Origin: Lachnospiraceae bacterium
GTDB taxonomy: Bacteria; Bacillota; Clostridia; Lachnospirales; Lachnospiraceae
Direction of reading: 5' to 3'
DNA length: 61,098 bases
Assembly (NCBI GenBank): GCA_017557525.1
Contig: JAFYYN010000045.1
Coordinates: forward strand, 1-61,098
The notes below the pieces were generated by a model. That model saw only the letters and a list, made by a program, of their open reading frames with translations. It was not told the DNA's origin and ran no database searches. Made by a program: the position numbers and the translations under genes. This document shows, piece by piece, positions 1-61,098 of this stretch. Numbering within the stretch: position 1 is the first letter of the stretch; each line of letters opens with the position of its first letter.

Positions 1-975
<975 letters not shown>

Positions 976-997
976 TAATAAAATATCAGCGACTGTT

Positions 998-1100
998 CTC
1001 TGATTGATAAAAAAATTGTAAATCAGAGTTAGGTTCATGGTGAGTAACAAATATTAGAATATTTAGTAGGTGGTGGGCCTGAAAAAGACCTGCCACCTTA
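998..1100 (+). terminator. Two hairpins between gdhA and purA
   Basis: Two inverted repeats follow gdhA. The first pairs CTCTGATT (998-1005) with AATCAGAG (1021-1028). The second pairs AGGTGGTGGG (1068-1077) with CCTGCCACCT (1089-1098), ten pairs including two G-U. Neither has a good U-run, so they may be a weak terminator, an mRNA 3'-end stabiliser or part of the purA leader. No purine-riboswitch core was recognised. Confidence 0.35.
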
Positions 1101-1163
1101 CTTGTGTGTTATAGGGCTTCACCTTTAGGGGAACGCTTTGATCATAGAAAGGAATGAATATCA

Positions 1164-2438
1164 ATGTCAAATTGTGCTATAGTAGGAATTAACTGGGGAG
1201 ATGAAGGTAAGGGTCGTATGGTTGATCTGGTAACAAAGGACTACCAGGTAGTAGTTCGTTATCAGGGCGGCGGTAACGCAGGTCATACCGTAATAAATGA
1301 GTATGGAAAGTTTGCGCTTCATCTTCTTCCGTCAGGAATATTCAGGAAGGATACGATAAATATTTTAGGAAACGGTGTCGCACTCGATCCCGAAAATCTC
1401 ATGAAGGAAGTGGAGGAAGTAAGAGCAAAGGGCGTTGCAATTACCCCCGAAAGCCTTAAGATAAGCGACAGGGCTTCTCTGTTACTGCCTTGGCACAGAG
1501 ACTTGGACGGACTTGAGGAAGCAAGACTTGCTGACAAGAAATATGGTTCGACCAAGCAGGGTATCGCTCCTTTCTATTCGGATAAATATCAGAAAAAGAC
1601 CGTTCTTGCAGGAGAGCTTTTCTATCCTGAGGAGTTAATGGAGCATTTAAAGGACTTAATGGAGTGGAAGAACCTTACACTTGAAAAAGTATATGGTGCT
1701 AAGCCCGTGACAATGGATGACCTTAAGGCATGGCTCGATGAGTACTGCGAAAAGATCAAGCCCTTTGTAGCTGATACAGGCGAAATCCTTAAAGAAGCTG
1801 TAAAGAACGGAAAGAACGTGCTCTTTGAGGCCCAGCTCGGTGCTTTGAGGGATCTTGATTACGGTATCTATCCTTACACAACATCATCCAATACTCTTGC
1901 AAGCTTTGCACCTGTAGGCTCAGGACTTCCCGGAGCTAAGATTGACAAGGTTATCGGCGTTGTTAAGGCTTATTCTACATGTGTAGGCGAAGGACCTTTC
2001 GTTTGCGAGATGTTTGGCGATGAGGCTGAGAAGCTGAGAGCCGAAGGCCAGGAATACGGCGCAAAGACAGGCAGACCTCGTAGAGTAGGACCTGTTGACA
2101 TAGTTGCTACAAGGTACGGCGTTGAGTGCCAGGGAGCTACCGAGATAGCTCTTACCAAGCTTGATGTGCTTAGCTATATGGAAAAGATCCCTGTATGTAC
2201 AAAGTATAAGCTGAACGGCAAGGAAATTGATCGCTTCCCGTTCCCTGCAGCACAGAATTTATGCAAGCCGGTTATCGAGTACATGGATGGTTGGAATTGC
2301 GATATCTCAAAGGCAAGAAGCTGGGATGACCTCCCCGAGGCAGCTAAGAAGTATGTTACATACATCGAGAAAGAAATCGGCTGCTTCATCAAGTATGTTT
2401 CAGTCGGACCTGAAAGAGAGAGCATTATCATAAGATAA
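1164..2438 (+). CDS. purA: Adenylosuccinate synthetase
   Basis: PurA joins IMP and aspartate with GTP hydrolysis to make adenylosuccinate, the first committed step to AMP; it is cytosolic. The protein is 424 residues, normal for the family. The GTP-binding loop GDEGKG is at residues 12-17, followed by GGGNAGHTV near 35-43, with VGPVDIVATRYGV and TKLDVL in the C-terminal half. The start at 1164 has AAAGGA about 12 bases upstream. A strong terminator follows at once, and long gaps on both sides suggest a single-gene unit. Confidence 0.97.
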   Translation: MSNCAIVGINWGDEGKGRMVDLVTKDYQVVVRYQGGGNAGHTVINEYGKFALHLLPSGIFRKDTINILGNGVALDPENLMKEVEEVRAKGVAITPESLKISDRASLLLPWHRDLDGLEEARLADKKYGSTKQGIAPFYSDKYQKKTVLAGELFYPEELMEHLKDLMEWKNLTLEKVYGAKPVTMDDLKAWLDEYCEKIKPFVADTGEILKEAVKNGKNVLFEAQLGALRDLDYGIYPYTTSSNTLASFAPVGSGLPGAKIDKVIGVVKAYSTCVGEGPFVCEMFGDEAEKLRAEGQEYGAKTGRPRRVGPVDIVATRYGVECQGATEIALTKLDVLSYMEKIPVCTKYKLNGKEIDRFPFPAAQNLCKPVIEYMDGWNCDISKARSWDDLPEAAKKYVTYIEKEIGCFIKYVSVGPERESIIIR

Positions 2439-2444
2439 AAATTT

Positions 2445-2478
2445 ATGGCAGGAGATGCGATGCTCCTGTCATGTTTTT
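2445..2478 (+). terminator. Rho-independent terminator of purA
   Basis: TGGCAGGAG (2446-2454) pairs with CTCCTGTCA (2463-2471) and is followed by GTTTTTG. Nine-pair stem, small loop and a U-run just after the purA stop. Confidence 0.85.
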
Positions 2479-2504
2479 GTACAATAAAGAACATGAATTT
2501 TATC

Positions 2505-2533
2505 TTTACATTTTGGATAATTTTTGATAATAT
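2505..2533 (+). promoter_or_regulatory. Probable sigma-A promoter of nfnAB
   Basis: TTTACA (2505-2510), 17-bp spacer, TAATAT (2528-2533), about 75 bp upstream of the nfnA start and just past the purA terminator. Confidence 0.55.
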
Positions 2534-2607
2534 GTTACTACTTGATTTTTAGTCTCAATTATACATTTTTAGTGTATATTATTTCAAGACAAACGAAGGA
2601 GAAAGAA

Positions 2608-3462
2608 ATGTCTTACAAGATTATCAGAAAAGAAGATTTGAATCCTCAGGTTTTCCTGATGGAGATCGAGGCGCCTCTTGTGGCAAAGAAGGCTGAGCCC
2701 GGTCAGTTCGTCATCTTAAGGATTGATGAGTATGGCGAGAGAGTTCCTTTTACAGTATCGGATTTTGACCGTGAAAAGGGAACCGTTACCATTATTATTC
2801 AGGCAGTTGGAAAGACCACCAAGGATCTTGCAGCTATGAAGGCAGGAGAGGAGATTCTTGATTTTGCAGGCCCTCTGGGAATGCCCACACCTCTTGATCA
2901 TATAAAGAAGGTAGCGATCATCGGCGGTGGACTTGGTACAGCTATTGCATATCCCCAGGCAAAGAAATTAAAGTCTCTGGGTGCTGATGTTACAGTTATC
3001 ACCGGTTTCAGAAATAAAGAGCTTATCATCCTTGAGGATGAAATGAAGGCTGTTTCAAATAAGCTCATCATCACTACAGATGACGGTTCGAACGGACTTC
3101 AGGGCTTTGTTACCGATAGATTAAAGGAAGAGATCGAAGCAGGAGAAAAGTTTGACGAAGTTATCGCAATCGGACCTCTTGTTATGATGCGTGCCGTATG
3201 CCGAGTTACTGAGCAGTATAACATCCCTACAACAGTTTCGATGAACCCTGTCATGATCGACGGTACAGGTATGTGCGGCGGCTGCAGAGTTATAGTTGGA
3301 GGCGAGACAAAGTTTGCATGTGTTGACGGGCCTGACTTTGACGGACACAAGATTGACTGGGATGCAGCATTAAAGCGTTCACAGATGTTTAAGCCTTACG
3401 AAAAGAGATCATGTGAAGAGGGAAGATGCCGTATCACAGGAAAGGAGCACTGCAATGCCTAA
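2608..3462 (+). CDS. nfnA: NfnA-type ferredoxin-NADP reductase subunit (FAD, 2Fe-2S)
   Basis: This is the small subunit of the NADH-dependent reduced ferredoxin:NADP+ oxidoreductase, which couples NADPH formation to NADH and ferredoxin oxidation by electron bifurcation. The protein is 284 residues. It has an FAD-binding segment (GERVPFTVSDFD), a nucleotide-binding GGGLGTA loop near residues 109-115, and a cysteine cluster MCGGCRV...FACVDGP expected to hold the 2Fe-2S centre. I start at 2608 because GAAGGAG lies about 10 bases upstream; an upstream extension in the same frame is hydrophobic and unlike the family. It overlaps nfnB by 8 bases, so the subunits are translationally coupled. A dihydroorotate dehydrogenase electron-transfer subunit is excluded by the partner gene. 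Confidence 0.88.
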   Translation: MSYKIIRKEDLNPQVFLMEIEAPLVAKKAEPGQFVILRIDEYGERVPFTVSDFDREKGTVTIIIQAVGKTTKDLAAMKAGEEILDFAGPLGMPTPLDHIKKVAIIGGGLGTAIAYPQAKKLKSLGADVTVITGFRNKELIILEDEMKAVSNKLIITTDDGSNGLQGFVTDRLKEEIEAGEKFDEVIAIGPLVMMRAVCRVTEQYNIPTTVSMNPVMIDGTGMCGGCRVIVGGETKFACVDGPDFDGHKIDWDAALKRSQMFKPYEKRSCEEGRCRITGKEHCNA

Positions 3463-4837
3463 TATGTCATTAACCAAGAATCCCATGCCCAGCCAGGCAC
3501 CGGATGTCAGAAATAAAAACTTTTTAGAGGTTGCTACAGGATATACAGAGGATATGGCTGTTGATGAGGCTCAACGTTGTCTCAACTGTAAAAACAGACC
3601 CTGTATGACGGGATGTCCAGTAGCAGTTAAGATTCCCGAGTTTCTTGCACTTGTTGCAGAGAGAAAATTTGAGGAAGCTTATGAGAAAATTACAGAGACC
3701 AATGCACTTCCTGCAGTATGCGGTAGAGTTTGTCCTCAGGAGAGACAGTGCGAATCAAAGTGCGTAAGAGGTATCAAGGGTGAGCCAGTTGGTATCGGAC
3801 GTGTTGAGAGATTTGTAGCTGATTATCATTTAAAGAATGGCAAGGATAAGCCCATAAATGTTGAAAAGAACGGCAAGAGAGTAGCAGTTGTTGGTTCAGG
3901 TCCTTCAGGACTTACCGCAGCAGGCGATCTTGTAAAGCTTGGATATGAAGTAACTATTTTCGAAGCTTTCCATACAGCTGGCGGCGTTCTTATGTATGGT
4001 ATCCCTGAGTTCAGATTACCTAAGGATATCGTTAAGAAAGAAATCGACAAGTTAAGACAAGCCGGTGTTAAGATTGAGACAAATACCATTATCGGAAAGA
4101 CCTTAATGGTTGATGAGCTCATGGAGCAGTTTGACGCTATCTACATTGGTACAGGTGCAGGACTCCCTTCATTCTTAAGGATCGAAGGCGAGGCTCTTAA
4201 CGGAGTTTACTCAGCAAACGAGTTCCTTACACGTATCAATCTTATGAAGGGTTACAAGTTCCCTGAGTATGATACCCCTGTTTACTGTGGAAAGAATGTT
4301 GCAGTATTTGGCGGCGGAAACGTAGCTATGGATGCAGCAAGATGTGCTAAGCGTCTTGGCGCTGAGAATGTATACATCGTATACCGTCGTGGTAAGGAAG
4401 AACTTCCCGCACGTAAGGAAGAAGTAGAACATGCAGAGGAAGAGGACATCCAGTTTAAGTTATTGGAGAACCCTACAAAGTTCATCGGTGATGAAAACGG
4501 ATGGCTTAAGGGTGTAGAATTACTTAGCATGGAGCTTGGTGAGCCCGATGCAAGCGGCAGAAGAAAGCCTGTAGAAATAAAGGGTTCAGAGCATGTGCTT
4601 GATATCGATACAGCAGTTATCGCTATCGGACAGACTCCCAATCCTCTTATCAAGAAGACCACAAAAGGTCTTGATACAAATGCTAAGGGTTGTATCGTAG
4701 CTGATGAAAGTGGAGCTACTTCATTAAAGTATGTTTATGCTGGTGGCGACGTAGTAACCGGCGCAGCAACAGTTATCCTTGCTATGGGTGCAGGAAAGAC
4801 TGCTGCAGCAGCTATTCATGAAGCTCTTACAAAATAA
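3455..4837 (+). CDS. nfnB: NfnB / GltD-like NADPH-binding subunit
   Basis: Large subunit of the bifurcating transhydrogenase, often annotated as homotetrameric glutamate synthase small chain. The 460-residue protein starts with two cysteine clusters for 4Fe-4S centres (CLNCKNRPCMTGCPV and CGRVCPQERQCESKC). These are followed by an FAD loop VVGSGPSGLTAAGDL near 147-161 and an NADPH loop FGGGNVAMDAARCA near 287-300. The ATG at 3455 has AAAGGAG (3441-3447) at good spacing; a longer in-frame form from 3413 would sit wholly inside nfnA and is unlikely. No glutamate synthase large subunit is nearby, which supports the Nfn role over GltD. Confidence 0.88.
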   Translation: MPNMSLTKNPMPSQAPDVRNKNFLEVATGYTEDMAVDEAQRCLNCKNRPCMTGCPVAVKIPEFLALVAERKFEEAYEKITETNALPAVCGRVCPQERQCESKCVRGIKGEPVGIGRVERFVADYHLKNGKDKPINVEKNGKRVAVVGSGPSGLTAAGDLVKLGYEVTIFEAFHTAGGVLMYGIPEFRLPKDIVKKEIDKLRQAGVKIETNTIIGKTLMVDELMEQFDAIYIGTGAGLPSFLRIEGEALNGVYSANEFLTRINLMKGYKFPEYDTPVYCGKNVAVFGGGNVAMDAARCAKRLGAENVYIVYRRGKEELPARKEEVEHAEEEDIQFKLLENPTKFIGDENGWLKGVELLSMELGEPDASGRRKPVEIKGSEHVLDIDTAVIAIGQTPNPLIKKTTKGLDTNAKGCIVADESGATSLKYVYAGGDVVTGAATVILAMGAGKTAAAAIHEALTK

Positions 4838-4852
4838 AATATGTTTAACTTT

Positions 4853-4886
4853 GTGACAGGGGGACGGTTCTCCTGTCACTTTTTTG
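4853..4886 (+). terminator. Terminator after nfnB
   Basis: GTGACAGG (4853-4860) pairs with CCTGTCAC (4872-4879), then six T. It faces the minus-strand terminator just downstream. Confidence 0.85.
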
Positions 4887-4912
4887 TGTGACAGATCAAC
4901 TATTCTAAGTCA

Positions 4913-4942
4913 CAAAAAAACGCCTGCCATAGCCGACAGGCG
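4913..4942 (-). terminator. Terminator of the minus-strand MATE operon
   Basis: CGCCTG (4921-4926) pairs with CAGGCG (4937-4942); read on the minus strand it is followed by seven U (4914-4920). It lies just after the MATE stop at 4951. Confidence 0.8.
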
Positions 4943-4950
4943 CTTTATAG

Positions 4951-6351
4951 TCAGATATTTTTATTTGTCTTTACAAGGTTCTGCAGCCAGATACCCTTCT
5001 TTACGAGTATAAAGCCAATGGTGCATTTTATAAGGTCTATCATCTGTACGCAGAAGAACATCATAAGAACAGGCATACCGGTCAAACGGCTGATGATGAA
5101 AGCTACCGGTACACTGACTCCCCATAGGAATACGCTGTCAAACAGGAACGTGACAAAGGTTTTTCCTCCGGTCCTGAGTGTAAAATACGAGGCGTGCATG
5201 AACGCATATAAGGGCATACATACCGCACTTATCCTGATGAAACCGCATGCAAGCTCTTTTACACTGTCCTCTGAATTATATAATTCCGGGAATACTCCTG
5301 CGAGCAGAAAGAGAATAATTCCCATAAAGAAACTGGAAGCTACCGAAAATGTGATAAGCTTTGTATCGGTATCCCTTGCTTCTTCAAGTTCTCCGGCTCC
5401 TAAAAGCTGCCCGACCATAATGGCTACAGCACTTCCCATAGCTATGAAAACTACATTGAACAGATTGTTAAAGGTCGATGCGATATTGAGTCCCGCTACG
5501 GCATCAAGTCCCCGTTTGGAGTAGCACTGGTTAAGTATTGCCATACCTGCCGACCAGAGAAGCTCGTTTAACATAAGCGGCAGACCTTTGACTGATATTT
5601 TAAGTACCAGTTCGCGAGGTATCTTAAGGTTTTTATACAGACCTACGGCAAATTTCATTTTTATTGTATGCCTATGGGTCCAGACCACAACGACTCCTGC
5701 CTGTACAAACCTTGATACAACGGTTGCAATGGCAGCACCCGTAACACCAAGCTCCGGGAATCCGAACTTACCGAATATGAGTATGTAATTTCCGCAGAGG
5801 TTTACCGCAACAGCCACAAGTCCTGCTACCATCGGCACTCTGGTTTCTCCGCATTCCCTCAAGGTGCTCGCATAGGTTTCTTCAACTGCAAACGGTATCA
5901 GACCGATGAGCATGACCAGCATATAGTCATGGCCGTATTTAAGTACCATATCCGCTGACTGAGCAGTTTCAACTTCCTCGCTCAAATAAAGTGTCATCAG
6001 GTTTTCACCAAACAGAAGGAAAACTAATATGCCTATACTTACAAGCGATAATGCTATGTAGAGCTTATATCTGAAGGAATGCCTTACTCCCTCATGGTTT
6101 CCGCTCCCGAAAAACTGTGCGCTGTATATCCCGGGGCCGGACAGTGCTCCGAAAAGTCCGAGATAGAGCACGAACATAAGCTGGTTTACTATGGCAACAC
6201 CGGACATTTTCTCAGTACCGATCTGTCCAATCATTATATTGTCCAGCAGGCTTACAAAATTTGATATGCCGTTCTGGATCATGATCGGTACAGCCACAGT
6301 CAAAACCCTGCCGTAAAACTTTTTGTCTCCTATAAACTTATTTGCTTTCAT
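4951..6351 (-). CDS. MATE-family multidrug/cation efflux protein
   Basis: Multi-pass membrane protein of the MATE (NorM/DinF) family, which exports drugs or metabolites in exchange for Na+ or H+. About twelve hydrophobic segments are visible in two homologous halves. The N-terminal TVAVPIMIQNGISNFVSLLD segment and the second-half LPLMLNELLWSAG segment are typical of the family. I choose the ATG at 6351 (466 residues, the usual size), with a weak AGCAGG upstream. An alternative GTG at 6387 would overlap the hemW stop by four bases and adds twelve hydrophobic residues. Substrate unknown. It is the last gene of a minus-strand run with hemW and the GH25 gene. Confidence 0.88.
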   Translation of the reverse strand: MKANKFIGDKKFYGRVLTVAVPIMIQNGISNFVSLLDNIMIGQIGTEKMSGVAIVNQLMFVLYLGLFGALSGPGIYSAQFFGSGNHEGVRHSFRYKLYIALSLVSIGILVFLLFGENLMTLYLSEEVETAQSADMVLKYGHDYMLVMLIGLIPFAVEETYASTLRECGETRVPMVAGLVAVAVNLCGNYILIFGKFGFPELGVTGAAIATVVSRFVQAGVVVVWTHRHTIKMKFAVGLYKNLKIPRELVLKISVKGLPLMLNELLWSAGMAILNQCYSKRGLDAVAGLNIASTFNNLFNVVFIAMGSAVAIMVGQLLGAGELEEARDTDTKLITFSVASSFFMGIILFLLAGVFPELYNSEDSVKELACGFIRISAVCMPLYAFMHASYFTLRTGGKTFVTFLFDSVFLWGVSVPVAFIISRLTGMPVLMMFFCVQMIDLIKCTIGFILVKKGIWLQNLVKTNKNI

Positions 6352-6383
6352 TATAATAATACCTGCTATAATTTTTTGAATGA

Positions 6384-7703
6384 TCACACATCAAGAAAGT
6401 CGCATAAAACTGTGTTGTTTAAGTCGAGCCCCTTTTGAGTGCATCTGATATAACCGTCTTCCTCTTTAAGAAGCTTGTCATCGATATGCTTTCTTATAAT
6501 ATCGCCGAATACCTCATAGACGTCTTTTCCAAAGCGTTTTGAAAAGTCTGATCTTGAGATACCCCTGCACATCCTAAGTCCAAGAATGCAGTATTCGGAC
6601 ATCTGAGAGGCTGTATCAAGTACCTCTTCAACAGATCTTACTTCCTGATTTATTCCTGAATTTTCTCTTCCGGCACTATCTTTTCCCTTATCAGAGAATC
6701 TACTTATATATATATGAAGATCCTCCGTGTTTTTTATCCTGATCATATTGGGAGCTGCAAAGGATTTATTTAATAAGCTCCTGCAATTTTCAGAAGAAAG
6801 GTATGATGCTGCTCCCAGGCCTGTACCGATATATTCCTCACCCGTCCAGTAACCGATATTATGCCTGCACTCAAACCCGGGCTTGGCATAATTTGAAATC
6901 TCATATCTGTGATACCCGTTTTCATTTAATATTTTTTCAGTTATATGATAAATCTCTCTTTCTGCATCCTCATCGGGCAAATTAAGACTACCCGGATTTT
7001 TTTCATAATCATCAAATAACGGTGTGCCCTCTTCTAAGATCAGGCTGTAAGCAGAGATATGCTCGGGTGAAAGTGAGACCACCTTTTCTAACGTATCCTT
7101 CCAGTTATCTAAAGTCTGACCGGGAACTGCTGAGATCAGGTCGACATTTATATTATTAAATCCGCATTCACGGGCAAGCTTATAGCTTTCAAGAAATTCC
7201 CCATAGGTATGTATCCTGCCGAGTTTCTTTAATATATTGTTATCTGCAGACTGCAGGCCTAAACTTAAGCGGTTTACACCATATTTCTTATATAATAGAA
7301 GTTTTTCCCTTGTGAGTGTCCCGGGGTTACATTCTATCGTAAATTCTATTTTGTTACTTATATTATATATGTGATCTTCATTTTTACCTGTTTCAGGGAA
7401 TACACAATTTCGGATACATGCCAGCAGCTTTTCTGCCTCCCTTACATCAAGCACGGAAGGGGTACCCCCGCCTATAAAGCAGGTTTCAAACTTCTGGCAT
7501 TTAAATCTGTTTGTGATTTCTTCAATCTCCCTCAATAATGCATCCACATAATCACAGGAAAGGCTGCGATGCCTTTCATCAGCATCGCAGCCATATCCGG
7601 GAAATGATAAAAAATCACAGTAATTGCATTTCTTTACACAAAACGGTATATGTATATATAATTCCATTTTAATACTCATAGATGTTGGTCTATGATCCCT
7701 CAC
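6384..7703 (-). CDS. hemW: HemW-like radical SAM protein
   Basis: Related to oxygen-independent coproporphyrinogen III oxidase but of the HemW type, a proposed heme chaperone. The radical SAM motif CVKKCNYC sits near residues 21-28 inside HIPFCVKKCNYCDF. GGGTPS and a HemN C-terminal domain (ILGLRMCRGIS) follow. At 439 residues it is longer than the usual ~380, mainly through a loop after the cluster and one near residues 310-345. The GTG start at 7703 overlaps the stop of the GH25 gene (GTGA), implying coupling; ATG at 7679 or 7667 is possible, but none has a clear ribosome site. A second HemN-family gene (hemZ) lies at 57.2 kb. Confidence 0.88.
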   Translation of the reverse strand: MRDHRPTSMSIKMELYIHIPFCVKKCNYCDFLSFPGYGCDADERHRSLSCDYVDALLREIEEITNRFKCQKFETCFIGGGTPSVLDVREAEKLLACIRNCVFPETGKNEDHIYNISNKIEFTIECNPGTLTREKLLLYKKYGVNRLSLGLQSADNNILKKLGRIHTYGEFLESYKLARECGFNNINVDLISAVPGQTLDNWKDTLEKVVSLSPEHISAYSLILEEGTPLFDDYEKNPGSLNLPDEDAEREIYHITEKILNENGYHRYEISNYAKPGFECRHNIGYWTGEEYIGTGLGAASYLSSENCRSLLNKSFAAPNMIRIKNTEDLHIYISRFSDKGKDSAGRENSGINQEVRSVEEVLDTASQMSEYCILGLRMCRGISRSDFSKRFGKDVYEVFGDIIRKHIDDKLLKEEDGYIRCTQKGLDLNNTVLCDFLDV

Positions 7704-9715
7704 TCATTCTTGTCATCAGCTTTTGAATAATCGACAAATGAAATATCAAGATCTACTCCGCCGGTAATTCCGGGTATGGTACCTTTATCAGAATACTGAA
7801 GCATCTGGAAATTATAAGGGAATGTGATGCTGTCTGAATATACCGCATACCACCTGTCATATTTCTGCAGTCTTTCAAGATCGAGTCCCATGATCATGTA
7901 CTTTGTATTTGCATAGAACATGGGGGTATAACCCTCTCTGCCAACCCTGTCACAGAAAGCAATGCAGATATCGGTACGATCCGCAACGCTTAGTCCGTTA
8001 GCTCTAGCATCAAACGTTGTAACCTTTTCTGTATCAAAAACGATCGGATATGTAACATCATATGCAGAAATCGCTGTAAGAACAAACTCAGCTTCCTCGA
8101 CAGCCTCTTCTTTTGTAATTGCCTGTGAGAAGAAATAAACTCCTACATCAATACCGTTATCCGAGGCTCCTTTGATATTCTTCTCAAAATAGGGATCCAT
8201 CTCCAGAGTGCCTTCATTCATGCCTCTGTACCCGAGACGTATAATGGCAAATTCAACTCCGGCTTCCGATACCTTCTTCCAGTCAATATTTCCCTGGTAT
8301 TTCGACACATCTATACCTCTGACTGATGCCTTGTTGCCGTTTTCATCAATATATACCCAGTTGTTGGGATCATCTGTATAAAGTCTCTCCCAGTCGTACT
8401 GGCATTCCTGGATATTATCGTTAATAGCTATATAATATCTTTCCGAATTATTTCCGCCGATCGTTACATATCTTTCAGGTATCGACTCTGCAGGGATAAT
8501 GACTCCAAACATATCAGGATCTTCAACATTTGCCTGGGCATATGCGCCATATTTCGCGTTATTTACTACGACTGAACCAAGGCCAAGTGCCAGCTCACCC
8601 TTAAGCTCGCCAAGATAATAATTTCTTCCGAGCTTGACAACGGTTGCCCAGCTGATACCTTCTTCTTCAAAGATAAATCTGAATTCGCTGGTTATGTCTG
8701 CAATTTCTACATCCTTGCTGTCGGTTTCAGAGATCACATATCCCATCTCATTAAAGCCTGAATCGGTAAGACCGTATTTATACTGGGCTTTGCTGGTTAT
8801 AAGCTCAAGAAGTATAGGATTTTCAGTAAGTCCTGTAGGCTTATCAGAGAATGAAGCCTTAAACAGACTGCCTATCTTTTCCTTTATGTCATCGCCGTAA
8901 TATACGGTAAGATTTGAAACATCGACTAATCTAAACCTTGAAGGCATGTTTCCAAAGCCTGTATAATCGGTAATAACAGCCAGATTATTTCCGTTTATCC
9001 TGCACATAAAAGGACAGAGGTTATCAAATTCTGCCTCAAGATCATAATCCACGCGTTCAAATATTCTCTTATCGCCCTTTTCCAGCAGGACTGCTTTCTT
9101 GAAACTGTTTTCTCCTATGTAATATTCGTTTTTGTAGCCAATCTTGAAATCACCCTTTTGGAATACCAGATACTCTAAGTTATCATATGTTTCAACTCCG
9201 CATGAAAAACCGTCTTTTAGCTTCCATGAAAGACCGGCAACCTTAACGGACAGATCCTCAATATACCTGGCAGTAGCAGGAGTGGGTGTAACAACCTCTG
9301 TAACAGGTGCAACGCTTACTGTATCATTATTTTTCAGCTCGGCTATCTGTGCCTCGTAATCGGATTTAACCTTTCCGTATACTATAAATAAGGAAACAAC
9401 GACTGCGATTATTGCCAAAAACTCGATAATAGCTATGCCGATCCAGATGCTCTTATAGCGCCCGACTTCTTTAGCTTCGGCAGTCGCCTCTGCTTCAGCC
9501 TGCTTTTCAGTCTCACTCTTCTTTAAAGCATCTGCAAGCTTACCTGCCTCTATACGCTTTTCGTCAAGCTCCTTGTTTTTTTCTTCTATTTCTTTAAGGA
9601 GAACCCCGAGATAATCCTTGGCAGCCTGGAGCTCGTCTTCACGGAGATTTCTTCGCTCCTTGTCCTGCTCATAGGCCTCTCTGAGTTCATCCAGCCCATT
9701 TTTCTGTTCGTCCAT
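7700..9715 (-). CDS. Membrane-anchored GH25 lysozyme with cytosolic coiled coil
   Basis: The C-terminal ~200 residues (about 465-665) are a glycoside hydrolase 25 domain (RGIDVSKYQGNIDW at its start, VFDTEK carrying the D-x-E catalytic pair), which cleaves peptidoglycan. Residues 1-85 are a highly charged coiled coil without a signal peptide. Residues ~89-111 are one membrane segment (SIWIGIAIIEFLAIIAVVV), so the N-terminus is predicted inside and the lysozyme outside. Residues ~115-460 are an unrecognised extracellular region. AAGGAG seven bases upstream fixes the start. It is first in a minus-strand run with hemW and the MATE gene. The GH25 assignment is strong; the role of the coiled coil is unknown. 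Confidence 0.85.
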   Translation of the reverse strand: MDEQKNGLDELREAYEQDKERRNLREDELQAAKDYLGVLLKEIEEKNKELDEKRIEAGKLADALKKSETEKQAEAEATAEAKEVGRYKSIWIGIAIIEFLAIIAVVVSLFIVYGKVKSDYEAQIAELKNNDTVSVAPVTEVVTPTPATARYIEDLSVKVAGLSWKLKDGFSCGVETYDNLEYLVFQKGDFKIGYKNEYYIGENSFKKAVLLEKGDKRIFERVDYDLEAEFDNLCPFMCRINGNNLAVITDYTGFGNMPSRFRLVDVSNLTVYYGDDIKEKIGSLFKASFSDKPTGLTENPILLELITSKAQYKYGLTDSGFNEMGYVISETDSKDVEIADITSEFRFIFEEEGISWATVVKLGRNYYLGELKGELALGLGSVVVNNAKYGAYAQANVEDPDMFGVIIPAESIPERYVTIGGNNSERYYIAINDNIQECQYDWERLYTDDPNNWVYIDENGNKASVRGIDVSKYQGNIDWKKVSEAGVEFAIIRLGYRGMNEGTLEMDPYFEKNIKGASDNGIDVGVYFFSQAITKEEAVEEAEFVLTAISAYDVTYPIVFDTEKVTTFDARANGLSVADRTDICIAFCDRVGREGYTPMFYANTKYMIMGLDLERLQKYDRWYAVYSDSITFPYNFQMLQYSDKGTIPGITGGVDLDISFVDYSKADDKNE

Positions 9716-9777
9716 CGAAACTCCTTCCGAAAAATAACTCGCGTCAAACTTGCGAATTGCTTCTCAAGTTGCTCGTT

Positions 9778-9837
9778 ATAAGATGGCTGCTTCGCAGCCC
9801 TCTTATATATAATACACAATTATCCATTCATGGTCAA
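9778..9837 (-). promoter_or_regulatory. Promoter and leader hairpin of the GH25 operon
   Basis: On the minus strand TTGACC (9837-9832), 17-bp spacer and TATTAT (9814-9809) form a good sigma-A promoter. The transcript start falls at the edge of a 12-13-pair hairpin (9778-9806; core GGCTGC-GAA-GCAGCC). A second inverted repeat (CAAACTTG/CAAGTTG, about 9743-9772) lies before the ribosome site. The leader is thus about 85 nt and folded. Confidence 0.7.
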
Positions 9838-9941
9838 CAAGTATTTTTTACTTTTTGTCGGTATTTTTTATAATTGTCAAACAATTAAAACAATAAATAA
9901 TATTATTTCTTAAAATTTATAGAATTTTTATAATTTTATGC

Positions 9942-9970
9942 TTGACATTTTGATATTTGGGGTGTATAAT
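9942..9970 (+). promoter_or_regulatory. Perfect consensus sigma-A promoter of the repeat RNA
   Basis: TTGACA (9942-9947), spacer of exactly 17 bp, TATAAT (9965-9970). It diverges from the GH25 promoter about 105 bp away. No protein-coding frame follows before the terminator at 10551-10602. Confidence 0.9.
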
Positions 9971-10075
9971 TCAGACATAACAAAACAACAAAGCCAATAA
10001 ACAAATAATTTCTCTCCTTCTTAAGAAAATATTTGATGGTTTACCAATAACAATAACAACGAAATTTATGAAAGA

Positions 10076-10380
10076 GAGGTACGGTCCAATGAAAACCTAA
10101 GCCCAATTTCAAAGAAATACAAATTTAAAGAAACGAGGTACGGTCCAAAGGAAACAGTAGCTTAACTTCAAAAAAATATTAAAGAATTGGAGGTACGGTC
10201 CAAAGGAGACAGTAGCTTAAATCAAAACAAAATCTAAAAGAAACGAGGTATAGTCCAAAGGACACTTAAGACTTAATCCAAACAAAATATTAAAGAAACG
10301 AGGTACAGTCCAAAGGACACTTAAGACTTAATCCAAACAAAAATATTAAAGAAACGGGGTAAGGTCCAATGGGATCATAA
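10076..10380 (+). repeat. Six-copy tandem repeat, ~55-bp period, core GAGGTACGGTCCAAAGGA
   Basis: Cores begin at 10076, 10135, 10190, 10245, 10300 and 10356, giving steps of 59, 55, 55, 55 and 56. Each has GAGGT (GGGGT in copy 6), a variable TACGG/TATAG/TACAG/TAAGG, then TCCAA and AGGA or TGRR, and an A-rich linker ending in AAAGAA. Linkers are conserved too, especially between copies 4 and 5, so this is tandem duplication, not a CRISPR with unique spacers. Copies 1 and 6 have ATG where copies 2-5 have AAG. In that frame every copy meets TAA after 3-6 codons. Confidence 0.9.
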
Positions 10381-10550
10381 TTCAAAAATAATTTACCGGC
10401 ACGGGACGCCGGTCTGGACCGAATGATAACTTCTTTTATATTCGGGTTATACATTCACCAATACGCATTAGGCGTAATGAATATAGATTTTTACATAGAT
10501 ATTAACCATAGGAGGTTAAAAATAGAATAAAATGAGTTTTGAGACAGTAA

Positions 10551-10602
10551 AGTAGGGCATCGGATCTGAGTGGAATCTCTTATCCGGTGCCCTACTTTTT
10601 TG
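10551..10602 (+). terminator. Strong terminator of the repeat RNA
   Basis: Fifteen bases at 10551-10565 pair with 10582-10596 (AGTAGGGCATCGG against CCGGTGCCCTACT with one G-U), followed by TTTTTTG. Confidence 0.92.
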
Positions 10603-10693
10603 TTTGTAGAATTGCAGAGATGACATTCTTGAAAAAACATTTGCAGAAGGGTAGAATCCAAGACTATTTAAAGAAAAAATATCTGAAAAGAAC

Positions 10694-10722
10694 TTGACTT
10701 ATTAATAAACCTATTCTATAAT
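10694..10722 (+). promoter_or_regulatory. Near-consensus sigma-A promoter of a second small RNA
   Basis: TTGACT (10694-10699), 17-bp spacer, TATAAT (10717-10722). The start is expected near 10729, exactly where the pairing element CAACAAG begins. Confidence 0.8.
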
Positions 10723-10728
10723 AAATAA

Positions 10729-10850
10729 CAACAAGAAACAATATTTGAGGACGGAACAGGCATCCGTCGCCCTTGTTGGAGATGCTGGAATGTCAACCAG
10801 CCAGATATTGTTTGACAAAAGCTCCTACTTGACAGTGGGAGCTTTTATAG
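10729..10850 (+). ncRNA. Candidate structured small RNA / orphan riboswitch-like element
   Basis: AAACAATAT (10736-10744) pairs with ATATTGTTT (10805-10813), enclosing GACGGA/TCCGTC (10750-10755 with 10763-10768) and GCTGG/CCAGC (10784-10788 with 10797-10801). The first transcribed bases CAACAAG (10729-10735) are complementary to CTTGTTG (10772-10778) inside that closed region, which would make a pseudoknot. A terminator-like hairpin AAAAGCTCC/GGAGCTTTT (10817-10846) follows. Beyond it lies only a decayed gene, so it is either a stand-alone sRNA or a riboswitch that has lost its gene. I do not recognise the family. Confidence 0.55.
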
Positions 10851-11090
10851 TTCAGATTTATCAAATTTCTGGAAGCAGCAATAACCTGTATCCGCTGTTT
10901 ACGATCTCTGAGGTATAAATATCGTAACAGTTGTTTTGCCGGGGATGGATTCGATTTCATAGAGCCGTTGCATTGCTGTTTTAGTCTGGGATTCGCAGCA
11001 GATACTGTAACAACGGATACCACTGTATACGCAAAGTGGAATGAGTTCTCTTCAGCACCGTATGTTCCTTCAACACCGGTCTGGGCGTAA
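10851..11090 (+). pseudogene. Remnant of a Listeria-Bacteroides (InlB B-type) repeat protein
   Basis: One frame is open from 10851 to the TAA at 11088 but has no ATG or ribosome site. Its end reads DTVTTDTTVYAKWNEFSS (from 11001); T-D-T-T-V-Y-A-K-W is the hallmark end of the InlB/Listeria-Bacteroides repeat found in large clostridial surface proteins. A further AAGTGG (K-W) follows in the same frame just after the stop. The rest does not resemble the repeat, consistent with decay or frameshifts. I read it as a fossil of the 3' end of a surface-protein gene. Confidence 0.4.
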
Positions 11091-11158
11091 AAGTGGAAGT
11101 TGCCGTTAAATGTCAATAAAAGATAACTATAGGAAGTTTTAACATGAATATGTAATAT

Positions 11159-11210
11159 AACAGGGAGTCTTACCATCTGATGTTTGATGGCAGGGCTTCC
11201 TGTTTTAATT
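11159..11210 (+). terminator. Terminator upstream of hrcA
   Basis: AACAGGgAG (11159-11167) pairs with CTtCCTGTT (11196-11204) and CCATC with GATGG inside; TTTTAATTGTTTT follows. It would close whatever is transcribed from 10729 and insulate the heat-shock operon. Confidence 0.75.
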
Positions 11211-11246
11211 GTTTTATAAATTTATAGAAAATTTAGAAAAAAAGTG

Positions 11247-11275
11247 TTGACAAAGGTTTTGATTGGTGATATCTT
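11247..11275 (+). promoter_or_regulatory. Sigma-A promoter of the hrcA-grpE-dnaK operon
   Basis: TTGACA (11247-11252), 17-bp spacer, TATCTT (11270-11275). The CIRCE operator starts 14 bp further on, covering the start of transcription. Confidence 0.85.
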
Positions 11276-11289
11276 ATAGCAAGAGGGTG

Positions 11290-11316
11290 TTAGCACTCCA
11301 TAATGATGAGTGCTAA
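11290..11316 (+). promoter_or_regulatory. CIRCE operator (HrcA binding site)
   Basis: TTAGCACTC (11290-11298), nine-base spacer, GAGTGCTAA (11308-11316): an exact match to the CIRCE inverted repeat. HrcA binding here represses the operon and is relieved when chaperones are occupied by unfolded protein. Confidence 0.98.
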
Positions 11317-11347
11317 CAAATCTAAAAAGATAGTAAGGAGAATGGGT

Positions 11348-12385
11348 ATGGAGCTGGATGACAGGAAACTGAAGATACTGCAGGCTATTATCAAGAACTA
11401 CCTGGAGACGGGTGAACCCGTTGGCTCGAGAACCATCTCCAAATACACGGATCTGAACTTGAGCTCGGCAACCATCAGAAATGAGATGGCAGACCTTGAG
11501 GAGCTTGGCTACATCATACAGCCCCATACATCCGCAGGCCGTATACCTACCGACAAGGGCTACAGATTATATGTAGACACCCTGATGCAGGAAAAGGTTG
11601 ACGAGGTCAACAACATGCGTGATGATCTCCTTGAAAAAGCCGACAGGATGGAAAACCTTTTGCAGCAGGTTGCAAAGATGCTAGCTGCAAACACCAACTA
11701 CGCAACGATGGTCACCACCCCTAAGTACCGCAGCAGGAAGATAAAATTCCTCCAGCTTACGGATGTGGATGAATACCAGGTGCTCGCAGTCATAGTGCTT
11801 GAGGGCAACATCGTAAAAAACAGGATGTTCAGGTCGGACGTAGCACTTGTCAAAGAGGACGTGCTCAAGCTTAACCTTGCATTAAATACATTCCTGCAGG
11901 GGCTTGACATAGAAGAGATAAACATCGGTCTGGTACAGAAGCTTAAAACCCAGGTGGGTGCATATCAGGAGCTGGTTTCGGAAATACTTGATGCGATAGC
12001 TACAGCAATTCAGGAAGAGGGCGACATAAGGGTTTATACCAGCGGAGCCACAAACATATTAAAGTATCCTGAGCTTTCCGATATGAACAAGGCAAGGGAC
12101 ATCCTTTCCACACTCGAAAACAAAGAGGAGCTTACACAGTTCGTTGAAAACGGTGATATAAAGCCGGATGAAAAGCGTGGCATACAGGTTTATATCGGTG
12201 ATGAAAATAAGGTAGATTCCATGAAGGATTGCTCGGTGGTAACGGCAACCTATGAGATAGAAGAAGGTATCTACGGCAAGGTCGGTATCATAGGACCCAA
12301 GAGAATGGACTATGAAAGAGTAGTCGGAACATTGCAGAACATGATGGGTCAGCTTGATGATATCTTCAAGAATAAGAAGCCTTAG
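11348..12385 (+). CDS. hrcA: Heat-shock repressor HrcA
   Basis: Transcriptional repressor of class I heat-shock genes. The N-terminal ~75 residues form a winged helix (LKILQAIIKNYLETGEPVGS, then SSATIRNEMADLEELGYI), followed by the GAF-like HrcA effector domain; GKVGIIGPKRMDYERVVG near the end is typical. I place the start at ATG 11348, seven bases after AAGGAG (11335-11340), giving 345 residues, the usual size. An in-frame ATG at 11303 lies inside CIRCE and is unlikely. First gene of hrcA-grpE-dnaK, autoregulated through the CIRCE just upstream. Confidence 0.97.
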   Translation: MELDDRKLKILQAIIKNYLETGEPVGSRTISKYTDLNLSSATIRNEMADLEELGYIIQPHTSAGRIPTDKGYRLYVDTLMQEKVDEVNNMRDDLLEKADRMENLLQQVAKMLAANTNYATMVTTPKYRSRKIKFLQLTDVDEYQVLAVIVLEGNIVKNRMFRSDVALVKEDVLKLNLALNTFLQGLDIEEINIGLVQKLKTQVGAYQELVSEILDAIATAIQEEGDIRVYTSGATNILKYPELSDMNKARDILSTLENKEELTQFVENGDIKPDEKRGIQVYIGDENKVDSMKDCSVVTATYEIEEGIYGKVGIIGPKRMDYERVVGTLQNMMGQLDDIFKNKKP

Positions 12386-12418
12386 TGTTACGGAAACGGT
12401 TTCAAAGGAGTGATTTAA

Positions 12419-13135
12419 ATGGGTAAGAAAAACAGAAAATTCAAAGGAAACGGTAAGGAGCACGAAATGGCCGATTTAAAGGAAAAGCTGCTTAAGGAAT
12501 CAGTTGAGGCAGCAAAGAAGAAAGCCGAGGCTGAGGCTGAGAAGGCAAAAGCAGAAAAAGAGAAGGCTGAAGAAACTATAGAAGAGGCAGCCGAAGAAGT
12601 TGAAAAGGCCGAGGGCACTGTCGAGAATGCTGCTGAAAGCACAGAGGGTGAAGGAGGAGAACTTCCTCCGGATGACAGTCCTATAAAAGACGGCCACGAC
12701 AAAAAAGATGAAAAGATAGCGGAGCTTAATGACAGACTCATAAGAAATCTTGCAGAGTTTGACAATTTCAGAAAGCGTACCGATAAAGAAAAATCCCAGA
12801 TGTTTGAGATGGGTGCTAAGAGCATCATAGAGAAGATCCTTCCGGCAATAGACAGCTTTGAGCTTGGCATGGCAGCTATGAGCGAGGAGGACAGGGCTTC
12901 AGGAGTAGGTCAGGGCATGGAAAAGATATACAAGCAGCTGATGACCATCCTTGAGGGAGCAGGAGTAAAGCAAATAGAGGCTTTAGGAAAGGAATTTGAT
13001 CCGAATCTCCACAATGCGGTAATGCATGAGGAAAACGAGGAGTTCGGTGAAAATACAGTTTCACAGGAGTTACAAAAGGGCTATATGTACAATGATTCGG
13101 TAATCAGGCACAGCATGGTAAAGGTTGCCAACTAG
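12419..13135 (+). CDS. grpE: Nucleotide exchange factor GrpE
   Basis: GrpE releases ADP from DnaK. The 238-residue protein has a long charged Lys/Glu/Ala-rich N-terminal tail (residues 1-95). The GrpE core follows: coiled coil ELNDRLIRNLAEFDNFRKRT, then IIEKILPAIDSFELGM, and the beta domain with FDPNLHNAVMHEE. AAAGGAG eight bases upstream supports the start. The tail is longer than in many homologues and low in complexity. It lies 33 bp downstream of hrcA. Confidence 0.97.
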   Translation: MGKKNRKFKGNGKEHEMADLKEKLLKESVEAAKKKAEAEAEKAKAEKEKAEETIEEAAEEVEKAEGTVENAAESTEGEGGELPPDDSPIKDGHDKKDEKIAELNDRLIRNLAEFDNFRKRTDKEKSQMFEMGAKSIIEKILPAIDSFELGMAAMSEEDRASGVGQGMEKIYKQLMTILEGAGVKQIEALGKEFDPNLHNAVMHEENEEFGENTVSQELQKGYMYNDSVIRHSMVKVAN

Positions 13136-13212
13136 TATTAAAGCATCATAGGTACAAAAGAGTAATCAACAAAGTAAATTAAGTATCGCCCGTTAAGGGC
13201 TGTAAAGATTAG

Positions 13213-15153
<1,941 letters not shown>

Positions 15154-15191
15154 TTAACTTATTAAGAAATCCTTAAAAATATTGTTTTCGC

Positions 15192-15220
15192 TTGATAGAG
15201 CGTAAGAATATTGATATAAT
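15192..15220 (+). promoter_or_regulatory. Promoter of dnaJ
   Basis: TTGATA (15192-15197), 17-bp spacer, TATAAT (15215-15220). No CIRCE copy is seen here, so dnaJ and the gene after it may be expressed independently of HrcA. Confidence 0.75.
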
Positions 15221-15253
15221 GAAGGGCGTGTGACAGGAAACTGTCCCGCCCTT
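15221..15253 (+). terminator. Hairpin after dnaK, overlapping the dnaJ start of transcription
   Basis: AAGGGCG (15222-15228) pairs with CGCCCTT (15247-15253), with GACAG/CTGTC nested inside. The tract after it is ATATTTG, a poor U-run, so termination would be partial. It also forms the first structure of the dnaJ leader. Confidence 0.5.
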
Positions 15254-15270
15254 ATATTTGAGATACAGAT

Positions 15271-15333
15271 ACTGTCCATTGTTTAACAATGATGCTTTAA
15301 AGTAAAGATAAGCATTCAGGATTTATGGACAGT
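15271..15333 (+). promoter_or_regulatory. Long nested hairpin in the dnaJ leader
   Basis: ACTGTCCAT (15271-15279) pairs perfectly with ATGGACAGT (15325-15333), and ATGCTT/AAGCAT is nested inside. It ends eight bases before the GGAG ribosome site (15341) of dnaJ. Its position suggests post-transcriptional control or mRNA protection; this is inference. Confidence 0.6.
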
Positions 15334-15353
15334 ATGAAACGGAGTGAGATAAG

Positions 15354-16496
15354 ATGGCAGACAAGAGAGATTACTATGAGGTGCTTGGCGTTGCTAAGGA
15401 CGCAAGTGCTGATGAGATAAAAAAAGCATACAGGCAGCTTGGAAAAAAATACCATCCTGATGTAAACCCGGGGGATAAGGAAGCAGAGGAGAAATTTAAG
15501 GAAGTCGGAGAAGCCTATGCTGTACTTAGTGACCCTGATAAGCGTCGCCAGTACGACCAGTACGGACATGCCGCATTTGAAAACGGCGGAGCCGGCGGGA
15601 TGGACTTCAGTTCCATGGACTTCTCCAGTATGTTCGGAGATCTCTTTGGCGGCTTAGGAGGTATTTTCGGAGACCTGTTCGGAGGCGGCGGACGTTCCAG
15701 CGGAGGTGTTCAGCGCGGAGCAAACACCAGGACAAGAGTACGCATCACCTTTGATGAGGCAATGAAGGGCGTTGATAAAGAAATCGACGTGACCCTAAAG
15801 GAAAAGTGCGAGACCTGTAACGGCACGGGAGCAAAGCCCGGATCAAAGGTTGAGACCTGTACACAGTGTGGTGGCAAGGGCCAGGTAGCATATACACGTC
15901 AGTCACTTTTCGGCATGACACAGAGCATTCAGGCTTGTCCTCAGTGCCGAGGTGCCGGAAAGATCATAAAAGAGAAGTGTAGTGCATGTCTTGGAAACGG
16001 TTATATTTCAAGAAAGAAGAAACTTTCTGTATCCATTCCCGCAGGTATTGACAGCGGTCAGTGCATAAGACTTGCAGGAAAGGGTGAGCCGGGTGTAAAC
16101 GGCGGAGCATACGGAGACCTTTTGGTAGAGGTTGATGTGAGCGATCATCCTATCTTCCAGCGTGAGGGCATGAACATTTACTCTAACGCATACATGAGCT
16201 TTGCACAGGCAGCTCTCGGCGGAGATGTAAGGATCCCTACCATAGACGGGGATGTTTTATATGAGGTTAAGCCCGGGACACAGACGGATACAAGGATCAG
16301 GCTGCGCGGAAAGGGCGTACCTTCGATAAGGGACAAGTCCTACAGGGGCGACCATTATGTAAACCTTGTGGTTCAGGTTCCGACTAAACTCAATTCAGAG
16401 CAGAAAGAGCTCTTAAAGAAGTTTGATGAATCATATTCCGGAAAGAAACCGGATGAGGGCACGGAGAAGAAAAAGAAGGGCTTTTTTAGCAAATGA
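15354..16496 (+). CDS. dnaJ: Hsp40 co-chaperone DnaJ
   Basis: Type I DnaJ of 380 residues that delivers substrates to DnaK and stimulates its ATPase. It has the J domain (HPD within [11 protein letters not shown], about residues 34-36), a Gly/Phe-rich linker with repeated GDLFGG blocks, four zinc motifs ([32 protein letters not shown]) and C-terminal substrate domains. GGAG lies ten bases upstream of the ATG. Its stop overlaps the next start (ATGA), so the GTPase-NYN gene is translationally coupled to it. Confidence 0.98.
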
Positions 16497-19285
16497 AAAG
16501 ATTCGTGATCGGGATACTGGCGCATGTTGACGCAGGAAAGACAACACTTTCCGATACTATCCTGTATTTATGTAAAAGTATACGTAAGCCGGGAAGGGTC
16601 GATAAAAAAGACTCCTTCCTGGATTCTTATGCCTTAGAAAGAGAAAGGGGCATCACCATATTTTCAAAACAGGCTGTTTTTGAATATGGTGATGTCTCTT
16701 TTACTTTGCTTGACACACCGGGACACGTCGATTTTTCGGCAGAGATGGAAAGGACTCTTGCGGTACTTGATGCCGCAGTACTTGTTGTAAGCGGCCCCGA
16801 GGGTATACAGGCACATACAAGGACTCTCTGGAAGCTACTTAAAAGCTATGATATACCCACATTTATCTTTATAAACAAGATGGACAGAAATGTAAGGGGC
16901 AGCAGGGATATTTCGGTGGAATTAAAGAACGGTCTCTCTCAGCATTGTGTAGATATGACTGTATTTTTTACTGACAGTGCCTCTAAAGCCGAACGTGAAG
17001 CTGTTTTTGAGGAGATTTCCCTGTGCGATGAGGCGCTTTTAGAACATTATGTGGAAAACGGGACAATAGAGGATGAAAAAATAGGCGAGCTGATAACTGA
17101 CAGAAACTTGTTCCCCTGCTTTTATGGATCCGCCCTAAAGCAGGAGGGCGTATTTGCATTACTTGAGGCTATGAGGAGATTTCTGCCCGAGATAGAGTAC
17201 GGAGATAACCTCGCCGGCAGGGTAATAAAGACCGGAAGGGATACCTCGGGGAAAAGAGTTACCTACATTAAGCTTACAGGCGGCAAGATAAAAAACAGGG
17301 ATCAAATCGACTATGTTGCTGACGGTGAGGAGTTTTCCGAAAAGGTAAACGAGATAAGAGTATATAATGGTGAAAAATATGAAAATATAGACAGTGCGGT
17401 AAGCGGAATGGTTGTAGGCCTGACCGGGCTTTCAAACCTGTCTGCCGGAGCAGTTATCGGCGAGGAGGAGCCCCTGCCTGAGAAAAAGCTCACTCCCGTA
17501 CTTATATACAGGATTGCCGAGGAACCGGGTAGACTCAGAGAACTCTTACCTGTTTTCAGGGAACTCGAAGAAGAGGAGCCACAGCTTAACGTCCACTGGA
17601 ATGAGGACGTAAAGGAGCTCCAGATAAGCATCATGGGCGAGATACAGCTCGAGGTTTTAAGAGCTAAGCTCGTCGAAAAGATTGGAGCAGAGGTCTCATT
17701 CGACAAGGGTAGTATAATTTATAAGGAAACCGTCTCGGCACCCGTACTTGGGGTTGGACATTACGAGCCCTTAAGGCATTATGCCGAAGCTCAGCTTGTG
17801 ATAGAGCCGGGAGAGCCCGGCAGCGGTATAGTATTTGTTTCCGAGGTACCAAAAGAGGAGCTTGAAACCAACTGGCAGCGCCTTATCATGACTCATATTT
17901 ATGAGAGAGAGCATCCCGGATGTCTTATCGGTGCGCCGATCGATGATGTAAAGATCACACTGGTCGGGGGCAGGGCTCACCAGAAGCATACAGAGGGCGG
18001 CGATTTCAGGCAGGCTACCTACAGAGCCGTAAGACAGGGGCTAATGAAGGCTTATGCATCAGGAAAGGCGAGACTCCTTGAGCCATATTATGATTTTGTA
18101 CTGGAGCTGCCCAAGGAATACACCGGCAGGGCTATGACCGATATAGACAGGAAATCCGGAAAGATAACGGGGCATCAGGAGTCCGGCGAGGACGGTATGG
18201 TGCTTTTATCGGGTACCGCACCTGTATCGGAAATTTCGGGATATTCCAAGGATGTTACCGCATATACAAAAGGCCTTGGCAGCTTTTATACAACATTTGC
18301 AGGGTATCGCCCCTGTCACAACGAAAGCGAGATAATAAAGCAGAGGGGCTATGACCCCTTAACTGATATGAGAAACCCGTCGTATTCCGTATTCTGTGCC
18401 CATGGAGCAGGCTTTGCCGTAGAGTGGGATCAGGTGGATAATTACAAGCATGTCGATGTCGATATAGACTTTAATGCAGGTGACAACGGGACTCCTACAA
18501 ATAATATAGCAGCGGGCACGGATTACGATAGTGACAATTTAAGTAAAACCGCAAACACATGGACTATCAGGGAAGTAAAGATAAAGGATGAGCCTTCAGA
18601 TGACGGCACAAAGGGGTCGGGCTCCGGAGAGATGATCATATCCGGTGATGAGATCAATTCCATTATAAACAGGACCTTCTATGCAAATAAAAAGGCGGAA
18701 TATAAAAATCCTTTCAGAAAGCACAGAAATACAGGTGAAGGTAAGGGCATGCAGGGTGGCTCAGGTTCGGCATCCCAAAACCAGAACAAAAACATAAAAA
18801 AGCCCGAATATCTTTTGGTAGACGGTTACAACATAATATTTGCATGGGATGAGCTAAAGTCGATAGCCGCAGATAATCTGGACGCAGCCCGTGACAGGCT
18901 AAACGAAATACTCTCCAATTACAGGGCAGTTAAAAACTGTGAGATTATTGCTGTCTACGATGCATACAGAGTTGCAGGTCACCCTACGGAGTACCTTAAG
19001 CTCGGCAATATCAATATAGTATTTACAAAGGAGGCAGAAACTGCCGACAGGTTTATCGAGCGCTTTGCCCATGAAAATGCCTCTAAGTACGATGTGACCG
19101 TTGCTACAAGCGACGGCTTAGAGCAGATAATAATACGCGGTCAGGGTGCAAAGCTCTTAAGTGCCAGGGATTTCAGGGAAGAAGTTGACCGTACATCGCA
19201 GCATATCCGTGAAAATATGGACAGAAAAAACGACAGCTTTAGCCTAAAGCATACTATGGATACAAAAATCACCGGATTATTTTAG
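16493..19285 (+). CDS. TetM/EF-G-like ribosomal GTPase fused to a YacP/Rae1-like NYN nuclease
   Basis: Residues 1-~640 are a translation GTPase of the ribosomal-protection (TetM/TetO) branch. Visible are G1 AHVDAGKTT (10-18), [15 protein letters not shown] (~76-83), NKMD (~127-130), [12 protein letters not shown]-type domains II-V and the end motif [11 protein letters not shown]. After a low-complexity linker (~645-768) comes a NYN/PIN-like domain (~770-900) beginning [11 protein letters not shown], with VYDAYR and TSDGLEQ carrying the expected acidic residues. This resembles YacP/Rae1, a ribosome-dependent mRNA endonuclease. Total 930 residues, against ~640 for TetM and ~170 for YacP. It overlaps dnaJ by four bases. 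Family knowledge predicts A-site binding and mRNA cleavage; whether it protects from tetracycline cannot be told. Confidence 0.9.
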
Positions 19286-19418
19286 CAATATTTGGGCATT
19301 TTGACGGTAATTATTGTATAGAGTAGAAAAGAACTTTGTGATATTATTCATTATTGTGGTCGAAGATTAGAAATTTTTTCGTAAAAAACAACAAAATCTA
19401 CGGAGAAAATAAAGAGAT

Positions 19419-20489
19419 ATGAAAATAAAAGGTTTGGTAATCTATAAAGCGACGGCGCTCCTGTGTATGTCTGCCCTGCTTCTTTCGGGCTGTTCGTCCG
19501 ATGAGGAGGAGACTCACAGCATAGCGATAGTCAGAGAGTCAATGGAAAATGAATATGATCTTACCCGGTGCGAAACCAGGGATGTAATAAAAACAGAGTC
19601 CATTTCCTGTACATACAGTCAGCTCATGGAAGAAAACCTTGCATTCCCCGTAGGAGAGAAAACAGTTGCATTTGTTTATGTAAACGAAGGTGATGAGGTA
19701 AAGCCCGGAGATCTGGTTGCAAAGCTTGATGTTGCTTCCTTAGAGCAGGACAATGTCAATATGAGGGCACAGCTTGAGCGAAACGCCCTGCTTATAAGCC
19801 AGGCTGACGAGATGATAGAGTACTACGAGAAAAAGATAGAGACTCCCGGCATAAGCCTTTCAACAAAGGAAAGCTACCTAACAAAGCTCCAGAAGCTGCG
19901 TGAGAAAAGAAGAACATATACCGATGAGAATGATTTCAATACCATCAAGATCTCGGCAAACGAGCAGCAGATCGCGGCAGGTTCTCTTTATGCAGGTATC
20001 GAGGGTAATATTTCATATATAAAGAAAAACCTTGAGGGCAGCAGCTCCAATGCGGGCGAGACTGTTATAACGATCCTCAATGCGAGTGTCTGCGGTTTCC
20101 AGGCAATGGACAGAAACGCGGTTGAGTATATCCAGGTAGGCGACAGGGTACAGGTTGTGACCAATCAGACCGGAGATGTTTATGATTCAACGGTTACATC
20201 GGTTGACAAGGACTCGTTAAAGATCATTTTCGAGCTTGACCAGCCTGATTTCTCAATAAAGATGGGCACAAGAGGTACGGTTACGGTAGTCCGTGGCGAG
20301 GCAAAGGGAGTATTATCCCTGCCTAAAACCTGTGTTTTTGAAGCAGAGGACTTCTGGTTTGTATATGTCTTAACCGATGAGGGCGTAAGAGAGATGCGCA
20401 AGGTAACGATAGGCCTCATGGGTAATGATTATGTTGAAATAAAAGGTGGAATCAGCGAAAGTGATTCTGTAATTCTTCGCAAGAGCTGA
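19419..20489 (+). CDS. Lipoprotein membrane-fusion adaptor 1 of an ABC exporter
   Basis: A 356-residue secreted lipoprotein with lipobox LLSGC (cysteine 25). It has the layout of HlyD/MacA-type adaptors: a biotinyl-lipoyl-like half motif (VNEGDEVKPGDLVAKLD), a coiled coil (about residues 105-185), the returning half, and a beta-barrel region with GTRGTVTVVRGEAKGVLSLPKTCV. First of three consecutive adaptor paralogues before a MacB/FtsX-type permease and two ATPases. Only weak promoter candidates are visible in the 133 bp before it (for example TTGACG at 19301). In a Gram-positive cell such adaptors are thought to link permease and cell wall; substrate unknown. Confidence 0.8.
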   Translation: MKIKGLVIYKATALLCMSALLLSGCSSDEEETHSIAIVRESMENEYDLTRCETRDVIKTESISCTYSQLMEENLAFPVGEKTVAFVYVNEGDEVKPGDLVAKLDVASLEQDNVNMRAQLERNALLISQADEMIEYYEKKIETPGISLSTKESYLTKLQKLREKRRTYTDENDFNTIKISANEQQIAAGSLYAGIEGNISYIKKNLEGSSSNAGETVITILNASVCGFQAMDRNAVEYIQVGDRVQVVTNQTGDVYDSTVTSVDKDSLKIIFELDQPDFSIKMGTRGTVTVVRGEAKGVLSLPKTCVFEAEDFWFVYVLTDEGVREMRKVTIGLMGNDYVEIKGGISESDSVILRKS

Positions 20490-20503
20490 TACGGAGGGTA
20501 CAA

Positions 20504-21553
20504 ATGTTTAAGAGGATGCTTGTTCTTTTCGGACTGTGCGGCTGCATAATGCTTTCCGGCTGCAGTACGGAAAAGAATATTGATGATGAAGAAATAGAGC
20601 TTCTTGAGCCTGTAAACGCAAAGCTCGAGACTACCTATGTCACCAAGATGGATATCAGTCAGGTAGAGCTCCATGAGGGCGCTGTACTGCCTGCACTTGA
20701 GGAGTTTTCCTTTGATGAAAACGGCTATCTGTACGGTATTTTCGTAGAGCCCGGTGACAAGGTATATAAGGGCGATGTACTGGCCGGTCTTATGGGAAAG
20801 GACTATAATACCATACTTGATCTTGAGGACGAGATAAAAGAGATCAAAAAGCAGCAGGTAGAGACCTTTGCCGGATATGACAAGGAGCTTGAGATCGCAC
20901 ACTTAAACGGCGGGGATACAACCGAAAAGGAATTAGAGATCAAGCAGAAAAAGGAGCTCGCCGAATTTGAGTTAAAGCAGAAAGAGGACAGGCTTGCCCA
21001 GTTAAAAGAAACCGATATCGGATATATCTGCATCACAGCTCCCTATGACAGCGTAGTTGCAGCAGTTTCTTCAGCTAGGGAAAACAGCTATGTTTCAAAG
21101 GGCACCGCTATGGTAGCGCTTGAGACCGGCGAAGATCCGATAATCACCTGTGATTATATGACCGAAAATACCGTAAGCAAGTTTTATTCCTTCTATGCAT
21201 TAGTCAGAGGACAGAGACTTGAGCTTGAGTACATACCCTATACCAAGAATGAACTAAAGGTTATCGTTAATAACGGAGTTACTCCGGTTTCAAAGTTCAA
21301 ATTAAAGGATCTTGAGGACAAGGAAATCTATGTAGGTGATTATGCGAGCGTTATCGTAGTAAAGAACTACAGGGCAAACGTGCTTGCAATCCCTCAGAAC
21401 GCGGTTTATTCGGACGCCTCCGGAGATTTCGTATATGAGATCAAGGACAGCGAGAGAATAAGAAGATCGGTCGTACTTGGCTTATCGGATAATGCCAATG
21501 TTGAGGTAGTATCAGGATTAGAGGAAGGAGCACAGGTATATGTTAAGAGCTAA
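20504..21553 (+). CDS. Lipoprotein membrane-fusion adaptor 2
   Basis: A 349-residue lipoprotein (lipobox MLSGC, cysteine 20) with the same plan as the gene before it: FVEPGDKVYKGDVLAGL, a strongly charged coiled coil (about residues 105-170), then YICITAPYDSVVAAV and a C-terminal barrel with AIPQNAVYSDASGDFVYEI. GGAGGG supports the ATG, 14 bp after the previous stop. It overlaps the third adaptor by 14 bases. Divergence from its neighbours is large, so the three are old paralogues and not recent duplicates. Confidence 0.8.
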   Translation: MFKRMLVLFGLCGCIMLSGCSTEKNIDDEEIELLEPVNAKLETTYVTKMDISQVELHEGAVLPALEEFSFDENGYLYGIFVEPGDKVYKGDVLAGLMGKDYNTILDLEDEIKEIKKQQVETFAGYDKELEIAHLNGGDTTEKELEIKQKKELAEFELKQKEDRLAQLKETDIGYICITAPYDSVVAAVSSARENSYVSKGTAMVALETGEDPIITCDYMTENTVSKFYSFYALVRGQRLELEYIPYTKNELKVIVNNGVTPVSKFKLKDLEDKEIYVGDYASVIVVKNYRANVLAIPQNAVYSDASGDFVYEIKDSERIRRSVVLGLSDNANVEVVSGLEEGAQVYVKS

Positions 21554-22652
21554 GGGTTTGAAAAAGTGCATATGTCTGCTCCTTGTTGCGGTCATTGCAT
21601 TCATACCTTCGGTAAGTTCAAGGGCAGAGGGCGATGATGTACTGTATTTCGGCGCTTTGGACGAGAGCATTGCCCAGAATGTAAAAACAGCCGTTGTTGA
21701 AAAAGGCGAATTCTATATAACAGGTGCGGTTAACGCATCTCTCGAGTTCCCGAGCCAGCAGATGGTATTTAACGATATCCGTGAGGGCACGGTATATTTT
21801 AAGGAATTCCTGGTAAGCCAGGGAGATACTGTTAAAAAAGGTGACCCTATAGCAAGGATCAGCGTTACGATCGATGAGATTGAAAAGGAAGAGGTTGAGC
21901 TTAACCTGGAGGCTGCAAAGAACAACCTTGAGGAATATATACAGGATACAAGGCTTATGCTTAACCAGTATAAGCTTGCGGCAAACTCCGGCAGTGAAAA
22001 GGACAGAAAGCTTGCACAGCTTTCCTATGACCGCCTCGAAGCAACCTTTAAGAGTGAGGTTGAAAAGCGTGAGAGCCGTATAGATGAGTACACCTTAAGA
22101 CTTGATCAGATTGAAGAGCTTGCGAGCCGTGAATTTATTTATGCGCCTGCTGACGGTGTCATCGGTTACCTTAACAGGTTCAGGAGCAATGAAGTGATCG
22201 GTTACTGGCCTCCTTTATGTGTTTTAAACGATCCTACAAAGGTGAGGGTTGTTGTTGAGGGCGGTTCGGAACTTCTCCGCTATAATATGCCTGTAAAGAT
22301 TGTTCAGTCGATAAACGGAAAGAGCGTTGAGCTTACGGGCAGGGTTAAAACCTTAAAGACTTCAGCAAACTCAGTTAATCTTATGGCACAAAACGACGTT
22401 ATCGAGGTTTTTGGCGATACCACAAAGCTTAGACCCGGCAGTGAAGTGAGTGTCAGATTTGATAAGATTTATGTAACTGACGCCCTTATGGTTCCGAGAA
22501 CAGCAGTTAAATCGGATAAAAAGGGAAGCTACTTAAATGTTTATGTAAACGGATTCTCTAGCAAGAGATATGTTGTTATCGGTGGGGCAGACGGAACCCG
22601 CAACTGGATAGTTTCAGGTGTGGAAGAAGGCGACGTCATCATAATGGATTAA
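21540..22652 (+). CDS. Secreted membrane-fusion adaptor 3
   Basis: A 370-residue adaptor with an ordinary signal peptide (hydrophobic residues 10-25, likely cleavage after SRA) but no lipobox cysteine, unlike adaptors 1 and 2. LVSQGDTVKKGDPIARI is the lipoyl-like half. Residues ~120-205 are coiled coil, then EFIYAPADGVIGYLNRF and a barrel with RPGSEVSVRFDKIYVTDAL follow. Overlap with the previous gene indicates coupling. The mixture of two lipid-anchored and one soluble or signal-anchored adaptor suggests a hetero-oligomeric conduit; this is inference. Confidence 0.75.
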   Translation: MLRAKGLKKCICLLLVAVIAFIPSVSSRAEGDDVLYFGALDESIAQNVKTAVVEKGEFYITGAVNASLEFPSQQMVFNDIREGTVYFKEFLVSQGDTVKKGDPIARISVTIDEIEKEEVELNLEAAKNNLEEYIQDTRLMLNQYKLAANSGSEKDRKLAQLSYDRLEATFKSEVEKRESRIDEYTLRLDQIEELASREFIYAPADGVIGYLNRFRSNEVIGYWPPLCVLNDPTKVRVVVEGGSELLRYNMPVKIVQSINGKSVELTGRVKTLKTSANSVNLMAQNDVIEVFGDTTKLRPGSEVSVRFDKIYVTDALMVPRTAVKSDKKGSYLNVYVNGFSSKRYVVIGGADGTRNWIVSGVEEGDVIIMD

Positions 22653-22677
22653 TCATAAGAACTTTAAGGGGATTTAT

Positions 22678-25497
22678 ATGTTTCACTTAATGCTGCAGAA
22701 AATTCTGCATAAAAAATGGATGGCTGCGAGCCTTTTGATAGGTAACATACTTCTTGTAGCCATAGCTGTAAGCCATCCGATGTATCAGGAGGCATCAAGA
22801 AACAGGATGCTTACCGATGAGTTCGCCAACTATATGAAGGATAACAATGCTTATCCCATGATCATAGATGTAGAGGGACTTATAAGAAAGAATGCCGGTA
22901 TTACGGATACAGAGCGTATACGTAACCTGGCAAATACTGCTGCCGATCAGTTTGGCATACCGGAGACCGAAAAGGTCTGCGTAAGAGGTCTGGTTTCAAG
23001 TGTTGCCACACCCACTGCCATGTATGACAGGAGCTCAAACGAGTTAAAGCTCGTTATCGGCAGCATGTCGGATATTGACAAGCACAGCTCGATAGTTTCC
23101 GGTAAGATGTATTCAAATACCATTACCGAGGACGGCTATATCGAGTCAGTTATCAGCCAGAGCGCAATGACCGATTCTAACCTCTTAATAGGTGAGGAGA
23201 TGTATTTCAAATCCATAAAGTATGCCGAGAAGGATCTTGTAAAGATCAGGATAGTCGGTGTCTTCACCAATTCGGAGGATAATGACAATTACTGGGTTAA
23301 GAGCCCTTCAGCTTACAATAACTATCTTTTTATCGATCCGGCTTTGTTCGAACAGGGCTTTATGGCAAACAACACCAAAAAGTACAATGTTAACGAACAC
23401 TGGTATACATTATTTGATTATACGGCATTAAAGCCCTATCAGATAGACAATATAATCGAGATCACAGAACAGGCATTAAGGGACAACAACAATGTCTACA
23501 GCAATATGGCAACTCCCGATTATATCGAGCTTATGAAGGATTATGCGGTAAAGGAAAAGCAGATCTCGGTGACCCTGGCAATACTTCAGGTACCTGTTAT
23601 CGTGCTTCTCTGTGCATTCCTTTTCATGATCTCAAGACAGATGCTCGAGATGGAAGAAAACGAGATCGCGATCTTAAAGTCAAGAGGTGCGGGACGTCTC
23701 CAGATCATATGGCTGTATTTCCTGCAGTCCTCGTTCTTAGCACTTATCAGCTTCCTTGCGGGCCTTCCTTTAGGAAAGCTGATCTGTAAGGTGCTTGGTG
23801 CATCGAGCGCATTCCTTGAGTTCGCAGCTAAGAGAAATCTCAGGGTTGAGTATTCTGCCGAGGTACTTTATTACGGACTTGCTGCAGTACTTGTATCCAT
23901 GATAATGACACTGCTGCCTGTATTAAAGAGATCTACTGCATCCATTGTTTCAGTTAAGCGTAAGCGTCAGAGATCAAAGAAGCCCTTATGGCAGAAGCTG
24001 TTCCTTGATGTTATCATGCTCGGTGTATCAATCTACGGATACTATACCTTTAGCTCACAGGAGGACGAGCTTTTGGTAAGAGTATTGAGCGGTCAGTCGC
24101 TTGACCCGCTTATCTTCTTAAGCTCCTCACTGTTTATCTTAGGTGCGGGACTCTTTTCACTCCGACTTCATTCATTGTTTGTGCGTCTGCTTTACAATAT
24201 AGGAAAGCACAGCTGGAAGCCGGCAAGCTATACCTCCTTCCTGCAGCTTATCCGTACAGGCGGAAAGCAGGCATTTATCATGGTATTCCTGGTACTTACC
24301 GTTGCATTCGGTATGTTCAATACCACGATCGCGAGGACAATACTTGCAAATGCTGAGAAAAACAATGATTACAATAGCGGTGCGGATATCGTAATGAAGG
24401 AATTCTGGAAGAATAACGCAGTTTATGCTTCACACGATCCCACACAGGAGGTTGAGCTTTCATATACAGAGCCTGATTTCGGAAAATACAACGACCTTCC
24501 CGGAGTAAAATCCATGGCAAAGGTCTATAAGTCGGAAAATACAGTTGTTTCAACCGGAAAGCAGGAGAAACCAGTAACCATACTTGGTATCAACACCAAG
24601 GATTTCGGTGAGACCACGACTCTTGACAGAAAGCTCCTTGACTACAATTACAGGGAATACCTGAACGTACTTTCAAAGAATTCAGATGCAGTGCTTGTTT
24701 CTATCAATTTCAGGGACAAGCTAGGCGTTAAGCTAGGTGACCAGATTACCTATACAATTACCGACGACATCAAGACCGGCAGCGGTACAGGTATCGTTTA
24801 CGGTTTCTTTGAGTACTGGCCCGGATACCAGAAAAATAAGATAATAATCTCTTCAGACGGAACCTCCAAGAGCGAGGAACAGTACATGGTTGTCGCTCAC
24901 CTTTCCGCAGTACAGGAAAAGGTTGGAGTATTCCCTTATGAAATCTGGATGAACATGGGCGGAAATACCGAAAGCGTTTATTCATTCATAAAGGATAAGA
25001 ATATCCAGGTAACAAAGTTTGTTGACGCAGTGGAAAATAAAGAGGCTATCAGCCGTGAGGCTCTCTTCCAGGGTACAAACGGCATACTTACAATGAGCTT
25101 TATCACAATACTGCTTATCTGTGGTATCGGTTATCTTATCTACTGGACACTCTCCATACGTTCGCGAGAGCTGCTGTTTGGTATATTCAGAGCTATGGGT
25201 ATGGGAAAGAACGAGGTTATCCATATGCTTGTTAACGAGCAGGTACTTACCGGTGTCGTAGCGATCATCTTTGGTCTCATTATCGGATGGATTTCATCGA
25301 GGCTCTTTGTACCGATAATCCAGATCGCATATTCGGCAACGGACAGATCGCTCCCGTTAGAGCTCATTACAAGGGATTCGGATATTGCAAGACTGCTCAT
25401 AATCATAGGAATTGTATTTGCGGCATGCCTGGCAGTACTTATCAGACAGGTATACAGCATGAAGATTTCACAGGCATTGAAGCTTGGAGAAGACTAA
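22678..25497 (+). CDS. MacB/FtsX-family ABC exporter permease
   Basis: A 939-residue membrane protein. One membrane segment near the N-terminus is followed by a long extracellular loop and an FtsX block of about three segments (residues ~298-420). Two more segments come near 440-500, then another extracellular domain (~555-800) and a final FtsX block (~805-930, FRAMGMGKNEVIHMLVNEQVLTG). This is the double-FtsX layout of large Gram-positive exporters. It lies 25 bp after adaptor 3 and abuts the first ATPase. Such permeases export lipids, peptides or act mechanically on the envelope. Confidence 0.85.
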   Translation: MFHLMLQKILHKKWMAASLLIGNILLVAIAVSHPMYQEASRNRMLTDEFANYMKDNNAYPMIIDVEGLIRKNAGITDTERIRNLANTAADQFGIPETEKVCVRGLVSSVATPTAMYDRSSNELKLVIGSMSDIDKHSSIVSGKMYSNTITEDGYIESVISQSAMTDSNLLIGEEMYFKSIKYAEKDLVKIRIVGVFTNSEDNDNYWVKSPSAYNNYLFIDPALFEQGFMANNTKKYNVNEHWYTLFDYTALKPYQIDNIIEITEQALRDNNNVYSNMATPDYIELMKDYAVKEKQISVTLAILQVPVIVLLCAFLFMISRQMLEMEENEIAILKSRGAGRLQIIWLYFLQSSFLALISFLAGLPLGKLICKVLGASSAFLEFAAKRNLRVEYSAEVLYYGLAAVLVSMIMTLLPVLKRSTASIVSVKRKRQRSKKPLWQKLFLDVIMLGVSIYGYYTFSSQEDELLVRVLSGQSLDPLIFLSSSLFILGAGLFSLRLHSLFVRLLYNIGKHSWKPASYTSFLQLIRTGGKQAFIMVFLVLTVAFGMFNTTIARTILANAEKNNDYNSGADIVMKEFWKNNAVYASHDPTQEVELSYTEPDFGKYNDLPGVKSMAKVYKSENTVVSTGKQEKPVTILGINTKDFGETTTLDRKLLDYNYREYLNVLSKNSDAVLVSINFRDKLGVKLGDQITYTITDDIKTGSGTGIVYGFFEYWPGYQKNKIIISSDGTSKSEEQYMVVAHLSAVQEKVGVFPYEIWMNMGGNTESVYSFIKDKNIQVTKFVDAVENKEAISREALFQGTNGILTMSFITILLICGIGYLIYWTLSIRSRELLFGIFRAMGMGKNEVIHMLVNEQVLTGVVAIIFGLIIGWISSRLFVPIIQIAYSATDRSLPLELITRDSDIARLLIIIGIVFAACLAVLIRQVYSMKISQALKLGED

Positions 25498-25498
25498 T

Positions 25499-26197
25499 AT
25501 GGGAAAAAGTATAATTAAAACAGAAAATGTGAACAGGGATTTCCCGATTGCCGGACGCGAGCCTGTAAAGGTATTAAAGCAGGTGAGCGTCGAGATACCG
25601 GAGAAGAGCCTCACAATACTTAGAGGCCCTTCAGGTTCGGGAAAGACCACACTCATGAATATCATAGGCGCACTTGATACTCCGACAGCCGGCAAGGTTT
25701 TCTTTGATGGCCAGGAGATATCGGCCATGTCAGATACGGGGAGGGAGAAGCTAAGACGCAAGAATGTCGGCTTTGTATTCCAGTCAGTTTCCCTCATCCC
25801 TATGATGACGGTATATGAAAATGTTGAGTTTAGCCTCCGTCTTTCCGATTATCAGGGAGACAGGAAAGCAAGGGTACACCAGTGCTTAAAGATGGTCGGA
25901 CTCCAGAACCGTGCCGATCATATGCCCCAGGAGCTTTCAGGCGGTGAGCAGCAGCGTGTTGCCATAGCGAGAGCCATAGCCCACAGACCCAGAGTCGTAT
26001 TTGCCGACGAGCCCACAGCCGAGCTCGACAGCCAGACAGCAATCACTGTTGTAAACATCTTTAAAAAGCTCGTGGCAGAAGAGGGCGTAACCATAGTTAT
26101 GACCACCCATGACGTAGGTCTTATGGATGCCGGTGATACCGTTTATACAATCGAGGACGGCTGCGTGGCAAACTGTGTGGTTAACAAAGAGTTATAA
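25499..26197 (+). CDS. ABC exporter ATPase (MacB/LolD type) 1
   Basis: A 232-residue ATPase with Walker A GPSGSGKTT, Q-loop VFQSVSLIPMMTVYENV, signature [14 protein letters not shown], Walker B VVFADEPTAELD and switch His (TTHD). I start at ATG 25499, preceded by TTGGAGA; a longer form from 25484 would overlap the permease gene by 14 bases. It matches the usual size of this family. Confidence 0.93.
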   Translation: MGKSIIKTENVNRDFPIAGREPVKVLKQVSVEIPEKSLTILRGPSGSGKTTLMNIIGALDTPTAGKVFFDGQEISAMSDTGREKLRRKNVGFVFQSVSLIPMMTVYENVEFSLRLSDYQGDRKARVHQCLKMVGLQNRADHMPQELSGGEQQRVAIARAIAHRPRVVFADEPTAELDSQTAITVVNIFKKLVAEEGVTIVMTTHDVGLMDAGDTVYTIEDGCVANCVVNKEL

Positions 26198-26220
26198 TAA
26201 TTTAAGAATGGTACGAATAA

Positions 26221-27279
26221 ATGGGAAAATCCGATAAAAAAGACAAGAATAAAAAGAATCAGAACGAGGAAGTTAAGGATTTACAGGAGTCTACAAATGT
26301 AGAATCAGAGGGCGGAGCCGAGTCAATGTCTGCTATTACCTCGGATATGGCCAATGAGGCAACCGACAACGACCTTATCTCAGGTGAAAATGCCCCTATG
26401 GTCCTTGCTGAAAACCTGGTAAAGATCTATAAGACCTCAGAGCTGGAGGTACTTGCGCTCCAGGGCCTTGACTTAAGAGTCGAGAGAGGCGAGCTTACAG
26501 CCATCATCGGTAACAGCGGTTCCGGTAAATCGACCTTCCTTAACATGCTGGGCGGTCTTGATGAACCGAGTGCCGGCAAGCTTTTCGTAGACGGCAAAAA
26601 CCTTTTTAAGCTGACCCAGAAGGAAAAGGTGCTCTATAAGAGGGATACTGTAGGCTTTGTATGGCAGAATAACGGAAGAAACCTGCTTCCCTTCATGAAT
26701 GCCATGGAAAACATCATGACTCCCATGCACTTAACGAGCGAAAAGAACAAGAAGGAAAGAGCATTGGAGCTGCTTGATCTCGTAGGCATGTCTCACAGAA
26801 AGTACAGCCGTATGAACCAGCTCTCAGGTGGTGAGCAGCAGCGTATAGCAATTGCCATAGCTCTTGCAAACAAGCCTAAGCTTCTCCTTGCAGATGAGCC
26901 CACGGGTTCTGTAGACAGAAAGACTGCTGACTATATCTTTGATCTTTTTAAGCGCTTAAACCAGGAAATGGGACAGACCATCATCATCGTTACCCACGAT
27001 GTGGAGCTTTCAAAGAAGGTTGCCCGTGTTGTAGCGATAAGAGACGGTAAGATAAGCAGTGAGCGTATTTTAAAGGAGCATTACACCAATCTCGGCAACG
27101 GCGAGATAAACTGGATGGAAGAGGAAACCCAGGACGAGTTTTCAATTGTCGACAGGGCAGGACGTATCCAGATACCTAGGAATATGCTTGATACCTTAGA
27201 GCTTAAGGGCAACAAGATCAAGGTTACCATGGATGAAAAGACGATCATGCTCAAAAATCCTGATGACAGCGACGATTAA
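26221..27279 (+). CDS. ABC exporter ATPase 2 with N-terminal tail and AbrB-like C-terminal domain
   Basis: Residues ~58-285 are a second MacB/LolD-type ATPase (Walker [10 protein letters not shown], signature [12 protein letters not shown], Walker [13 protein letters not shown]). It is preceded by ~55 acidic, Lys-rich low-complexity residues. At the C-terminus, residues ~305-345 read [20 protein letters not shown] then [15 protein letters not shown], which resembles a SpoVT-AbrB swapped-hairpin module. 352 residues in all. It ends the operon. A permease with two different ATPases suggests a heterodimeric motor; the AbrB-like tail may mediate dimerisation or bind another partner (inference). 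Confidence 0.88.
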
Positions 27280-27298
27280 AAATTTTATAAAAAACTAT

Positions 27299-27326
27299 TT
27301 GACAAATTCTATTTCTATGATATAAT
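27299..27326 (+). promoter_or_regulatory. Promoter of rpmF
   Basis: TTGACA (27299-27304), 16-bp spacer, TATAAT (27321-27326), leaving an ~75-nt leader before the AAGGAGGTG ribosome site. Confidence 0.85.
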
Positions 27327-27406
27327 ACCCTATGTGCGTGAATTTTGGACGGAAATAATCAAGGAAGAAATTCCCTTTAGTTTGATTTTTTAAGGAGGTG
27401 TAAGAA

Positions 27407-27592
27407 ATGGGAGCAATTTGCCCGAAAAACAGAACTTCTAAGGCAAGAAGAGACAGCCGTCGTGCTAATTGGAAGATGACTGCTCCGAACCTTGTAAAGT
27501 GCAGCAAGTGCGGTGCGCTTATGATGCCTCACAGAGTATGCAAGGCTTGTGGATCATATAACAAGAAGGAGATCATCCCTCAGGAAGCTTAA
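27407..27592 (+). CDS. rpmF: Ribosomal protein L32
   Basis: A 61-residue protein of the large ribosomal subunit. CPKNRTSKARRDSRRANWKM near the N-terminus is diagnostic. The zinc-ribbon form is intact (CSKCGALMMPHRVCKACG, four cysteines). AAGGAGGTG precedes the ATG. The DUF177/YceD gene that usually sits upstream of rpmF is absent here, and the gene has its own promoter. A terminator and a tRNA gene follow directly. Confidence 0.97.
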   Translation: MGAICPKNRTSKARRDSRRANWKMTAPNLVKCSKCGALMMPHRVCKACGSYNKKEIIPQEA

Positions 27593-27607
27593 AGTAAGAA
27601 GAGCATA

Positions 27608-27635
27608 TGCCGGGTATTTACCCGGCAGTTTTTTT
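27608..27635 (+). terminator. Terminator after rpmF
   Basis: GCCGGGT (27609-27615) pairs with ACCCGGC (27620-27626), then AG and seven T. The T-run ends one base before the tRNA gene. Confidence 0.9.
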
Positions 27636-27636
27636 A

Positions 27637-27708
27637 GCACCCATAGTGGAATGGATACCACGCAAGCTTCCGAAGCTTGTACTATGGGTTCGAATCCCAT
27701 TGGGTGCA
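27637..27708 (+). tRNA. tRNA-Arg, anticodon CCG
   Basis: A full cloverleaf can be drawn. The acceptor GCACCCA pairs with TGGGTGC (27701-27707) and discriminator A follows. The D stem is GTGG/CCAC. The anticodon stem CAAGC/GCTTG encloses loop TTCCGAA with anticodon CCG. The T stem ATGGG/CCCAT encloses TTCGAAT. CCA is not encoded. It decodes CGG. No promoter lies between it and the rpmF terminator. Confidence 0.95.
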
Positions 27709-27710
27709 GA

Positions 27711-27908
27711 AATAGTTACTATTCACGGCAAAAACGGAATGCGCAACAAGCAAGCTCGCTTGCATTGTTGCGCATAACCGTTTTATGACGCGAAGGCTGG
27801 ACAAAACACACGAAGCTGCCTAAGCCGCATAAGCGGCGACTTACGGCGTAGCCGGAAGGGCTGCGAGTGCGTTTTGACCAGACGGTGAATAGTAACTATT
27901 ATTTTTTT
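27711..27908 (+). repeat. Foldback element with 16-bp perfect terminal inverted repeats and T-run
   Basis: AATAGTTACTATTCAC (27711-27726) is exactly inverted at 27885-27900, followed by ATTTTTTT. Inside are two arms. One is a ~25-pair hairpin (27730-27784; ATGCGCAACAA... with GCTTGC at the tip). The other is closed by TGGaCAAAAC/GTTTTGaCCA (27798-27807 with 27871-27880) and contains GCCGC-ATAA-GCGGC. It starts two bases after tRNA-Arg, so it may terminate that transcript, or be a mobile-derived palindromic element; both are possible. Confidence 0.75.
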
Positions 27909-27910
27909 CC

Positions 27911-27939
27911 TTGCGACTTCCTCTGTTTTGTGATATTAT
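27911..27939 (+). promoter_or_regulatory. Promoter of the diguanylate cyclase operon
   Basis: TTGCGA (27911-27916), 17-bp spacer, TATTAT (27934-27939), directly after the foldback element. Confidence 0.6.
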
Positions 27940-27989
27940 ATATTATTGGGTTAAAAGGTTTTATCTGTAACTCGAGCGGAGGATAAACT

Positions 27990-29411
27990 ATGGGAATTAG
28001 GATCATAGCAGCAGGTTTTATCGACCTGCCCACACCGGTAATAGTTACCATATCATTAAGTGTATTTGCGGTCCTGATGCTTGCGGTATTCGTATTTTAC
28101 ATGTGGAGAAATCAGGAGAGATCGGCTGAGATAGCCCGCGAAGTACAGCATATAACAAACGAGATAGGAGCCGGGATAGTTGATTTCATAGCCGGTAACG
28201 ACGGTTATATCACCTATGCCAGTAAAGGCTTTTATACCTTTCTGGGATTTACCTCGGATGAAATAAAGGAGCAGTATGGCAACGGCTTTTATAATCTTCT
28301 TGAGGAACCGTATGCAAGTTATCTCAGGGGTGCTGTAATAGACAGCAACTTTACCATAAAGGAAGAAATGAAGATAAAGACCAAGTGGGGTACAAAATGG
28401 GTCATTATCTCCGGTAATTCTGTTTTAAGGAAAAAGATATTTACAGTTTCGGTAGTACTTGTAGATATAACAAACGAAAAGCTGCTTAACGAACAGGTAG
28501 CGATCCAGGAGGAAAGATACAGGCTTGTTACGGAGCTTTCAAACGACGTAATCTTTGATTATGTTATTTCCGACGACACTCTTACAATGTCGGATAACTA
28601 TAATGATTTCTATCAGGGCGCGATCATGATCCCGGAGTTTATAAAGGGAGAGCACTGGAAGGATCCTTTTATTGAGCCGGATGACTGTGAAAAATTTGCC
28701 GAACTGTTCCGTATACTTGCGACAAAGGGTGAGAATGTCGATGAACAGATAAGGATCAAGAACATAGCCGGTACATATGTATGGTGCAGGCTCATAGGTA
28801 TGCCTGTAAGGGATCACGAGGGCTACGTAAAGGAAGTTATCGGAAAGATCATCAATATAGACCTTCATAAGAAAGAGCTTGCCCGCCTTGAAACAAAGGC
28901 CATGAGGGATCCTCTTACAAACGCTCTTAATAAGGAATATACAAAGATCTTTATCGAACGTTACATGAACGAAAATCCCGACAAAAACGGTATGCTCTTT
29001 GTTGTCGATATCGATAAGTTTAAAGAGGTTAACGATACCTACGGTCATATCGTAGGCGACAATATCATCATTGAGGTAGTAAGAGCCATCACCAAGTCCT
29101 TCCGTTCGAGCGATATCGTAGGACGTATCGGCGGTGACGAGTTTGTAGTATTTGCATGTAACGTGCAGAAAAAGGAAGACCAGATAAAACAGGCTCAGAA
29201 GCTGCACGGAGTACTGAGGCAGCCGGTAGAGGTAAACGGCAAGATTATAAAGAAATCCGCCAGTATCGGTGTTGCAATGTTCCCCGATCACGGTACCACC
29301 TATGAAAAGCTCGTGGAATGTGCAGATAAGGCACTGTATGCCGTAAAGGGCAGTGGAAGAGACGCCTTCATTATGTATGACGAATCCTTTGAACGGGTAA
29401 AGAGAGAATGA
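27990..29411 (+). CDS. Membrane diguanylate cyclase with PAS sensor domains
   Basis: Makes cyclic di-GMP from GTP. The 473-residue protein has one membrane segment (~16-39), a PAS domain (~50-165), a second PAS/PAC region (~170-300, ending with YVKEVIGKIINID) and a C-terminal GGDEF domain with an intact RIGGDEF (~379-385). RSSD lies five residues before GGDEF, the product-inhibition I-site. The ribosome site is GGAGG. Its stop overlaps the next start (ATGA). The signal sensed is unknown. An HD-GYP-like protein at 58.8 kb could degrade the product. Confidence 0.92.
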   Translation: MGIRIIAAGFIDLPTPVIVTISLSVFAVLMLAVFVFYMWRNQERSAEIAREVQHITNEIGAGIVDFIAGNDGYITYASKGFYTFLGFTSDEIKEQYGNGFYNLLEEPYASYLRGAVIDSNFTIKEEMKIKTKWGTKWVIISGNSVLRKKIFTVSVVLVDITNEKLLNEQVAIQEERYRLVTELSNDVIFDYVISDDTLTMSDNYNDFYQGAIMIPEFIKGEHWKDPFIEPDDCEKFAELFRILATKGENVDEQIRIKNIAGTYVWCRLIGMPVRDHEGYVKEVIGKIINIDLHKKELARLETKAMRDPLTNALNKEYTKIFIERYMNENPDKNGMLFVVDIDKFKEVNDTYGHIVGDNIIIEVVRAITKSFRSSDIVGRIGGDEFVVFACNVQKKEDQIKQAQKLHGVLRQPVEVNGKIIKKSASIGVAMFPDHGTTYEKLVECADKALYAVKGSGRDAFIMYDESFERVKRE

Positions 29412-30547
29412 TCTATTTTGATAATGCCGCCAGTACACGCATGGATGACAGGGTCCTGGAGGCAATGCTTCCATATTTAAAGGAAAGCTTTGGAAATGCA
29501 AACGGTAAGTATTCCTTAGGGTACGAGGCAAGAAAGGCAGTTAATGAGGCAAGAAAAACGATTGCTTCTGCTATATCCGCCGAGCCCGATGAGATATATT
29601 TTACCTCGGGCGGTACGGAGGGAAACAATACAGTATTAAGCTTTGCCAAGGTTATCATTTCCTCAAAAACAGAGCATGATTCTGTGCTTAAAGTAATAGA
29701 AAATGCTAAGAAAAACGGCACCAAGGCTGTACTGCTTAAGCCCGACTCATTCGGTATGGTAACCCCAAAGATTCTAAAGGAAAAGTTAGAGGAACTTGAT
29801 ATAAAGGGGGATCCTTCTGATTTTAAGAAACGTGCACTCGTTTCCATAATGTTAGTTAATAACGAGACGGGTAATATCCAGAACATAAAGGAGCTTGCTG
29901 AAGTTGCTCACTCTTACGGCTGCGTGTTTCATACCGATGCAGTGCAGGCAGCGGGGCATATGAGGATAAACGTAAAGGAGCTTGGAGTAGATGCACTGAC
30001 GGTAAGCGGGCATAAGCTCTACGGACCTAAAGGTACAGGCTTTATGTTTATAAGGCGCGGCGTAAGCCTTAACCCTCTGATTTACGGAGGCGGTCAGGAA
30101 AGAGGCATGCGCTCGGGTACGGAAAATGTCCCCGGTATCGTAGGCCTGGGAAAGGCATGTGAGCTGGCAGCTGTAGAGAATGAGATCAACAGCCGGAAAG
30201 AAAGAGAAATAGCAGAGTATTTCAAAAAAACACTTTTGGAAACCATTCCGGATACAAAGATAAACGGAGACGGGAAGTGGGTGCTAAACTTCTCATTTGC
30301 AGGCATAAACGGTACCTCACTGGCACTCCGTCTTGATATGGAAGGTATTTGCGTATCTACAGGTTCTGCCTGTAGCTCCGGTCTTGATGAACGTTCACAT
30401 GTGCTGACTGCACTGGGGCTTTCAAATGAGCAGGCTGATTCCTCAATAAGGATCAGCATAGGAAAGTATAATACGATGGAAGAAGCCAAATTTACCTGCT
30501 TTCACATAAAGCGATTGGTCGAGGAATTGAGGAGCCTTGGCAGGTAA
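29408..30547 (+). CDS. Cysteine desulfurase (NifS/IscS family)
   Basis: PLP enzyme that takes sulfur from cysteine for Fe-S clusters or tRNA thiolation. 379 residues. MIYFDNAASTR opens the protein, FTSGGTEGNN and HTDAVQAAGH bind PLP, SGHKLYGPKG holds the PLP lysine (~203), and STGSACSSG carries the active-site cysteine (~322). It overlaps the diguanylate cyclase by four bases and the PHP gene follows 19 bp later. No iscU or thiI lies next to it in this window; the sulfur acceptor is open. Confidence 0.93.
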   Translation: MIYFDNAASTRMDDRVLEAMLPYLKESFGNANGKYSLGYEARKAVNEARKTIASAISAEPDEIYFTSGGTEGNNTVLSFAKVIISSKTEHDSVLKVIENAKKNGTKAVLLKPDSFGMVTPKILKEKLEELDIKGDPSDFKKRALVSIMLVNNETGNIQNIKELAEVAHSYGCVFHTDAVQAAGHMRINVKELGVDALTVSGHKLYGPKGTGFMFIRRGVSLNPLIYGGGQERGMRSGTENVPGIVGLGKACELAAVENEINSRKEREIAEYFKKTLLETIPDTKINGDGKWVLNFSFAGINGTSLALRLDMEGICVSTGSACSSGLDERSHVLTALGLSNEQADSSIRISIGKYNTMEEAKFTCFHIKRLVEELRSLGR

Positions 30548-30566
30548 AAAGGCAACAGGATAAATA

Positions 30567-31499
30567 ATGATTAATTACGATTTTCACCTTCACTCCGATT
30601 TTTCCACGGATTCCGATGAAAAGCAGGAAAATATAATAGAAACGGCGATTGAAAAAAGGCTTAAGGGTCTATGCTTTACCGATCATATGGACCTTTATTT
30701 TCCTTTGGCCTGTAGTAAAAAGTCGGGTGGGGATTTTGTATTTGATGTTGATGAGTATTATGAACTGATATCAACCCTTAGGTACAGATACCGTGACAGT
30801 CTTGATATCCGTATAGGTCTTGAGATAGGTTTAAGGGATGAGCCGGAATTAAGGGATAAGTGCATAAAGGAATATAATGAGATGCTTGAAAAATATCCCT
30901 TTGATTTCATCATCGGATCGACACATTGTCTGGAAAACATAGATCCTTACTGGGAGGAGTACTGGTATGAAAGGACAGCGGAAGAAGGGCTTAACAGATA
31001 CTTTGATGCCATTGATAAAAACATTTCTGATTATGATTGTTTTGATTCCGTGGGTCATCTTGATTACCTTGTTAGGTATGTCTCGCAGGAAGCGACTTTA
31101 AGGAGCGCTGAGAGGAAGGGTAGGACTGATATTTTGACCTTAGCCCGTAACGCAGAAGATAAAAGTGTATTTAAAAGACTTTACGGCAGGGAAATCTACG
31201 ACCCTAAGGATTTTTCAGACCGGATTGATATAATACTTAAAAAGATAATCGATAAGGGGAAAGCTCTTGAGATAAATACCGCAGGGCTTAAGTATGGTCT
31301 CGGTTTTGCACACCCCCAAAAGGAAATACTAATAAGGTACAGGGAGCTTGGCGGAGAGCTGATCACCATAGGCTCCGATGCACACAAGGCCGAACATCTT
31401 GCATATGACTTTAATGATGTATGTGAAATGCTTAAATGTGTCGGGTTTAAATATTATTTTATCTATAAAGACAGAAAACCTTTCGCAGAAAGATTATAA
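30567..31499 (+). CDS. PHP-domain phosphatase, histidinol-phosphatase (HisJ) family
   Basis: A 310-residue PHP metal-dependent phosphoesterase. DFHLHSDFS at the N-terminus gives the metal-binding HxH. FTDHMD, GLEIGL, GSTHCLEN, GHLDYLVRY and ITIGSDAH carry the remaining ligands in family order. HisJ-type enzymes hydrolyse histidinol phosphate, but no other his gene is present, so the substrate is uncertain. Probably cotranscribed with the cysteine desulfurase. Confidence 0.85.
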   Translation: MINYDFHLHSDFSTDSDEKQENIIETAIEKRLKGLCFTDHMDLYFPLACSKKSGGDFVFDVDEYYELISTLRYRYRDSLDIRIGLEIGLRDEPELRDKCIKEYNEMLEKYPFDFIIGSTHCLENIDPYWEEYWYERTAEEGLNRYFDAIDKNISDYDCFDSVGHLDYLVRYVSQEATLRSAERKGRTDILTLARNAEDKSVFKRLYGREIYDPKDFSDRIDIILKKIIDKGKALEINTAGLKYGLGFAHPQKEILIRYRELGGELITIGSDAHKAEHLAYDFNDVCEMLKCVGFKYYFIYKDRKPFAERL

Positions 31500-31519
31500 T
31501 ACGTTGTATGGACCTGTTG

Positions 31520-31567
31520 TGCAGAGCGAAAAGAGGGCACCCCTGCGAAAAAACTTCGTTCTGCAAA
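31520..31567 (+). repeat. Small foldback before rqcH
   Basis: GCAGAgCGAA (31530-31539) pairs with TTCGtTCTGC (31555-31564). It sits between the PHP gene and rqcH and ends about 35 bases before the rqcH start. No U-run. Confidence 0.45.
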
Positions 31568-31598
31568 GTGGAATGGGAAAATATATAGGAACAAAGAA

Positions 31599-33431
31599 AT
31601 GGCACTCGATGGTATAGTAATAGCAAATATAGTAAAAGAATTAAAGGAAAAGCTTGTCGGAGGCAGGATCTTAAAGGTCCAGCAGCCGGAAAAGGATGAG
31701 CTTCTCCTTACGATAAAAAATTACGATCAGTACAGATTATTTATTTCGGCTGACGCAAGCCTGCCTCTTATGTATCTTAGTTCTTCAAAAAAAGAGGCAC
31801 CGATCACGGCACCCAATTTCTGCATGTTGCTTAGAAAATACATAGGCACTGCAAGGATAACAAATGTGTATCAGCCGGACTTGGAGCGTGTCATCGTGAT
31901 CGACTTGGAGCATCTCGATGAAATGGGAGATGTCTGTCAGAAAAAGCTTATCGTTGAAATAATGGGAAAGCACAGCAATATCATATTCTGCGGCGAGGAG
32001 GATGGCGGTCTTAAGATAATAGACAGCATAAAGCATGTTTCATCCGCCATGAGCTCAGTAAGAGAGGTGCTTCCCGGAAGAGAGTATTTTATCCCCCGAC
32101 AGGTGGACAAGGTAAACCCTTTGACCGCCACTGAGGAGGATTTCATAACCCGCATAGGCGGATATCCGGGCGAGGCAGGAAAAGCCATATACATGAGCTA
32201 TACCGGCTTTAGTCCCCTTATGGCAAATGAGATAGTCCATAGAGCAGGCTTCGACGGAGGGGTAAATGCCCAGAGCTTAAATCAGGATCTGCTGCTTCAT
32301 TTATATAAGAGATTCAGCGAGATAGTCGAGGATATAAAAGAAGGTAATTTCAGTCCCTGTATCTGCTTTGAGGTAAATAATTTAGATGCATCCGCACAGT
32401 CAGAGGACCTTGCGGAAAAAGGTACACCGGTAGAGTTTGCAGCCCTTAAGCTTTCCTTGTATGATAATAAGGAAAACATGAAGCTCTTAAGCTACGACAG
32501 CATCAGTCAGGTGTTAGAGGACTACTATGCAAAGAAAAATGTCATAACCAATATCAGACAGAAATCAGCAGATCTTCGAAAAGTGGTCGGCAATGCATTG
32601 GAGAGGACAGTTAAAAAATTAGAGCTTCAGCGAAAGCAGCTGCAGGATACGGAAAAGCGTGACAAATATAAGCTATACGGCGAGCTGCTCACCACCTACG
32701 GCTATGGCTTAGAGTCAGGTCAGAAGGAGTGCACACTTAACAACTACTATACGGGAGATGATATCAGGGTACCCCTTGATCCGGACTTAAGTCCTCTTGA
32801 TAATGCCAAGAAATACTATGAGAAATACTCAAAGCTAAAGCGTACATTTGAGGCGGTTTCCGTGCAGGTAAAGACAAGTGAGGAAGAGCTGGAGCATCTT
32901 GAGTCGATAAATGTTGCCCTTAACATAGCTGACTGCTCCGATGATCTTGATATCATTAAAAAAGAGCTTATAGAATGCGGATATATAACGGGGCATTTCG
33001 GAAAGACCGCAAATAAAAACGGCAAAAACATCAATAAAAACGCCGGGAGCCGTGAAAAATCAAAGCCCCTGCACTATGTGACCGAGGACGGCTTTCATCT
33101 TTATGTGGGAAAAAACAACTACCAGAATGATGAGCTGACTTTTAAGGTTGCAAATGGTGGAGACTGGTGGTTTCATGCAAAGAAAAACGCCGGTTCCCAT
33201 GTAATAGTAAAGACCGATGGCAGGGAGCTTCCCGACAGGGTTTATGAGCAGGCCGCTTCTCTTGCTGCTTACTATTCAAAGTCCTCTCAAAATGCAAAAA
33301 CAGATGTGGACTATCTGCAGAGAAAGGACGTTAAAAAGCCCAATGGCGCAAAACCGGGATATGTGATCTATTACACAAATTATTCGATGACGGTTGCCCC
33401 CGGGATTAACGGACTTACACAGATAATCTGA
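31599..33431 (+). CDS. rqcH: RqcH (NFACT / FbpA family), ribosome quality control
   Basis: RqcH binds 50S subunits with stalled nascent chains and recruits tRNA-Ala to add alanine tails that mark the protein for degradation. The 610-residue protein has NFACT-N (MALDGIVIANIVKELKEKL to about 180, with NFCMLLRKYI), helix-hairpin-helix and coiled-coil middle (~200-445), and NFACT-R (YHLYVGKNN-like segment, NDELTFKV and GDWWFHAKKNAGSHVIV at ~520-540). Near residue 93 the sequence reads LERVIVID; many homologues have Asp-Arg in this region, here Glu-Arg, if my alignment is right. First of a long co-oriented run. Confidence 0.93.
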   Translation: MALDGIVIANIVKELKEKLVGGRILKVQQPEKDELLLTIKNYDQYRLFISADASLPLMYLSSSKKEAPITAPNFCMLLRKYIGTARITNVYQPDLERVIVIDLEHLDEMGDVCQKKLIVEIMGKHSNIIFCGEEDGGLKIIDSIKHVSSAMSSVREVLPGREYFIPRQVDKVNPLTATEEDFITRIGGYPGEAGKAIYMSYTGFSPLMANEIVHRAGFDGGVNAQSLNQDLLLHLYKRFSEIVEDIKEGNFSPCICFEVNNLDASAQSEDLAEKGTPVEFAALKLSLYDNKENMKLLSYDSISQVLEDYYAKKNVITNIRQKSADLRKVVGNALERTVKKLELQRKQLQDTEKRDKYKLYGELLTTYGYGLESGQKECTLNNYYTGDDIRVPLDPDLSPLDNAKKYYEKYSKLKRTFEAVSVQVKTSEEELEHLESINVALNIADCSDDLDIIKKELIECGYITGHFGKTANKNGKNINKNAGSREKSKPLHYVTEDGFHLYVGKNNYQNDELTFKVANGGDWWFHAKKNAGSHVIVKTDGRELPDRVYEQAASLAAYYSKSSQNAKTDVDYLQRKDVKKPNGAKPGYVIYYTNYSMTVAPGINGLTQII

Positions 33432-33497
33432 TATTTATGTGGTTTGTGCTGCAGGCTGCACAGACCATGGCACCAAGCCTGCGTAACGGTACATGTA

Positions 33498-34550
33498 ATG
33501 ATAGACAAGTTAGAAAGAAAATTCGGTAAGTATGCCATAAGAGGATTGATGAAATATGTCATCGTCCTTTATGCAGCCGGATTTATAATAAATGCAATTA
33601 ATCCGAACCTGTATTACAACTGGCTTATGCTGGATATAGACAAGCTGCTGCAGGGGCAGGTATGGAGGCTTTTTACCTTTATAATCCAGCCTGTTACCAC
33701 AGATAATATATTTAGGATCCTGCTTATGCTCTATGTAAACTTCATGTTCGGAATGCTGCTTGAGAGCATGTGGGGCAGCTTCAGGTTTAACCTGTATTAT
33801 TTCTCGGGGATATTCTTTACGGCACTGGCAATAGTAGGGATTTATATATTTACTTACCTTACACTCGGCTACGGCTATAGCTATCCCTTACAGCTTGACT
33901 ATCTTAACCTGACGCTTTTCCTTGCATTTGCGGTAACATTCCCGGAACAGCGCTTTGGCTTTGGTGGAGTGCAGAATGGTATAAGCATGTTCATGATAAT
34001 ATACCTCTTGGCCGTTGCATTAGATGTGGCTCAGGCATTTGCGATCAGCCCTTATGCAGGTATGGTTACACTGCTTACAAATCTTGTATGGGTTGCGATT
34101 TTCTGCCTGTCTCCCAAGGGAAAATATCTTGCGATCGGCTACGGAGTGCTTATCGGAGTAGAGATACTTCAGGGCTTTGCATCGGGCTGGCTTTACGGTG
34201 TGATAACCCTTATAGCCATCGGCTTCTCGCTGCTTAACTTCCTTATTTTCTTTATCTCTTTAAAGAAAAAGGGCTTCTCACCCATGAACCCTGCAAGACG
34301 TGCATTCCAGCAGTCCCTGCGCCAGCAGGCAGCGCGCAGAGCGGCAGGTGCGGCAGCAGCAAGAGATATGAACCGTGGAAAGGTAATAAATATCTATAAG
34401 CCCTCAGATCAAAAGGCAATGCATAAATGCGCGATCTGCGGCAGGACCGAGAAGGACGATGATACTTTGGAATTCAGATACTGCAGTAAATGCAACGGCA
34501 GCTACGAGTACTGCAGCGATCATTTATATACACATGAACACCGAACCTAA
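33498..34550 (+). CDS. Rhomboid-like membrane protein with C-terminal zinc ribbon
   Basis: A 350-residue protein with about six or seven membrane segments (~20-255). LLQGQVWRLFTFIIQP is typical of rhomboid/derlin-like folds. I do not see a GxSx nucleophile segment or the partner histidine, so it is probably not a protease. After a basic Arg/Ala-rich stretch (~275-310) the tail holds CAICGR and YCSKCNGSYEYCSDH, a likely zinc-binding ribbon facing the cytosol. I start at ATG 33498 (MIDKLERKFGK); the 18 residues before it are Cys/His-rich and unlike the family. It follows rqcH by about 65 bp. Confidence 0.7.
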   Translation: MIDKLERKFGKYAIRGLMKYVIVLYAAGFIINAINPNLYYNWLMLDIDKLLQGQVWRLFTFIIQPVTTDNIFRILLMLYVNFMFGMLLESMWGSFRFNLYYFSGIFFTALAIVGIYIFTYLTLGYGYSYPLQLDYLNLTLFLAFAVTFPEQRFGFGGVQNGISMFMIIYLLAVALDVAQAFAISPYAGMVTLLTNLVWVAIFCLSPKGKYLAIGYGVLIGVEILQGFASGWLYGVITLIAIGFSLLNFLIFFISLKKKGFSPMNPARRAFQQSLRQQAARRAAGAAAARDMNRGKVINIYKPSDQKAMHKCAICGRTEKDDDTLEFRYCSKCNGSYEYCSDHLYTHEHRT

Positions 34551-34564
34551 CGGAAGGTAATAAA

Positions 34565-35635
34565 ATGCTTTCAAAGGATTTAAAACTGATATTCAGTGAC
34601 AGAAAAATGATCATTCTGCTGATAGCACTGCTGGTTCTGTCTGCGGCGGGCATAATGTTCTGCGTAAAAGAAACAACGGGCCCTGCCGTCAGATTCGGAA
34701 TAGCGGATGAGGATCAGACAGAGTACTCAGGTTTGCTGGTCACATATTTTGATGAAAATGAGGTTTTCAGTTCCTATTTCCAGGTGGTAAGAGGTACCCG
34801 CTACGAGCTTTCAGACCTGTTTGATCAGGGCGAGCTTGATATGTACCTCATCATACCTAAGGATTTTACTGAAAACCTGTCCGACATAATAAATATGCCG
34901 ATAGAGGGTAAGATTAACAGCTCGGACAAGACCAAGGCGGTACTTTTGACCAACCTTGCAAATGCCTATTCAACATATATTTCATCTGTTGAAATGAACT
35001 GCCAGGGCATAGTAAATGCGATGCGCCGCGACGGTTATTATGATAAAACGACGATCGCGGATGTAAACAGGACAGTTTCCTTTGAACTGCTGTTTACCGC
35101 ACTCGGAAAGGATTCCTTCTTTAAGAGGGAGATCATTGAGAGATTCGAGGGTATTTCGCTCGTAAATTATTATATTTACGCCGGGATGATCCTGATAATA
35201 TTGTATGCTGGGCTCCTTGCGGGGTTAAAGACCTTAAAGGAAAGAGTATCCAAGGTTGGCGACAGGCTTGTTTCGGCAGGCATAGGAAAGGTTAGGATAT
35301 TTATATCCGGTCTTTTTGCATTCCTTATAGTTTATGGCTTTATAATGCTTGTAGCTGTCGGTCTCATATCATTTTTAAGTGATCTTGACATACCGGCCAG
35401 CGCAATATTCTTTATTTTCTCTGCCATTGTGGTAGCCTGCGTGCTTTTTATGATAATCGCAAGATTCATGAATTCGGTATCGGGCTATATGGTGCTCGGA
35501 AACATGCTGATACTGTTTATGACCATAGCCGGCGGCGGCATTATACCCATAATGTATCTGCCCGAAGGCGTGCTCGCGATCGCCAGATTTACGCCTACAT
35601 ACTGGTTTATAAAGCTTATATTAAATGCAACGTGA
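34565..35635 (+). CDS. ABC-2 type permease subunit A
   Basis: A 356-residue permease of the ABC-2 (YhgE/Pip-related or ABC2_membrane_3) type. It has one N-terminal membrane segment (~17-35), an extracellular loop of ~170 residues, then five or six segments (~205-350) ending with GGGIIPIMYLPEGVLAIARFTPTYW, the usual closing motif. No ATPase gene is adjacent. The following gene is a second permease of the same size. Confidence 0.8.
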   Translation: MLSKDLKLIFSDRKMIILLIALLVLSAAGIMFCVKETTGPAVRFGIADEDQTEYSGLLVTYFDENEVFSSYFQVVRGTRYELSDLFDQGELDMYLIIPKDFTENLSDIINMPIEGKINSSDKTKAVLLTNLANAYSTYISSVEMNCQGIVNAMRRDGYYDKTTIADVNRTVSFELLFTALGKDSFFKREIIERFEGISLVNYYIYAGMILIILYAGLLAGLKTLKERVSKVGDRLVSAGIGKVRIFISGLFAFLIVYGFIMLVAVGLISFLSDLDIPASAIFFIFSAIVVACVLFMIIARFMNSVSGYMVLGNMLILFMTIAGGGIIPIMYLPEGVLAIARFTPTYWFIKLILNAT

Positions 35636-35660
35636 TGTTTGAAAAAGGTGCTAAATACTA

Positions 35661-36701
35661 ATGAGTCGTTTTATACTTAGATTAAAAATATGCCTTAAAG
35701 ACAGGACTGCCGGGATATGTTATCTCGTATCCTCGATAGTTGTGCTGGCTTTGCTTTTGGGACTTGATAGTGCCGGAGAGGAAAGAAGTTCCATACCTGT
35801 GGGTCTCGTAATGTATGATGAGAGCGAGGAAGCCCTAAACTTTGCAAACGGCATGAAAAATACTCCTTCTGTTTATGTAAAGGAAGGAGAGCTAAAGGAT
35901 TTAAGAGAGGAACTCCTTGACGGTCTTATCGAATGTATCTTTATCGTCGATGAGGGTTTCGGAGAGAAGATAAGGATGGGCCTGCCGGATGAGACTATCA
36001 GGGTCATATCCGGTGAGGATGACAGGGTAAGCGTTATCCTAAGCGATATTACTGCGGGCAATATGATTTACGACATCTGTCTTAACAAGGCCTACAGGGC
36101 TTACAAGGCGCTTGACGGCGAGACTCATATGTCTAAAGAGGAATATGCCTCCGTAGTTGCAGAGCTTAAGAGCGATTCCGATTTTGCATTTACCTTTAAC
36201 TTGAAATATGAGGATGTATCTGCCCAGAAGATAGAAGAAAAAGAGATCACAAACGGCATGATCTATAAGCAGATGATCGCCGGGATGCTGGCAATGCTGC
36301 TCTGTCTTATAGCATTTGTTTCATGTAACTGTTTCTGTCTCGAATATGAGTCGGGAGTGGCTTACCGCTTAAAGGAACTGCCCGGAAAAAGACTTCCGTC
36401 AGAAACTATGGACTTTTTTGGAATTTTCGTGTATACTTTACCTTTAGGGTTGGTATCGGGCTTTCTTATCTCGGGTTTAACCGGGCTTTTATACAGCGTT
36501 CTTTATCTTTTATTTATGTGCATGCTGTGTACCGTAATTTCAAAACTGATAAAAAAGACCGAGTCATACCAGATAGCCGGAGCGGTAATAGTAATAGGTC
36601 TTGGTGTATTGGGCTTTGTAAGCGTATTTTCCGGCCTTATCGGCGGACCCGAGTTCCTGAAATATACACCCAATGCGATATATATAAATTCTTTGGTATA
36701 G
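35661..36701 (+). CDS. ABC-2 type permease subunit B
   Basis: A 346-residue partner with the same layout: N-terminal segment (~17-35), extracellular loop (~40-210), then membrane segments (~212-340) ending in FLKYTPNAIYINSLV. Similarity to subunit A is limited to architecture. It lies 25 bp after it, so they probably form a heterodimer. The ATPase must be encoded elsewhere, or the pair is not a classical ABC system. Confidence 0.75.
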   Translation: MSRFILRLKICLKDRTAGICYLVSSIVVLALLLGLDSAGEERSSIPVGLVMYDESEEALNFANGMKNTPSVYVKEGELKDLREELLDGLIECIFIVDEGFGEKIRMGLPDETIRVISGEDDRVSVILSDITAGNMIYDICLNKAYRAYKALDGETHMSKEEYASVVAELKSDSDFAFTFNLKYEDVSAQKIEEKEITNGMIYKQMIAGMLAMLLCLIAFVSCNCFCLEYESGVAYRLKELPGKRLPSETMDFFGIFVYTLPLGLVSGFLISGLTGLLYSVLYLLFMCMLCTVISKLIKKTESYQIAGAVIVIGLGVLGFVSVFSGLIGGPEFLKYTPNAIYINSLV

Positions 36702-36717
36702 ACGGAGGAGCTGTATC

Positions 36718-37920
36718 TTGAACAATCAGCTTGAAAAATGTTACTTTGAGCTTGCTTTTACAGAGCTTGCCATGGATTATTATTCCCTGTGCGAGCGTGA
36801 TAAGGAGCTCCCTTTAAAATCAGATAATGATGATACATTTAGAAATAGACTCGAGGAGCTTATAGGCAGCTGCTTTAAGTCCTATGATGACCTGGAGGAA
36901 ACCGGCAGAAAGGCCGAGACCTTAAGGGAAGAATTAAAACAGCAGGTTGAGTCATTGGTAAGAAAGATTGACAGATTAGAGCTTGAACATTATATTGAGA
37001 TAAGAAAAGAGAATCCCGATGAAAAGCCTGACTACCCAAGTGACGACGAGGCTGCAAAAGCAGTACTTAGGAGCATTTTCGGGGTAAATGATAACGCTTT
37101 GATAAATGAGCGTATCAAGATGGCAGTATATGAGCTCCCTGTCAGGATGACAAAGGTAAGATTCTTTGATATACTTAAAAACAGCCTTAAGCTCTACATC
37201 GGCATGGGTAAGGATGTTTTGCAGAGGATCATTTACATGCTTGAGAGCTCATCCGGGCTTTCTGGGGATCTCGAATTTGGAGATACCGATATTAAAAGTA
37301 TTGACAGTGAAGCTTTAGAGCAAAAGTATGATTATCTTAACGACCTGGCAGGTATCTGCAATTATATCTGTGTTATAGGCAGATGCAGCGCTGAAGTAAG
37401 AAACGATGAAAGAGAAAAGGTTGACAGCCTGTTAAAGCTCATCAGGGCTTCGTCCGCACTGGATGAGAGCTCCGGAAAGAACGAGGCTGAAAAGATACTT
37501 ACAGAGCTTGAAGGCAGACTGGAAGAGCTTTCGGAAAGAAAGCTGGTGCTCGAGGCTAAGCTTGAGGGTTACTTAGAGTCAGAGGGGAGACCCGATGAAG
37601 AGGCAGTTAAACTCGAGAGCATGAGAAGACTTATGTCGACATCTGTTTATGCAGAGCTTGATACAGATGTTTTCGGCAATGCGGAAGAAAAGGATGTGGA
37701 GACAGAGTTTTCAAAGCTTTCAGAAAAACTTGACGCAGCCTTTAAAAACGGTAACAGAGCCTTAAACCGCGCAAGGCAGGCAGCAGTGCTTTCAACACTT
37801 CCGGTATTTTTCAATTCCCGTACAGAGGTAATGGATTACGTAAGGGAGTCACTTTCGGGCTGTAGCAATGTTCATGAAAAAAATACAGCTGTTTCTAAAA
37901 TCTTAAAGATGGAGTTCTGA
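36718..37920 (+). CDS. Unrecognised helical cytosolic protein
   Basis: I do not recognise a family. 400 residues, no signal peptide or membrane segment, rich in Glu, Leu, Lys and Asp, almost certainly all-helical, with coiled-coil stretches near 55-85 and 255-290. The start is TTG at 36718, seven to eight bases after ACGGAGGAG. It lies 16 bp after permease B and 16 bp before the next small gene, so a role with the permeases is possible. Confidence 0.7.
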   Translation: MNNQLEKCYFELAFTELAMDYYSLCERDKELPLKSDNDDTFRNRLEELIGSCFKSYDDLEETGRKAETLREELKQQVESLVRKIDRLELEHYIEIRKENPDEKPDYPSDDEAAKAVLRSIFGVNDNALINERIKMAVYELPVRMTKVRFFDILKNSLKLYIGMGKDVLQRIIYMLESSSGLSGDLEFGDTDIKSIDSEALEQKYDYLNDLAGICNYICVIGRCSAEVRNDEREKVDSLLKLIRASSALDESSGKNEAEKILTELEGRLEELSERKLVLEAKLEGYLESEGRPDEEAVKLESMRRLMSTSVYAELDTDVFGNAEEKDVETEFSKLSEKLDAAFKNGNRALNRARQAAVLSTLPVFFNSRTEVMDYVRESLSGCSNVHEKNTAVSKILKMEF

Positions 37921-37936
37921 TCATTCGGAGGACACA

Positions 37937-38296
37937 GTGATAATTTGGAGCGATAAACTGTTCTTATCGGACAGTATAAAAGCTAAGAATCTGAAAAAGC
38001 TTAAAAAGATTAAGAAAAAACTTGAAAAACCAAATAGGATCAGGTTCGGTGCCCACCTTATCACTATAAATACAGGGGGCAGGGATCTGCTGGATATCTA
38101 CAGTATAACCTTCTTCCCGGCAAAACATTATAAAACAAAGGAAGATGATATCCATATCGTAGGAGTGGCCGGAGGCTCCGAGGAAGCACAGGAGCTTGCG
38201 GGAGGCATTATAGCAAGACTTGTAAATGACGGCTATGAGCTTTCACCTGCGGGAGTTAAATCCTACTTTGAGATCAAAAGCCCTGAGGTTTCCTGA
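37937..38296 (+). CDS. Small basic/mixed protein of unknown function
   Basis: 119 residues, no known family recognised. A Lys-rich N-terminal segment (KAKNLKKLKKIKKKLEK) is followed by an alpha/beta-looking part (HLITINTGGRDLLDIYSITF, then GGIIARLVNDGYELSP). The start is GTG at 37937, five bases after CGGAGG. No membrane segment or signal. Co-transcribed with the helical protein upstream. Confidence 0.65.
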   Translation: MIIWSDKLFLSDSIKAKNLKKLKKIKKKLEKPNRIRFGAHLITINTGGRDLLDIYSITFFPAKHYKTKEDDIHIVGVAGGSEEAQELAGGIIARLVNDGYELSPAGVKSYFEIKSPEVS

Positions 38297-38342
38297 TAAT
38301 ACGGTTTAAAAATATTCTTAAATTTTTACTTGGAGTTTGAGC

Positions 38343-39599
38343 ATGCTTTCAGTTATTCTTACAATATTAAAGATAATAGGAATAACATTAGCGGTACTGA
38401 TAGGATTGGTACTGCTTATTGTGCTGCTCGTAGGTTTTGTGCCTGTAAGGTACAGGGCCGATGCAAAATATCCTGCAGAGACCGACTTAAGTGATGAGGT
38501 CATCAGCCGCCGGAAGAGAGATGCCCTGATGAATAAGGTAAGGGCCTCAGATGAGGAAGGCTCCGGAGAGATTTACGGAGATCATAAAAAGGAGATACCG
38601 GTAAAAGCAAATGTGGTGGTTTCCTGGCTCCTGCATTTCGTACATGTTTCAGCGAACCTCAACGGTACCGATCTTATCATCAATGCAAAGGTACTTGGAC
38701 TTTTCAGGCTTTATTCCAATGATCCAGAGTATGTAAAGAAAAAGGAAGAAAAGAGAAAGAAGAAGGAAGAAAAGGAAAAAGCCAAGGCCGAAAAGCAAAA
38801 GAAAAAAGATCAGGATAAAAAGAAAGACGATGAAGAGGATGATGAGATAAAGAGCCTCACAACTGAGGAAGATATTAAATCATTGTATACTGAGAAAGAA
38901 ACAGAAAAAGAGACAAATAAGGACACAAACAAAGAAACAGATAAAGAAGAGAATTCATCGGAAAAAGCAGATGACTCTGATAAAAAAGATTCCGACAAAA
39001 AGAAAGACGATAAAAAGGAGGATAAGGATTCTGCGGAAACCGACAGCGAGGAAGAGGAGGAAGACGACGATTCCTGGTGGTTTGATGATGAAGAGGAAGA
39101 ATCGGTAGAAGAACCTGAAAGCAAGGGCATCATAGGAAAGATCAAAGCAATTCCTAAGAAAATTAAGGAAAAGCTTAAAGCGATCAGGGAAAAATTTAAA
39201 AACATAAAGCAGAAAATCAGGAAACTCAATAAAAAGAAAAATTACATCCTTGATATGAAGGATGACGAAAGAGTAATAAACGGAGTTAATTACGGCAAAA
39301 AGAAATTATTCCTTATAATAAAACGAGTGCTTCCAAAGAAATTAAAAGGAAGGGTTGCATTCGGAATGGACGACCCGGCTACCACAGGCTATATTACCGG
39401 AGCCGCAAGTCTTTTCTTCCCAATCTGGGGACCGCATTTTGATCTCGAACCCGATTTCGAAAATAAGAAATTGGAGGCAGATGTGGATCTAAAGGGAAGG
39501 ATCATATTAGCGATGCTTGTTATACCTGCCGTAAAGGTATGGTTTAATAAGGATATAAAGTACATCCGCAAGAAAATCCGCGGATTTAAGAAACTGTAA
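38343..39599 (+). CDS. DUF2953 protein (YtfI-like)
   Basis: About 418 residues. An N-terminal membrane segment (~7-30) is followed by FVPVRYRADAKYP, then VVSWLLHFVHVSANLNGTDL. A very long charged Lys/Glu/Asp/Ser linker (~135-265) comes next. The C-terminal DUF2953 part contains GVNYGKKKLFLIIKRVLPKK and GMDDPATTGYITGAASLFFP. In Firmicutes DUF2953 genes sit next to ytfJ/gerW, exactly as here. I prefer ATG 38343, seven bases after TGGAG; TTG 38337 is too close to it. Function unknown; sporulation-linked in spore formers. Confidence 0.82.
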   Translation: MLSVILTILKIIGITLAVLIGLVLLIVLLVGFVPVRYRADAKYPAETDLSDEVISRRKRDALMNKVRASDEEGSGEIYGDHKKEIPVKANVVVSWLLHFVHVSANLNGTDLIINAKVLGLFRLYSNDPEYVKKKEEKRKKKEEKEKAKAEKQKKKDQDKKKDDEEDDEIKSLTTEEDIKSLYTEKETEKETNKDTNKETDKEENSSEKADDSDKKDSDKKKDDKKEDKDSAETDSEEEEEDDDSWWFDDEEEESVEEPESKGIIGKIKAIPKKIKEKLKAIREKFKNIKQKIRKLNKKKNYILDMKDDERVINGVNYGKKKLFLIIKRVLPKKLKGRVAFGMDDPATTGYITGAASLFFPIWGPHFDLEPDFENKKLEADVDLKGRIILAMLVIPAVKVWFNKDIKYIRKKIRGFKKL

Positions 39600-39630
39600 A
39601 AAATAAAAATTTATAAAGGAGACAGGAAAA

Positions 39631-40047
39631 ATGACAGACGACAAGAAAAACAATTTTGCAGAGACAGTCACATCTCTTTTTAAGGGTATGGATTCCTTTA
39701 TTACTACAAAGACAGTAGTAGGCGAGGCAGTTAAATTTGATGACGGCACAGTTATCCTTCCTTTAGTTGATGTGAGCTTCGGCGTAGCTGCAGGCGCCTT
39801 TGCAAAGGACGCAAAGGGCAACAGCGCAGGCGGCGGATTAGGCGGAAAGATGTCACCCAGCTCAGTGCTCGTTATCAAGGACGGTCAGTGCAAGCTTGTC
39901 AGCGTAAAGAGTACCGATGCCGTATCCAAGGCTATTGATATGGTTCCCGGCTTAATTGACAAATTTAAGAAATCTCCCAAAGACAAGGAAAACGAGAAGG
40001 AAATGGTTAAAAAGGGAGAAGAGTTTTTAAAGGATCAGGAGAAATAA
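39631..40047 (+). CDS. GerW/YtfJ-family protein
   Basis: 138 residues. GMDSFITTKTVVGEAVKFDDGTVILPLVDVSFGVAAG, then GGLGGKMSPSSVLVI and VSVKSTDAVSKAIDMVPGLIDK are typical of Spore_YtfJ. In Bacillus, GerW is needed for proper spore germination; the family also occurs in non-sporing Lachnospiraceae, where its role is unknown. GGAG lies upstream. Immediately followed (4 bp) by the C11 protease gene. Confidence 0.9.
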   Translation: MTDDKKNNFAETVTSLFKGMDSFITTKTVVGEAVKFDDGTVILPLVDVSFGVAAGAFAKDAKGNSAGGGLGGKMSPSSVLVIKDGQCKLVSVKSTDAVSKAIDMVPGLIDKFKKSPKDKENEKEMVKKGEEFLKDQEK

Positions 40048-40051
40048 AGAA

Positions 40052-42325
40052 ATGAAGAAGTTTTCTAGATGGATAGCATATCTGCTGGTATCCGTTTTAT
40101 TGGTATGCTCTTTTTCAGGCTGCGGAATGCTTGATGACGAGCCTTCAGACAGCGGGGATTACGGGTTTTCATCAAATACCGACGATTCCTCCGAAAAAGG
40201 TCTGCTTGATGATCTGTTTGATGTCCTTTTAGAGGATGATACTACTACACCGAGTTATTCGGATGATGATTACGATCAGTTTAGCCAGGGCAGCAGTTCC
40301 AGCGATGATGATTTCTTAGATTCATTGTTTGATGCATTCTTTGGCAGCAGCTCATCGGATTATGGCTGGGGAGATTCCTCATACAGCGGCGGAAGTGATA
40401 ATTACATCGGCGGCAACACCGGAGAAAAGTTTGACTATGCAGATATCAGCGATATTGGTAGCGGTTCAGGAAAAGCAACGATCATGGTTTATGTGATCGG
40501 TTCTAACTTAGAGTCAGACAGCGGCTGTGCTACAATGGATATCCAGGAAATGTGCAAGGCAAACATTGGCAGCAATGTAAACCTTATCATTGAAGCAGGC
40601 GGAGCCAAGAGATGGCAGAACAGTGTCATGACATCCGGCAAGGTTGGCAGATTCCAGGTAGTGGGCGATGGCATCAGGGTTCTTGAGGACCGTGGAAAAA
40701 AGAGTATGGTTGAGCCCTCAGAGGTACTTGACTTTATCAAATATTCGGTTAAAAATTTCCCTGCTGACAGATACGGTTTCATCTTCTGGAATCACGGCGG
40801 CGGAACGATGGCCGGTTTTGGTATGGACGATCTGGCAAACGGCGATCTTTCACTTGATGAGATTTCAGACGCATTTGATAAGAGCGGTGTTAAATTTGAT
40901 TTCGTTGGATTTGATGCCTGCCTTATGGGTACCATCGAAACAGCATATGCATTATCCGATAATGCATCTTATTTAATAGCTGCAGAGGAAGAGGAGCCCG
41001 GTTACGGCTGGTATTATACAAGCTGGCTCAAGGCACTTTCACAGAATCCTAGTGTTGATATGGAAAAGCTCGGCAGCATAATAGTTGATGATTTCGTAGC
41101 TGCAAACGGTTCGGATGATGTTACCTTAAGTCTTATCGATTTAAGTAAAATATCTAATGTATATAAGAAGCTGAGCAATCTCTGTTCACAGGGAAATGCA
41201 GCTCTTTATGCAGGAAATTATAAAGAGATCGCCAAGGTAAGAAAAAATACAAAGTGCTACGGCGAAGGCAATTATGATCAGATAGATATAATTGATTTCT
41301 GCGAAAGATGCGGACTTGATGGAGCTGAGGACCTTATAGCTTCTGTAAAGGACTGCGTTGTATATCATAAGACAAATATTTCAAGGACCAATGGTCTTGC
41401 TATGTATTTCCCTTATGATTATCCGAGCTACTATAAGCAGATGAAGACCATGATGAAGAGCTTCGGAATGAACGATGACAAGGTTTCAGGCTTCTTCAAC
41501 AATTTCCTTTCCGCAAGATCGGGCGGTTCATGCTCACGTGCAATGACTCCCATGGCTGTTAAGACCGGTTATGAGGACGATACTCCTGAGGAAGATTTTA
41601 CAACAGAGGAATGGTATAACCAAGAGGTAGCTGAGGACAATGAAGTTGTTGAATTCGAATTAAACGAAGACGGACTTCTTCCTCTTACAGAAGAGGGCGA
41701 TGGCTACGTTTATGAGATTTCCGAGGATCAGGTGGATGCAATAGCGATGATCGATATTGGACTTTTTGCACTTACCGAAGATGGTTATATCGATTATGGA
41801 AATGACAATTCGTATGGTCTTGATGATTACGGCAATCTGATAATTGATTCTGATTTTACATGGGTTGCGATTAATGGCATTCCTGTTCCTTTCACTATAG
41901 TAGAAGAGGGCGAGACATCTGACGGCGGCAGTTATTGCTACGGAATTACAGATGCAATTTTAACAAGTGCCAGGACCGGCGAAGAAAGAGAAATAGAAAT
42001 ACTTATCTACTGGGATGACAAGCATGAAGGTCCTTATGTTAAGGGTTACAGAAATGCTACCGATGGTGAAGGTCCTTCGCAGGCAGAAAGAAATGTTACT
42101 AATTTCATAAAGGGTGATGTGATCCAGTTCATTTGTGATTTTTACACACTTGATGGTGATTACGATGATACATATTTATATGAAGATCCCATCGTAGTTA
42201 ATTCTCCTCTGGTTGTTTCGTATGAAGAAATCGGTTATGATGAGGTAGATGTCTATGGTCACATCCTTGATATTTACGGAAATGATTATTATACAGAAAC
42301 AGTTACAGTTCCGGCACCTTTTTAA
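40052..42325 (+). CDS. Secreted clostripain-type (C11) cysteine protease lipoprotein
   Basis: 757 residues. Lipobox FSGC (cysteine 24) anchors it to the outer membrane face. Residues ~27-125 are a Ser/Asp/Gly-rich flexible linker. The C11 domain follows (ATIMVYVIGSNLESD...). The catalytic dyad is visible as His248 in FWNHGGG and Cys290 in FDACLMG. Clostripain-like enzymes cut after Arg or Lys and may need Ca2+ and self-cleavage. The last ~250 residues are an acidic beta-rich extension of unknown role. Confidence 0.88.
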   Translation: MKKFSRWIAYLLVSVLLVCSFSGCGMLDDEPSDSGDYGFSSNTDDSSEKGLLDDLFDVLLEDDTTTPSYSDDDYDQFSQGSSSSDDDFLDSLFDAFFGSSSSDYGWGDSSYSGGSDNYIGGNTGEKFDYADISDIGSGSGKATIMVYVIGSNLESDSGCATMDIQEMCKANIGSNVNLIIEAGGAKRWQNSVMTSGKVGRFQVVGDGIRVLEDRGKKSMVEPSEVLDFIKYSVKNFPADRYGFIFWNHGGGTMAGFGMDDLANGDLSLDEISDAFDKSGVKFDFVGFDACLMGTIETAYALSDNASYLIAAEEEEPGYGWYYTSWLKALSQNPSVDMEKLGSIIVDDFVAANGSDDVTLSLIDLSKISNVYKKLSNLCSQGNAALYAGNYKEIAKVRKNTKCYGEGNYDQIDIIDFCERCGLDGAEDLIASVKDCVVYHKTNISRTNGLAMYFPYDYPSYYKQMKTMMKSFGMNDDKVSGFFNNFLSARSGGSCSRAMTPMAVKTGYEDDTPEEDFTTEEWYNQEVAEDNEVVEFELNEDGLLPLTEEGDGYVYEISEDQVDAIAMIDIGLFALTEDGYIDYGNDNSYGLDDYGNLIIDSDFTWVAINGIPVPFTIVEEGETSDGGSYCYGITDAILTSARTGEEREIEILIYWDDKHEGPYVKGYRNATDGEGPSQAERNVTNFIKGDVIQFICDFYTLDGDYDDTYLYEDPIVVNSPLVVSYEEIGYDEVDVYGHILDIYGNDYYTETVTVPAPF

Positions 42326-42372
42326 TAAACCGGCTGTCATGATGCTTTGTGTGACGACGTAGAAAAAAGTAC

Positions 42373-42401
42373 TTGCATTATTTTAAAACTTGTGATAGAA
42401 T
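42373..42401 (+). promoter_or_regulatory. Promoter of rpmB
   Basis: TTGCAT (42373-42378), 17-bp spacer, TAGAAT (42396-42401), about 55 bp before the rpmB start. Confidence 0.7.
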
Positions 42402-42454
42402 GTCAAATGTTTAAGGCTTTGGAGCCAAATTTGCGCGACAGGAGGTGTTTAATA

Positions 42455-42652
42455 ATGGCTAAATGCGCAATTTGTGAGAAAGAAAATAGATTCGGACATC
42501 AGTTAAGCTATTCAAGAAGCCACGTTTCAAGACGTGCTAACAGAATGTGGAAGACAAATGTTAAGTCTGTAAGAGTTAAGACTGCAGGCGGAACACAGAA
42601 GATGTATGTATGTACAGCTTGTCTCAGGTCCGGAAAAGTAGAACGTGCTTAA
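42455..42652 (+). CDS. rpmB: Ribosomal protein L28
   Basis: 65 residues. MAKCAICEKENRFGHQLSYS opens the protein and SHVSRRANRMWKTNVKSVRV is typical of L28. Cysteine pairs CAIC and CTAC indicate the zinc-binding form. The ATG at 42455 is seven bases after AGGAGGTG. A longer in-frame extension to 42347 would cover the promoter and is rejected. Confidence 0.97.
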   Translation: MAKCAICEKENRFGHQLSYSRSHVSRRANRMWKTNVKSVRVKTAGGTQKMYVCTACLRSGKVERA

Positions 42653-42679
42653 ATACTAGTACGGATACAGATTAAATCA

Positions 42680-42713
42680 AGGGCATGCTCTAAAAAGGGC
42701 ATGCCTATTTTCT
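42680..42713 (+). terminator. Terminator after rpmB
   Basis: AGGgCATGC-type arm (42680-42688) pairs with GCATGCCT (42699-42706) with one bulge, then ATTTTCTTCT. Confidence 0.6.
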
Positions 42714-42818
42714 TCTCGTAACTATTTGATGAGGAATATACTCTGAGACATCACAATGAAAGAAAGTTGTTTGCGTTAACGAAACATATAAGATAGCAAA
42801 AAAAGAAGAGTTAAAAAA

Positions 42819-43493
42819 ATGAGCACAAATATAAATACCTGGAAAGATAAATTAATGTCGGAATATAATAGTCCGTATTATAGTGAATTAAGAAATTTTT
42901 TAACGGAAGAATATAATACGAAAATAATATATCCACCAGCAAATGATATTTATAATGCATTAAAATATACACCGTTAAATAATGTAAAAGTAGTAATATT
43001 AGGACAGGATCCATACCATGAACCAAACCAGGCACACGGGCTTTCATTTTCTGTATTACCGGGAAATCCCGCACCGCCTTCACTCGTAAACATATATAAG
43101 GAATTAAAAGAAGATTGCGGATGTTATATTCCAAATAACGGGTATTTAAAAAAGTGGGCAGATCAGGGAGTATTATTATTAAATACAGTTTTAACAGTAA
43201 GAGCACATCAGGCATTTTCACATGCAAATCACGGTTGGGAAAAATTTACAGATGCAATAATTAAAGCAGTAAATGATGAAGACAGACCAATAGTTTTTTT
43301 GCTTTGGGGAAAGCCTTCACAGAAAAAAGAAATACTTTTAAATAACCCGAAACATCTTGTTTTAAAAGCTGCGCATCCCAGTCCTTTTTCAGCATATAAC
43401 GGCTTTTTCGGATGCAAACATTTTAGTAAAACAAATGAATTTTTAAAGCAAAATAATTGCAGGGAAATTGACTGGCAAATAGAAAATATTTAG
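42819..43493 (+). CDS. ung: Uracil-DNA glycosylase
   Basis: Family 1 UDG removes uracil from DNA. 224 residues. GQDPYH, with the catalytic Asp, is near residues 66-71. GLSFSV, LLLNTVLTV and the DNA-reading loop HPSPFS are all intact. Base composition differs sharply from neighbours: I count 46 G+C in the 180 bases from 42841 to 43020 (26 percent), against about half in the next gene, and codons end mostly in A or T. This suggests recent transfer. It is flanked by terminators or promoters, so it stands alone. Confidence 0.96.
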   Translation: MSTNINTWKDKLMSEYNSPYYSELRNFLTEEYNTKIIYPPANDIYNALKYTPLNNVKVVILGQDPYHEPNQAHGLSFSVLPGNPAPPSLVNIYKELKEDCGCYIPNNGYLKKWADQGVLLLNTVLTVRAHQAFSHANHGWEKFTDAIIKAVNDEDRPIVFLLWGKPSQKKEILLNNPKHLVLKAAHPSPFSAYNGFFGCKHFSKTNEFLKQNNCREIDWQIENI

Positions 43494-43509
43494 GTTTTTA
43501 TATTTATTA

Positions 43510-43538
43510 TTGACAATTATAAAAATAGATAATATAAT
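43510..43538 (+). promoter_or_regulatory. Consensus promoter P1 of the SCP2/AT-hook gene
   Basis: TTGACA (43510-43515), 17-bp spacer, TATAAT (43533-43538). The leader from here contains AAAACA/TTGTTTT and an 11-pair AAAAATTAAAT/ATTTAATTTTT hairpin. Confidence 0.85.
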
Positions 43539-43625
43539 CACTAACATAAAACAAAGCGTTGTTTTATTGTGCAGTATTGCGAAAAATTAAATAATTACAT
43601 ATTTAATTTTTGGCAATGTCGCATA

Positions 43626-43654
43626 TTTACAATTAATTAATACGGTGATATAAT
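43626..43654 (+). promoter_or_regulatory. Promoter P2 of the SCP2/AT-hook gene
   Basis: TTTACA (43626-43631), 17-bp spacer, TATAAT (43649-43654), about 40 bp before the start codon. Two strong tandem promoters suggest high expression. Confidence 0.8.
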
Positions 43655-43692
43655 CTCACTGTATATTTTTCCTATATTTTATGGAGGGCGTT

Positions 43693-44322
43693 ATGAAATA
43701 CGAAGAAATTGTTGCAAAAGTTAAAAAAGCTTATGCAAAAGCTGACACTGCACTCGTTGACGAGCATCTTGCAGTTCAGGTTGATGTAACCGGTGAAGGC
43801 GAAGGCGCCTTCTATATTGAAGTAGCAGATGGAAAGATCAATGTTGAGCCTTGGGAATATCTTGATCATGATTTCAAGATCCAGTGTGCAGCAGAAGAAA
43901 TTATTGCAATCGCTGAAGGCAAGAAGAAGCTTGGTCAGGAAGTAGAAGCAGGTAACGTTTACATTTCACGTAACTTTGATAAGGTTGCTGTATTTGATCT
44001 GATCGTTGCTAAGAAGGCTGCTGCAAAGAAGGCAGCTGCTCCTAAGGCAAAGGCAGAGAAGAAGACAGAAAAGAAAGCTGAGAAGAAAGTCGCAGCTAAG
44101 CCTGCAAAAAAGGAAACCGTAAAGGCTGAGAAGAAGGCAGCTCCTGCTACAGACAAGAAAAAGCCCGGCAGAAAGCCCAAGACAGAAGCTAAGGTTGAAG
44201 CACCTAAGGCAGAAGCTCCTAAGGCAGCAGAAGTAAAGGCTGAGGTTAAGGCAGAAGTAAAGGCTGAGGCACCTAAGAAAAAGCCCGGCAGAAAGCCCAA
44301 GACAGCAGAAGTTAAGGCTTGA
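43693..44322 (+). CDS. SCP2-like domain protein with histone-H1-like AT-hook tail
   Basis: 209 residues. The first ~100 (MKYEEIVAKVKKAYAKAD to VAVFDLIVAKK) look like an SCP2 sterol-carrier-type domain. The rest is a Lys/Ala/Pro/Glu tail with two copies of KKKPGRKPKT (about 157-166 and 196-205), which match AT-hook-like and H1-like DNA-binding motifs. The ATG at 43693 has GGAGGG four bases upstream; an earlier ATG at 43681 would place that site inside the gene. DNA or RNA binding is predicted from the tail; the ligand of the SCP2 part is unknown. It is monocistronic, with two promoters and a strong terminator. Confidence 0.75.
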   Translation: MKYEEIVAKVKKAYAKADTALVDEHLAVQVDVTGEGEGAFYIEVADGKINVEPWEYLDHDFKIQCAAEEIIAIAEGKKKLGQEVEAGNVYISRNFDKVAVFDLIVAKKAAAKKAAAPKAKAEKKTEKKAEKKVAAKPAKKETVKAEKKAAPATDKKKPGRKPKTEAKVEAPKAEAPKAAEVKAEVKAEVKAEAPKKKPGRKPKTAEVKA

Positions 44323-44335
44323 GATTAAATAAATT

Positions 44336-44362
44336 AAGCTACGGTTTTTCCGTAGCTTTTTT
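44336..44362 (+). terminator. Terminator of the SCP2/AT-hook gene
   Basis: AAGCTACGG (44336-44344) pairs with CCGTAGCTT (44350-44358), loop TTTTT, then TTTT. Confidence 0.92.
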
Positions 44363-44472
44363 CATACCATTATTTAAAAAGTAATGATTACGGTCTATGT
44401 CATGCTTTGAATAACAAGGTATGACATTATGTCCGCACGATATATGCAGTTTTGGTTTTAGATAATTTAGAG

Positions 44473-44501
44473 TTGACTATAAAAATCGAAAGTGTTAAAA
44501 T
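44473..44501 (+). promoter_or_regulatory. Promoter of the XRE-cupin / acyl-CoA synthetase unit
   Basis: TTGACT (44473-44478), 17-bp spacer, TAAAAT (44496-44501). An ACTCGAAATTCAAGAGT-like inverted repeat (near 44522-44539) lies in the leader and could be an operator. Confidence 0.65.
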
Positions 44502-44571
44502 ATATGAGCAGAAAAAATAAAAACTCGAAATTCAAGAGTTTTTATTTTAATTTAAGGTAGGAGATCATTAA

Positions 44572-45126
44572 ATGGATGACGAGATAAGAGAGATAGCTGA
44601 ACGTATAGCGGGCTTAAGAGATGCCTGCGGTTATACCCAGGAAGAATTTGCTTCAAAATTAGGTGTTGATCTTGCAACATATAAGGAATATGAATCAACC
44701 GGGAAAAACGTTCCTATCAGTACAATATACCAGATATCAAAATTATGTGATGTTGATTTTGCGGAAATACTTACCGGAGAATCTGCAAAGCTTGACACAT
44801 ACCATGTAGTAAGAAAAGGACAGGGTCAGGTAATCGACAGGATTCCCGGATATTATTTCAAAGATCTGGCATTCAGATTTACAAAGAAAATAATGCAGCC
44901 TCTTCTTGTTACGATCGATCCTTCGGATAAGCCCGTTGATCTTGTAACACATAAAGGAGAGGAATTTAATCTCTGCCTTAAAGGGAAAATAACTGTGGTA
45001 TTAGGTACAAAAAGTATTCTTCTCGAAGAGGGAGACAGCGTATATTTTAATCCCATGATCCCGCACGGCCAGCGCTGTGGCGGAGATGAGCCTGCCACAT
45101 TCCTCACCATGATAGCCGAGGTGTGA
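44572..45126 (+). CDS. XRE-family regulator with cupin domain
   Basis: 184 residues. Helix-turn-helix at ~5-62 (LRDACGYTQEEFASKLGVDLATYKEYESTG), cupin_2 sensor at ~105-184 (HKGEEFNLCLKGKITVVLG, then EEGDSVYFNPMIPHGQR). Such regulators commonly lie next to the gene they control; here an acyl-CoA/AMP ligase follows after a structured spacer, and pairing of these two families is common in Lachnospiraceae. The ligand may be a carboxylic acid or acyl-CoA (inference). GGTAGGAG precedes the start. Confidence 0.9.
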   Translation: MDDEIREIAERIAGLRDACGYTQEEFASKLGVDLATYKEYESTGKNVPISTIYQISKLCDVDFAEILTGESAKLDTYHVVRKGQGQVIDRIPGYYFKDLAFRFTKKIMQPLLVTIDPSDKPVDLVTHKGEEFNLCLKGKITVVLGTKSILLEEGDSVYFNPMIPHGQRCGGDEPATFLTMIAEV

Positions 45127-45250
45127 GTGCCCTTAAGAGTTGTAAATCTTAGGGGCGTTGCACGTCGCAGGGAGGGAAACGTTCCGCAAAGCGGAATGGG
45201 GAACCCCTACGACTCGGCTCCGTTCCACGAAGTGGAATGGAGTTTTATAA
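45127..45250 (+). repeat. Multi-hairpin spacer between regulator and ligase
   Basis: Three successive foldbacks are present. GCCCTTAAGA/TCTTAGGGGC lies at about 45129-45156. A second arm is closed by GTCG..GGG/CCC..CGAC and holds GTTCCGC-AAA-GCGGAAT (45165-45214). CTCCGTTCCAC-GAA-GTGGAATGGAG (about 45220-45243) is followed by TTTT. The last can act as a terminator or attenuator, so the ligase (start 45284, AGGAGG) may be expressed at a lower level than the regulator. Confidence 0.65.
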
Positions 45251-45283
45251 GGTTATTAAAAAGAGGAATAGGAGGACATATCA

Positions 45284-46963
45284 ATGTTGGAGAAATATCT
45301 TCCTCGTATTGAATTTGATTCATACGAGGATTTTAAGGAGAATTACAGAGTAAACGTACCGGAGGATTTTAATTTCGGTTTTGATATCGTAGACGGATGG
45401 GCAAAGGAAAAACCTGAAAACCGTGCGCTTGTATGGTGCGATGACGAAGGAGAAGAAAAAACCTTTACCTTTGCAGAAATGAGCAGGCTTTCCAATAAAG
45501 CCGCAAATTATTTTAAAAGTCTTGGACTCCGTAAGGGTTCCGTAGTAATGATGATACTCCGCAGACGTTATGAATACTGGATCTGCGCAACAGCCCTTAT
45601 CAAGATGGGCGTTATCATTATTCCCGGTACCCTGCAGCTTACAACCCACGATCTTGTATATCGTGCAAAGGCAGCAAATATCGAGATGTTCATCGGTATA
45701 GACGATGATTTCGTAGTAACACAGATTGAAAATACAGTAAAAGAAGTACCCGAAGTAAAAAATATCATGCTCGTAAACGGTCACAGGGACGGCTGGCTCA
45801 ACCTTCATGACGGCATGGAGGGACAGAGCGAAATATTCGAGCGTCCTACGGATGACCAGCGTACACATAACCATGATATAATGCAGATTTACTTTACATC
45901 AGGTACCACCGGAATGCCCAAGATGGTATGTCACAACTATATGCATCCCTTAGGACATATAGTTACTGCAAAATACTGGCAGTGTGTAAGAGAAAATATG
46001 CTTCACATGAGCGTATCCGATTCCGGCTGGGCAAAATTCGGCTGGGGCAAGATTTACGGACAGTGGATCTGCGGAGCAACAATTTTCTGTTATGATATGT
46101 TAAAATTCCATCCGGAAAATCTGCTTGCGGTACTTCAGAAATATAAGGTAACCACATTCTGCGCACCACCTACAATGTACAGATTTATGCTCCAGGAGGA
46201 TGTAGCGGCATACGACCTTTCAAGCATAAAGCGCTGGTGTACGGCAGGTGAGCCTCTTAATCCCGAGGTAGTACGCAAGTGGAAGGAATTTACCGGATAT
46301 ACCATCGCAGAAGGCTTCGGACAGACTGAAAGTACTGTACTTCTTGCAAACTTCCCCTGGTATGAGCCCAAGCCCGGTTCAATGGGAAAGCCCTCACCTA
46401 TTTACAACATCAAACTTCTCAACAATGATGGAAAAGAAGCAGAAGACGGTGAGGAAGGCGAGATAACAGTAGCAGTACCCAAGGATAATTATCCTATCGG
46501 ACTTTTCGTAGGCTATTATAAAAATACCGAGCTTACAGACGAAGCTATTGGCAGCGGAATTTATAACTTAAAAGACGTTGCATGGCGTGATTCGGACGGA
46601 TATTACTGGTTTGTAGGCCGTCATGATGACGTTATAAAGTGCAGTGGATACCGTATCGGACCTTTTGAGGTAGAAAGCGCCCTGATCACTCACCCCGCAG
46701 TAGTAGAGTGTGCTATCACAGCAGCTCCCGACCCTATCAGAGGCCAGGTAGTAAAGGCTACTGTAGTACTCGCAAAGGGCTATACACCTTCGGATGAGCT
46801 TACAAAGGAGCTGCAGAACCATGTAAAGCATAATACCGCTCCCTACAAGTATCCGAGAATCGTTGAGTACGTAGCAGAGCTTCCCAAGACCTTAGGAGGA
46901 AAGATCAAGCGTGCCCAGATCCGTCGCGAAGATGCAGAAAACGCAGCCAATAATGCGAAATAA
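45284..46963 (+). CDS. AMP-forming acyl-CoA synthetase
   Basis: Activates a carboxylic acid to its acyl-AMP and CoA thioester. 559 residues. YFTSGTTGMPK (~206-216) is the AMP loop. EGFGQTES, KDVAWRDSDGYYWFVGRHDD, then SGYRIGPFEVE and the C-terminal lysine segment LGGKIKRAQIR follow, so it appears complete. Its resemblance is to the medium-chain acyl-CoA/acetyl-CoA synthetase group; the true substrate is unknown. AGGAGG upstream. Regulated probably by the XRE-cupin protein before it. Confidence 0.9.
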   Translation: MLEKYLPRIEFDSYEDFKENYRVNVPEDFNFGFDIVDGWAKEKPENRALVWCDDEGEEKTFTFAEMSRLSNKAANYFKSLGLRKGSVVMMILRRRYEYWICATALIKMGVIIIPGTLQLTTHDLVYRAKAANIEMFIGIDDDFVVTQIENTVKEVPEVKNIMLVNGHRDGWLNLHDGMEGQSEIFERPTDDQRTHNHDIMQIYFTSGTTGMPKMVCHNYMHPLGHIVTAKYWQCVRENMLHMSVSDSGWAKFGWGKIYGQWICGATIFCYDMLKFHPENLLAVLQKYKVTTFCAPPTMYRFMLQEDVAAYDLSSIKRWCTAGEPLNPEVVRKWKEFTGYTIAEGFGQTESTVLLANFPWYEPKPGSMGKPSPIYNIKLLNNDGKEAEDGEEGEITVAVPKDNYPIGLFVGYYKNTELTDEAIGSGIYNLKDVAWRDSDGYYWFVGRHDDVIKCSGYRIGPFEVESALITHPAVVECAITAAPDPIRGQVVKATVVLAKGYTPSDELTKELQNHVKHNTAPYKYPRIVEYVAELPKTLGGKIKRAQIRREDAENAANNAK

Positions 46964-47012
46964 AATATTTACTAAGCGGTTATCGTTAAAAACGTGACCG
47001 CAGACAGATAAA

Positions 47013-48134
47013 ATGAAAATGCAGAAAAATATTCATTTTAAAAATCAAAGACAAAGCATTAACAGGTGTAGAAGTATCATGCTTCTATGCCTTGTTTTGG
47101 TACTTGGGCTTTTTGCTTTGACTGCCTGTACAACTGAAGAGGTTTCCTATATAAACGATGCCGCAGATTATTACAACGCCGGCAAATATGCGGAAGCAGA
47201 AGCAGCATTCCTGAAAGCGCTCAGGAACAACGAAAAATCCATAACCGTCTTTTCGGGATATGCATTTAACCAGTTAAAAGCAGGCGATATCGAAGGTGCC
47301 GAGGCACTGCTCGGTATCATGGTAAACCAGGATAATACCTACGGAAACTATTTCGATAAGGAGCCTGAAACCGGTGAAGCGGTAAGACGTGCATTGCTTG
47401 ACATTTACCTTTCAAGAAATGATTACGAGTCGGCAGTAGCAATCTTAAGACAGCTTGGAGATAAAGCCGTAACTAAAGAGAAAGAGGCAAAATACAAGAC
47501 CGCCGCAGCGCTCCTTGCATGGCAGATGAACAGTGAGGGCGGAGCAGCTCTTCCTTATTCCACAGATGAGCTGATAAAACTCGTTACCGAGGCTATAGAG
47601 TCGGGCAATGAAACCTTAAAGCTCTACAAGATGAGGGCAAACCTTTATTACATGAAAGAAGACTGGGACAAATGGGAAGCCGACGAGAGAAAAATAATCG
47701 AGCTTAAGGATTGTGCCATAGACGAGTACAGGGCTATATATGGTATGCGCCTAAAGGAAAAGCAGCCAAGAGATGTCCTTACCCTTATAGACGAGATGGT
47801 CATCTATATCAGTGGGCATTCCGCATATATAGAGGATTACGGTTCAATACTCCCCATGATACTTAAGGCAGCGGAATTTGCGGACAGAGTTGAGTGGGAA
47901 CATGACAACAAGTACTACTTTGATCTTGCAGACCAGTATATCTCTGCAGCCCAGGATAAGAATGTTTCCGACAATGAGGTCCTAAGATACCAGATAATCA
48001 TTGCCGAGAAAAAGGGCAAGATGGAGCTCGCATATAAGCTCCTCGGGGTATATTTAGAGCACTGCCCAGACGACAGGATGGCCTATAAGGAGCAGAAATA
48101 CCTCGAAAACCGCATTGGCGTAACGGCTGATTGA
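47013..48134 (+). CDS. TPR-repeat lipoprotein
   Basis: 373 residues. A long basic N-terminal segment precedes a signal sequence with lipobox LTAC (cysteine ~39). After it come tetratricopeptide-like repeats (YYNAGKYAEAEAAFLKALRN; then a weaker series to the C-terminus, ending in a helical pair KMELAYKLLGVYLEHCPDDR). It acts presumably as a surface scaffold; partner unknown. It ends just before the NrdR-box palindrome, which doubles as its terminator. Confidence 0.8.
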   Translation: MKMQKNIHFKNQRQSINRCRSIMLLCLVLVLGLFALTACTTEEVSYINDAADYYNAGKYAEAEAAFLKALRNNEKSITVFSGYAFNQLKAGDIEGAEALLGIMVNQDNTYGNYFDKEPETGEAVRRALLDIYLSRNDYESAVAILRQLGDKAVTKEKEAKYKTAAALLAWQMNSEGGAALPYSTDELIKLVTEAIESGNETLKLYKMRANLYYMKEDWDKWEADERKIIELKDCAIDEYRAIYGMRLKEKQPRDVLTLIDEMVIYISGHSAYIEDYGSILPMILKAAEFADRVEWEHDNKYYFDLADQYISAAQDKNVSDNEVLRYQIIIAEKKGKMELAYKLLGVYLEHCPDDRMAYKEQKYLENRIGVTAD

Positions 48135-48205
48135 GGTTCATAATCCGGAAATCAAGGCACCTCAAAGTGTTACTGTTGTAGAAAATCTGAAAATGCCTAA
48201 AAATA

Positions 48206-48246
48206 GGGCAGACACAATATATAGTGTCTGCCCTTAAAATTTTTTA
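48206..48246 (+). terminator. Terminator-shaped 28-bp perfect palindrome after the TPR gene
   Basis: Bases 48206-48233 are a perfect inverted repeat with flanks GGGCAG/CTGCCC, followed by TTAAAATTTTTT. It would end the TPR transcript. Its centre is also an NrdR box (separate entry). Confidence 0.75.
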
Positions 48247-48259
48247 CTTTATATTGTAT
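48212..48259 (+). promoter_or_regulatory. Tandem NrdR boxes upstream of nrdD
   Basis: Box 1 ACACAATATATAGTGT (48212-48227) fits the published NrdR consensus acaCwAtATaTwGtgt at all 16 positions. Box 2 TTACTTTATATTGTAT (48244-48259) fits 12 of 16. The boxes are separated by exactly 16 bp (32 bp centre to centre, about three helical turns), the spacing known for NrdR box pairs. They lie just upstream of the nrdD promoter. NrdR is an ATP/dATP-sensing repressor of ribonucleotide reductase genes; its gene is not in this window. Confidence 0.85.
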
Positions 48260-48266
48260 TTTTGTA

Positions 48267-48295
48267 TTGACTTCTTACTCGTGTTCTGCTAAACT
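48267..48295 (+). promoter_or_regulatory. Promoter of nrdD
   Basis: TTGACT (48267-48272), 17-bp spacer, TAAACT (48290-48295), eight bases after NrdR box 2. Confidence 0.65.
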
Positions 48296-48353
48296 TAATT
48301 CTACCGGCGGAAAAAATACCGGCAGGGTTATAGCAATTTAGGAGGAGAAGGAA

Positions 48354-50789
48354 ATGGTAAATTTCAATGTTACAAAAAGAGATGGCGAGATAGCTGATTT
48401 TGATCTCTCAAAGATATCAAACGCCATCAAAAAGGCTTTTAATGCCACAGAACAGCTTTATAATGACGATATAATCAATCTGCTGTCACTTAGGGTTACA
48501 TCGGCTTTCCAGTCGAAGATCAAAGAGGGGTGTGTCAGCGTTGAGGATATCCAGGACTGCGTAGAAGAGGTTCTTAACCAGACCGGATATAATGAGGTTG
48601 CCAAGGCATACATCTTATATAGAAAGAATCGTGAGAAGATCAGGAACATGAAGTCAACCATCCTTGACTACAAGGATCTGGTTAACAGCTACGTAAAGGA
48701 AGAGGACTGGCGTGTTAAGGAAAATTCCACAGTGACATACTCAGTTGGTGGACTTATCCTTCACAATTCAGGCTCCATTACAGCTAATTACTGGCTTTCT
48801 GAGATTTATGACGAGGAAATCGCCAATGCTCACAGAAATGCAGATATTCATATTCATGATCTTTCCATGCTTACAGGATATTGCGCAGGCTGGTCCTTAA
48901 AGCAGCTTATCAAGGAAGGACTTGGCGGTATCCCCGGCAAGATTACTTCTTCACCTGCAAAGCACTTAAGCACACTCTGTAACCAGATGGTTAACTTCTT
49001 AGGCATCATGCAGAACGAGTGGGCAGGTGCACAGGCCTTCTCATCCTTTGATACATATCTTGCTCCCTTCGTAAAGAAGGACAACATGACATACCATGAC
49101 GTAAAGCAGTGCATCCAGTGCTTCGTTTACGGTGTAAATACACCCAGCCGTTGGGGTACACAGGCTCCTTTCTCGAACATTACTCTTGACTGGACAGTAC
49201 CTAACGACCTTGCAGAGCTTCCCTGCATAATCGGCGGCAAGGAAATGGATTTCTGCTACAAGGATTGTAAGAAGGAAATGGATATGGTCAACAAGGCATT
49301 CCTTGAGATCATGATCGAGGGCGATGCAAACGGCCGCGGTTTCCAGTATCCTATCCCTACATATTCGATCACCAGAGATTTTGACTGGTCAGAGACAGAG
49401 AACAACAAGCTTCTCTTCGAAATGACCGCTAAATATGGTACACCTTACTTCTCTAACTATATCAATTCAGATATGGAGCCCTCGGACGTACGTTCAATGT
49501 GCTGCCGTTTAAGACTTGATTTAAGAGAGCTCAGAAAGAAGTCAGGCGGCTTCTTCGGATCAGGCGAGTCAACAGGCTCAGTAGGTGTTGTTACCATCAA
49601 TATGCCCAGGATCGCATATCTTTCAGCAACTCCTGACGAGTTCTATAAGAGACTTGACAGAATGATGGATCTCTCAGCACGTTCACTCAAAGTTAAGAGA
49701 CAGATCATCACAAAGCTTCTTGATGAGGGCTTATATCCTTATACCAAGAGATACCTTGGCACTTTTGCAAACCACTTCTCAACCATCGGCTTGGTTGGTA
49801 TGAATGAGGTTGGTCTTAATGCAAGATGGCTTGGCAAGGATCTTACCGACAAGAAGACCCAGGACTTCACTGTTGATGTATTAAATCACATGAGAGAAAG
49901 ACTTTCCGATTACCAGGAAGAGTACGGCGATCTGTACAACCTGGAGGCAACTCCCGCAGAGAGCACCAGCTATCGTCTTGCTAAGCATGACAGAAAGCGC
50001 TGGCCCGACATCAGGACTGCAGGTGCAAAGGGTGACACACCTTACTACACCAACAGCTCACATCTTCCTGTTGAGTTTACAGAGGATATTTTTGCTGCAC
50101 TTGATATCCAGGACAAGCTTCAGACTCTTTATACATCAGGTACAGTATTCCATGCATTTATCGGTGAGAAGCTTCCTTCATGGCAGTCGGCAGCTAAGCT
50201 TGTCCGCACTATAGCTGAGAACTACAAGCTTCCTTACTATACAATGTCACCTACGTATTCTATCTGCAAGAATCACGGATATCTTACCGGCGAGCAGTTT
50301 AAGTGCCCTATCTGTGGTGAGGATGCAGAGGTTTATTCAAGGATCACAGGCTACTACAGACCTGTTCAGAACTGGAATGCAGGTAAGTCACAGGAGTACA
50401 AGAACAGGACAGAGTATTCTCTTGACAAGTCTACCAGATTTTCTCTTGGTGCAGGCTGCTGCAGCTACAATACTGATGATATCGCAGTTAACCTTGATAA
50501 GAACACAGAGCCCATGGATATGGAAAAGGTTGAGGCGGCTATGGACGCTAAGGCTAAGGAGCTTACAGGCGACGGCTTATACCTCTTCACCACAAAGACC
50601 TGTCCTAACTGCAGGCTTGCTAAGGAATATCTTGACGGCAAGGAGTACACCATTATCGATGCTGAGGAAAATCCTGAGCTTGCAAAGGAGTGGGGTATCA
50701 TGGCTGCTCCTACCCTCGTAGTGCAGGCTGACGGTCACCGCACCAAGTACGCTAATGCATCTAATATCAAGAGGTTTACGGAAATCTGA
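48354..50789 (+). CDS. nrdD: Anaerobic ribonucleotide reductase with fused glutaredoxin-like domain
   Basis: Class III reductase, makes dNTPs without oxygen. 811 residues. The N-terminal ATP-cone (~3-95, VTKRDGEIADFDLSKI) is an allosteric activity site. The active-site pair is C383-C384 (SMCCRLRLD). Zinc cysteines lie in CKNHGYL and CPICGEDAEV, and the glycyl-radical site is probably Gly666 in SRITGYYRPVQNWNAGK. The last ~75 residues are a thioredoxin/glutaredoxin-like module with C750-P-N-C753, a likely internal reductant in place of formate. The start has AGGAGGAGAAGG. No nrdG activase gene follows; instead a foldback element and thyA-folA. NrdR boxes lie upstream. Confidence 0.95.
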   Translation: MVNFNVTKRDGEIADFDLSKISNAIKKAFNATEQLYNDDIINLLSLRVTSAFQSKIKEGCVSVEDIQDCVEEVLNQTGYNEVAKAYILYRKNREKIRNMKSTILDYKDLVNSYVKEEDWRVKENSTVTYSVGGLILHNSGSITANYWLSEIYDEEIANAHRNADIHIHDLSMLTGYCAGWSLKQLIKEGLGGIPGKITSSPAKHLSTLCNQMVNFLGIMQNEWAGAQAFSSFDTYLAPFVKKDNMTYHDVKQCIQCFVYGVNTPSRWGTQAPFSNITLDWTVPNDLAELPCIIGGKEMDFCYKDCKKEMDMVNKAFLEIMIEGDANGRGFQYPIPTYSITRDFDWSETENNKLLFEMTAKYGTPYFSNYINSDMEPSDVRSMCCRLRLDLRELRKKSGGFFGSGESTGSVGVVTINMPRIAYLSATPDEFYKRLDRMMDLSARSLKVKRQIITKLLDEGLYPYTKRYLGTFANHFSTIGLVGMNEVGLNARWLGKDLTDKKTQDFTVDVLNHMRERLSDYQEEYGDLYNLEATPAESTSYRLAKHDRKRWPDIRTAGAKGDTPYYTNSSHLPVEFTEDIFAALDIQDKLQTLYTSGTVFHAFIGEKLPSWQSAAKLVRTIAENYKLPYYTMSPTYSICKNHGYLTGEQFKCPICGEDAEVYSRITGYYRPVQNWNAGKSQEYKNRTEYSLDKSTRFSLGAGCCSYNTDDIAVNLDKNTEPMDMEKVEAAMDAKAKELTGDGLYLFTTKTCPNCRLAKEYLDGKEYTIIDAEENPELAKEWGIMAAPTLVVQADGHRTKYANASNIKRFTEI

Positions 50790-50805
50790 GACTAAGTTTT
50801 AGTCC

Positions 50806-51014
50806 GGTGCGAGGACGGCAGATTATTTCGCCGCACGCACGGGCTTCGGATTTGCGAAGACCTTAGCAAGTTTTAATGTTGTATATTTTACTGTAGTGTA
50901 TTGCATTACGCAAATCCTACGTTGACGTTTTCGCAGCACGCAAAATGCGCGTGCTAAACATGCGAAAACATCAAATGGAGAGCGTGCGGCGAAATAATCT
51001 GCCGCCCTCGCACC
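50806..51014 (+). repeat. Foldback element with 33-bp arms after nrdD
   Basis: The arms 50806-50838 and 50982-51014 are inverted copies matching at 32 of 33 positions (GGTGCGAGGACGGCAG... against ...CTGCCGCCCTCGCACC). Two internal arms exist: GGATTTGCG/CGCAAATCC (50848-50856 with 50909-50917) and GTTTTCGCA/TGCGAAAAC (50927-50935 with 50961-50969) containing AGCACGC/GCGTGCT. No open frame of note and no U-run. It starts 16 bp after the nrdD stop. Confidence 0.8.
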
Positions 51015-51121
51015 TCAGTAGAAAATATATGCATGTAAACCCGAGAAGGTATATGAATAATACATCCCAATATAATTTGGGGATCTGAAATTGATACATC
51101 TCTGAATTATGAAATAACAGC

Positions 51122-51163
51122 ACAGGAAAAGGGCTGCTGCAGAACGCGGCAGTCCTTTTCTGT
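51122..51163 (+). terminator. Terminator-like hairpin in the nrdD-thyA gap
   Basis: ACAGgAAAAGGgCTGC pairs with GGCAGtCCTTTTcTGT across 51122-51163. The U-run is inside the stem, so it could work in both directions. Confidence 0.6.
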
Positions 51164-51191
51164 AAGATGGATAATTTGAAAAATAGATAAC

Positions 51192-51252
51192 CATCCGCTA
51201 TTTTCAGCCTTCCCCTTGAGGGGAAGGTGCCCGAAGGGCGGATGAGGTGGTG
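51192..51252 (+). repeat. Short palindromic repeat ending CGGATGAGGTG
   Basis: CATCCG (51192-51197) pairs with CGGATG (51239-51244), enclosing a perfect CCTTCCCC-TTGA-GGGGAAGG hairpin (51208-51227). The 11-base end CGGATGAGGTG (51239-51249) recurs at 54243-54253. Such sequences are familiar as dispersed palindromes in gut Firmicutes. Confidence 0.7.
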
Positions 51253-51291
51253 ATGTAAAACTATATAGAGGAAAAAAGGAGTAATTACAAG

Positions 51292-52140
51292 ATGAGCGTA
51301 GCAGATGATTTATTTATAAAGATGTGTACTGACATATTAGAAAACGGCATAAGCACAGAAGATGAAAAGGTGCGTCCTCACTGGGAGGATGGGACGCCTG
51401 CATACACAATAAAGAAATTTGGAGTTGTTAACCGTTACGATCTAAGCAAGGAATTCCCTGCTATGACACTCCGTAAGGTACCGATCAAGACCGCAACGGA
51501 TGAGATACTCTGGATCTGGCAGAAGAAATCCAACAAGGTAAATGAGCTCGGCAGCCATATCTGGGACCAGTGGGTGGATGATAACGGGACCATCGGCAAA
51601 GCATACGGCTATCAGCTGGGCGTAAAGCACAAGTATAAAGAAGGCATGTTTGACCAGGTTGACAGGGTTATCTATGATCTTAAAAACAATCCCTTCAGCC
51701 GCCGTATCATCACCAATATATACGTACATCAGGATCTGTCAGAAATGATGTTGTACCCTTGTGCTTACAGCATGACCTTTAATGTTACAAAGCCCAAGGA
51801 TGGCGGAAAGCTTGTACTCAATGCGATCCTTAATCAGCGTTCTCAGGATATCCTCGCCGCAAATGCATTTAATGTATGTCAGTATGCAGTCCTGATACAT
51901 ATGCTTGCACGTGAGTGCGATATGCAGGTAGGAGAATTCCTGCATGTAATAGCGGATGCTCACATCTATGACAGACATGTGGATACCATAAAGGAACTGA
52001 TCAAGCGTCCAACCTACCCGGCACCCGATTTCTGGCTCAACCCGGATAAGAAAGACTTCTACTCATTCACCAAAGACGACGTAAGACTCGACAACTACCA
52101 GTTTGGTGAGCAGATAACCAATATCCCGATCGCCATATGA
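51292..52140 (+). CDS. thyA: Thymidylate synthase (ThyA type)
   Basis: Methylates dUMP to dTMP with methylene-tetrahydrofolate. 282 residues. The Arg-containing RRIITNIY, active-site Cys157 in LYPCAYSMTFNV, LNQRSQDILAANAFN and HIYDRHVDTI identify the family. The active site reads PCAY in place of the common PCHxxxQF, a known variation in some Firmicutes and phage-type enzymes. GGAG precedes the start. folA follows after a structured spacer, which fits because ThyA oxidises folate to dihydrofolate. Confidence 0.95.
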   Translation: MSVADDLFIKMCTDILENGISTEDEKVRPHWEDGTPAYTIKKFGVVNRYDLSKEFPAMTLRKVPIKTATDEILWIWQKKSNKVNELGSHIWDQWVDDNGTIGKAYGYQLGVKHKYKEGMFDQVDRVIYDLKNNPFSRRIITNIYVHQDLSEMMLYPCAYSMTFNVTKPKDGGKLVLNAILNQRSQDILAANAFNVCQYAVLIHMLARECDMQVGEFLHVIADAHIYDRHVDTIKELIKRPTYPAPDFWLNPDKKDFYSFTKDDVRLDNYQFGEQITNIPIAI

Positions 52141-52296
52141 TACCTAGCGAGAAAAACATAAAACCTATTCATGCTTGCATGAAATGGGTTTGAGGTTTTT
52201 TGAGCGCACAAACACCGAGAAGAAGCGTTTTGAAAAAACGCGAGATTCGAGGTGTTTGCAGGATTGCGAGAGTGAAGCGAAGCAATCCGTGGTATC
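52139..52296 (+). repeat. Foldback element between thyA and folA
   Basis: GATACC (52139-52144, overlapping the thyA stop) pairs with GGTATC (52291-52296). Inside are three hairpins: AAACCtATT.CATGC/GCATG.AATgGGTTT followed by TTTTTTG (52160-52201, terminator-like); CAAACACC/GGTGTTTG (52209-52216 with 52251-52258) containing GCGTTTT-GAA-AAAACGC; and GGATTGC/GCAATCC (52261-52267 with 52282-52288). Confidence 0.7.
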
Positions 52297-52320
52297 TACA
52301 TATAAAAAGGAGATTTAACC

Positions 52321-52827
52321 ATGAAATTAATCGCAGCAGTAGACAAAAACTGGGCCATAGGCTTTAAAGGCAAGCTCTTAGCGAGCATCCGTGCCGACCA
52401 GATGAACTTTAAAAAACTTACCTTGGGAAATGTAGTAGTACTTGGCAGAAAGACGATGGACACATTCCCAAATCAGCGTCCACTGCCCCAGCGCAGGAAC
52501 ATCATACTTTCCAGAAACCCCAATTACAAGGTGAAGGATGCGGAAGTAGTACACAGTAAAGAAGAACTGCTCGCGCTCATAAAGAGAGAAAAAATAGATA
52601 CAGATTCTATCTTCATCATCGGTGGAGAAAGTCTGTACAGAGAGTTCCTTCCTCTGTGTGACACAGCCATCATCACCAAGATAAACTATGCCTACGAAGC
52701 AGACGCATACTTCCCCAACCTTGATGAAGATGAGGAGTGGGAGTGTGTAGAAGAGGGAGAAGAGCAGACCTGCTTCGACATGGAATTTTGCTTTACAACC
52801 TATAAACGCAAAAATGACATTAAGTAA
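52321..52827 (+). CDS. folA: Dihydrofolate reductase
   Basis: Reduces dihydrofolate to tetrahydrofolate with NADPH, completing the thymidylate cycle with ThyA. 168 residues. AAVDKNWAIGFKGKL at the N-terminus, an acidic residue at position 26 in the folate site (RADQMNF), VVLGRKTMDTFP and FIIGGESLYREFLP are diagnostic. AAAAGGAG precedes the start. Confidence 0.96.
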   Translation: MKLIAAVDKNWAIGFKGKLLASIRADQMNFKKLTLGNVVVLGRKTMDTFPNQRPLPQRRNIILSRNPNYKVKDAEVVHSKEELLALIKREKIDTDSIFIIGGESLYREFLPLCDTAIITKINYAYEADAYFPNLDEDEEWECVEEGEEQTCFDMEFCFTTYKRKNDIK

Positions 52828-52863
52828 CTCTAAATGGACATATTATAAATAATCAAATTGGGC

Positions 52864-52902
52864 AGGCGGTCGGGCACGGATGTGTTCCGGCCGCCTATTG
52901 TT
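52864..52902 (+). terminator. Terminator after folA
   Basis: AGGCGGtCGG (52864-52873) pairs with CCGgCCGCCT (52887-52896), then ATTGTTT. Confidence 0.75.
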
Positions 52903-52964
52903 TATAACATAGCAAATATATCCGCTCAATACTGCCTTAAATAAGCCAATATAGTAAAAAAATG

Positions 52965-52993
52965 TTGTAAAACCACGGAGAATTTGATATAAT
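52965..52993 (+). promoter_or_regulatory. Promoter of galM
   Basis: TTGTAA (52965-52970), 17-bp spacer, TATAAT (52988-52993). Confidence 0.75.
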
Positions 52994-53041
52994 CAATATT
53001 TAAGTAGATTTTAACGGTCAAAAACCAAGGAGGAGACTATC

Positions 53042-54100
53042 ATGGGAGTAGCAAAGGAAAGCTTCGGCGTAACCGCAAAGGGTGACAAGGTCACATTATA
53101 TAAGTTAACAAACAAAAACGGCCTGATTGCCAATGTATTGGATTTCGGTGCCATACTTCAGGCACTTTATATACCCGACAGAAACGGAAAGCTTGATGAC
53201 ATAGTATTGGGTTTCAACAGTATTACCCCTTACGAATATAATAATTCCTTCTTTGGCAGCACTATCGGAAGGAACGCAAACCGTATCGCTAACGCAAAGT
53301 TCAAGATCAACGGCAAGGAATACACCCTTGCACTAAATGACAACGATCATAACAACCTTCACAGCGATTTCGATACATGCTTCAATAAGAAAATGTGGAA
53401 AGGTGAGGCTATTGAGAGTGAAAACGCTGTAAAGCTCACCTTGGACAGCCCCAACATGGATCAGGGTTTCCCCGGAAACTTAAAGGCAACCGTGATCTAC
53501 AGGCTTACCGATGATAACGCATTAGAGCTTGAGTATTTTGCAGAAACCGACGAGGACACAGTATATAACCCCACAAACCACAGCTATTTTAACTTGAGCG
53601 GTGAGTCAAGCGGCAGTGCAATGGGTCATAAGCTATATCTTAACTGCTCAAACTTTACACCCGCTGATGACGAGAGCATCCCTACAGGAGAGATAAGACC
53701 CGTAGCAGGTACACCTTTTGATTTTACAACAGCTACAGTTATAGGGGAAAGAATAAACAACTATGATTATGATCAGCTGAAATTCGGCAAGGGCTACGAT
53801 CATAACTTTGTAATTGACAAGAAAACAGACGGAGTCGAACTCTGTGCCATCCTTTCAGATGAAAAGAGCGGAAGAAAAATGTCATGCTATACCGACCTTC
53901 CCGGTGTACAGTTCTATGCCGGAAACTGCATAGCATATCAGTACGGAAAGAGCGATAAGGCATACGGTAAGCGTTGCGGAGTATGCTTAGAGACTCAGTT
54001 CTTCCCTGATGCCATCAATAAGGAGAATTTCGCTTCACCCATACTTAAGGCAGGAGCTACATTCCACAGTATCACAAAATATGTATTTAACATAATATAA
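53042..54100 (+). CDS. galM: Aldose 1-epimerase
   Basis: Interconverts alpha and beta anomers of galactose and other aldoses, feeding sugar catabolism. 352 residues. GAILQALYIPDRNGKLDDIVLG, then GRNANRIANAKF near the N-terminus. The two histidines lie in NNLHSDF and NPTNHSYFNLSG, and the catalytic Glu is expected in GVCLETQFFPDAIN. AAGGAGG upstream. No other gal gene is nearby; it has its own promoter. Confidence 0.94.
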   Translation: MGVAKESFGVTAKGDKVTLYKLTNKNGLIANVLDFGAILQALYIPDRNGKLDDIVLGFNSITPYEYNNSFFGSTIGRNANRIANAKFKINGKEYTLALNDNDHNNLHSDFDTCFNKKMWKGEAIESENAVKLTLDSPNMDQGFPGNLKATVIYRLTDDNALELEYFAETDEDTVYNPTNHSYFNLSGESSGSAMGHKLYLNCSNFTPADDESIPTGEIRPVAGTPFDFTTATVIGERINNYDYDQLKFGKGYDHNFVIDKKTDGVELCAILSDEKSGRKMSCYTDLPGVQFYAGNCIAYQYGKSDKAYGKRCGVCLETQFFPDAINKENFASPILKAGATFHSITKYVFNII

Positions 54101-54253
54101 AGATATCCCCCACCTTATAGCGTAGCGAAAGTGGGGGTAGATCTTTGTTTCAGTCGGGGTACATGCCACGACTGAAATGAGATGCGAAGCATCATTTTGT
54201 TACCGAGAAAACGCTGAAGGCGTTTTAGAGGTGACGTTGCGACGGATGAGGTG
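54101..54253 (+). repeat. Multi-hairpin element between galM and relA
   Basis: Successive hairpins are CCCCCAC/GTGGGGG (54107-54113 with 54131-54137), TTTCAGTCG/CGACTGAAA (54148-54156 with 54169-54177), GATGC-GAA-GCATC (54181-54193) and AAAACGC..GCGTTTT (about 54208-54226). The element ends with CGGATGAGGTG (54243-54253), the same 11 bases that end the 51192 repeat. It probably terminates galM and may have spread as a repeat. Confidence 0.65.
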
Positions 54254-54301
54254 TTAAAAGCATATAGGAATCAGAGGACATATCAGTAGACTGTATGGTT
54301 T

Positions 54302-56617
54302 GTGAAAGCAGGCGTCACAGACCAAGGTAACCAGGCCTGCAGCATAAAACAGATTATGGAAAACAATAAGACTTCTATGGAGATACCCGAGGACTTTACC
54401 GAACCGGAAGTCCTATACGAGAAACTGAAAAAACGAATACTGGCGTATCATCCTTCTTCAGACTTAGAGTTGGTCGAGAAGGCTTATAAGCTTGCTTATG
54501 AAGCACATAAGGAGCAGAAGAGAAAGTCCGGCGAGCCCTACATCATCCACCCTGTCTGCGTAGCACTTATCCTTGCAGACTTAGAGCTTGATATAGAAAG
54601 TATAGTAGCGGGACTTCTTCATGACGTAGTAGAGGACACAGTGGTCACTCAGGAAGAGCTCGAAAAAGAGTTCGGCTCCGAGGTGGCTTTGCTTGTTGAC
54701 GGCGTAACAAAGCTCACAAAACTCAACTATTCTGCAGACAAGGTAGAGCTCCAGGCTGAGAATTTGAGAAAAATGTTCCTTGCCATGGCAAAGGATATCA
54801 GAGTAATCCTTATAAAGCTTGCTGACCGCCTCCATAATATGCGTACCTTAAAGTACCAGCCGCCTCACAAGCAGTATGAAAAAGCGAGAGAGACGATGGA
54901 TATCTATGCGCCCATCGCACAGAGGCTCGGTATTTCAAAGATCAAGATCGAACTGGATGACCTCTCATTACAGTATATAGAGCCTGTAACCTTCAAGGAG
55001 CTTTCGGAAAACGTATCCAAAAAGCTCGAGGAACAGCATGATTTCATACAGGAAATAACCGAAGAAGTAAGCAATCACATAAAAGAAGCAAATATCTATG
55101 CCAAGGTCAACGGCCGTGTAAAGCACTTATTCAGCATCTATAAAAAGATGGTTACACAGAATAAGACTCTTGACCAGGTATACGATCTCTTTGCGGTAAG
55201 AATAATCGTAAACGACATAAAGGACTGCTATGCAGCACTCGGCGTAATCCATGAAATGTACAAGCCGATACCCGGCCGTTTCAAAGATTATATTGCCATG
55301 CCCAAGCCCAATATGTATCAGTCCCTGCATACAACACTGATCGCACATAACGGTACACCGTTCGAGATCCAGATAAGGACCTTTGACATGCACCGTACTG
55401 CTGAATACGGTATCGCAGCGCACTGGAAATACAAGGTAGACCCCGAGGGCAAGATGAGCCCAGATTCCGAAGAGGAAAAGCTTACCTGGCTTCGTCAGAT
55501 ACTGGAATGGCAGCAGGATCTTTCCGATAACAAGGAATTCCTTGTGCTCTTAAAGGATGACTTAAACCTGTTCTCAGACAGCGTATTCTGCTTTACCCCC
55601 AGCGGTGAAGTAAAGAACCTTACGGTAGGTTCAACGCCCATCGATTTCGCATATAGCATACACAGTGCCGTAGGAAACAAGATGGTCGGCGCAAAGGTAA
55701 ACAACAAGATGGTGCCGAATGATTATATCATTCAGAACGGTGACCAGATTGAGATCCTTACCTCAGCGAATGCAAAGGGACCTTCGCTCGACTGGTTAAA
55801 GATAGTAAAGACCACTCAGGCGAAAAACAAGATAAATCAGTGGTTTAAAAACGAAAGCCGTGAAGACAATATCCAGAGAGGAAAGGATATATTTGTTTCT
55901 CTCTGTAAGTCAAAGGGCGTACAGGCATCAGACCTGCTAAAACCCGAATACATGGAGGTCGTATTAAAGAAATACGGCTACAAGGACTGGGAAAATATCT
56001 ATGCCTCCATCGGCCACGGAGCACTAAAGGAAGGTCAGGTATTCCAGAGACTTCAGGATGAATATGACAAGCACAACAAGCCTGAAATGACCGACAAGGA
56101 TCTTGTTGACAGCATAAACGATAAAAACCTCCGTAAAACCGAAGGTGTCACAAAAGGCAGCATAATCGTAAGAGGTGCAGATGACCTCGCAGTACATTTC
56201 TCAAAGTGCTGCTCACCTGTACCGGGTGATGAAATTGTCGGCTTTGTAACCAGAGGCAGAGGTATATCGGTACACCGTACGGACTGCTATAATATCTTAA
56301 GCCTTTCAGAAATAGACCGAAAGCGTCTCCAGCCAGCAGAGTGGAACACCGCCCGGCCTAAGGAAGAGGGCAAGCTGTTCGAGGCGGAGATAAAGATCTA
56401 CGCCCAGAACCGTCCCGGAGTACTTCTAGGAGTATCAAAGGTACTTACGGAAAACAACATAACCATATCATCGATAAACGCCAGAGCAGGCAAGCAGGAT
56501 TCTGCGACGATCACGCTCAGTTTCAGCATAAAGGATACCGAGACATTAAATACAATAATCCAGAAAATCAGAAATGTTGAAAGCGTAATAGATGTTGACA
56601 GAGCGATGGGAGGCTGA
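54302..56617 (+). CDS. relA: Bifunctional (p)ppGpp synthetase/hydrolase (Rel)
   Basis: Makes and degrades the stringent-response alarmone. Up to 771 residues. The HD hydrolase domain is intact (HDVVEDT near 108-114). The synthetase domain has RFKDYIAMPKPNMYQSLHT. TGS (DLNLFSDSVFCFTPSGEVKN), a Cys-containing SKCCSPVPGD segment and a C-terminal ACT domain (AQNRPGVLLGVSKVLTENN) follow. The start is uncertain: GTG 54302 gives the longest form, ATG 54356 or 54377 are alternatives, and none has a clear ribosome site. The MBL gene starts two bases after its stop. Confidence 0.94.
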   Translation: MKAGVTDQGNQACSIKQIMENNKTSMEIPEDFTEPEVLYEKLKKRILAYHPSSDLELVEKAYKLAYEAHKEQKRKSGEPYIIHPVCVALILADLELDIESIVAGLLHDVVEDTVVTQEELEKEFGSEVALLVDGVTKLTKLNYSADKVELQAENLRKMFLAMAKDIRVILIKLADRLHNMRTLKYQPPHKQYEKARETMDIYAPIAQRLGISKIKIELDDLSLQYIEPVTFKELSENVSKKLEEQHDFIQEITEEVSNHIKEANIYAKVNGRVKHLFSIYKKMVTQNKTLDQVYDLFAVRIIVNDIKDCYAALGVIHEMYKPIPGRFKDYIAMPKPNMYQSLHTTLIAHNGTPFEIQIRTFDMHRTAEYGIAAHWKYKVDPEGKMSPDSEEEKLTWLRQILEWQQDLSDNKEFLVLLKDDLNLFSDSVFCFTPSGEVKNLTVGSTPIDFAYSIHSAVGNKMVGAKVNNKMVPNDYIIQNGDQIEILTSANAKGPSLDWLKIVKTTQAKNKINQWFKNESREDNIQRGKDIFVSLCKSKGVQASDLLKPEYMEVVLKKYGYKDWENIYASIGHGALKEGQVFQRLQDEYDKHNKPEMTDKDLVDSINDKNLRKTEGVTKGSIIVRGADDLAVHFSKCCSPVPGDEIVGFVTRGRGISVHRTDCYNILSLSEIDRKRLQPAEWNTARPKEEGKLFEAEIKIYAQNRPGVLLGVSKVLTENNITISSINARAGKQDSATITLSFSIKDTETLNTIIQKIRNVESVIDVDRAMGG

Positions 56618-56618
56618 A

Positions 56619-57236
56619 ATGGGTTTAAAATGCTTCTGCATTGGAGCCATGCAGGTTAACTGCTATTTTATCTGGAATGATGAAACAAAAGAAACACTCG
56701 TAATAGATCCCGGTGATCACGGCGACCAGCTGGCAGCAGAGCTTGAGAAAAATGGGCTTAAATGCGTGGCGATACTCTTAACACATGGGCATTTTGACCA
56801 TATACTTGGAGTAAGGAAGCTCGCAGAAAAAACAGGAGCACCGGTATGGGCCGGCTGCAGTGAGGTTAACCTCCTGGGTGACAGTACCCTGAATGTTTCA
56901 GCAAGGGTAAGAAGACCTGAAGAAATAACCTGTGACAGACTCTTAAAGGATATGGAGAGAGTAGAAATAGGCGGGTTGGCCTTTACCTGCATATTCACAC
57001 CCGGACATACCAAGGGCAGTGTATGCTATCTGTTTGAAAAAGAGGGGATAATATTCACCGGCGACACATTATTCCAAAACGGAGTTGGCAGGACAGACCT
57101 GCCGACAGGTGACGAAAGCGAACTGTACCTCTCAATAAAAACAAAACTGTTAACATTACCGGCAAATACAAAATGCTATCCCGGGCATGGGGGTGCTACA
57201 GATATTGAAAGTGAAAGTAGAAATTTCGGGCATTGA
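56619..57236 (+). CDS. Metallo-beta-lactamase-fold hydrolase (glyoxalase II-like)
   Basis: 205 residues. The metal motif THGHFDH (~51-57) with later His in PGHTKGS and PGHGG, plus GDTLFQNGVGRTDLP, match the YcbL/glyoxalase-II-like group. The ATG at 56619 follows GGGAGG closely; a longer frame from 56592 would lie inside relA. It overlaps the start of hemZ. The rel-MBL-hemZ order is common in clostridia. Exact substrate unknown, probably a thioester. Confidence 0.9.
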   Translation: MGLKCFCIGAMQVNCYFIWNDETKETLVIDPGDHGDQLAAELEKNGLKCVAILLTHGHFDHILGVRKLAEKTGAPVWAGCSEVNLLGDSTLNVSARVRRPEEITCDRLLKDMERVEIGGLAFTCIFTPGHTKGSVCYLFEKEGIIFTGDTLFQNGVGRTDLPTGDESELYLSIKTKLLTLPANTKCYPGHGGATDIESESRNFGH

Positions 57237-58803
57237 TATGACCCAGGATGTGGGACCGTTAATAAAGTCCTTTTTCCCAAAGCAGGAAGTTGAAATACTA
57301 TATAAAACTGAGCCAATTCCTTTAAACGTAGCATCAAACCCTAACGATATATCAAATTCAAACGGGTTGAATGATATCTCGGGATTAACTCAGAATTCTG
57401 ATATTAAGGATATCAGGAATGATAGCATAACAGGATTGGAAATCGATGAAAGTATCGAAATCATTCTTGATGAAACCCGGATGTCCGTCCATGTTAACAA
57501 CGAAATCGAATGTACCGAATCCTTCGATTACATAGACGAATATGATGCCCACATGACTTACGAAAAACGTAAGAGAAGAGCATATAAAAACCAGCTGTTA
57601 CGTATCTTATTCAGAGTCCTATCTGAAAAAACAGGACGTAAGCTTCCCTGGGGTATATTAACCGGAGTAAGACCTACAAAGCTATTATTTGAAAGACTGA
57701 AAAATAACACTGTGGGAAATATCTCCTACATGGTAAACGAATACTATGTAAGTCCGCAAAAAGCAGGATTAGCACAGAAAACAGCAGCCAAGGAATTGCA
57801 GCTGTTAGACAGAATAGATTACGAAAACGGATACAGCCTCTACGTAGGCTTTCCGTTCTGCCCGAGCATATGTAACTACTGTTCATTTGGCTCGCACCCG
57901 ATACAAAAATTTGGTCACATTGCAGAGGACTATATAACAGCACTCCTAAAAGAAATAGAGCAGAGCAGTACATTACTAAAGGACAGAAAACTGCAGACCA
58001 TATATTTCGGAGGCGGCACGCCGACAGCAGTAACATCAGAGCAGCTTCAACGAGTCATCAGAAAAGTAAAAGAGTGCTTTGATCTAAATTACTGCATAGA
58101 ATTTACTGTAGAGGCGGGCAGACCTGACAGTATAGATGAAGAAAAGCTCGACATGTTAAGGAGCGAGGGGATAACAAGGATATCGATAAATCCCCAGACC
58201 ATGAACCAGAAAACACTTGACATAATAGGGCGCAGGCATACGGTAGAGCAGACAGTTGAAGCCTTTAAGCTGGCAAGAAACAAGGGCTTTACAAACATAA
58301 ACATGGACCTTATAGCAGGTCTTTCAGGAGAGTGTTTTGAAGATTTTAAACATACCCTTGACGAGGTAGGAAAACTGGATCCTGACTGCCTTACGGTACA
58401 TACCCTGGCATTAAAGCGGGCAGCAAAACTGACCACCCAAAAAGAAGACTACGAAGGCTTAGAAGCCTCAGAGGTCGGAAAGATGGTGGACATCGCAGCC
58501 GACTTCTGTCAGGAAAAAGGCTATATGCCGTATTATCTTTACCGCCAGAAAAACATGACAGAAAGCCTTGAAAATGTCGGGTATTCAAAACCCGGAAAAG
58601 AAGGCCTTTACAATATACTGATAATGGAAGAAGTGCAGATGATACTGGCCTGTGGGGCAGGAGCATCATCAAAATTTATATACAGAAATGCAGAAAACGG
58701 CAGACGCTTCGGCCGTGTGGAAAACGTAAAAAATGTCAGCGAATACATTTCAAGAATCGATGAAATGATAAGCAGAAAGCTGGAGCAGGACATCATTTGC
58801 TGA
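57187..58803 (+). CDS. hemZ: Coproporphyrinogen dehydrogenase HemZ (radical SAM)
   Basis: 538 residues. CPSICNYCSFGS (CxxxCxxC, about 230-237) binds the 4Fe-4S cluster and SAM; FGGGTPTAV and FTVEAGRPD follow. The N-terminal ~150 residues are the HemZ-specific extension (WGILTGVRPTKLL). An Asn/Ser/Asp-rich insertion at ~55-85 is unusual. Start uncertain: ATG 57187 overlaps the MBL gene by 50 bases; TTG 57205, after GGGGGTG, fits the family start (LKVKVEISG) better. Whether it truly oxidises coproporphyrinogen is unclear in an organism with no other heme gene seen here. Confidence 0.88.
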   Translation: MGVLQILKVKVEISGIDMTQDVGPLIKSFFPKQEVEILYKTEPIPLNVASNPNDISNSNGLNDISGLTQNSDIKDIRNDSITGLEIDESIEIILDETRMSVHVNNEIECTESFDYIDEYDAHMTYEKRKRRAYKNQLLRILFRVLSEKTGRKLPWGILTGVRPTKLLFERLKNNTVGNISYMVNEYYVSPQKAGLAQKTAAKELQLLDRIDYENGYSLYVGFPFCPSICNYCSFGSHPIQKFGHIAEDYITALLKEIEQSSTLLKDRKLQTIYFGGGTPTAVTSEQLQRVIRKVKECFDLNYCIEFTVEAGRPDSIDEEKLDMLRSEGITRISINPQTMNQKTLDIIGRRHTVEQTVEAFKLARNKGFTNINMDLIAGLSGECFEDFKHTLDEVGKLDPDCLTVHTLALKRAAKLTTQKEDYEGLEASEVGKMVDIAADFCQEKGYMPYYLYRQKNMTESLENVGYSKPGKEGLYNILIMEEVQMILACGAGASSKFIYRNAENGRRFGRVENVKNVSEYISRIDEMISRKLEQDIIC

Positions 58804-58847
58804 TATTTCGGCCAAGAGCATAAGCGCAACATAAATGAGGAGCAAAA

Positions 58848-59540
58848 ATGTTTAGGGGAAACGCAGAACTGCTGGGACTATTCAGCGTAGACGACAAAGC
58901 GTGGGAAAACCTGGATGACGCATCCAGGGAAGAGGTTGAGCTAGCCGCCAGCGAGGATAGCGAGGAGGCAATAGACCACGGAATACTGGTATCAAACCTG
59001 GCGCTCAGGCTATCAGAAGAATTAAAAATGGACGACGAATTCTGTAAAAAAGTAGCCAGAGCCGGAATAGTACACGACATAGGAAAACTTCAGATAAGCA
59101 GCTTGCTCTACGGACGTAAAGAAGGCGTCTTAAGAATCGAGGAAATAAAATATGTCCGTAGGCATCCAACCCTGGGTTATAACTTTCTTACACAAAAAGC
59201 AATTGGAGACGAAGAATTTCGAAACATGATACTTCATCACCATGAAAATTACGATGGATCAGGCTTCCCTGACAATATGAAAGGGGATACGATCCCTGAA
59301 GGTTCCAGACTGCTTAGAATATGCGACGTATATGCCGCACTGGTATCCGAGAGACCATACAGAGCCGCTTTTGACAAAAATACAGCCATGGAACTCATGA
59401 TCGATGAAGTTAAAAACTTCGATATGAACTACTTCCTTGCATTCATGCGTATCGTACATGCGGACGATTTTAAAGATATCGACGATTATATAACTCGTTG
59501 TAATTCCAAGGTACATGTAAAAACTAAGCGTAAAATATAA
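58848..59540 (+). CDS. HD-GYP-like cyclic di-GMP phosphodiesterase
   Basis: 230 residues, no sensor domain beyond a short acidic N-terminus. The HD motif is in VHDIGK (~75-80), and HHHENYDGSGFP (~127-138) is the HHExxDGxGYP segment with Phe for Tyr, so GFP instead of GYP. YRAAFDKNTAMELM follows in normal order. Most metal ligands are present, so activity is possible. GAGGAG precedes the start. It could counter the diguanylate cyclase at 27990. Confidence 0.85.
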   Translation: MFRGNAELLGLFSVDDKAWENLDDASREEVELAASEDSEEAIDHGILVSNLALRLSEELKMDDEFCKKVARAGIVHDIGKLQISSLLYGRKEGVLRIEEIKYVRRHPTLGYNFLTQKAIGDEEFRNMILHHHENYDGSGFPDNMKGDTIPEGSRLLRICDVYAALVSERPYRAAFDKNTAMELMIDEVKNFDMNYFLAFMRIVHADDFKDIDDYITRCNSKVHVKTKRKI

Positions 59541-59592
59541 TATATGCTAATGACTGAAATATTAATTTAATCTTAAGGCTTATACATAAGAT

Positions 59593-59830
59593 GACCGGAA
59601 TACCGATACAGTCTAAAACCATAAGTGAGTAGAGGATATGCTTCGGTCATATACAAATCTGAACAAGGCAAAAATCGGTTATCCAAACCGATTTTTGAGG
59701 GAAGCATTAGAGCCCCTGGCATCAGCCAGGGGCTCGTTTTGCTCACGTCCGCAGTTTAGATTAAGTATATGACCGAATAGCATATCCCTACGATACGATT
59801 CTTTGTTTTAGACTGATCGGTATTCCGGTC
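59593..59830. repeat. Giant nested foldback between convergent genes
   Basis: The outer arms 59593-59619 and 59805-59830 pair over 26 positions with one bulged base. Middle arms 59635-59654 and 59765-59786 pair over about 20 (GATATGCT.CGGTCATATAC). Inside are AAAAATCGGTT/AACCGATTTTT (59670-59696) and AGCCCCTGG/CCAGGGGCT (59711-59734). It lies between the HD-GYP-like gene (+) and metY (-) and contains no gene. It may be a two-way terminator or a mobile palindromic element. Confidence 0.85.
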
Positions 59831-59847
59831 GTCGTATTAGGTTTCAA

Positions 59848-61098
59848 TTAGATGCACTCCAGCGCCTGCTTAATATCGTTGATAATGTCGTCCACATCCT
59901 CGATACCAACAGAAAATCTGATAAGATCGGGATCAACACCGGCTTCCCTCAACTGATCATCAGAAAGCTGTCTGTGAGTATGGCTTGCAGGATGAAGCAG
60001 ACATGTCTTAGCATCGGCAACATGGGTAACGATAGAAGCAAACTTCAGGTTATCCATAAACTTGATAGCAGCATCCCTGCCACCCTTAACAGCGAAAGCG
60101 ATAACGCCACATGAACCCTTGGGCAGATACTTCTGCTGAAGAGCATGGCACTTATCATTCTCAAGATCGGGATAATGAACCCATGCAATCTTGTCATTCT
60201 TGTTAAGGAACTCAGCCACAGCCTTAGCATTGCTGCAATGCTTAGCCATACGAACATGCAGAGTCTCAAGACCTAAATTGATGTAGAAAGCATTCTGAGG
60301 AGACTGGATAGAACCAAAGTCACGCATAAGCTGAGCAGTAGCCTTAGTGATGTAAGCAAGCTTACCAAACTTAGTAGCATATGTCAGACCATGGTAGCTG
60401 TCATCGGGAGTGCAGAGACCGGGGAACTTCTCAGCGTGAGCCATCCAGTCAAAGTTACCGCTGTCAACGATTGCACCGCCGACAGAAACAGCCTGACCAT
60501 CCATGTACTTGGTAGTAGAATGAGTAACAATATCACATCCCCACTCAAAAGGTCTGCAGTTAACAGGAGTAGCAAAGGTATTGTCCATAATGAGCGGGAT
60601 ACCGTTCTTATGAGCAATCTTGGCAAACTTCTCGATGTCGAAAACGTTAACGGTAGGGTTGGTGATAGTCTCACCGAAAATACACTTGGTATTGGGACGG
60701 ATAAGCTTCTGGAGCTCATCCTCAGAAATATCATTATCAACAAAAGTGCACTCGATACCCATTTTCTTCATGGAAACACCGAACAGATTGTAGGTGCCGC
60801 CGTAGATAGAAGAAGAAGAGATAAAGTGGTCGCCGCATTCGCAGATATTGAAAACAGCATAGAAATTAGCAGCCTGGCCTGAAGAAGTAAGCATAGCAGC
60901 TACGCCACCCTCCAAAGCTGCGATCTTTTCAGCAACGAGATCGTTAGTAGGGTTCTGAAGCCTGGTATAGAAATAGCCCGAAGCCTCAAGATCAAAAAGC
61001 TTACCCATCTGCTCGCTGGTGTCATACTTAAAAGTAGTACTCTGGTAAATGGGTACCTGTCTGGGCTCACCCTGCTTGGGGGTATATCCCGCCTGAAC
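59848..61098 (-). CDS. metY: O-acetylhomoserine sulfhydrylase-type PLP enzyme (5' end outside window)
   Basis: Cys/Met metabolism PLP family, most like O-acetylhomoserine aminocarboxypropyltransferase, which makes homocysteine from O-acetylhomoserine and sulfide. The frame is open to the window end: residues before the internal Met at 61008 read VQAGYTPKQGEPRQVPIYQS, the normal family start, so only about ten residues are missing. LTSSGQAANF, MDNTFATPVNCRP and HSTTKYMDG (PLP lysine) are intact, and HPASHTHRQLSD with RFSVGIED closes it. 417 residues are visible. Cystathionine gamma-synthase is less likely given the length and the THRQLS segment. Confidence 0.93.
   Translation of the reverse strand, partial: VQAGYTPKQGEPRQVPIYQSTTFKYDTSEQMGKLFDLEASGYFYTRLQNPTNDLVAEKIAALEGGVAAMLTSSGQAANFYAVFNICECGDHFISSSSIYGGTYNLFGVSMKKMGIECTFVDNDISEDELQKLIRPNTKCIFGETITNPTVNVFDIEKFAKIAHKNGIPLIMDNTFATPVNCRPFEWGCDIVTHSTTKYMDGQAVSVGGAIVDSGNFDWMAHAEKFPGLCTPDDSYHGLTYATKFGKLAYITKATAQLMRDFGSIQSPQNAFYINLGLETLHVRMAKHCSNAKAVAEFLNKNDKIAWVHYPDLENDKCHALQQKYLPKGSCGVIAFAVKGGRDAAIKFMDNLKFASIVTHVADAKTCLLHPASHTHRQLSDDQLREAGVDPDLIRFSVGIEDVDDIINDIKQALECI

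Follow-up and report, generated by a model that had tools for sequence, protein, structure and literature searches.

A stand-alone repeat RNA of Lachnospiraceae with Shine-Dalgarno-like cores and a possible role as decoy or reservoir for 30S ribosomal subunits

We tentatively interpret the element described here as a stand-alone regulatory RNA of Lachnospiraceae, in which over-strong Shine-Dalgarno (SD) cores without a productive open reading frame (ORF) would serve as a decoy or reservoir for 30S ribosomal subunits. It was recognised in a stretch of 61,098 nt from a Lachnospiraceae bacterium (the window), where positions 9942-10601 make up a complete transcription unit consisting of a promoter, an A-rich leader, six cores, three hairpins and a terminator. 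The transcript would start near 9977, both of its ends being predicted. The following features were distinguished:

9942..9970, + strand: sigma-70-type promoter TTGACA-17-TATAAT, 12/12 matches, kept in homologues L007-L015
10032..10053, + strand: leader TTTGATGGTTTACCAATAACAA with a small hairpin-like TGGTTTACCA, alike in most genus members, pairing judged by eye
10076..10100, + strand: repeat 1, core GAGGTACGGTCCA followed by the start-stop mini-ORF ATG AAA ACC TAA (10089-10100)
10135..10148, + strand: repeat 2 core, without start codon (AAG)
10190..10203, + strand: repeat 3 core, without start codon (AAG)
10245..10258, + strand: repeat 4 core GAGGTATAGTCCAA, without start codon
10300..10313, + strand: repeat 5 core GAGGTACAGTCCAA, without start codon
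10356..10380, + strand: repeat 6, core GGGGTAAGGTCCA followed by ATG GGA TCA TAA (10369-10380)
10395..10413, + strand: hairpin H1, loop letters CACGGGA invariant, compensatory changes at two pairs, each in 4 of 9 sequences
10419..10445, + strand: hairpin H2, compensatory changes at a single pair, in 2 of 9 sequences
10462..10476, + strand: hairpin H3, compensatory changes at 4 of 5 pairs
10510..10555, + strand: terminal SD AGGAGG (10510-10515) and micro-ORF ATG AGT TTT GAG ACA GTA AAG TAG (10532-10555)
10549..10601, + strand: intrinsic terminator, 17-pair stem (10549-10565/10582-10598) beginning inside the micro-ORF, T run to 10601

The cores of the window are GAGGTACGGTCCAA-like and start at 10076, 10135, 10190, 10245, 10300 and 10356 (spacings 59, 55, 55, 55 and 56 nt), the sixth being GGGGTAAGGTCCAA. 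The initial annotation had proposed six repeats of about 55 nt in a stretch without a gene, framed by a perfect promoter and a 15-pair terminator and followed by three hairpins. All of this was borne out, with a terminator stem of 17 pairs: Tandem Repeats Finder reported 55 nt x 4.5 copies with a score of 301, the top of 34 rows in the window, the longest listed sense-strand ORF inside the unit has 35 aa, and the repeat spacings are not multiples of 3. Within its own genome, the strict core GAGGTANNGTCCAA is confined to this array, where five of the six copies match it. Ten promoter-like sites lie in 2 kb versus 5.9 expected from shuffling, so the promoter match by itself is weak proof; its retention in genus homologues gives support beyond the bare match. 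The unit is flanked on the left by a GH25 protein encoded on the opposite strand, and on the right by a skipping-rope RNA followed by hrcA, grpE and dnaK. The skipping-rope RNA (RF02924, 10740-10809), situated between the repeat RNA and hrcA, stands behind an 11/12 promoter at 10694, and the window also contains a Clostridiales-1 RNA (RF01699, 52138-52297).

The 3' domain shows signs of a maintained structure. Among nine genus members, compensatory changes were found at 7 of 33 predicted pairs of the hairpins and the terminator stem. The stem itself (window 10549-10598, L007-L014) is near-invariant across the genus alignment, beyond the apparent needs of a terminator. The minimum free energy (MFE) of the window unit has a z-score of -4.3 (20 shuffles), to which the terminator contributes a part. 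As for the linkers between cores, which had been thought probably unpaired, 242 ungapped units gave no convincing helix covariation, in keeping with that view, but the MFE fold of the window unit pairs some of them. A hairpin inside the repeat was rejected for the same want of convincing covariation. A long-range pairing between core GUCCA and terminal UGGAC was discarded as well, since by eye it does not track the A/T change at core position 9.

Relatives carry the same discrete unit, with conserved cores and drifting linkers, as had been anticipated. BLAST with the window unit matched 29 of 99 genomes (its own included) at E<=0.01. In eight further genus members the alignment spans 370-670 nt of the query (best E 3e-175 to 3e-86), in a ninth (G014) 136 nt (E 5e-26); many of the remaining matches are weak. 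These homologues keep the promoter, cores, terminator and 3' hairpins, the hairpins being absent in G014. In nine of ten genus loci the first repeat has the pattern ATG AAA ACN TAR, and likewise in nine of ten the last has ATG GGA NCN stop. A GH25 homologue adjoins the long array in all ten genus genomes carrying it (window included), from which we conclude that these loci occupy orthologous positions; HrcA is encoded in the flanking DNA of three of them (G000, the genome of the window, G007 and G010). A search guided by GH25 and hrcA, as initially suggested, thus holds for the long arrays of the genus but not further: neither protein was found at E<=1e-3 near any other locus (273 loci, flanks within the retrieved DNA). 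Further genus loci (L016-L019, L021, L022) have cores 67-79 nt apart and no GH25 neighbour in the retrieved DNA.

Across the family, many loci being contigs of metagenome-assembled genomes (MAGs), a two-core pattern occurred in 23 of 397 genomes, and its reversed version in none. None of 247 genomes from the order's other families had the pattern (295 searched, 48 of them from the same family). Named carriers among the matches listed (80 of 119 stretches, some due to chance) are Anaerobutyricum hallii, Eubacterium ramulus, Roseburia inulinivorans, Coprococcus comes and Blautia species. A profile of the unit was built from 54 sequences chosen from 70 rows, terminal-type or odd rows being left out; from the source set of these rows, seven loci had been removed by name, three of them beyond the 13 discarded loci mentioned below. 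Among 296 Lachnospiraceae genomes it matched 242 at E<=0.5, a number that falls to 158 at 1e-2 and to 128 at 1e-3; these E-values are rough and were obtained with strict filters on, and 114 of the 242 genomes have E >1e-3. Single-hit loci that were inspected mostly displayed the same architecture with one core. In a further search across the order, 24 of 148 genomes gave a match at E<=0.01, and two of the 24 belong to other families. One of these two, G468, was seen by eye to have cores in tandem at a distance of 53 nt, with a short ORF at the end and a terminator. Another locus (L258), from a sister-family genome, has a T-box leader at 1240-1456, 3' of the repeat RNA. Matches at E<=1e-3 in 11 genomes, nine of them single-contig, amounted to one locus in ten genomes and two in one; G219 carries two arrays.

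The absence of a known RNA family, claimed at the outset, was upheld: no Rfam 15 covariance model scored above its gathering score in the unit of the window, in 14 homologue loci or in 12 more loci, the last set giving matches only beside the unit (the T-box in L258, LSU rRNA and a tRNA in L238). The best weak match inside the unit had E 0.082 and 25.8 bits against a cut-off of 228.9. Searches of an open-access literature library showed no description of the repeat RNA.

Several features went beyond the initial annotation, namely the terminal micro-ORF at the terminator, the phasing of starts and stops, the family-wide spread and the single-core versions. Redundant units and RNAs were removed at set thresholds. 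The consensus of 410 units is a purine-rich stretch, GAGGUAYRGWCCAM, purines and often UAA; part of the core was fixed by the search expression, so its conservation is partly by construction and inflated. Thirteen loci judged to be unrelated repeats or chance were left out of the unit counts, three of them (L081, L099, L113) with a good core. Of 131 units having both a promoter and a terminator, filters on length and redundancy retained 103 RNAs. These have a median length of 430 nt and 1 to 10 cores, counts that may include a terminal variant, and 20 of them have a single core. Their promoters match at least 11 of 12 positions in 74 of 103 cases, a quality that is partly selected because at least 9/12 matches were demanded for entry. 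The first core lies a median of 64 nt (range 9-287) from the inferred transcript start. With genes called by a simple ORF caller, 47 of 81 loci have a convergent next gene, 32 have one on the same strand and two have none, some rows of this set having a wrong terminator (e.g. the downstream one in the window row L001). Since the next gene is so often convergent, the unit looks stand-alone.

A few sequences came up beside the main family. The letters TGACGAGAAAGT, hairpin-like by eye, recur in single-core bodies (L226, L231, L237, L238, L263, L264), and GACGAGAAA is also present in terminator loops (L142, L232). In one Lachnospiraceae genome (L122/L055), a tandem repeat of 63 nt containing GAGGTACGTWYCAC was taken as unrelated, and so were, as a look-alike repeat, about 24-nt arrays of GAGGTACACACCAA (L068, L074, L080, L135; Tannerella MAG). 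In the 11-core array L092/L058, several cores read GCGGTA for GAGGTA, so that the SD is weakened and the spacer intact, which hints that the spacer matters independently.

The 30S reading draws on the cores themselves. At the start position, 243 units have ATG in 81, TTG or GTG in 10 and none of these in 152. The ATG-bearing units, some of which are terminal ORFs, have an in-frame stop as third or fourth codon in 60 of 81 cases, i.e. the layout of SD, AUG, one or two codons and stop; at the same offsets, the other two frames have 8 and 3 stops of 81, one frame being already stopped at the first codon in 25. A fourth-codon stop is also kept in 86 of the 152 start-less units. In silico, the 3' tail of 16S rRNA forms more stable duplexes with the cores than with ordinary gene starts. 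With a 16-nt tail taken from L268/L269, the mean duplex energy was -15.3 kcal/mol for units (n=242) and -15.6 for the start-less ones (n=152), versus -7.2 for shuffled units and -8.6 for gene starts (829 open frames >150 codons, best early ATG). Part of the gain comes from the order of spacer letters, GGUCC being able to pair with rRNA GGAUC: shuffling the spacer only gave -13.5, weaker in 20 of 20 replicates. With a longer 16S stretch, shuffling the spacer together with downstream letters changes little (-18.5 vs -18.1), and as the spacer effect nearly vanishes there, the case for an extended core-16S pairing is weak. Of the candidate partners initially listed, 16S rRNA has thus gained ground through the duplex energies, while a CsrA-like protein has lost it, as detailed below.

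On these grounds, each core would pair with the 16S 3' tail, RNA GAAAG-n-GAGGU-AC-GGUCC facing rRNA GGAUC-ACCUC-CUUUC. A docked 30S subunit could then either not start, for lack of a start codon, or would start and stop within a few codons, so that one transcript might hold several subunits. It could act as a decoy that lowers initiation elsewhere, as a reservoir protecting the exposed 3' end of 16S rRNA in idle subunits, or as both. The terminal SD and micro-ORF would bring a ribosome to the RNA's 3' end and so link the fate of the RNA to ribosome supply. A more specific version, in which a strongly promoted array of start-less super-SDs clamps the 16S 3' tail of several 30S subunits for storage or as an initiation throttle and shields them from exonucleases acting at the 3' end, for instance RNase R, while the micro-ORF adjoining the terminator senses ribosome supply, is conceivable but doubtful.

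We favour a 30S decoy or reservoir because of the 16S pairing, the start-less SD cores and two precedents. In vitro, SD oligonucleotides shield 30S against RNase R (PMC10901742), and STAB-SD, a 5' stabiliser of Bacillus thuringiensis cry3A mRNA, is a start-less SD reported to bind 30S and to block RNase J1 (PMC4113751). STAB-SD is situated near the 5' end; the likeness lies in an SD-like element without translation start and complementary to the 16S 3' end, and an SD of this kind was found in silico in 152 of 243 units. STAB-SD is described as a leader element of a protein-coding mRNA, whereas the repeat RNA is stand-alone, often tandem, and has a conserved extra element. Bacterial minigenes likewise combine a strong SD, AUG, one or two codons and a stop (PMC8708949); they are described as cis leader elements or toxic constructs, while those of the repeat RNA are serial and have start-less siblings.

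Several observations count against a 30S decoy. Conservation of the spacer exceeds what ribosome docking requires: position W9 holds A in 36% of units and R7 in 54%, and these A residues do not pair with the 16S tail. The stop kept in start-less units would be superfluous. Within the genus of the window, C or T often precedes GAGG, which limits the SD to five contiguous pairs. The single core of 20 RNAs suits a stabiliser and is poor for a decoy. Finally, the conserved UAC and the choice between A and T at position 9 are left unexplained.

For this last reason a protein partner stays in play, as an unlikely but serious contender. An RNA-binding protein would read GGUACRGWCCA, which overlaps the SD, and the array would titrate it, like CsrB does CsrA and CrcZ does Hfq. 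The spacer, conserved beyond the needs of an SD, is atypical of ribosome-binding sites: with genes called by the same simple ORF caller, TAC follows GGAGG in 4 of 373 genes and the full core occurs in none, which makes the core unlike an ordinary ribosome-binding site. Tandem layout on open linkers and the variable number of cores per RNA also speak for titration; the single-core RNAs speak against it. CsrB/CsrC-type sponges likewise display SD-like sites in many repeats along a single untranslated RNA (PMC7652899), and the CsrA SELEX consensus RUACARGGAUGU shares GUACAR with the core. That consensus requires GGA, which is absent in repeat 1, and unlike CsrB/CsrC the repeat RNA shows no GGA in hairpin loops (242 units without convincing helix covariation; repeat 1 without GGA after the core). 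CsrA (PF02599) is present in 24 of 36 carriers, including the genome of the window, and missing from 12; among 25 carriers at least 90% complete it is missing from nine, including the single-contig G292 and G379. A CsrA sponge was therefore rejected as a general reading. CrcZ is similar in being a decoy RNA for Hfq, a binder of mRNA ribosome-binding regions (PMC4063720), and differs in its A-rich Hfq motifs, the repeat RNA having a fixed 14-nt core. Nor was a regulon seen among exact sites and profile matches: in a search of both strands of 36 genomes, 24 of 129 hand-sorted exact hits lay outside RNA loci versus 47 for the reversed control, and profile hits outside RNA loci in 11 genomes were few and mostly weak, so that single core sites showed no excess in either set.

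The terminal ORF raises the improbable alternative of a micropeptide mRNA, whose product would be the ORF of 5-10 codons, with the cores as a ribosome-loading or stabilising leader. Most RNAs do end in an SD and such an ORF, its stop abutting the terminator stem. In 87 non-redundant RNAs, a cleaner set than the 81 loci used for next genes, a rule blind to stops found a start in 70 and none in 17, the latter speaking against this reading. The stop falls within -5..+4 nt of the stem in 67 of 70, compared with 1 and 3 in the other frames and with 36 of 171 for random body positions that obey the start rule. In the window the gap between terminal SD and AUG is 16 nt, above the usual length, which makes translation less certain there than in other lineages. 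Distinct micro-ORFs of 5-10 codons number 83 (45 starting with ATG, 34 with TTG, 4 with GTG). Evidence for selection on the peptide is mixed: MDSIV, MDEIV and MKLQEIH recur, and 143 of 276 differences in 121 pairs are at third positions, but among nearest neighbours only 38 of 92 are, differing codons being synonymous in 19 cases and not in 54, which makes peptide conservation weak, and peptides diverge widely between lineages.

It is quite improbable that the RNA is a sponge or partner of a small RNA whose C-rich loop targets SD sequences. SD-like motifs repeated on open linkers would suit this, and wobble pairing would tolerate C/T at position 6 and A/G at position 7; however, a single partner base could not pair with both A and T at position 9, and neither the exact core nor its complement is in excess outside RNA loci in the 36 genomes searched. 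Possible likenesses of the core to the tip of SRP RNA, to the T-arm of tRNA and to a tyrosine codon opposite a tRNA anticodon loop were also weighed.

A cis-acting attenuator with a leader peptide is very improbable, and was rejected because of next-gene orientation. Its short ORF touching the terminator has the layout of many leader peptides, also seen in uORF candidates (PMC11109978), and the co-directional genes would suit it; against it stand the more frequent convergent genes and the lack of a constant downstream gene, and, in the window, a separate promoter and the skipping-rope RNA preceding hrcA. A decayed coding gene or selfish repeat, which the frequent nature of tandem repeats might suggest, is hardly credible, since core spacings fall into all classes modulo 3 (71, 62 and 54 of 187), promoter, cores, covarying hairpins and terminator are kept, ten of 11 genomes have a single locus, and neither BLAST nor a strict two-core pattern gave a match in plasmid, phage and viral-contig collections, for which reason mobile or viral origin was rejected too.

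Our weighing of these readings rests on the family-wide data, not on the neighbourhood in the genus. To our knowledge, direct handling of 30S subunits in bacteria is a role of protein hibernation factors only. We found no described RNA that matches the architecture of the repeat RNA. If the interpretation as 30S decoy or reservoir is true, this would be a bacterial RNA that handles 30S subunits directly through base pairing. Mechanism aside, an RNA for which no Rfam match was found is widespread in a dominant family of gut bacteria.
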